Source: Robiginitomaculum sp.
GTDB lineage: Bacteria > Pseudomonadota > Alphaproteobacteria > Caulobacterales > Maricaulaceae
Length of the DNA: 32,721 nucleotides
Assembly (NCBI GenBank): GCA_021776675.1
Contig: JAJFFM010000113.1
Location: 1-32,721 of the forward strand
Reading direction: 5' to 3'
Shown: one piece after another, positions 1 to 32,721 of the stretch
Layout of the letters: each line of letters begins with the position of its first letter
How positions within the stretch are numbered: position 1 is the first letter of the stretch
The notes under the pieces: generated by a model
Databases searched by the model: none
Seen by the model: only the letters and a program-made list of their open reading frames with translations
Told to the model about the DNA's origin: nothing
Program-made: the position numbers and the translations under genes

Positions 1-123
1 ACTTTCACACAACCTGCAACCAATACGGATTGCACGGGCAGTGTTTGTACTGTCAGCTTAACCGGCGCTACTTTAACCGCTGGTTCTACGGGTACAATTA
101 CGATCCGGGCATTAGTGCAGTAG
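1..123 (+). CDS. 3' end of an upstream CDS (partial), Thr/Ser-rich C-terminus ...TGSVCTVSLTGATLTAGSTGTITIRALVQ*, possibly a DUF11-like surface protein
   Basis: Open frame 1 from the window edge to TAG at 121-123; composition resembles Ig-like/DUF11 repeats. Confidence 0.6.
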   Translation, partial: TFTQPATNTDCTGSVCTVSLTGATLTAGSTGTITIRALVQ

Positions 124-152
124 GATGCATTAGGCCAGGTACAATTTAACTT

Positions 153-174
153 CTGCGGCAATTCATTGCCGCAG
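153..174. terminator. Perfect 9-bp hairpin (CTGCGGCAA-TTCA-TTGCCGCAG), possible terminator or intercistronic stem-loop
   Basis: Perfect inverted repeat just after the partial CDS stop; followed by ATAATT, so no strong U-tract. Confidence 0.45.
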
Positions 175-252
175 ATAATTACAAAAAGCATTTCATAAAA
201 GCTCGGCACCAAACGTAACCCGTTTGGTGACACGGGCGAAATGTAGGACAAG

Positions 253-3200
253 ATGGTGAATAAGTGGGTCTTATCGTGGGTAAGATGCCTGATAGTTGTG
301 GCCTTTGGACTAACTGCTTTTCAAAGTAGTTTAGTTCAGGCTTCAACTCTTGGGCAGACAGTTACCAATGTTGCTTCCGTTGGGTATGATGAACCCGGCG
401 GTGGGCATACGACTGTGCTCACAAACCAGGCGGTTTTTGTAATTGAAGCCGCGCGCACCGAATCTACCATACAATTTTTTAAATACTCCCCCAATGCGCC
501 CGATGCTATTAATGTACAGATAAATGGATCGGATTTTGCGTCTACAGCTCATGTTTCAGGCCCGTTTTTCGCTATTCCAGCCCCAGAGCAAGTAGTTGGA
601 AAGCCCACAAACTTTAACAGCCCAATAGCTCTAATTCCGACGAGTACATATTTTAGCGGCGAACTTATTTTCATACGTGTGCGCGATTTAGGGCAAAACG
701 GCGATCCAAACAGGATTGAAACCGTCATCACCACCATTATCACCTCTGAAGGCGACGAAGTTTGTCTTAGATTGTACGAATCCGGCCCAGATACAGGTGA
801 ATTTTGGGCTTGGATACCATCTACCCGAGATCCGACCCCTATTAATGACAAATTCCTAACGACAATTCAAGATACAATCTTAACGACAACTTATACTGAT
901 AGTTTCGACAGCACGGAAGTTTCAATAGATACGGCCTTGGTTGACCCGTATGGCCGTGTTTTTAACGGGGTTACCGGTGATTTTGTCGACAATGTTCGTG
1001 TAACCCTCATAAATGCAGCCACCAACCAACCTGCAATTGTGTATGGCGTCGATGGCATTTTCGAATATCCAAATAGTGTCCTCACAGGTCAAGATACCAC
1101 CGATGCGAGCGGTTTTGCTTATGATATCAGGCCCGGCGAATTTCGGTTTCCGCTTGTTGCACTCGGCGAGTATTATGTGCGTGTAGAGCCACCCGAGGGC
1201 TTCTCATTTGCCTCATCTTTAAGCACTGCCGACTTTGTCAGCCTTACAAATGCACCATTTGTCATCGAAAATGATGCGTCCTACGGTCGTAATTTTACCT
1301 TGAACGGCTCTGGGCCCTTAAATTTTGACATTCCCCTGGACGCTGAAACGGACTTTGTCATTTCTAAATCGTCGGAAATACGCAGCGGTGATGTTGGTGA
1401 TTTCATACCCTATACGGTCACAATAGAGAACCGTGGCCATGCTGGTGCGCCCCTGATTATGGTCGATACTTTGCCGCGCGGATTTAGATATGTTAAGGGC
1501 TCTAGCAGGATTGACAAGCAAGCCACAACAGACCCAGAAATATCCGCGAGCGGTAGAAATCTCATATACCGTCCCGGTATTTTGCGCGCAGGCGAAGCGC
1601 TCACGCTCACCTATGTCTTGGAAATTGGCGCAGGAGCCGGCATAGGAACAGGGGCTAGCGAAGCTATAAACTCCGTTGTCGCTGTCGACGGCAACGGCGA
1701 TAATATTTCAAATATTGCACGAGCAAGCATAATATTGCGAGAAGACTTACTGCGCACCACAAGCACATTAATCGGGCGCATTGCAGAAAATGCCTGCGTC
1801 AACGATGAAAGCGGGGCAAGAAAAATCTCTAAGGGCACAGGCGTAAAGGGCGTGCGTTTGTATATGGAAACCGGCGCATATGCGATTACGGATGAGGATG
1901 GTCTGTACAATTTTGGCGGTATTAAAGTCGGCACTCATGTCGTGCAAATTGACGAGGAAACCCTCCCTGACGGCTATGAGGTTATGATGTGCGAGCAAAG
2001 CACACGCTACGCGGGAAAACCAAACTCCAAGTTCATAGAAATTCAAGGCGGGGGCATCTGGCGAGCCAATTTTTATCTTAAAAATAACGGTACAGGCAAG
2101 GTAGAACAAGCTGAGGCCGTATTTAACGACCAAACCGAATACAAAGATTATAACCAAGAGTGGTTGGACGACCAAACACCAGAACCTGATTGGGTATATC
2201 CCAGCCCCGTCCGCACCCCGTCTACGCCTTCCGTTAACATTGGTATTAAACATGCGCCCGGTCAAAAAATTACACTCATGCTCAACGGCACGAAAGTACC
2301 ACAGGTTAATTTTGAGGCCCGAGATAGCAATGCGGCGCGCACCGTCATGATGAGCCGGTGGCGGGGTGTAGATATCCTTGAAGGGGACAATAGGTTCGAG
2401 GCTATCATAAATGACAGTTCAGGCGGGGTTGAACCGATCCTGAAGCGCAACATTCATTTCGCTAAAAACATCGCGCGGGCAATTCCCTTGCCTGATCAAT
2501 CGATTCTGGTCGCAGATGGGCGAACGACGCCAATATTGGCGGTTAGGCTGGAAGACGAGACAGGAAGAGCAGTCCATGCAGGGCGAATTGCTCAAATAGA
2601 CATTCCCGCCCCCTACAGGTTGTACAATAAATCACGGCTTGAGGGCGATGAGGCGTTATTATCTCCAGATTCTGCTAGAGCGAACGTCGTTGCTGGTGTC
2701 GACGGCATTGCTCGTATTGAGCTGGAGCCGACATTGCAAACGGGCAAAGTTACGATCGTAGTTACCTTGGATAATGGCCGAAAACTCGAGCTATTTATGT
2801 ATCTGGAGCCGGAAAAACGCGATTGGATTATTGTCGGTTTAGCAGAAGGCAGCGCCGCCTATAACAGCCTCGAAAATAAATCCGTGGCGCTATTGGCCGG
2901 TGCTAAGGACGATTTACACACGGATGGCCGCGTGGCTTTCTTTGCCAAAGGCCTCATTAAAGGCGACTGGCTTTTAACGCTCGCCGTAGACACGGACAAG
3001 AGGCGCGGCAACCGCGATAGCGACTTTAGGACAGAGATCGATCCTAACGCTTATTACACGCTATACGGTGACCGTTCCTACACGTCTATCGAAGCTGCAA
3101 GCCGATATCCCGTCTATATCAAGTTAGAAAAAAAGAGCTTCTATGCCATGTTCGGCGATTTTAACACCAACATTACCGAAGGTAAATTGACCCGCTATAA

Positions 3201-5397
3201 CCGCCATTTATCGGGGGTAAAATCGGAATATATCGGCGAAAGCTTTCAAGCAATTGGCTACGGCGCCGAGACAAATCAGGGCTTTGCCAAAGACGAAATA
3301 GCTGCGGACGGCACTAGCGGCCCGTACCAATTATCCAATACACACATTCTTGCAAACTCGGAAACCATCACCATCGAGACCCGCGACCGGGTTCGGGCTG
3401 ATGCCATTTTGGACAGCCGGAAATTGATCCGACATCTCGATTACACTTTGGATAATTTAACCGGTGAGCTTATATTCCGCTTGCCTGTGGATGTATCTGA
3501 TAGCGGGTTTAACCCCAATGTGATCGTGGTTGATTACGAGACATCTAGCGATTCTGAACGTAATTTGTCTTATGGTGGACGTATCCAAAAACAAATAATG
3601 GATGGCCGTGTGCAAATAGGCTCCACCTTTGTTCATGAAGGCGGTAACGGCAACCAGTCTGGCGGCAAGTCCGATATGATCGGCGCAGAAATTATTGCGC
3701 AGTTGGGGGCAGGCACTGTGTTGCGCGGTGAATTTGCCACAACCCGCACAAAGCAAAGTTCTGATGATGATTATCAATCTGCAAATGCTTTTTTAGCAGA
3801 GGTCAACCATACCAGTGAAAAACTCAATATAGGCGCCTATGTGCGCTCTGAAGAGGCTGGATACGGCCTGCGTCAACGCAGCACGTCCACAAGCGATGTA
3901 CGGCGCTATGGGGCAAATGTGGACTATAAGTTCGGTGAAATTGTCGATGAGAAAACTGGTCGTCGAGGCAGCCGAAACATCGTTGCCAGCCTATACAAAG
4001 AAGACAATTTGGGCACGGGTAATTCGCGCACACTTTCAGAAGTAAGCGTTAATCAGGAAAGCGAAAAAATATCTGGTTCGGTCGGTCTTCGCTCGGTTAA
4101 TGACAAAAACACAGGCGGAAATGACAAGGATTCTATCCTTGCCCTCCTCAGCGCACGTTTCACCCTGCCAAAGCACGGTATGACCTTCCAGGCGAGCCAT
4201 GAGCAACCTCTGAGCGGTAAAAGCGATGTTGGAGACTTCCCTCAGCGTACCCGCTTATCCATGGAAAAAACCATTACCGACAAGGCCAGTGTACAAATTA
4301 GCCATGATATTCTTAACGGCAGCAATGGTAAGGGGCAAAATACATCCATTGGTGTTAATTATAAGCCTTGGGCTGGCACGGAGCTATCCGCAGGCACCGA
4401 TATGATTACCTCCGATAGCGGTAGGCGCCTGGGCGCAACTATTGGCCTTGATCAACAAATCCAATTAACACCAAAATGGAGCACATCTTTCGGCATGACC
4501 AATAGGCGCATTTTTGGCGGCGGTGATGTCATCGAAACCGTCGCACCGGATGCTGCCATATCAAGCCTCGAAGTCAACGAATCCTATCTCGCAGGCTATG
4601 CGGGTCTTGGATACCGTACCGAAAACACCAGCGTATCGACCCGTATCGAAGTGCGTGATGCCGTATCTTCAGAATCCGTAATCGCAAGTGTGGCGGCGGC
4701 CCGCGAATTGTCCGAAAAGCTTTCCTTTGCGGGGGCCGTACGCGCAAATTTCAGAAATCAGGACATAATCTCCACCAATAGTCCAACAATAACCCCTACA
4801 GGCGATACGACTGGCAGTTCTACGACTGGCAGTTCTACAAGTGGGTTATCCGGCAAATCAACACGCATTGACGGACGCATTGGCACCGCATGGCGTCCTC
4901 GCAACAATGATAAATTAGTAGTCTTAAATCGTTTGGACATCGGCCTTGACGATAGCTTATCCGGTACCAAGACAACTAAAATCGTCAATAATTTGACGGC
5001 CAATACGATGATAAATGAACGCTGGCAATTGGCCGGGCATTACGGCGTGAAACATGTGAAAACCAAATTTGAGGGTGCCAGTTATAGCAGTTTCTCACAT
5101 CTTGCGGGCGCAGAAACCCGACTTGATATCACCGAACGTATTGATATTGGGCTGCAAGGCTCTGTGCTGTACGGACATGGCACTGATAGCCTTAGCTATT
5201 CTTACGGTCCGTCCATAGGTGTCTCGCCCGCGGATAATGTATGGCTGAGCTTAGGTTATAATGTCAAAGGGTATGTAGACCGCGATTTCTCTGCCGCCGA
5301 ATACAGCCAAAAAGGTGCTTATCTGAAATTCCGCTTTAAATTTGACCAAAATTCGGCGCGCGGGCTGTTAAATATGATCTCGCCCTCTAGTAATTAA
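253..5397 (+). CDS. Very large secreted/outer-membrane protein with DUF11-like domain, SdrD_B/carboxypeptidase-regulatory-like domain and long C-terminal beta-barrel-like region
   Basis: 1714-aa ORF; N-terminal signal-like segment; 'VISKSSEIRSGDVGDFIPYTVTIENRGHAGAPLIMVDTLPRGFRYVKGSSRI' (DUF11 style); 'GVKGVRLYMETGAYAITDEDGLYNFGGIKVGTHVVQID' (SdrD_B style); C-terminal half of alternating amphipathic strands. Confidence 0.85.
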   Translation: MVNKWVLSWVRCLIVVAFGLTAFQSSLVQASTLGQTVTNVASVGYDEPGGGHTTVLTNQAVFVIEAARTESTIQFFKYSPNAPDAINVQINGSDFASTAHVSGPFFAIPAPEQVVGKPTNFNSPIALIPTSTYFSGELIFIRVRDLGQNGDPNRIETVITTIITSEGDEVCLRLYESGPDTGEFWAWIPSTRDPTPINDKFLTTIQDTILTTTYTDSFDSTEVSIDTALVDPYGRVFNGVTGDFVDNVRVTLINAATNQPAIVYGVDGIFEYPNSVLTGQDTTDASGFAYDIRPGEFRFPLVALGEYYVRVEPPEGFSFASSLSTADFVSLTNAPFVIENDASYGRNFTLNGSGPLNFDIPLDAETDFVISKSSEIRSGDVGDFIPYTVTIENRGHAGAPLIMVDTLPRGFRYVKGSSRIDKQATTDPEISASGRNLIYRPGILRAGEALTLTYVLEIGAGAGIGTGASEAINSVVAVDGNGDNISNIARASIILREDLLRTTSTLIGRIAENACVNDESGARKISKGTGVKGVRLYMETGAYAITDEDGLYNFGGIKVGTHVVQIDEETLPDGYEVMMCEQSTRYAGKPNSKFIEIQGGGIWRANFYLKNNGTGKVEQAEAVFNDQTEYKDYNQEWLDDQTPEPDWVYPSPVRTPSTPSVNIGIKHAPGQKITLMLNGTKVPQVNFEARDSNAARTVMMSRWRGVDILEGDNRFEAIINDSSGGVEPILKRNIHFAKNIARAIPLPDQSILVADGRTTPILAVRLEDETGRAVHAGRIAQIDIPAPYRLYNKSRLEGDEALLSPDSARANVVAGVDGIARIELEPTLQTGKVTIVVTLDNGRKLELFMYLEPEKRDWIIVGLAEGSAAYNSLENKSVALLAGAKDDLHTDGRVAFFAKGLIKGDWLLTLAVDTDKRRGNRDSDFRTEIDPNAYYTLYGDRSYTSIEAASRYPVYIKLEKKSFYAMFGDFNTNITEGKLTRYNRHLSGVKSEYIGESFQAIGYGAETNQGFAKDEIAADGTSGPYQLSNTHILANSETITIETRDRVRADAILDSRKLIRHLDYTLDNLTGELIFRLPVDVSDSGFNPNVIVVDYETSSDSERNLSYGGRIQKQIMDGRVQIGSTFVHEGGNGNQSGGKSDMIGAEIIAQLGAGTVLRGEFATTRTKQSSDDDYQSANAFLAEVNHTSEKLNIGAYVRSEEAGYGLRQRSTSTSDVRRYGANVDYKFGEIVDEKTGRRGSRNIVASLYKEDNLGTGNSRTLSEVSVNQESEKISGSVGLRSVNDKNTGGNDKDSILALLSARFTLPKHGMTFQASHEQPLSGKSDVGDFPQRTRLSMEKTITDKASVQISHDILNGSNGKGQNTSIGVNYKPWAGTELSAGTDMITSDSGRRLGATIGLDQQIQLTPKWSTSFGMTNRRIFGGGDVIETVAPDAAISSLEVNESYLAGYAGLGYRTENTSVSTRIEVRDAVSSESVIASVAAARELSEKLSFAGAVRANFRNQDIISTNSPTITPTGDTTGSSTTGSSTSGLSGKSTRIDGRIGTAWRPRNNDKLVVLNRLDIGLDDSLSGTKTTKIVNNLTANTMINERWQLAGHYGVKHVKTKFEGASYSSFSHLAGAETRLDITERIDIGLQGSVLYGHGTDSLSYSYGPSIGVSPADNVWLSLGYNVKGYVDRDFSAAEYSQKGAYLKFRFKFDQNSARGLLNMISPSSN
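4807..4836 (+). repeat. Two perfect tandem 15-bp units (ACGACTGGCAGTTCT) encoding TTGSS-TTGSS inside the large surface protein
   Basis: Direct reading of sequence. Confidence 0.9.
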
Positions 5398-5446
5398 AAG
5401 TGGCAAGCAGCAGCGGTAGCTGGTCTTAACTTCGCCTAAATAACAA

Positions 5447-6511
5447 CTAAGGTTTAATCACAAAACTATGGGTTTGACCCGTAACGGTTTGGTTTTCTAA
5501 CATACCGCCAACAGTCATGAATTTTCTACCACCCAAATGCACAAGTGCACGGTGATCCATCGTGGCGACATTTTTGTCTGCAAATACGGTATATTTATCA
5601 GCACTAATATCATAGCCCCACACATGTGCGCTAGGGCTGCTTGGTACTTTATCATACCCTATTCCGTTATAATTATACGGATTATCAGATCCTCCCGCGA
5701 ATATAATCATATTGGCTTCTGGCCATCCTGTTGCCGCCATTCGGTAATTACCTTTGTCTGGTAATTGCGGTAATTTACGCCATGCAATCACTGCGGGGTC
5801 AGCACCGTCAATATCACCGCGCCAACACGCATTAATATCCTCAAAAGTCCGCCGCGCGTCCGATGATTTAGGCGGCACAATCTGTACGCCATCGCAAATC
5901 ACCATAACGTCCTTTACAATACCGCCTGCATGGCCAAATACGGGCGCGCCGGGCCAATCTGTAGCGGGTGTCCATATATCGTTCTGAGTGTCGTATATCT
6001 GGACATTGACGACATTATCATCCTTGTGCCAGCCCGAGACCAGATAAATATAACGGTCTTGGTAAGTAAGGGATACGCTATCATCCACAGGCACAGGCAT
6101 ATCGGCTGCGCGGCTGTAGGTTTGCGCTTTTACATCATAAGCCCAAACTTCCGGCATGGAAATCTCCGACCCATCTTCTGCAACCGTATAGCCGCCGAGT
6201 ACATAGATAGTATCACCAATGACCTGCGCCGTAGAAGCCAACCGCCCAATACCGTCCGGTAGTGGCGCAATAGTTTCGCAAGTATTTTTCGCTAAATCAC
6301 AAGCATAAGCCGCAGCAGTGACATCCCGCCAAGTCTTGCCCGCACCCAAACCGGTAAAACTATACACCGTCTGTGTCCCAGCGTGATAAGCAACGGCATT
6401 ATTAGATACTGGTTCTGGCAACTGGAAGCTAGGTAATTGGGTTGCACTATCGGTACAGCCTATTAAGAATATGCCAAATATAAGCGGTAAAAATTTACGC
6501 CCCATCATCAT
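5447..6511 (-). CDS. Kelch-repeat lipoprotein
   Basis: 354 aa; N-terminus MMMGRKFLPLIFGIFLIGC (lipobox-like); repeated 'IYVLGGYTV..','VWAYDVKAQTYSRAADMPVP','IYLVSGW','MIIFAGGSDNP' Kelch-type motifs. Confidence 0.8.
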   Translation of the reverse strand: MMMGRKFLPLIFGIFLIGCTDSATQLPSFQLPEPVSNNAVAYHAGTQTVYSFTGLGAGKTWRDVTAAAYACDLAKNTCETIAPLPDGIGRLASTAQVIGDTIYVLGGYTVAEDGSEISMPEVWAYDVKAQTYSRAADMPVPVDDSVSLTYQDRYIYLVSGWHKDDNVVNVQIYDTQNDIWTPATDWPGAPVFGHAGGIVKDVMVICDGVQIVPPKSSDARRTFEDINACWRGDIDGADPAVIAWRKLPQLPDKGNYRMAATGWPEANMIIFAGGSDNPYNYNGIGYDKVPSSPSAHVWGYDISADKYTVFADKNVATMDHRALVHLGGRKFMTVGGMLENQTVTGQTHSFVIKP

Positions 6512-7047
6512 ACCCCTAACCCCAATCTTTCGCGCACTTTCTCAATAAAGGCGCGTTGTTCATCATTTGGCTCTCCGTCTGCATGAGATATTTTTCTTAG
6601 CATATCTGACAAATCATCTGCCTCCGCGCGGTTAATTGCCTTGGACAATATATTGGTCATAGGCATCAAAGTTGTATCAGGTTGCGATAAATCTTTCACC
6701 GCCCAGCGCATTTGGGTTAAAAGCTCGTCCGCTTCAACCGCAGAGATTTTCATATAGGACTTCAGCGTGGCAATAATGCGGCTGGTGGATGCGCCGCTGA
6801 TCAAACCTTCATGTTCATTTGCATATTCGGACAATTTAGCAGCGCTGACCATAAGCACGGTTGCGGCTTCCATAGGGTTGTCGATTAAATCTATGCCGCG
6901 CTTACTGGCCTTGCTTGTAAACCGCATACGGCGCGGCATATTACGCAAAGTATTGGCCGCTTTCGTCACTTCATTAACACCGCGAGCAGCCCTACTCACC
7001 CAAAAGATAGCGGTGGCGACGGCGATGATAATCCCAATTATGTGCAT
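6508..7047 (-). CDS. TerB-like (tellurite-resistance/DjlA-type helical domain) protein with N-terminal membrane segment
   Basis: Track ORF 6508..7104; more likely start MHIIGIIIAVATAIFW at 7047; C-terminus 'DLSDMLRKISHADGEPNDEQRAFIEKVRERLGL' is TerB-like; stop overlaps the Kelch gene start (ATGA). Confidence 0.65.
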   Translation of the reverse strand: MHIIGIIIAVATAIFWVSRAARGVNEVTKAANTLRNMPRRMRFTSKASKRGIDLIDNPMEAATVLMVSAAKLSEYANEHEGLISGASTSRIIATLKSYMKISAVEADELLTQMRWAVKDLSQPDTTLMPMTNILSKAINRAEADDLSDMLRKISHADGEPNDEQRAFIEKVRERLGLGV

Positions 7048-7232
7048 AGTCTTCCTTTTGCACGCAATATAGGGGGATTCTAACGGCAGGACAAGCGAGA
7101 GCATTTAATATGCATGGGTATTTGATGTTAAAATACTTGATGTGTGTAATAAGCATGCGTCTACGCACATGAAATTCAAATAGATGTAATGAAAGAAACG
7201 CGAAAGCACAGGTAAAAAGCTAAATTTGCTTA

Positions 7233-7538
7233 TTAAGCGGCTTCTGCGGCTTCAACTTCTTCAGACTTTTTGACCAAAGCACGTTTAATTTTTTTGGCTT
7301 TGTCGGTTAATTTTGCGTTTTTAGTATTCATAAGGAAACCATCGAGGCCACCCTTAAAATCAACTGTACGCAAAGATGCAGCGGTTACGCGCAATTTAAA
7401 CTTTTGACCCAAAACATCGGATGCCAAAGTGACATTGCACAAATTTGGCTCAAAACGGCGTCTAGTCCGCACTTTAGAGTGAGAAACATTATTTCCGCTC
7501 ATTGGGCCTGTACCCATAAGATCGCAACGACGTGCCAT
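7233..7538 (-). CDS. rpmB: 50S ribosomal protein L28
   Basis: MARRCDLMGTGPMSGNNVSHSKVRTRRRFEPNL... is the L28 signature. Confidence 0.97.
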   Translation of the reverse strand: MARRCDLMGTGPMSGNNVSHSKVRTRRRFEPNLCNVTLASDVLGQKFKLRVTAASLRTVDFKGGLDGFLMNTKNAKLTDKAKKIKRALVKKSEEVEAAEAA

Positions 7539-7791
7539 GACAAAGTCCTTTAGTATTCTTTATTATTATTCTTTAATAGTATTAGGTTCGTATATCCGAG
7601 CACAGTTATACTAGCCCTGAAAACAAGTTTGCGGGACATAAACGCCTAATTCCCTAACGTCAAGCGGCGTTTTACGCAAAGCACATAGAAAAGCCCATAG
7701 AAACGCCGGCGCTATACCCAACCTTGTGCTAAATATGGTGTGGCATTAATCTTACCGTACTCTCTGCAAAGAGAATATCATGCGCATTGTA

Positions 7792-8580
7792 TCACGTGTT
7801 AATAAATATCTCTTTGAGACGAAGGCTGGTTTGCACTTTATATGCCCGACCAACGCGTAATTCCGCACCGCCTTGCAGCAGCAAATATTGTACACCTTTG
7901 CGCATATTTACCTCTTTAACCTTTAGAATATTGATAATGGTAGAGCGGTGTATGCGCTGAAATAAAGCCGTGTCCAACATGGCTTCAAAATGGTGCATAG
8001 TATCGCGAACAAAATGACTGCGGTCGTCCACCATATGTACGGTTACATAATCCCGAGACGCTTCGACCCATTCTATGGATTCCAAAGAGATTTTACGGTT
8101 GCGACCTCTATCTTTGATCCATAAGCCTGAATCCGGTTTGGACGGTACATTTTCCAAGCTCTGTGCCCGCAATTGCGCTAAAACGGAATTCAATTCCCCA
8201 ACCTTGTCCAAAGCTGTGCTGCGTTTTTGACGTTGTCGATAGCGGTCTAGCGCCTGCCCTAACCTGTCATTATTTACCGGCTTAAGAAGATAGTCCAATG
8301 CATTACGCTCGAACGCTTGCACGGCAAATTGGTTGAAAGCTGTAACAAAGATAACATCTATATTTAATGCCGATGCATAATCAGCCACGTCAAGTCCGTC
8401 CATGCCGGGCATATTGATGTCCAATAGAACCATATCGGGTGATAAATTGGTAAGCGCAGCAACCGCAGCATCTCCGTCTCTAGCTGTGCCAACAATGTCT
8501 ACATCCGTGTAACGTGCTAGCTTTATTTCGAGACGACGAATGGCCAGAGCCTCATCGTCGACGATTAATACTTTTATCAT
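7792..8580 (-). CDS. LytTR-family response regulator (REC + LytTR DNA-binding domain)
   Basis: VDDEALAIRRLE..., 'DMVLLDINMPGMDGLDVA', C-terminal 'SIEWVEASRDYVTVHM...RIHRSTIINILKVKEV' LytTR motif. Confidence 0.93.
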   Translation of the reverse strand: MIKVLIVDDEALAIRRLEIKLARYTDVDIVGTARDGDAAVAALTNLSPDMVLLDINMPGMDGLDVADYASALNIDVIFVTAFNQFAVQAFERNALDYLLKPVNNDRLGQALDRYRQRQKRSTALDKVGELNSVLAQLRAQSLENVPSKPDSGLWIKDRGRNRKISLESIEWVEASRDYVTVHMVDDRSHFVRDTMHHFEAMLDTALFQRIHRSTIINILKVKEVNMRKGVQYLLLQGGAELRVGRAYKVQTSLRLKEIFINT

Positions 8581-8581
8581 A

Positions 8582-9622
8582 TTAGGTTCTTTCTATAGGT
8601 ATAGTCATGCTTACTTTGACACCTTGACCACTCTTGCTGGTGATTTCCAAATTTGCCGCGCCGCCGTAAATTGTCGACAGGCGATCACGCATATTGGCCA
8701 AGCCGATGCCGTTCATCGGTTGGGTCGTATCAAATCCCGGCCCATTATCCGACACACTCAGAACGAGTTTTTGTTTAATAATCGCTGATGAAATCATAAT
8801 TTTACCATTATTTTTCATGAGTGCTACGGCATGCTTAATTGTGTTTTCTATGGCGGGCTGTAAAATCAAACTTGGTACCAGCAAATCAAGTGTATCGGAA
8901 TCAATATTAAATTCTGCCTTCAACTTTTCAGAAAAGCGAGTTTCCTCTATGTTTAAATATTCTTTTATAATACCAATTTCCGCTTCGAGAGAAATTTTTA
9001 CGTCTGGCGTGTTTTCCAAAGAAAAGCGCAGAAAATTACTCAGGTTTTCGATCATTTGTTCTGCACGCTCGTTTTCGTTATCAAGTACCAATGTTGAAAC
9101 CGAGTTCAGTGTATTAAACAAAAAATGTGGGTTGATTTGATAGCGTAACATTTCCAGGTGGGCATTATGGGCATGAACGCGAGCTTCGCTACTGAGCTCA
9201 GCCTCTCGCATAAAGCGGAAATAGTTAAAGATCGCGAAATAACCCAACAACAACACCAGATAAAACAGCGACCACATATATACACCTACTGCATATCTAC
9301 GCGCATCAAAGAGATCCAATTGCCAGGAAAATTGACCATTGAAACTAAGTGATATGAGCTCCCAATGCACTATTTCCACAAAAACTGCTATGAAAGGTCC
9401 AAACAACAAAATAATCAGAAGTGGTGTGTTTTTTAGCAGTGATGAAATCACCCATAAAAGGATTGTGGCCACAATACCCGACACTAAAACGGCCACGCCG
9501 TCCCAACCCTCAAACAAAACATAGCGCGTAACCAGCGATACAGACCAGAAGATGGCCGTAAACACAGCCATCACTTTTGCTTCTGCGCTTATATATCTAT
9601 TTACAAAGCTTTTTAGGCTCAC
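8582..9622 (-). CDS. LytS/YehU-type sensor histidine kinase with N-terminal TM helices
   Basis: 'LEMLRYQINPHFLFNTLNSVSTLV' (His_kinase) and 'IENTIKHAV...GIGLANMRDRL' ATPase motifs; one nt between its stop and the response-regulator start. Confidence 0.93.
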   Translation of the reverse strand: MSLKSFVNRYISAEAKVMAVFTAIFWSVSLVTRYVLFEGWDGVAVLVSGIVATILLWVISSLLKNTPLLIILLFGPFIAVFVEIVHWELISLSFNGQFSWQLDLFDARRYAVGVYMWSLFYLVLLLGYFAIFNYFRFMREAELSSEARVHAHNAHLEMLRYQINPHFLFNTLNSVSTLVLDNENERAEQMIENLSNFLRFSLENTPDVKISLEAEIGIIKEYLNIEETRFSEKLKAEFNIDSDTLDLLVPSLILQPAIENTIKHAVALMKNNGKIMISSAIIKQKLVLSVSDNGPGFDTTQPMNGIGLANMRDRLSTIYGGAANLEITSKSGQGVKVSMTIPIERT

Positions 9623-9639
9623 TAGTTTATCTCGTTTTG

Positions 9640-9682
9640 ATTATGTTATGCTGTATGGTACATACCATGTTTATGTCATAAT
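9640..9682. promoter_or_regulatory. Nested palindrome (ATTATG...ATGGTA-CA-TACCAT...CATAAT) between the kinase and TonB receptor genes, candidate operator
   Basis: Perfect inner 6-bp arms 9655-9660/9663-9668 and outer 6-bp arms 9640-9645/9677-9682, nearly co-centred. Confidence 0.4.
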
Positions 9683-9878
9683 ACCTATTAAAACAAAGGC
9701 ATGGATTAAACTGCGCTGTTTGTCGCAAATATATGAACATTCGTCGATGAACACGTAGTTAATCGCGAAATTAATGTTATTTGTCGAACGTAATTCTATC
9801 GGAATGTACAAGTTCCTAGAATAGGCGGGCACTGCATTTAAGAAAGATGGTTTGAGAAAAAATTAAAGGATAGTTGCT

Positions 9879-12839
9879 TTGTCGAAAAATACGGGGAAAC
9901 ATTTAACACGTTCAGCAAGCGCTGGTTTTGCTATGATAGGGCTCGCTCTGTGCTCAGGTAGTTATGCCAATGGACAGGTTGCTAAAGAAATCATTGTTAC
10001 CGGTACACGGATCAAGCAAACTAATCTTCTGGCCAGCAGCCCAATCACATCATTAACCAATGAAGATATTGCAACACGCGGCGTTACCCGGATTGAGGAT
10101 TTAATCAACGGATTGCCTCAAGTATTTGCTGGTCAAGGCTCCAATATTTCAAATGGGGCTACAGGCATAGCCACAGCGAATTTACGCGGGCTTGGCTCCT
10201 CACGAACTCTGGTGCTTATTGACGGTCGCCGCATGGCTTCTGGTACGGTCAATCAGGTGGCAGCTGATCTCAACCAAATCCCAGCCGCCTTGGTTAAAAA
10301 CATCGATGTTTTAACAGGTGGAGCCGGAGCCGTTTACGGCTCTGATGCCCTTGCTGGCGTCGTTAATTTTCAAATGGAACGCGATTTTGAAGGTATAAGG
10401 CTCGATGCGCAAATTGGCGCTTACCAACATAACAATGATAATCAATTTTTCAGATCGATACTTGAAACATCTGACAATTTATCCGCACCCATGGTAGAAA
10501 ACCAGCTAGACGGCGCTACTAAAGATTTTACATTAGTCTACGGGCATAATTTTAAAAATGGTAAGGGCAATATTACCACTTACCTCGGGTACCGAAGCGC
10601 CAAAGAAATCCGCCAGGACGCCAGGGATTTTTCTGGCTGTTTTTTAATCAATGGCCTGCAAAGTGGAGGTCCAATAACATGTCGCGGCTCCCTTATTTCA
10701 GCACGTGGATTGTTTACTAATGGTGCATTTGATACCAGTAACTTCTTGTTTTCGCTTGACCCGGATGCTGATAATGAGTTTCAAAGAGTAACTTTATCTG
10801 GCCAGGCAGGACTACCAGCTGCCCCCCGGTTCAACTTTACCCCCGATAACTTCTTTCAACGTCCTGATGAACGCTATACAGCAGGAATATTTGCCCACTA
10901 CGACTTAAGTCCGCGCGATGAAATATACGCAGATTTCATGTTTGCAGATGATCTCTCTATTGCTCAAATTGCCCCGTCGGGAAATTTCTTTAACACAGAT
11001 CTCATCAGTTGTGACAACCCTTTCCTATCCGACCAACAACGCGACATTATTTGCACCAACCGAGGCTTTGGGCCTACCGACAATGCCGACCTCTTGATCG
11101 GTAGACGAAATGTTGAAGGCGGCCCACGACGCAGCAGATTACATCATAAATCATACCGAGCAGTCCTAGGTATACGCGGGGAATTCCGGTCCTTATTAGG
11201 CTTTGAATATGATGTATCAGCCCAGCACTCGGTTGCTGATTTGTCAGAAACCCTTGAAAACGGCCTGTCAATCAGTAGGTTACAGCGCGCTCTTTTAGCA
11301 ACAACTGATGCCGCCGGTAACCCTGTATGTGATTCCGTTTTGGACGGAACAGATCCTGATTGCGTCCCAATTGATTACTTTAGCGCAGATGGCGTCACGC
11401 AGGCAGCAGTGGATTATGTCAGTACGCAAGGGCAACAGGGCGGACTTTATAAACAAACAATATTACTGGCGAACATTTCTGGCAATCTTGGAAGTTACGG
11501 TGTGCAGATACCTGGAACCTCTTCGGGCGCTAAAATTATTCTAGGCAGTGAATACCGTAAAGATTACTACCGTATGGATACTGATCCAAGGTTGATTAGC
11601 GGCGATGTTGCAGGTGTCGTTGGCGGCTCACAAGTTGACATTTTTGGCGCATTCGACAGTCTGGAAGCTTTTGGAGAATTACAATTACCATTGCTAGAAA
11701 ACAAACCCTTGGCCAAAGATATGGTCTTCAAGGGCGCATATCGTTATGCGGATAATTCTCTGTCAGGCGGTGCCAGTATTTATTCTGCAGGCGGGATATG
11801 GCAAGTCAATGACGCCCTACGCTTTCGCGGTCAGTATCAAAGAGCTGTACGTGTCGCCAATGCAATAGAATTGTTTCTACCTACCTCAGCAAGGGTTTTC
11901 AACTTTAGCTCTGGTGACCCGTGTGCCGGAGCGGCACCCCGTGCAACACTTGCTCAATGTGCAAACTCAGGTGTCACTGCGGCACAATACGGCAATATCT
12001 TGGTCAACCCCTCTGGGCAGTTTAATGCGCTAAAAGGCGGCAACCCTAATTTAAATCCGGAAAAATCGGATACCTTCACAATCGGCGCCATTATTCAAAT
12101 GTCAGGGCCGTTTGAAGGGTTCACTATTTCAGCAGATTATTTTGATATTACCGTCAACGACTTTATTGGCACTGCGGATCCCATTCAATCGATCGACAAT
12201 TGTGTGTTTGACGGCACCCCGCTGTTTTGTAATCTTATCAACAGAGATCCAGCTTCCGGCTCTCTCTGGTTAAGCGATAGTGGCTTTATAGAGGCGAACA
12301 ATACTAATATTGGCTCCCTGTTCACATCCGGAATTGATATTAATGCCAGTTACGATACGGAGCTCCCTGCGAATTTAGGTGGGATTGGCCTTACACTAAC
12401 GGGCACTTATTTATACGATTTGATTGAACAGACGTTCCCCGGAGGGCCTAAAATTGATTGTGTGGGGTTTTATGGAAGTAGTTGCGGTACACCCAACCCG
12501 CGCTGGCGCCATATAGCTAGTCTAAACTGGCAAACAGATTACAATATTGATGCTCGGTTTAGCTGGCGGCATTTTGCTAATGTTAAGGCAGACCCAAGCT
12601 TAAATGCAGCTATAGGGTCTTTTGATGAACAATTGGGCGCGGTTGATTATTTTGATTTAGCACTGACATACCGCGGCCTTGATAATGCAACCATTCGCGT
12701 AGGCATAAACAATATTTTCGATAGAGAGCCCCCCATCAGTACATCTGTTGGTGCGGGTTTAGGAAACGGCAACACTTTCCCACAGGTCTACGATGCGCTC
12801 GGACGTTTCTTATTCGCCAGAGTTACCTTGGATTACTAA
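9879..12839 (+). CDS. TonB-dependent outer-membrane receptor
   Basis: 986 aa, TTG start with AAAGGA upstream; plug 'EIIVTGTRIKQTNLLASSPITSLTNEDIATRGVTRIEDLINGLPQV...LRGLGSSRTLVLIDGRR' and C-terminal barrel '...INNIFDREPP...RFLFARVTLDY'. Confidence 0.95.
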   Translation: MSKNTGKHLTRSASAGFAMIGLALCSGSYANGQVAKEIIVTGTRIKQTNLLASSPITSLTNEDIATRGVTRIEDLINGLPQVFAGQGSNISNGATGIATANLRGLGSSRTLVLIDGRRMASGTVNQVAADLNQIPAALVKNIDVLTGGAGAVYGSDALAGVVNFQMERDFEGIRLDAQIGAYQHNNDNQFFRSILETSDNLSAPMVENQLDGATKDFTLVYGHNFKNGKGNITTYLGYRSAKEIRQDARDFSGCFLINGLQSGGPITCRGSLISARGLFTNGAFDTSNFLFSLDPDADNEFQRVTLSGQAGLPAAPRFNFTPDNFFQRPDERYTAGIFAHYDLSPRDEIYADFMFADDLSIAQIAPSGNFFNTDLISCDNPFLSDQQRDIICTNRGFGPTDNADLLIGRRNVEGGPRRSRLHHKSYRAVLGIRGEFRSLLGFEYDVSAQHSVADLSETLENGLSISRLQRALLATTDAAGNPVCDSVLDGTDPDCVPIDYFSADGVTQAAVDYVSTQGQQGGLYKQTILLANISGNLGSYGVQIPGTSSGAKIILGSEYRKDYYRMDTDPRLISGDVAGVVGGSQVDIFGAFDSLEAFGELQLPLLENKPLAKDMVFKGAYRYADNSLSGGASIYSAGGIWQVNDALRFRGQYQRAVRVANAIELFLPTSARVFNFSSGDPCAGAAPRATLAQCANSGVTAAQYGNILVNPSGQFNALKGGNPNLNPEKSDTFTIGAIIQMSGPFEGFTISADYFDITVNDFIGTADPIQSIDNCVFDGTPLFCNLINRDPASGSLWLSDSGFIEANNTNIGSLFTSGIDINASYDTELPANLGGIGLTLTGTYLYDLIEQTFPGGPKIDCVGFYGSSCGTPNPRWRHIASLNWQTDYNIDARFSWRHFANVKADPSLNAAIGSFDEQLGAVDYFDLALTYRGLDNATIRVGINNIFDREPPISTSVGAGLGNGNTFPQVYDALGRFLFARVTLDY

Positions 12840-12887
12840 ACTACCTTGGGCTTACTAAGGCATTCATCTTTATGTGTAGGAAATTAT

Positions 12888-12925
12888 GACCGCTCCGGGA
12901 GAAGGTCGGTTACCCGAAAGCGGCC
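12888..12925. repeat. Imperfect hairpin in intergenic DNA (GACCGCTCCGGG ... CCCGAAAGCGGCC)
   Basis: Inverted-repeat arms read directly; part of a roughly 290-bp non-coding stretch with further small palindromes (12989-13006, 13043-13052, 13070-13081). Confidence 0.4.
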
Positions 12926-13133
12926 AATTTGAAGGTTGTTAATATCAACAAAGTTTGTTTACGCCGCTGCCAAAAAACAAATAGCTCTTTGCGGTCATCG
13001 CCGCAAATTAAGAGACAAACCGAAAGAGTTGCGACCAACAACACAATATTGTTGACGAATACAACTAGGGTTGCCAGCAACTGACTTTTTCAACTGCCTT
13101 GCCCAAACACCTCATGCCCCCTATATCGTCCTT

Positions 13134-13976
13134 ATGAAATTTATCATTATGAACGGTGCCGGGAATCGGTTTGGGGTTTTTGATGCCCGCGCGCATCCCG
13201 GCTTTACTATGACATCTGATTTGGCCAAAGCTACAGCCACCAAAAACGGGCCTATGGGTGCATTGGGAGCAGATCAGATTATTGTTATGCGCCCACCTAA
13301 GTCAAGCGGCGCTGACATATTCATGGAGATCTGGAATGCGGACGGCGGCGAAGTTGACGCGTGCGGCAACGCTTCTCGCTGTATCCCTTGGCTGGCGATG
13401 GTTGAGACTGCTCAGGACACCATCATGCTCGAAACTAATGCTGGGCACTTACAGACAACACGGATTAGTGAGCATCAAGTCTCTGTTGATATGGGGGAGC
13501 CGCTTTTGCAGTGGAACGAAATCCCGCTTAAAGAATATATGGATACCCATGTGGTCGACGTCAAAGTAGGCCCCATTGATGCACCAATTCTTGCACGGCC
13601 GGGTGCGGTCAATATGGGCAATCCTCACTGCGTGTTTTTTGTCGACAATGCAGACGAGACGGCCGTGGATAAAATTGGCCCGATGATAGAATTTCATCCC
13701 CTCTTCCCTGAGCAATGTAATGTAGGCTTTGCCGAAATCCGCGGAAAAGACGTAATCCGTTTGCGCGTATGGGAGCGCGGTGTCGGTATTACCAAGGCTT
13801 GCGGTACCGGTGCATGTGCTGCTCTAGTCGCCGCCCACCGCCAAGGCCACACGGATCGGATGGCGCGCATCATCATGGACGGCGGTGATTTACAAATAGA
13901 ATGGCGCGAAAGCGATAATCACGTCATTATGACCGGCCCGGTAGAGGTGGAGTTTGAGGGTGAGCTAGATGTCTAA
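13134..13976 (+). CDS. dapF: Diaminopimelate epimerase
   Basis: Track ORF starts at TTG 13071 but homology starts at ATG 13134 (MKFIIMNGAGNRFGVFDAR); catalytic Cys motifs 'NADGGEVDACGNASRC' and 'KACGTGACAAL'. Confidence 0.92.
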   Translation: MKFIIMNGAGNRFGVFDARAHPGFTMTSDLAKATATKNGPMGALGADQIIVMRPPKSSGADIFMEIWNADGGEVDACGNASRCIPWLAMVETAQDTIMLETNAGHLQTTRISEHQVSVDMGEPLLQWNEIPLKEYMDTHVVDVKVGPIDAPILARPGAVNMGNPHCVFFVDNADETAVDKIGPMIEFHPLFPEQCNVGFAEIRGKDVIRLRVWERGVGITKACGTGACAALVAAHRQGHTDRMARIIMDGGDLQIEWRESDNHVIMTGPVEVEFEGELDV

Positions 13977-13986
13977 CACATCCATC

Positions 13987-15045
13987 TTATTTCTTAAGAC
14001 CGTGTTTGCGTAGTAGCCCCCTGAATTGGTGATAGGTCAGGCCTAGGTATTTCGCCGCCTTGCCTTGATGGTTTTTGCTGTACTTTAAAGCTTCTTGTAT
14101 AATAGTCAGCTCAAAGGCATCTGTACGTTCCGTGAGGCTTTTGCCTGAAATGTCATTTGCGGCAGGTATGGATGCATGACTAAACTCACCTTGGTCAGCT
14201 ACACTCTGATGTTCAGCCTGATGTTCAGCGTTTTTTTGTTCCGCCCTTTTTTGATTAGGATGGGCCATTCTCAATTGCCAGGGCGTATCAAACGGATCAA
14301 GATTGATGTTGGTAATCGGTACATCAAGGCCATCCTCGTCGTTCCAAGCACGCCCTACGGCTCTTTCTATGACGTTTTTCAATTCTCGCACATTGCAAGG
14401 CCAATCATAGGACTGCAAAAATTCAATGACCTCGGCGCTAAACCCTGCGAAACTGTCTTCGCCCAGGACCGTGACCATGTTGGCAGCAAATTTTTCGGCC
14501 ATTGGCATAATGTCCGTTTTGCGTGCGCGGAGCGGCGGCAAAGTTATGACATCAAATGCCAATACAGATAAGAGGTTAGAACTGAAACGCCCTTCTGCAA
14601 CCTCAGCCCTTAGATCTACTGCGCTTGATGATAATATACGAACATCAACACTAATGTCTTCCGTACTGCCTATAGACTTGAATGAGCCAGTTTCTATCAT
14701 GCTCAGTAGTTTTTCCTGAACGGCCATAGGCATGGCTTCGATATTATCTATAAAGAGTGTGCCGCCCTCTGCTTCTTCTAGCAAGCTTGTCGCAAGCCCT
14801 GATGCAGCGCCGAAAATACGCGCCTCAAGAGTTTCCCCATCCATGGCCGCACAATTTACGGCTTGCCATGTTTGCTCCCAGCGTGGTGATAAGAAATGCA
14901 GGCGTCCTGCCACCGATGTTTTGCCTGTACCGTTCTCACCGACGACCAAAATAGGCTTATCAATTGCCGCTAAACCCGAAATCGAATCTAATGTCACCAG
15001 CCATGCAGGGCTCTGCCCTATGAGTTTTTGCGCTATTTCTACCAT
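13987..15045 (-). CDS. pspF: PspF-like AAA+ enhancer-binding-protein homologue with degenerate ATPase/sigma54-contact motifs and an intact Fis-type HTH
   Basis: GENGTGKTSVAGRLHFLSPRW (Walker A + W56 position), C-terminus 'AAKYLGLTYHQFRGLLRKHGLKK' matches PspF; divergent from pspA. Confidence 0.88.
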   Translation of the reverse strand: MVEIAQKLIGQSPAWLVTLDSISGLAAIDKPILVVGENGTGKTSVAGRLHFLSPRWEQTWQAVNCAAMDGETLEARIFGAASGLATSLLEEAEGGTLFIDNIEAMPMAVQEKLLSMIETGSFKSIGSTEDISVDVRILSSSAVDLRAEVAEGRFSSNLLSVLAFDVITLPPLRARKTDIMPMAEKFAANMVTVLGEDSFAGFSAEVIEFLQSYDWPCNVRELKNVIERAVGRAWNDEDGLDVPITNINLDPFDTPWQLRMAHPNQKRAEQKNAEHQAEHQSVADQGEFSHASIPAANDISGKSLTERTDAFELTIIQEALKYSKNHQGKAAKYLGLTYHQFRGLLRKHGLKK

Positions 15046-15184
15046 ATTTAGTATATATAGCTAAACTTATGTAGTGTAAATAACTAGTTTTTAGTATTTT
15101 CCACTACTTGATATTTCAGCAAACCATCCATTTTCAGGGAATATCTATATATTTCAATGGTTTATAAATTTCGTGACTTTTTTT

Positions 15185-15200
15185 TGGAACTTGTCATTCT
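15185..15200 (+). promoter_or_regulatory. Degenerate -24/-12-like sequence TGGAACTTGTCATTCT upstream of the psp operon
   Basis: GG of the -24 element present; expected -12 GC reads TC (consensus TGGCACG-N4-TTGCT). Confidence 0.25.
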
Positions 15201-15230
15201 ACTGAGGAAAGCCACACCAATTCGGGTGGC

Positions 15231-15273
15231 AAGAAATTAACGGCCCAAATTTAACGGCTCAAATTTAACGGCT
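15231..15273 (+). repeat. Short direct repeats: AAGAAATTAACGGCC, CAAATTTAACGGCT, CAAATTTAACGGCT (two perfect 14-bp units plus one diverged unit)
   Basis: Direct reading; lies in the psp leader, about 65 bp upstream of the first small ORF. Confidence 0.85.
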
Positions 15274-15336
15274 CTGGCGCTTCCCCCTTCAAGCCAGGGC
15301 CACCCAAACGCCCTTAGGGCAGAAAGAAGAGAGACC

Positions 15337-15492
15337 ATGACGTATCGTACACTTGATACCGAAACAACATTTACTGAGAGCAGCCTTTTAGGTGATTCAA
15401 GCGCTCCGGTTCGCCATTTACGAGCTAGACGCAGAGCATCGACACTTCGTCATCGTTCAAGCGGTGTAAGATTGTCCGGCTTTGGCATCTAA
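15337..15492 (+). CDS. Small ORF, 51 aa, Arg-rich: MTYRTLDTETTFTESSLLGDSSAPVRHLRARRRASTLRHRSSGVRLSGFGI
   Basis: Manual translation; purine-rich GAAAGAAGAGAG upstream of ATG; fills the pspF-pspA gap; not in supplied track because it is short. Confidence 0.55.
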   Translation: MTYRTLDTETTFTESSLLGDSSAPVRHLRARRRASTLRHRSSGVRLSGFGI

Positions 15493-15520
15493 GCCATTTT
15501 AACCCCCACAAGGAAACAAC

Positions 15521-15685
15521 ATGACCGACGAAGAATTTGATTACGAAAGCCGCACAGGAAGCCGCGCCCAAAAGCATCAAGATTATAAAGCAAAATTCTG
15601 GCGCTTCGTAAAATATCTCAGCACCCGTAAATTGGAATGCTGGGGATTTTTCGCCGCCGGCTATATCATCGCCACAATTTTTTAA
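15521..15685 (+). CDS. Small putative membrane protein, 54 aa: MTDEEFDYESRTGSRAQKHQDYKAKFWRFVKYLSTRKLECWGFFAAGYIIATIF
   Basis: Manual translation; AAGGAA upstream of ATG; charged N-terminus and hydrophobic C-terminal helix; immediately upstream of pspA. Confidence 0.65.
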   Translation: MTDEEFDYESRTGSRAQKHQDYKAKFWRFVKYLSTRKLECWGFFAAGYIIATIF

Positions 15686-15747
15686 GAGCCAGTTCTTAAT
15701 TTAACGCCAACCCTCAAAACCAAACACAATTACTATAGGAGACTACA

Positions 15748-16479
15748 ATGGGAATTTTTTCAAGAATGGGTGACATCATCAATTCCAACCTCAACTCAAT
15801 GATCGATAAAGCAGAAAATCCTGAAAAGATTACGCGTTTGATCATCCAAGAGATGGAAGACACATTGGTCGAAGTTCGCACCTCAGCCGCCCGCAATATC
15901 GCAGAAACCAAAGAATTGAGCCGCCGTGCAGACCAATATGATGCTCGCTCAAAAGAATGGGCCGATAAAGCGGAACTTGCTTTGACTAAAGGTCGTGAAG
16001 ACCTAGCCCGAGGCGCTGTGCAAGCCAAACAACAATCAGAGCAGATGGCTGCAGTCGTCCGTAAAGAAATAGAAATCTTAAACGAAGCTGTTGCCAAAGC
16101 AGATTCCGATTTGGAAAAACTGCAGGCTAAACTGAACGAAGCCAAAGCCAAGCACAAAGCCTTGATGATGCGCGGTAGCACTGCTACAAACCAAATTAAG
16201 ATGCGCAAGGTTATGACTTCTAACAAAGTTGACGATGCCCTTGCCCGTTATGAACGCATGGAACGCAAAGTAGACGAATTAGAAGCACATGTAGAAGCTT
16301 TCGACCTAGGTGGTGGTCTTGGTAATGGCCAGAGCTTAGAAAGCCAATTTGCAGCTCTGGAAGCTGATGACGCTGTAGAAGCTGAGTTAGCCACGTTGAA
16401 AAAAAGCCTTGGTAAAACAATGGGTAAAACGAATACCAAGCCCGCGAAACCCGCAAAAAAGGTTGCAGCTAGTAAATAG
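15748..16479 (+). CDS. pspA: Phage shock protein A (PspA/IM30 family)
   Basis: MGIFSRMGDIINSNLNSMIDKAENPEKITRLIIQEMEDTLVEVR...; coiled-coil Ala/Glu/Lys-rich. Confidence 0.96.
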   Translation: MGIFSRMGDIINSNLNSMIDKAENPEKITRLIIQEMEDTLVEVRTSAARNIAETKELSRRADQYDARSKEWADKAELALTKGREDLARGAVQAKQQSEQMAAVVRKEIEILNEAVAKADSDLEKLQAKLNEAKAKHKALMMRGSTATNQIKMRKVMTSNKVDDALARYERMERKVDELEAHVEAFDLGGGLGNGQSLESQFAALEADDAVEAELATLKKSLGKTMGKTNTKPAKPAKKVAASK

Positions 16480-16532
16480 CTGCAACCAAATGCGAACCTC
16501 GTAACGTCTAACCTTTAGAGAGAGAAAATTGA

Positions 16533-16793
16533 ATGAGTGAATTAGCCTTAATGATCCCAATCGTTGCCATTGTAGGCGGCATCGGGGCCGGGATGCTTAA
16601 ATCCCACTATAAGCATAAAGAAAAAATGATGGGACATATGAGTGTGGACCAAATGGCAGAACTGGAACAAATGTCCAAAATTGCCGACATACTCGACCAA
16701 CGTGTCAATGTCCTGGAACGCATATTGGACGATGAAGTGCCAAATTGGAGAGAAAGTCCAGAAAGGAATGAAAGCCATGACAAAACGATATAA
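16533..16793 (+). CDS. pspB: Phage shock protein B
   Basis: 86 aa, N-terminal TM then 'MMGHMSVDQMAELEQMSKIADILDQRVNVLERILDDEVPNWRE'; position between pspA and pspC. Confidence 0.88.
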   Translation: MSELALMIPIVAIVGGIGAGMLKSHYKHKEKMMGHMSVDQMAELEQMSKIADILDQRVNVLERILDDEVPNWRESPERNESHDKTI

Positions 16794-17259
16794 AAATAAA
16801 TTCGACCGCGCCATGAACGATGCCAATTGGGAAGGTGATGATGATGGCTACGCATATTCAGCACCCCGCAAAATATTCCGCCGCAATAAGATAGACGGTG
16901 TCATGGGCGGGGTCTGTGCCGGGATTGGTGATTACCTAAATGTTGACCCGATTGTTGTTCGTATCCTTACTGTAATATCGTTCTTCATGACCGGCGTTAC
17001 TTTTTTCATCTATATCGGATTTTGGATTTTTACCCCGTCCGATAATCGGGCTCCTTACCGCCGTGAACATCGCCAGGCACGTAAAGCTCGACGGAAACAC
17101 CAAGATGATCCAAGCGAACCATTAACTCGTCCAGCAGCTAGCTACCGAACCGTAAGAGGTAAGTTTAGCTCACTTGAAGGCCGCTTACAGGACTTAGAAA
17201 AGTCAATTACATCAAGCGAATGGCAACTGCGCCGGGACTTCCGCGACTTAGAGAGTTAA
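16777..17259 (+). CDS. pspC: Phage shock protein C, PspC domain plus basic/coiled C-terminal extension
   Basis: Track ORF 16642..17259 probably over-extended; likely ATG 16777 overlapping the pspB end; 'KIDGVMGGVCAGIGDYLNVDPIVVRILTVISFFMTGVTFFIYIGFWIFTP'. Confidence 0.92.
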   Translation: MTKRYKNKFDRAMNDANWEGDDDGYAYSAPRKIFRRNKIDGVMGGVCAGIGDYLNVDPIVVRILTVISFFMTGVTFFIYIGFWIFTPSDNRAPYRREHRQARKARRKHQDDPSEPLTRPAASYRTVRGKFSSLEGRLQDLEKSITSSEWQLRRDFRDLES

Positions 17260-17357
17260 GCTGGGAAAGCCAATCAAGACTAAGCGGGCGGACTTTAAAT
17301 CCGCCCGTAAAACAAACAACAAATTACAAGCACACCGAAACATAATAGGAGGACAAA

Positions 17358-17576
17358 GTGTTTACCAAATTATTTTTAATCGCCGCCGTTGGAACAGGTG
17401 CTCTCGGAACTGGTGCCGCAACGGGTTTTGCCCCGACCAGTGTAGAATTTGCAGCTGGCCCCGTTAGAGTTGAAGCAGGCAATGGTAATTTTATCTCCGC
17501 CCATATGGCAGAGCACACATCATTGACGTTGATAATTAACCTACAAGATGAGCGTAAATTACAGCTTAAGTTTTAA
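17358..17576 (+). CDS. Small exported/membrane-anchored protein, 72 aa
   Basis: GTG start with AGGAGG upstream; signal-like MFTKLFLIAAVGTGALGTGAATGFA; follows pspC. Confidence 0.6.
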   Translation: MFTKLFLIAAVGTGALGTGAATGFAPTSVEFAAGPVRVEAGNGNFISAHMAEHTSLTLIINLQDERKLQLKF

Positions 17577-17599
17577 TCCACCGAGTTTATCTGTTTAAA

Positions 17600-17639
17600 A
17601 AAATTGACCATCACGACATATGTCGTTATAGTCAATTTT
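17600..17639. promoter_or_regulatory. Nested inverted repeat coinciding with a sigma70-like promoter (TTGACC-N17-TATAGT); spacer contains perfect palindrome ACGACATATGTCGT
   Basis: AAAATTGAC 17600-17608 / GTCAATTTT 17631-17639; ACGAC-ATAT-GTCGT 17613-17626; TTGACC 17604-17609; TATAGT 17627-17632. Confidence 0.55.
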
Positions 17640-17665
17640 CCAGTCCACAAAAAGAGAGAGCAAGA

Positions 17666-18703
17666 ATGCGTACAATTACCTATTTTAAATTAGCGACAAT
17701 TACCGCAACCTCTTGTTTGGCATTGCTTGCAAACACTGCGATCGCTAAAGATGCGCCGACCTTAACTATTCAAAACTTTATTGGTACGGTTGATGTTAGG
17801 ACTGGCAATTATGATAAAATCACTGTCACAGATGCTGACGGCGCAGACGTAAGCCAATTGGGCGCCAGCGTCTTGATTGATAATGATCAAACCATTAAAA
17901 ATACCAATTGCCGCAAATCCAATTCAAGTATTAAAATTTCTGTTGGTAGTTGGAAGTGGAATAAACGCAAAGGTGGGTATAAAAACCTTGATGCCTACCC
18001 TCAACTGAAAATTACGGCACCTGCCAATACACACCTTGTCATAGATAAAGCCATTATATTTGGCGATGTTGGCAATATTGGATCCGCTGATATTAAAATG
18101 CGTTCTTGCGGTGATCTGGAATTATCTGATGTCAACGGCCACACAAATTTAGGTGTTTCTGGATCAGGTGATTTTACCGCGCAAAATGTACAGAGCCTAA
18201 AAATTGGTCTTGCGGGCTCAGGTGATGTGAAAATCGCCAATGTAGCAGGCGCGGCAACAATAGCGAGCGCCGGGTCAGGCGACCACGAGATTGGAAATAT
18301 AGGCGGAAATTTTGACTATACCGGCGCTGGGTCTGGCGATCTGGATGCGGGTAATATCACTGGCAATGCTGAAATAACGACGGCAGGCTCCGGAGACGTC
18401 GAAATTGAACGCCTCGCAGGAAACCTTATTTATACAAGCGGTGGCAGCGGTAATTTTGACGCAGATTATGTCGGCGGCAAAAACCTTTCTAGTAAATCTG
18501 GCGGTAGCGGTACTGTGGAAATAGACGACGGCGATGTCGTGGAATTATATATAAAAGTCGGCGGTTCAGGCAATGTCCGGTACGACGGTAAATCAACAAA
18601 TGCTGAGCTTTATGCCAGTGGAAGCGGTGAAATTACGGTGCAAGAACCAAGCGGTAATTTGCGCAAGAAAAAACACGGTTCTGGCTCAATTCGCATCAGA
18701 TAA
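17666..18703 (+). CDS. Exported GIN/DUF2807-like (toast-rack-type) beta-solenoid protein, copy 1
   Basis: Signal peptide; repeated GSGD/GSGN motifs about every 20 aa; Cys pair (TNCRKSN, RSCGDLEL). Confidence 0.8.
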   Translation: MRTITYFKLATITATSCLALLANTAIAKDAPTLTIQNFIGTVDVRTGNYDKITVTDADGADVSQLGASVLIDNDQTIKNTNCRKSNSSIKISVGSWKWNKRKGGYKNLDAYPQLKITAPANTHLVIDKAIIFGDVGNIGSADIKMRSCGDLELSDVNGHTNLGVSGSGDFTAQNVQSLKIGLAGSGDVKIANVAGAATIASAGSGDHEIGNIGGNFDYTGAGSGDLDAGNITGNAEITTAGSGDVEIERLAGNLIYTSGGSGNFDADYVGGKNLSSKSGGSGTVEIDDGDVVELYIKVGGSGNVRYDGKSTNAELYASGSGEITVQEPSGNLRKKKHGSGSIRIR

Positions 18704-18737
18704 CAAACTAACCCACCAAAACAAAAGGGAAATAATT

Positions 18738-19652
18738 ATGCGTAACTTCACATCATTAAGTGCACTGGCAGCAGCAAGCTGTCTAACCCTATTTGGCGCA
18801 CCTGCATTTGCCAATAACGCGCCAGTTCTTAAGATAGAAAATTTTATTGGCACAATTGAAATCATCACTAGCAATACTGGCAAGATTACTGTCGAAAATG
18901 CGGACGGCGTAAAATCGGTGCGCTCTGGTTCCGACCTATCCATTGATGATGAAACTTCCGTCCGTAAATATAATTGCCGTACCAAAGGAAAGCATGTCCT
19001 CATCGGTAAAGGCAAATGGAGCGGGTTTTCCAATAAAGGGTTTAAAAACATCAAAGAATATCCGCATGTTAAAATTAGCGCCCCGCAAGACGTACATCTC
19101 GACATCAGTAGCTCCATCATTTTTGGTAAAGTCGACACCGTCGGATCTGCTCATTTACATATTGGGTCTTGTGGTGATTTGAAACTTGGTGATGTTACGG
19201 GTCAATTAGACTTATCCGTTTCGGGTTCAGGTGATGTAACCTTTGGCAATGCAGGCGTATCAGACATTAACATATCGGGTGCAGGTGATGTCACGGCAGA
19301 AGATTTGCAGAAAGCTGATATTGATGTTTCCGGTAGCGGCGATTTGGAGTTGGGTAACATTTCCGGCTCAACAAATATCGAATCGAGCGGCGCAGGCGAT
19401 ATTGAAATCAATAGCATTATTGGCGAAGACCTGACAATAAATGTCAGCGGCAGTAGCAGCATCTCAATCGACAGCGGTAGTGTCGACACATTATACATAC
19501 GAGCCTCAGGTGCCAGCGACGTTACGTATAATGGAAGCTCAAAAGACGCTGAAGCCCGCGCCAGTGGTGCCAGCGATGTCACTATACACAACCCATCCGG
19601 CCAATTGCGTACAAGTGATAGTGGTGCTGGGGACGTTAATGTCCGCGGCTAA
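18738..19652 (+). CDS. Exported GIN/DUF2807-like beta-solenoid protein, copy 2 (tandem paralogue)
   Basis: Likely start ATG 18738 (MRNFTSLSALAAASCLTLFGAPAFA), not 18573; aligns with copy 1 over the full length: NFIGT, Y/TNCR, SCGDL, SGSGD repeats. Confidence 0.8.
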   Translation: MRNFTSLSALAAASCLTLFGAPAFANNAPVLKIENFIGTIEIITSNTGKITVENADGVKSVRSGSDLSIDDETSVRKYNCRTKGKHVLIGKGKWSGFSNKGFKNIKEYPHVKISAPQDVHLDISSSIIFGKVDTVGSAHLHIGSCGDLKLGDVTGQLDLSVSGSGDVTFGNAGVSDINISGAGDVTAEDLQKADIDVSGSGDLELGNISGSTNIESSGAGDIEINSIIGEDLTINVSGSSSISIDSGSVDTLYIRASGASDVTYNGSSKDAEARASGASDVTIHNPSGQLRTSDSGAGDVNVRG

Positions 19653-19746
19653 AATTTATACTTCAAATAACGGCCACCTATACGGCCAAGAAATAACGGT
19701 AAAGGCTTAGGCCTAATGCTGGCCCCATTAACCAGCAAACCGTTAG

Positions 19747-19795
19747 GTGCGCTTTGCAGGCAGGATTCTCTCTCGACTGCGAAGCGCACTTTCTC
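19747..19795 (+). terminator. Rho-independent-like terminator of the psp/GIN operon
   Basis: 13-bp stem with one G-U (GTGCGCTTTGCAG 19747-19759 / CTGCGAAGCGCAC 19777-19789) followed by TTTCTC. Confidence 0.7.
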
Positions 19796-19830
19796 ATTTG
19801 CCGCCCCAATCTTATTTACAGAACAAAGCC

Positions 19831-20565
19831 TTAATCTTCATCTCGAATAAACTTAAAATAATGTGGCGTCCTGCCCTCTCGATATGCCTTAGCTTCATAA
19901 CGCGTACCGGGCCAATTTTTGTAAGGTTCCTGCCAATTTAAGCACCCCTCAACGTTCCAGTTAAAACCACCATGCCCAAGTATCCGTACCAACGCCCAGT
20001 CTATATAGGACGGAATATCACTAGCGAAATGTAACGCACAGTTCGGTTTTAAAGCACGGTGAAATTCACCTATAAGATCTTCTTGAATGAGCCGACGTTT
20101 ATAATGACGGACTTTGGGCCAAGGATCTGGATATAAAATATCAATATGATCAAGGCTATTGTCCGTTAGGTTTTCCAAAAATTGCCAGACATCTCCGTGG
20201 TGCAGACGAATATTCTTAAGCTGCCCCCTATCAATACCCGCTAATACCTTGGCAATACCATTCAAGAAAGGCTCCACACCAATAAACACCATATCCGGGT
20301 TTTCCTGTGCGCGGTGCAGTAAATGCTCACCGCCGCCAAACCCAACCTCCACGCTGATGCTCTTAAAGCTCTCTAGTCCCGCCAACGGGTTCCCGACGTC
20401 TATTGAAACATTCGCTAGTTGTGTTTCCACCAGCCCGCTTTGATAAGGGCTTAGCGGTTTACCCTTAGCGCGGCCCCATAGGCGGCGATAACGTTGGCCG
20501 TTGCTTGGCTTAAGGCCATTGCTTGGTTTTAGGCCATTGCTCGGCTTTAGGGGTGTGTCCGTCAT
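19831..20565 (-). CDS. trmB: tRNA (guanine-N7-)-methyltransferase
   Basis: 'ISVEVGFGGGEHLLHRAQENPDMVFIGVEPFLNGIAKVL', 'DHIDILYPDPWPKVRHYKRRLIQ' TrmB motifs. Confidence 0.95.
   Translation of the reverse strand: MTDTPLKPSNGLKPSNGLKPSNGQRYRRLWGRAKGKPLSPYQSGLVETQLANVSIDVGNPLAGLESFKSISVEVGFGGGEHLLHRAQENPDMVFIGVEPFLNGIAKVLAGIDRGQLKNIRLHHGDVWQFLENLTDNSLDHIDILYPDPWPKVRHYKRRLIQEDLIGEFHRALKPNCALHFASDIPSYIDWALVRILGHGGFNWNVEGCLNWQEPYKNWPGTRYEAKAYREGRTPHYFKFIRDED
20496..20549 (-). repeat. Three tandem 18-bp units encoding LKPSNG x3 at the TrmB N-terminus
   Basis: Units 20496-20513, 20514-20531, 20532-20549 differ by only a few bases. Confidence 0.9.
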
Positions 20566-20613
20566 ATCATAACATTCTTGAATTACATTCTTGGTTTACT
20601 TTTGGGCATAAAG

Positions 20614-20643
20614 AAACCCTGCACGGGCATTCGTGCAGGGTTT
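20614..20643 (-). terminator. Strong hairpin terminator (AAACCCTGCACG-N6-CGTGCAGGGTTT)
   Basis: Perfect 12-bp stem, 6-nt loop; on the minus strand followed by CTTTAT; downstream of the XRE gene. Confidence 0.8.
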
Positions 20644-20709
20644 ATAAATCCGTTCACCCATAAAAGCTATGGGGAGATTGATATTCAAGTTTTTATTTAA
20701 CTTAAATCT

Positions 20710-21123
20710 CTAATCCTCATCTGCTGCCAATGAGCGCGCCAGTTCAAGTATTTGACGGCGTACCGCTTTATTCTTGATCTTGGAAACCGCCATAGCCAGT
20801 GAGACGCCGTCCGTAGAGTTGATGAACTCATATACGACTGGTGTTTGATCGTTTTCCCCAAATTCAGTCACAGGCATCTCATTGCCAAGACCGTCATAAA
20901 AGAAACTTACAGGTACTTCTAGGACCTGTGACATACGCCATAAACGCGAAGCGCCGACACGGTTAGCACCGCGCTCATATTTTTGTACTTGCTGGAAGGT
21001 GACGCCGAGCTGATCGCCCAACTTTTCTTGGCTCATTCTTAAAACCTGCCGGCGCAGTCTAACGCGTGTGCCGACATGAAGGTCTACCGGATTTGGTGAC
21101 CGAGGTGCATGTTGTGATTTCAT
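20710..21123 (-). CDS. XRE-family helix-turn-helix transcriptional regulator
   Basis: 'VGTRVRLRRQVLRMSQEKLGDQLGVTFQQVQKYERGANRVGASRLWRMSQVLEVPVSFFYDG'. Confidence 0.93.
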   Translation of the reverse strand: MKSQHAPRSPNPVDLHVGTRVRLRRQVLRMSQEKLGDQLGVTFQQVQKYERGANRVGASRLWRMSQVLEVPVSFFYDGLGNEMPVTEFGENDQTPVVYEFINSTDGVSLAMAVSKIKNKAVRRQILELARSLAADED

Positions 21124-21223
21124 AGTTTCATCCCTTTTGTATTAGTGTGTATACAGGGTGTAAGAGTGCTCTTTAAAATACATCTAACGCCCCGTGTATT
21201 TTGCATAATCGACTTGAATGCAG

Positions 21224-22888
21224 TCAATTTCGTTTATGCATGCCTACTACACATACTATAAGTAGAAAAATAATTAGCAAGAGTATAATATAGTTAACGC
21301 GCAATTTATATACAGTCGCCGCTATTGGCCTTGGTAAAAGCGCGTCTATAACGCCTTGCTCCCCCAACCCCAATCGGTTTATTTGCCGGCCATAAGCATC
21401 AATAACACCAGATATACCGCCAGATGTTGCGCGTATGACTGGCAATCCCTCCTCTATGGCGCGGTAACGGGCTTGATTGATATGTTGACGCGGCCCTGTG
21501 GAATTACCGTACCAGCTGTCATTAGAGAGGTTTAAAATCCAACTTGGGCTTTCCCCATTTTGCGGTAAAGACCGGCTCGTAAAGCCTGGAAAGATAATTT
21601 CATAGCAAATTTGCATACTCACGGGCGGCAGGCTTGGCAGATTGGGCACGGCGCCGCTTTGTCCGGGCGACATGGATTCCAGTGCCGTTGATAAGCTGTG
21701 TAAGCCAATGCTCTCCATCAAGCCGCCGCCCGGTATAAACTCCCCAAATGGAACTAATTTTTGTTTGTCATAAAAGGAGGATATTACGGGCGCTTGCCCA
21801 TCCTTATAAGTTATCGCCACAGCTGCGTTATAATAAGCGGTATTCTTGGAGCCAGATTTGGAGTCAGGTTTTGGCTCTGCTCTCAATGTTTGGGTAATAA
21901 ATACAGGCGGGGTTTTAATGCCCTGATCGAAACCTTGCTCGTTTCGCGAGAGAAACATATTTTCTATGGCTGCCATAAGCCCTTGGTCTTCCAACATTAA
22001 GCCCGGAATTGCGCCCTCAGGCCAAATGATATGTGTAACATCTTCAAAGCCTGCACTGCGTGATAATTGCAAGTAAGTGTTGGCCGTACTGACATACTTA
22101 TTTGGATCAAATTTATCCCGCTGGGGAATATTAGCATGGACAATGCGAAGTTTTACACCCTCTACATATTGGATATCGGCTCTACTGAGGCGCAGGGCTC
22201 CATAACCAAAACACGCCGCTATTACCGCGCTACTGAGCGCAATGGGGAGCCATTGTTGTTTGCGTTCTATCAACAGTGCAATACTAGCTGATAAAACAAA
22301 CACCAATGCAGTGAGGCCGTAAATCCCGACTATGGATGCGATTTGAGAAATTGGCTTACCCGCCGCAAATATATAACCTGGTAAATTCCACGGAAACCCA
22401 CTTAGGATATGCCCGCGCAAAAATTCGACAATAAAAAACACACTGGCAAATATTCCTGCCCGCCAAATAGACGTCTTGCCAATTTGGCTTAACCGCACAT
22501 AAACAAATCCGCCAACACCCCAGAATACTGCAAGCCCCGCAGCCAATAAGAAAATAGCAAATGGCATGAACGGCACAAATTCTGGGCCGCGCGCAATAAA
22601 TGCCGACCCTATCCAGTATAATCCGGCCAAAAAATACCCCAATGCAAAGGCAAACCCTCGCCAAAACCCTGCACGGAGTGGGCGCGCCTGTTCGTGTGCC
22701 CCGTCAAGACGCAACATCAAAAATGCAAAGCAGATTATGGTGATAAGCCACAAATAAAATGGCGCATGTCCAAGAACGGATAAGGCGCCGAGGAGCATGG
22801 TCAGAATAAATCCGCGAAACCCGTCTACTGCCAAAACTCGAGCCAATTGCTCTTGCACTACTCCGCCTTTTGTTTGGATATTTGGCAA
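21224..22888 (-). CDS. lnt: Apolipoprotein N-acyltransferase
   Basis: Multi-TM N-terminus plus CN-hydrolase domain: 'IIWPEGAIPGLML', 'YDKQKLVPFGEFIPGG', 'SMQICYEIIFPG'. Confidence 0.95.
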   Translation of the reverse strand: MPNIQTKGGVVQEQLARVLAVDGFRGFILTMLLGALSVLGHAPFYLWLITIICFAFLMLRLDGAHEQARPLRAGFWRGFAFALGYFLAGLYWIGSAFIARGPEFVPFMPFAIFLLAAGLAVFWGVGGFVYVRLSQIGKTSIWRAGIFASVFFIVEFLRGHILSGFPWNLPGYIFAAGKPISQIASIVGIYGLTALVFVLSASIALLIERKQQWLPIALSSAVIAACFGYGALRLSRADIQYVEGVKLRIVHANIPQRDKFDPNKYVSTANTYLQLSRSAGFEDVTHIIWPEGAIPGLMLEDQGLMAAIENMFLSRNEQGFDQGIKTPPVFITQTLRAEPKPDSKSGSKNTAYYNAAVAITYKDGQAPVISSFYDKQKLVPFGEFIPGGGLMESIGLHSLSTALESMSPGQSGAVPNLPSLPPVSMQICYEIIFPGFTSRSLPQNGESPSWILNLSNDSWYGNSTGPRQHINQARYRAIEEGLPVIRATSGGISGVIDAYGRQINRLGLGEQGVIDALLPRPIAATVYKLRVNYIILLLIIFLLIVCVVGMHKRN

Positions 22889-23712
22889 AGTCGTATTCGC
22901 TTAACGCGTCTTGGGCTTGCTTCGAGAATTTCAAATTCCAGGCCGAGCGGATGGGGAATTATTTCACCGCGCTCTGGCACACGGCCCGCTAAGAAAAACA
23001 CTAACCCGCCCAAAGTATCAACTTCGTCGTCTTGTTGCGGCGTTGCTATATCGCGGCCAAGTACGGTTTCAAAATCTTCAATGCTAATCCGCGCATCGGC
23101 CTCCCAATAGGTGTGGCCATGTTTATCTTTGAGGATATTGACTTCTGGTTCTGCATCATCGTGTTCGTCTTCAATATCACCTACAATAGGTTCGATAAGG
23201 TCTTCGAGCGTCACCAGCCCGTCCGTACCGCCGTATTCATCAACGACAATAGCCATATGAACACGGCTAACTTGCATTTTCTTTAACAGCACATCCGCCG
23301 CCATTGACTGCGGTACAAAAATAACTGGGCGGAGAATTTTACTAATAATCTTTTTGTTAGGGTATGATTTGGTAGCCCTGCCGGGTGCATTTAATGCCAA
23401 AAATTCAAGCAAGTCTTTGACATGCACAAACCCGGTTGGCTCGTCCAAAGTTTCGCCGTGAATAGGTAAGCGAGAATGCCCCGCATCTTGAAAACATTTG
23501 GTCAATTCTTGTAAGCTTGCATCGCCTGCTACGGCAATGATGTCGGCACGCGGCACCATGACATCTTCAACCCGTAATGAATGGAAGTTTTCCGCAGCAC
23601 TCATTAATGATTTGCGTTCTTGCACGCTTTCGGACTGCCCCGTATCAGCGCCGCCAAACAGGCGGGCTAGAGAACGGCTGAAAAAGCCCTTAGAAGAATT
23701 TTGTTCACTCAC
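22858..23712 (-). CDS. corC: CorC/YbeX-type CBS-domain protein (hemolysin-like, CorC_HlyC C-terminal domain)
   Basis: '[25 protein letters not shown]', '[29 protein letters not shown]', '[15 protein letters not shown]'. Confidence 0.93.
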
Positions 23713-24194
23713 GGCTTATCTCTATCATAAGGGTTAGTAATTCCCAAGCCTGCAAGTGCCTTTATTTCATGAGTTTCCATAAATTCGGCGTCGCCATCAT
23801 TTTCATGGCCCAAACCCTGCAAGTGCAAATATCCGTGGATCAGCAAATGCGCAATATGGTCTTCAAGGGCGATACCACCCACCCGTGCTTCACCCTCAAT
23901 CACCTCGAACGCCAAAACAACATCCCCCAAAATGGGTATTCCTAACGTCGCTTCAGTCGGAAAAGACAATACATTGGTCGGCTTGTCCTTACCCCGATAT
24001 GTGCGGTTTAAATCCCGTACCTGTCCATTATTCGTAAATAACAGACTGATTTCTGTGAACGGTCGCTCGCAATATTGAGTGATCGCAGTTGATAAAACGG
24101 TTCGCGCCAGCGCCGACAAATCATCAACAACGTCCCAACGTGTATCCCTGATATCAATGTCTATTTCGATGTCGTCTAATATGGGATTTGGCAT
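23709..24194 (-). CDS. ybeY: Endoribonuclease YbeY (rRNA maturation factor)
   Basis: 'LNRTYRGKDKPTNVLSFP', 'HLLIHGYLHLQGLGHENDGDAEFME' (HGxLHLxGyDH-type motif). Confidence 0.95.
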   Translation of the reverse strand: MPNPILDDIEIDIDIRDTRWDVVDDLSALARTVLSTAITQYCERPFTEISLLFTNNGQVRDLNRTYRGKDKPTNVLSFPTEATLGIPILGDVVLAFEVIEGEARVGGIALEDHIAHLLIHGYLHLQGLGHENDGDAEFMETHEIKALAGLGITNPYDRDKP

Positions 24195-24196
24195 TA

Positions 24197-25177
24197 CTAA
24201 TTTTTTGCATCGCTATTTTTATTATCTTGGTCATAAGCTTTGACGATCTTACCAACCAATGGATGGCGCACGACATCATTGGCATCAAATTCGATCATGG
24301 AGATATCGTCTATGCCCCCAAGAATAGACAGAGCGTGGCTTAAGCCAGATTTCTGACCGCGCGGTAAATCGCTTTGGCTCGGATCACCCGTAACCGCATA
24401 GGCCGCATCTTCGCCGAGCCGCGTTAGGGCCATTTTCATTTGTGCCACTGTAGCGTTTTGCGCTTCGTCAATGACCACAAATGCATTGGACAATGTCCGA
24501 CCACGCATAAATGCCAAAGGTGCAACTTCAATTTCACCTGCGGCTTTGCGGCGTTCCACTTCATCGCCGCCCAAAACCATAATCAAAGCATCATAAATGG
24601 GTTGTAAATACGGGTCGATTTTTTCCATAAGGTCACCCGGCAAAAACCCGAGCTTTTCGCCGGCTTCCACGGCAGGGCGACACGCAATAAACTTCCCAAC
24701 TTCCCCGCGCGCCAATAAAGACGCACCATAGGCTGTGGCCAAAAATGTTTTCCCCGTACCCGCAGGGCCGACACCAAATGTAATGGTGTTATCGCGCATG
24801 GCATTGATAAAGTCGCCTTGGTGTTTAGTCTTAGGCACAATGGGTTTGCGGCGCGGAACCGGTATGACTTGGCTAATGTTCGATTTGGCAAAATTGGCTT
24901 CGCCCAACCCGGATGCATGCCCCAGAATCAGAGCCTCTACATCCGCGCGCGTACACGGCCAACCATTATCTAAACGCTCATATATTTCTTTGACAACACC
25001 CGCCGCACGCGCACGCGCTTTCGCATTGCCGTTAATGACGACGCTTGAACCCGGTGCTTCTAGGTAAACGTCAAAGGCTTGCTCAATCAGCGCCAAATTT
25101 GCATGGCCCGGGCCAGTTAGTTCGCGTACCAAATCAACATTGGCAAATTCTAAAGTTTCGGTTTTTCCTCTAGCCAT
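24197..25177 (-). CDS. phoH: PhoH family ATPase
   Basis: 'ITFGVGPAGTGKTFLATAYG', 'VIDEAQNATVAQMKMALTRLGEDAAYAVTGDPSQSDLP'. Confidence 0.96.
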   Translation of the reverse strand: MARGKTETLEFANVDLVRELTGPGHANLALIEQAFDVYLEAPGSSVVINGNAKARARAAGVVKEIYERLDNGWPCTRADVEALILGHASGLGEANFAKSNISQVIPVPRRKPIVPKTKHQGDFINAMRDNTITFGVGPAGTGKTFLATAYGASLLARGEVGKFIACRPAVEAGEKLGFLPGDLMEKIDPYLQPIYDALIMVLGGDEVERRKAAGEIEVAPLAFMRGRTLSNAFVVIDEAQNATVAQMKMALTRLGEDAAYAVTGDPSQSDLPRGQKSGLSHALSILGGIDDISMIEFDANDVVRHPLVGKIVKAYDQDNKNSDAKN

Positions 25178-26593
25178 TTATAAACTTTTCTCCTCTAAGA
25201 CACCCCTGAGAGAGTTCTGTCCTGCATCCGTAATTTTTACCCTTACTATCTGCCCGATTAAATTGGCGGCGCCTTTGAAATGCGTACCTTGCAAATAGGG
25301 CGAGCGGCCAAACAACTCACTTCCAGCCCGACTTGTATCCTCAACCAATACGGACAAAGTTTTACCTATTAGGCTCTGATTAAAGGCCAGTTGCTGAGCG
25401 GTCAGAAGTTTTTGTAAACGTGCCAATCGCTCGGATTTTACGTCCTCAGGAACTTGGCCCGGAAGTGCCGCCCCTGGTGTCCCGGGACGTGCGGAGTATT
25501 TAAAACTGAACGAAGACGCAAAACCAATCTCTTCAACCGCTTCTAATGTCTTCTTGAAGTCCAGTTCGCTTTCACCCGGAAAGCCAACAATGAAATCCGA
25601 TGACAAGGCCAGTTCCGGTTCGGCAGCACGTATTTTAGCGACCAAGTCTTTGAACTCGGCGTAAGTATGACCGCGGTTCATAGCTTTGAGAATACGGTCA
25701 CTGCCCGCTTGTAAGGGCAAATGCAGATACGGCATCAAGGTTTTCTCATGCTTGTGAACGTTAATCAACTCATCGTCCATATCGCGGGGATGGGATGTAG
25801 TATAACGCATCCGGTCAAGCCCGCCAATTTTTGATAGGTGTGAAATCAGCTGACCAAGCCCCCAAAACTGGTCCGCCTCCAATTTAGGGGCTGCACCGTG
25901 ATAAGCATTAACGTTTTGCCCAAGCAAAGTTATCTCGCGTACACCTTGGGCTACCAATTCTCGTGCTTCGGCGACGATCTGATCTACTGGACGAGAGAAC
26001 TCCGCGCCGCGCGTATAAGGCACGACACAGAAGGTACAAAATTTATCGCAACCTTCTTGGATGGTAAGAAATGCCGTAGGGCCGTCGACCTTACGGGTAG
26101 CGGGCATCAGATCAAATTTCTCTTCTGTGTCGAAATCCGTCTCAAGCCGTTCACCCAACTGCCGGCTGACCTTGGCGATCATTTCGGGAAGTTTATGATA
26201 GCTTTGCGGGCCGAGCACCAAATCAACTACGGGCGCACGGCGCATTATTTCTTCGCCTTCGGCTTGTGCGACACAACCGGCCACAGCGACCTTCATGGTG
26301 CCGCCTGATGCTGCTTTTTTTTCTTTAAGTTTACGGATCCGGCCTAGTTCTGAATATACTTTCTCCGCCGCTTTTTCGCGGATATGACAAGTGTTCAGCA
26401 CCACCAAGTCGGCACCATCTGGACTGTCCACAGGGGCATAGCCCACAGGCGCCAACACATCGGCCATACGTTCACTGTCATAGACATTCATCTGACAGCC
26501 ATAAGTTTTAATAAAAAGTGTTTTGGTATTCGCGGCTTTGCTATTCTCGGCTTTATCCGGTGTCGTAATATCCACTGATGTCTGGTGGCCCAT
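25178..26593 (-). CDS. miaB: tRNA-2-methylthio-N6-dimethylallyladenosine synthase
   Basis: '[17 protein letters not shown]', radical-SAM '[23 protein letters not shown]', TRAM-like C-terminus. Confidence 0.96.
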
Positions 26594-26735
26594 AAGCCGT
26601 ATATCCTGTTAAAACTGGTATCTTATTAAAACCCGTATAGAGCCTATATCAGACATTTAAGCAAGAGGCTTTGCTGTTTTGGGGCTGCGCTTCAGATTAT
26701 CCCAAAATTATTACTCGACCTCTACTGTTGTAGGA

Positions 26736-27371
26736 TCATGAGGTTGTTTCCGGTGTTGAAAGACGGTGTCCCGCGGCTATAAAGACTGCGCCGCCAACCG
26801 CGTACAGAGTCGTAAACCCGACCATGTTAATAAAAACCCCAACCAAGCCAAGTTCAGTGACATTGAGAAACGGATAAGGGTATACCCCACTAAGCGCGCC
26901 GCGAATTATTGTAAAAACGCCGTATAACGCAGGATAAATTACCCAATAAGGTATATGCACATAGCGCATGGGGCGCTTGGCGGCAAAAAATATCCAATCG
27001 AACAGATACAAAGCAGGCATCACAGAATGAAACGCTATATCCGTAGCGAGCTGTATGCCTTGGGGCTCCCACAAATGTCTAAGCAGTGTGTGATAAACCA
27101 CTGCGACCACAAGAATATACAAGGCAATGGCGGCGCGCACGCTGGGCTTTGTAAAAAAATTATAGAACCTAGTCGTCGGCGGTAAAAATGGCGCGGTTAG
27201 AGCTAAGGCGACTAAAATATTGGTTAAAATAGTGAAATATCCAAAAAAATAAACCGTTGCCGCCAGCAAGTTTGCATGTTCACCGCTCGCCACTACATCA
27301 CCGTATTGCACGACCAATGTTGTCCAACCAATCACAGCAGCGATAATTCTATACGAATTTTTACTCAACAT
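26736..27371 (-). CDS. Pr6Pr-type multi-pass membrane protein
   Basis: 211 aa; six-TM pattern, 'FGYFTILTNILVALALT', 'HSVMPALYLFDWIFF', 'PYWVIYPALYGVFTIIRGA.SGVYPYPFLN'. Confidence 0.75.
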   Translation of the reverse strand: MLSKNSYRIIAAVIGWTTLVVQYGDVVASGEHANLLAATVYFFGYFTILTNILVALALTAPFLPPTTRFYNFFTKPSVRAAIALYILVVAVVYHTLLRHLWEPQGIQLATDIAFHSVMPALYLFDWIFFAAKRPMRYVHIPYWVIYPALYGVFTIIRGALSGVYPYPFLNVTELGLVGVFINMVGFTTLYAVGGAVFIAAGHRLSTPETTS

Positions 27372-27645
27372 TATGGGGTGTCCTTTTCATGAGTAATTGA
27401 CGGCTGACTATTCAGTAATTCGTGTGGGTTTTCAAGCCCTTCAAAACGGTTCAACCATAAAATAATGACCCCCGCAGTTTAGCCCCGTAAAATGAGATCT
27501 CAAAGCACGACCCGCTTTATTTTTTGATTTTGATAGCATGACGGAAAAGACGTGTATTCTCAATTTAAAGGCTAAAAATAGCCAAGAAGACATTGACAGG
27601 CTAGTCACTCGCCGCTTAGTCGTAGGGAAATTCAAGGGGAAGATA

Positions 27646-28161
27646 ATGAAATATAAAACGATAATACCGGCCGTGATGATAACACTGGCGCTTGCAATTG
27701 GCTGTGCAGAGCAAGACGCACAACAGTCAAATGTGCAGATGAGCGATGTAAAAACTGTAACCGAAATTCCTGAAGCCCCCGAATATTTCCTGCTGCGCCC
27801 TGAAGTCGAGAAAGCTTATGGGTATTCCCATGCCGTAAGGATTGGCAATGACCTTAAAATTTCAGGCGCAGTGAGTATGGACGATAGTGGCAATCCCACA
27901 GCCGCCGACGATATGGAACAGCAGATAAAAAACGTATATGCCGATTTGGGCAAGGTGCTTGCGCATTATGGTTATTCATTTGATGACGTGATTGTAGAAA
28001 ACGTTTTCACCACTGATATGGCCGCATTTCTAGAGGCGGCAGCTTACCGTAATTCCGTTTACACAAATCACTTCCCAACCGGGAGCTGGCTGGAAGTTAA
28101 AGGTCTCGCTCTACCCGAGTTTATGATAGAAATAGAGCTTGAAGCCCACAAAGCACGTTAG
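27646..28161 (+). CDS. RidA-like (YjgF/YER057c/UK114) lipoprotein
   Basis: Likely start ATG 27646 with GGGGAAG upstream; lipobox LALAIGC; 'YGYSHAVRIGNDLKISGAVSMD...VYADLGKVLAHYGYSFDDVIVENVFTTDMAAF...EIELEAH'. Confidence 0.75.
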   Translation: MKYKTIIPAVMITLALAIGCAEQDAQQSNVQMSDVKTVTEIPEAPEYFLLRPEVEKAYGYSHAVRIGNDLKISGAVSMDDSGNPTAADDMEQQIKNVYADLGKVLAHYGYSFDDVIVENVFTTDMAAFLEAAAYRNSVYTNHFPTGSWLEVKGLALPEFMIEIELEAHKAR

Positions 28162-28193
28162 GTGAAAGTATTACGAACCATTTGAACGCCGTT

Positions 28194-28826
28194 TTATATC
28201 GCGTTTTTATTTCGCCTTTTTATATCAGAGGGGGACCGGCGGTAAGTCTCGAGGAAAACACTGTTAAACCTGCGCAGAGATTTAAAGCCTGCTTGATAGG
28301 CTATCTCAGTCATAGGTAGATTTGTTTCGTCGAGCAAGCGTTTGGCCCGTTGCACCCGCGCGGTTCTGGCGGCTTGTCCCGGCGTAGTGTTTAAATGTTT
28401 TTGAAACAGACGAGAAAGTTGACGCGCACCGAGGCCGAGCCTACCTGCAAAACTTTCCATATCCGTATTGTCGAGCGCACCTTCATTAATGAGACGCAAA
28501 GCCCGTTCCACCGTTGTCTTGGTGCCGTTCCAAGCCGGAGAAAACGGCGCCGTTTCCGGACGGCAGCGTAAACACGGGCGGTATCCCGCATGCTCACACG
28601 CGGCCGCACTGGGCAGGAAGCTGATATTGGCTGTCTTCGGCGCGGGCGCAGGACAAACGGGGCGACAATAAATCCGTGTAGTTTTTACAGCGGTAAAAAA
28701 CACACCGTCAAATTCCGCGTCCTTACTCAGGCGCGCTTTATTGCAAATTTCAAAATCGGGGACGGTATTTTTATCGGTGCTTTCCATAAGCCCTCTATAC
28801 ATAACAAAGCGCATAACGCCTAGCAT
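28194..28826 (-). CDS. Ada-type methylphosphotriester-responsive transcriptional regulator (metal-binding N-domain + AraC HTH, no methyltransferase domain)
   Basis: 'DGVFFTAVKTTRIYCRPVCPAPAPKTANISFLPSAAACEHAGYRPCLRCRPE' and AraC HTH; start may be MESTDKN (internal). Confidence 0.88.
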   Translation of the reverse strand: MLGVMRFVMYRGLMESTDKNTVPDFEICNKARLSKDAEFDGVFFTAVKTTRIYCRPVCPAPAPKTANISFLPSAAACEHAGYRPCLRCRPETAPFSPAWNGTKTTVERALRLINEGALDNTDMESFAGRLGLGARQLSRLFQKHLNTTPGQAARTARVQRAKRLLDETNLPMTEIAYQAGFKSLRRFNSVFLETYRRSPSDIKRRNKNAI

Positions 28827-28910
28827 ATCTCAACATTGATGTCCGTATGTGGCTAGCAATAATATGTGAATTTCATAGTATAGAGGCATAATGAAAACTA
28901 CGGAGACAAA

Positions 28911-29450
28911 ATGCGCGATTTAAAAAAAACGTCTGATCACATTACCCATTATGATTATGTGGACACACCTATTGGGGAGATGTTGATAGCGGGTTGCAAA
29001 AATTATGTACGGTTTGTCAGCTTCCCTGAAGCCCCAGATGGTTCCGTAGGTCACACACCGCGTCAACCGCTAGATATTTGGCAAAGGGGCGGGGACATGT
29101 TTGCACAAGCCAAGCAAGAACTGTCCGAATATTTTGCGGGCAAGCGCACTGAATTTACTGTGCCGCTCAAGCCAGAAGGTACGGATTTTCAGATGTCAGC
29201 ATGGCGGGCTTTGCAAGAAATCCCCTACGGCGAGACCCGTTCCTATGGGCAGCAAGCCGCCTTAATAGGCAACCCCAAAGCATCACGCGCTGTGGGCGGG
29301 GCCAATAACGCAAACCCCATCCCTGTCATCATTCCCTGCCACCGTGTCATCGGAGCAAGTGGCACCATGACGGGCTTTGGCGGTGGTATCCCGACTAAGG
29401 AATTTTTGTTAGACTTGGAGGGTCGTGTCGCTGGCACGCGGCTTTTGTAA
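28911..29450 (+). CDS. ogt: Methylated-DNA--protein-cysteine S-methyltransferase
   Basis: 'FQMSAWRALQEIPYGETRSYGQQAALIGNPKASRAVGGANNANPIPVIIPCHRVIGASG'. Confidence 0.95.
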   Translation: MRDLKKTSDHITHYDYVDTPIGEMLIAGCKNYVRFVSFPEAPDGSVGHTPRQPLDIWQRGGDMFAQAKQELSEYFAGKRTEFTVPLKPEGTDFQMSAWRALQEIPYGETRSYGQQAALIGNPKASRAVGGANNANPIPVIIPCHRVIGASGTMTGFGGGIPTKEFLLDLEGRVAGTRLL

Positions 29451-29568
29451 ATCATCGCCGAAATGTGATTGGGCGTGATTTGCCCATCTTTTACATAGCT
29501 TCTATAGGATAGATAAGAGGGGTCGCTGAAATTATAGATACAAAATTATAAGTATCTGGAGCCAGACC

Positions 29569-30555
29569 ATGAAGATGTTTTATACGCTGTTTTTAATAGC
29601 AGTTCTAATTGCGTTAGCACCTTGCGCCACTAGCAAAGACCGTAATCAAGAGGAGTGGCCGAACCAATGGGATTGGCCGCAAACAGATTTCTCTAAACAC
29701 AGTATTCCGGCTTCCGAATTTCAGGCGGGCGGGCCCTTACGCGACGGCATTCCGTCCATAGATTTGCCGCAATTCAAACCTGTGGATCAAGTGGACTACC
29801 GCCCAAAAGAACCGGTCATCGCGCTAGAAGTTGGCGGCACAGCTAAAGCTTATCCCATATCCGTCTTGATGTGGCACGAGATTGCCAATGACACCATTGA
29901 AGGTGTGCCTGTGGCCGTTACCTTTTGCCCTCTTTGCAACAGCGCTATTGTTTATGAGCGTATGATTGATGGTCGGGAAACCACATTTGGAGTCACGGGC
30001 ATTTTGCGCAATTCTGATTTGGTCATGTATGATAGAGCAAACCATAGTTGGTGGCAACAATTCACAGGAAAGGCCATTGTCGGCACACATACGGGCAAGC
30101 AGCTGAAACGTTTGCCCGCCAAATTAATTTCCTTTGCCCAGTTTAAACGCAGCTATCCCGATGGTGTTGTCTTGGTGCCCAACAACCCGAGAGCCAACAG
30201 ATACGGCCAAAACCCTTATGTTGATTATGACAAAAACGGACATATGTTCAAAGTTTTTGTGAAACTGCCTAAGGGGTTTAGACGGATGGAACGGGTTGTT
30301 GTGGTCGGCGATACGGCTTGGCGGATGACCAGCATCGCCAAAGCCGGAACCATTATACACGACGGCGTTCGGATGACGTGGGAAAGCGGGCAGGTTTCTG
30401 CGCTCGACAACAAAACCATCGGCCGAGGCCGTGATGTCGGCACAGTAGTCGCCGAGCGGCAAGATATAAATGGAAATTGGCAGATCATCAATTACGATGT
30501 GACCTTCGCCTTCGTTTTTGCTGCATTCAAACCAGACGGTATTTGGCGCGGTTAG
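29569..30555 (+). CDS. DUF3179 domain-containing protein with signal/lipoprotein-like N-terminus
   Basis: 'AKAYPISVLMWHEIANDTIEGVPVAVTFCPLCNSAIVYERMIDGRETTFGVTGILRNSDLVMYDRANHSWWQQFTGKAIVG'. Confidence 0.85.
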   Translation: MKMFYTLFLIAVLIALAPCATSKDRNQEEWPNQWDWPQTDFSKHSIPASEFQAGGPLRDGIPSIDLPQFKPVDQVDYRPKEPVIALEVGGTAKAYPISVLMWHEIANDTIEGVPVAVTFCPLCNSAIVYERMIDGRETTFGVTGILRNSDLVMYDRANHSWWQQFTGKAIVGTHTGKQLKRLPAKLISFAQFKRSYPDGVVLVPNNPRANRYGQNPYVDYDKNGHMFKVFVKLPKGFRRMERVVVVGDTAWRMTSIAKAGTIIHDGVRMTWESGQVSALDNKTIGRGRDVGTVVAERQDINGNWQIINYDVTFAFVFAAFKPDGIWRG

Positions 30556-30586
30556 ATAAGAAGGCATAAAAAGTCCGCGGGCATGA

Positions 30587-30618
30587 AAAAACCCGGCAGA
30601 GCTAACCACCGGGTTTTT
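30587..30618. terminator. Bidirectional terminator between DUF3179 gene and hppA (AAAAACCCGG-N12-CCGGGTTTTT)
   Basis: Perfect 10-bp stem with A/T-tracts on both sides, between convergent genes. Confidence 0.85.
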
Positions 30619-30641
30619 GATTTGTTATTTGATGTGACGGT

Positions 30642-32693
30642 TTAGAACAAACCGGTCACTGTCAAGAGCGGAGCAATCACCAAGCTGACAATAGCCATCA
30701 CATTGATAAGGATGTTCATAGCAGGACCAGAAGTGTCCTTGAACGGGTCACCAACGGTATCGCCAACAACTACAGCTGTGTGGGTGTCTGTGCCCTTGCC
30801 GCCGTGATTGCCTTTTTCAACGTACTTCTTGGCATTGTCCCAAGCACCGCCTGCATTGGCCATAAACAGAGCCATAAGCACACAAGCCAGCAAAGCACCC
30901 GCAAGGAAACCGCCTAGGGCTTCTGCGCCAAGTACAAAACCAACCAGCGGCGGAACGCCAACAGCAATAACACCAGGAAGCAACATCTTCTTGAGAGCAG
31001 CCGTTGTCGCGATATCTACACATTTCGCCGTATCAGGGTCAGCCTTACCTTCGAGAAGGCCAGGGATTTCTTTGAACTGACGACGAATTTCATTGATCAT
31101 CTCAAAGGCTGCATCGCCGACCGCTGTCATAGTAATAGCAGAGACAAGGAACGGAATAGTCCCGCCGATAAACATACCAACTAGAACTATCGGATTAGAA
31201 AGCTCTAGGGAGAAATCAGGGTAATGCAATTTAACCGTTTCGCCGAACGCCGCGATAATCGCAAGCGCCGCAAGAGCAGCCGCGCCAATGGCAAAACCTT
31301 TGCCGATAGCTGCTGTTGTATTGCCAAGCTCGTCTAGACCATCTGTTATCTCACGAACCTCTTTGCCCATGCCTGCCATTTCAGCAATACCGCCCGCATT
31401 ATCAGCCACAGGGCCGTAAGCATCGATAGCCATTGTGATGCCCACTGTAGAGAGCATACCAACCGCTGCAATACCAACACCGTAAAGACCAGCAAGGGAT
31501 GTAGAGACAAATATAATGGCTGCAATAACCAAAAGCGGTATAACAACTGATTGCATACCAACGGAAAGTCCGGTGATCATAACGGTCGCAGGGCCTGTTT
31601 CGCCAGATTTTGCAATTTTACGAACAGGCGAACCACCAGTGTAATATTCAGTTATCAAGCCAATGGCTACACCGCCAGCCGCGCCGCAAACTACGGCTAG
31701 CCAAACATTTATTGAATTATCTACGTCAGCAAGTGCCGCAACATCAATGCCCATATTTTGGACAACAAAATACGCGGCGGCCAAAAACAGAACCGGCGCA
31801 CCAAGTGTGCCTGTACGTAGTGCCGTTGCTGGGGCTGCGCCCGAAGCAAGTTTTACAACGCCAATCATCAATATAGACGCTAACAAGCCAACGGTCGCAA
31901 GTATCAAGGGTAACAACATCAATTCAGCACTGCCCCACGTAAATGCAATTGCAATCGATGCAATCATAGCACCACAATAACTTTCGAAAATATCGGAACC
32001 CATGCCCGCAACATCACCAACATTATCACCAACATTATCGGCGATAACACCTGGATTACGTGGATCGTCTTCGGGGATACCAGCCTCGATTTTACCAACT
32101 AGGTCAGCACCAACGTCGGCAGACTTAGTAAAGATACCGCCGCCAATACGTGAAAACAAAGCGACACAAGACGCGCCAATACCAAAGCCTTCGAGGGCAT
32201 GAACACTATCGCTTAAGGCTTCGCCGCTCGCACTATCGATTTGGAAATACATAAACAAACCGCCCAGACCAATAAGGCCGAGCGCCGCAACACACAAACC
32301 CATGATAGAGCCGCCGAAGAAAGCAACGGTCAGAGCTTTGGCAGAACCGTGTTGTTGTGCCGCCGTAGCCGTGCGTACATTGGCTTTGGTCGCCGCATAC
32401 ATACCGAGCCAACCAGCGATGGACGAAGACACGGCCCCGACAATCACAGCAATACCGGTCTCTTGACCCAATTTCCACCAAACCAATATTACCAATACGG
32501 CCAAAAACATGACCAGCATTTTGTATTCGCGTTTCATAAATACCATGGCACCCAAATGAATTTGGTCACCAATCTTCTTTACGGCAGCATCGCCCTCAGG
32601 ATATTTTTTAACAATAAAGTATAGGATAAGCGCAATAAGCAATCCTAGTGCGCCAACCATTGGCGGTAGTTTTACAAGTTCAGATACAGACAT
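30642..32693 (-). CDS. hppA: Membrane-bound pyrophosphatase (ion-translocating), probably K+-dependent type
   Basis: '[46 protein letters not shown]', '[16 protein letters not shown]', '[17 protein letters not shown]'. Confidence 0.96.
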
Positions 32694-32721
32694 GTGTTCC
32701 CCTCAAAATAAAGATAAAGCT

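Follow-up and report, generated by a model that had tools for sequence, protein, structure and literature searches.

The pspF gene of the window (the whole stretch of DNA analysed, 32,721 nucleotides) encodes a protein without GAFTGA loop, catalytic Walker B glutamate or arginine fingers, and the psp operon beside it lacks a sigma54 promoter. PspF serves as the model for sigma54 activators, as does the psp operon for enhancer-dependent stress operons. In these marine bacteria, loss of the loop, matched by loss of the promoter, was found in four lineages, and rpoN is kept in the window genome. We propose that the window PspF is very probably a sigma54-independent, UAS-bound regulator of psp, i.e. 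a former sigma54 activator ATPase that would have been turned to a sigma54-free role.

A degenerate PspF beside a full psp operon

The first-pass annotation had placed a 352-codon PspF homologue at 13987-15045, next to a full psp operon. These coordinates are right. The ORF lies on the minus strand (the plus-strand frame across the same positions contains many stops), and pspA, pspB and pspC adjoin it in the divergent pspF||pspA-pspB-pspC arrangement. NCBIfam TIGR02974 (pspF) is the top family for the 352-aa product (E 1.2e-103, residues 8-348), with the non-PspF family NorR as runner-up at 5.6e-56. The score of 346.9 bits falls short of the TIGR02974 equivalog cut-off of 443.55, while intact PspF of the same order mostly reach 440-500 bits. 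An AlphaFold2 model of the protein has a mean pLDDT of 77.8, with low values confined to residues 1-5 and the linker at 251-300. Its top PDB matches are all E. coli PspF AAA+ structures (TMt ~0.90, 44% identity), and hence the fold is predicted to be intact.

13987-15045, minus strand: pspF, degenerate (putatively sigma54-independent) form, 352 aa (ORF translation, TIGR02974, alignment to E. coli PspF)
14917-14940, minus strand: Walker A GENGTGKT, residues 36-43, kept (alignment to E. coli PspF)
14875-14898, minus strand: putative PspA-docking patch HFLSPRWE, residues 50-57, kept (family conservation; role of the YLW patch, PMC3791423)
14785-14808, minus strand: loop L1 scar AASGLATS, residues 80-87, GAFTGA deleted (alignment, 7-residue gap)
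14743-14757, minus strand: Walker B LFIDN, residues 97-101, Asn in place of the catalytic Glu (alignment)
14560-14586, minus strand: arginine-finger segment FSSNLLSVL, residues 154-162, neither arginine left (alignment)
14005-14067, minus strand: Fis-type C-terminal helix-turn-helix, kept (Pfam HTH_8; modelled helices 327-333 and 338-347)
15337-15492, plus strand: conserved small ORF 1, 51 aa, MTYRTLDT..., presumed to head the psp transcript (conservation)
15521-15685, plus strand: conserved small ORF 2, 54 aa, hydrophobic C-terminal tail (conservation)
15748-16479, plus strand: pspA (TIGR02977, 272 bits, above cut-off)
16533-16793, plus strand: pspB (TIGR02976, above cut-off)
16642-17259, plus strand: ORF with pspC, PspC domain at residues 79-133, true start probably further downstream (PF04024, TIGR02978)

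Motifs were compared in a phmmer alignment of window PspF with the solved E. coli PspF (2bjv); as that chain carries R168A, the wild-type R168 was read from a second alignment. Each loss described in the first-pass annotation was seen again. A 7-residue gap stands in place of the GAFTGA loop, Walker B LFLDE reads LFIDN (E108 to N), FRADLLDRL reads FSSNLLSVL (R162 to S, R168 to V) and sensor I ATN reads SSA. The elements it had listed as retained are likewise borne out by alignment or Pfam, these being Walker A, W56, N64, the NVRELKN sensor II segment (R227 is kept in the alignment) and the C-terminal HTH. Recovery of the missing motifs elsewhere in the ORF had been named as grounds for withdrawing the reading; no second occurrence of GAFTGA, the catalytic glutamate or the arginine fingers was found anywhere in the window ORF. 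Window PspF thus has a bEBP AAA+ domain that combines the L1/GAFTGA deletion with an intact Walker A, as in sigma54-independent bEBPs. It lacks the hallmarks of sigma54-dependent ones, namely GAFTGA, Walker B DE with arginine fingers, and a cognate -24/-12 promoter.

Degenerate PspF are common in the family and under selection

As the first-pass annotation had suggested, pspA-linked PspF were surveyed. Among 137 genomes of the window's family, ~75 PspF were read, and GAFTGA is missing in 47 of them. The 7-residue deletion recurs, together with the DN Walker B, in seven other loci of the window's genus at ~59-75% identity. Both states occur within single genera: genus g1 has eight loci (seven species) with the 7-residue deletion and DN Walker B, and four species with GAFTGA, DE and both arginine fingers, while g17 has three degenerate PspF (9-residue deletion, LFLDS) and two intact ones. 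Elsewhere, all PspF read from g2, g3, g5, g7, g9 and g12 are degenerate, and those of g4, g10, g11 and g18 are intact.

All 47 degenerate proteins lack both GAFTGA and E108 (N in 36/47). The arginine fingers are lost less uniformly, R162 being present in 27/47 and R168 in 33/47, and some relatives combine them with a loop of near-normal length (SFLDGREDTNGKF). As arginine fingers persist in many degenerate relatives, clades may differ in their use of ATP. Walker A residues G36, G41 and K42 are found in all 47, N64 and R227 in 46. The docking-patch residues H50, F51, L52, S53, R55, W56 and E57 are also invariant (47/47), although this is not a pure PspA signal, since H50 and R55 overlap with the needs of AAA+ function and oligomerisation (PMC3791423). 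In E. coli PspF, the patch on which PspA docks consists of Y51 (F in the degenerate window PspF), L52 and W56 (PMC3791423).

The reading frame is open in 47/47 degenerate PspF. The AAA+ domain of the window's clade has a dN/dS of ~0.13, and the HTH and the W56 segment come to 0.05 and 0.06, respectively; all three figures are approximate because synonymous sites are close to saturation. AAA+ pN/pS is 0.27 in this clade compared to 0.17 in intact relatives, and HTH conservation in degenerate PspF equals or exceeds that in intact ones. Judged by these substitution patterns, degenerate PspF are under purifying selection; the dN/dS values reject a pseudogene. A frameshift or assembly artefact, which the first-pass annotation had allowed for, was also rejected, as the same changes appear across many independent assemblies. 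One genome (G117) has two pspF-pspA loci (L096 and L069, on contigs C24 and C93), both with degenerate PspF, reflecting either a duplicated locus or a mixed bin.

The sigma54 promoter of pspA is lost together with GAFTGA

A scan of the pspF-pspA intergenic DNA for the sigma54 box TGGCAC-N6-TGCW found it in 24/24 intact family loci with readable upstream DNA, 129-136 bases from the pspF start (23 exact matches and one with a single mismatch), and in 0/47 degenerate family loci at the expected position. In a single degenerate locus (G111), a match with one mismatch lies at a distance of 281 bases, 5' of the second small ORF; such matches occur in 0.4% of shuffles. A later sample from other families, fetched once the pattern had been noticed, gave a box with 0-2 mismatches at 122-136 in 16/16 intact loci and none in the 4 degenerate ones. 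With the box in all intact and in none of the degenerate loci, regulator and promoter must have changed together each time. The best candidate in the window, TGGAACTTGTCATTCT, is positive under a loose criterion of up to 2 mismatches at the expected position, and was discarded as it lacks the essential -12 GC.

A check for rpoN, also suggested in the first-pass annotation, found the gene in the window genome. The sigma54 DNA-binding domain was detected in 123/137 family genomes, with many of the misses being incomplete genomes. Loss of rpoN was therefore rejected as the cause of the change. As read from the sequence, the psp circuit has left sigma54 while sigma54 stayed in the genome. No second, intact PspF was seen in the window genome, which is 82% complete. 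Besides PspF, this genome encodes two strong bEBPs: one is FlbD-like and has GAFTGA, the other is an NtrX that lacks the motif.

The first-pass proposal of a repurposed, sigma54-free PspF gains support from these data, the sigma54 box of pspA being absent in every lineage without GAFTGA and present in all that keep it, in the presence of rpoN. It is the loss of GAFTGA and of the promoter that carries the argument, because loss of E108 alone leaves sigma54 remodelling in E. coli PspF. The E108Q variant, a constitutive hexamer with <1% ATPase activity and 30-fold tighter ATP binding, still activates sigma54 transcription on pre-opened DNA (PMC4132715). GAFTGA, by comparison, is needed by E. coli PspF to engage sigma54, and most GAFTGA mutants fail (PMC7175178).

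The change occurred in four lineages

Three changes of state within the family are seen both in the PspF tree, calculated with the catalytic columns left out, and in the PspA tree. A single origin of all degenerate PspF in the family, and with it one ancient GAFTGA loss, was rejected by the AU test (p 0.0157, on a quick tree). The PspA tree is no species tree, since pspA is linked to pspF, and the pspF-pspA locus may have been transferred jointly between lineages. A fourth loss is found in family f5, where GAFTGA is missing from four PspF of genus g23 (L114-L117) located beside pspA; their clade is surrounded by intact PspF in the tree. Walker B still reads DE in two of these four, so loop loss can precede the Walker B change. 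L114-L117 may represent intermediate stages of degeneration. Beyond what the first-pass annotation had described, the change is thus recurrent in four lineages, with arginine fingers lost in only some of them. An independent-pairs test has 3-4 events to work with, too few for formal significance.

Enhancer sites persist and a sigma70-type promoter may replace the sigma54 box

The pspF-pspA intergenic region of the window contains the following candidate elements.

15048-15064, no strand assigned: putative PspF enhancer site (UAS) 1, TTAGTATATATAGCTAA, exact TTAGY-N7-RCTAA (consensus match)
15071-15087, no strand assigned: weaker UAS-like site 2, GTAGTGTAAATAACTAG (array statistics)
15091-15107, no strand assigned: UAS-like site 3, TTAGTATTTTCCACTAC, 1 mismatch (array statistics)
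15152-15164, no strand assigned: IHF-like site TTTCAATGGTTTA, 1 mismatch to WATCAANNNNTTR (similar fixed offset in most degenerate relatives)
15173-15178, plus strand: putative -35 GTGACT of a replacement sigma70-type psp promoter (consensus-like pattern)
15195-15200, plus strand: putative -10 CATTCT, 16 bp downstream of the -35 (consensus-like pattern)

For comparison, E. coli UAS I reads TTAGTGTAATTCGCTAA. A TTAGY-N7-RCTAA match with at most 1 mismatch is present in 40/47 degenerate loci, compared to 3% of shuffles. The array comprises up to three sites, at ~2, 23 and 44 bases, with frequencies of 0.79/0.34/0.60 in degenerate loci and 0.83/0.33/0.67 in their nearest intact relatives; the two arrays match. 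This form of the UAS was not seen in the degenerate loci of family f5. An IHF-like WATCAANNNNTTR with at most 1 mismatch occurs in 42/47 degenerate loci vs 29% of shuffles, mostly at an offset of 101-106, and this fixed offset is stronger evidence for the site than the match counts. In E. coli, IHF aids PspF binding to the UAS, pspA activation and pspF repression (PMC3709507).

At the place of the former sigma54 box, a GAC[AT]-N16-18-CA[AT]nnT pattern was found in 42/51 degenerate loci, 0/40 intact loci and 0.6% of shuffles, a count that is a description rather than a test, since the pattern was found by eye in the same sequences. Part of g17 and the degenerate clade of f5 deviate from this pattern. 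The UAS array lies ~65 to 125 bp upstream of the putative -35. RpoD is the likely sigma partner of this candidate promoter. An RpoH-type promoter was considered and rejected: in several of these genomes, the groES promoter reads CTTGACTC...CCTTATCT, unlike the psp promoter. On the opposite side of the region (15046-15110, minus reading), the pspF start codon is a few bases away from UAS 1, and a TATACT-like -10 overlaps with this site. The pspF mRNA may be leaderless and autorepressed.

Proposed mode of action and its alternatives

Window PspF would bind ATP without hydrolysing it. Such an ATP-bound, hydrolysis-poor protein is predicted from the retained Walker A together with E108N, as for R. 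capsulatus NtrC, which at sigma70 promoters must bind ATP but need not hydrolyse it (PMC10274813). Window PspF would occupy the UAS array beside the pspF start codon and there repress pspF; bound to these sites, it would also act at the psp promoter, on an RNA polymerase with a sigma70-family factor. Looping to this promoter is probably aided by IHF, and the role is probably that of an activator, by analogy with R. capsulatus NtrC. PspA docking on the HFLSPRW patch would restrain the protein. Membrane stress could then still be signalled via PspA without a sigma54 power stroke, as PspA would hold window PspF in check. The first-pass annotation had envisaged a regulator responsive to PspA or to nucleotide; the fully conserved docking patch suggests the former and the invariant Walker A the latter. 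Given that PspA patch, HTH, UAS and IHF-like site are all kept, PspA-controlled, enhancer-bound regulation of a sigma70-type psp promoter, coupled to pspF autorepression, is the simplest model.

The sign of regulation is less certain, with activation of psp appearing the likelier of the two in view of the upstream UAS position and the NtrC precedent. The same parts could act with the opposite sign, the degenerate PspF being a UAS-bound, IHF-looped repressor that holds the sigma70-type psp promoter down until relieved by PspA or stress. All activator machinery is indeed gone while UAS and IHF-like site are kept, and E. coli PspF with IHF represses its own sigma70 promoter (PMC3709507). However, the array is situated ~65 to 125 bp 5' of the -35 and not over the promoter, and repression would invert the feedback, since PspA inhibits PspF in the known circuit. 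We regard this branch as doubtful, though still deserving of weight.

Alternatively, the UAS sites may have been kept for pspF autorepression only, in which case the degenerate PspF would do no more than autoregulate its own gene or act as a PspA sink, with psp constitutive or under another regulator. The proximity of UAS 1 to the pspF start codon and its overlap with the TATACT-like -10 are in keeping with this, as is the resemblance of the new promoter to a free-standing sigma70-type promoter. Yet a purely self-regulating gene should decay, and AAA+, PspA patch and HTH are under strong purifying selection, with the pspF frame open in four lineages and the IHF-like site persisting between UAS and psp promoter. 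Hence, we consider such a restricted role improbable. Activation of sigma54 promoters elsewhere in the genome through a non-canonical loop appears very improbable: rpoN is present, and some relatives have arginine fingers and the near-normal loop, but the GAFTGA loop contacts sigma54, most of its mutants fail (PMC7175178), and the cognate sigma54 promoter is absent in every degenerate lineage. Ordinary decay of a functionless pspF on its way to loss, which would suit the several missing catalytic motifs and the somewhat faster AAA+ evolution of the window's clade (pN/pS 0.27 vs 0.17), is scarcely credible with an open frame in 47/47, dN/dS well below 1, invariant Walker A and PspA patch, and an HTH no less conserved than in intact relatives.

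Returning to a sigma54-independent regulator of psp, a broader picture can be put forward tentatively, at less than even confidence. At least four lineages would have been rewired in parallel from a sigma54 to a sigma70-type promoter, with enhancers, IHF loop and PspA brake kept. An ATP-locked PspF ring would activate the sigma70-family polymerase from distant enhancers, and PspA control in trans would replace ATP hydrolysis.

Relation to known systems

TyrR, HupR, VpsR/VspR and other unconventional bEBPs have a bEBP fold without a working GAFTGA loop; they are set apart from window PspF by their sensory domains and regulons. Sigma54-independent bEBPs without GAFTGA are already known, and the precedent invoked in the first-pass annotation for such proteins at sigma70 promoters is found in R. 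capsulatus and Caulobacter NtrC, which share with window PspF the L1 loop deletion and the sigma54-free regulation proposed for it (PMC10274813). These NtrC proteins are response regulators controlled by phosphorylation and devoted to nitrogen control. Window PspF, in contrast, has no receiver domain and would respond to envelope stress under trans control by PspA; it has furthermore lost Walker B and arginine fingers, and displays a matched promoter swap across lineages. NtrX (e.g. Brucella NtrX, or L003 on contig C138 of the window's own genome) is likewise an AAA+ bEBP without GAFTGA, but has a receiver domain, keeps the Walker B DE and has no psp linkage.

With E. coli PspF, the window protein shares the pspF||pspABC gene order, an AAA+ domain followed by a Fis-type HTH without N-terminal domain, Walker A, the W56-loop PspA patch, N64 and sensor II. 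The two loci also have in common the UAS sequence (TTAGTGTAATTCGCTAA in E. coli) and an IHF-like site between UAS and promoter. Window PspF differs in lacking GAFTGA, the Walker B Glu, the arginine fingers and a sigma54 promoter at pspA, and in scoring under the equivalog cut-off. The literature searched, with subscription journals mostly outside its scope, yielded no report of a sigma54-independent PspF, of such a change recurring or of a sigma54 promoter lost in step with it; in a 2024 PSP survey, PspF lies outside the detailed analysis (PMC11237479).

ATPase motor and sigma54 promoter have repeatedly been removed together, while the putative sensor contact, enhancers and bend site were kept. 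The matched before/after pairs within one genus bear on how an enhancer-bound AAA+ protein works without its motor. They also bear on the order of a sigma-factor switch, regulator vs promoter (in f5, L1 is lost and 2/4 still have DE), and on whether PspA inhibits PspF by ATPase control or by plain docking. Annotation of such degenerate pspF genes as sigma54 activators is wrong.

Neighbouring genes

Versions of small ORF 2 are found in almost all loci examined, including those of other genera and of family f5. Small ORFs 1 and 2 are possibly unannotated psp components, judging by their conservation. Located 3' of pspC, at 17666-19652 on the plus strand, are two similar repeat proteins, the first of which matches DUF2807 and Toastrack DUF4097. 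These fit the Toastrack-psp association reported for Alphaproteobacteria (PMC11237479).
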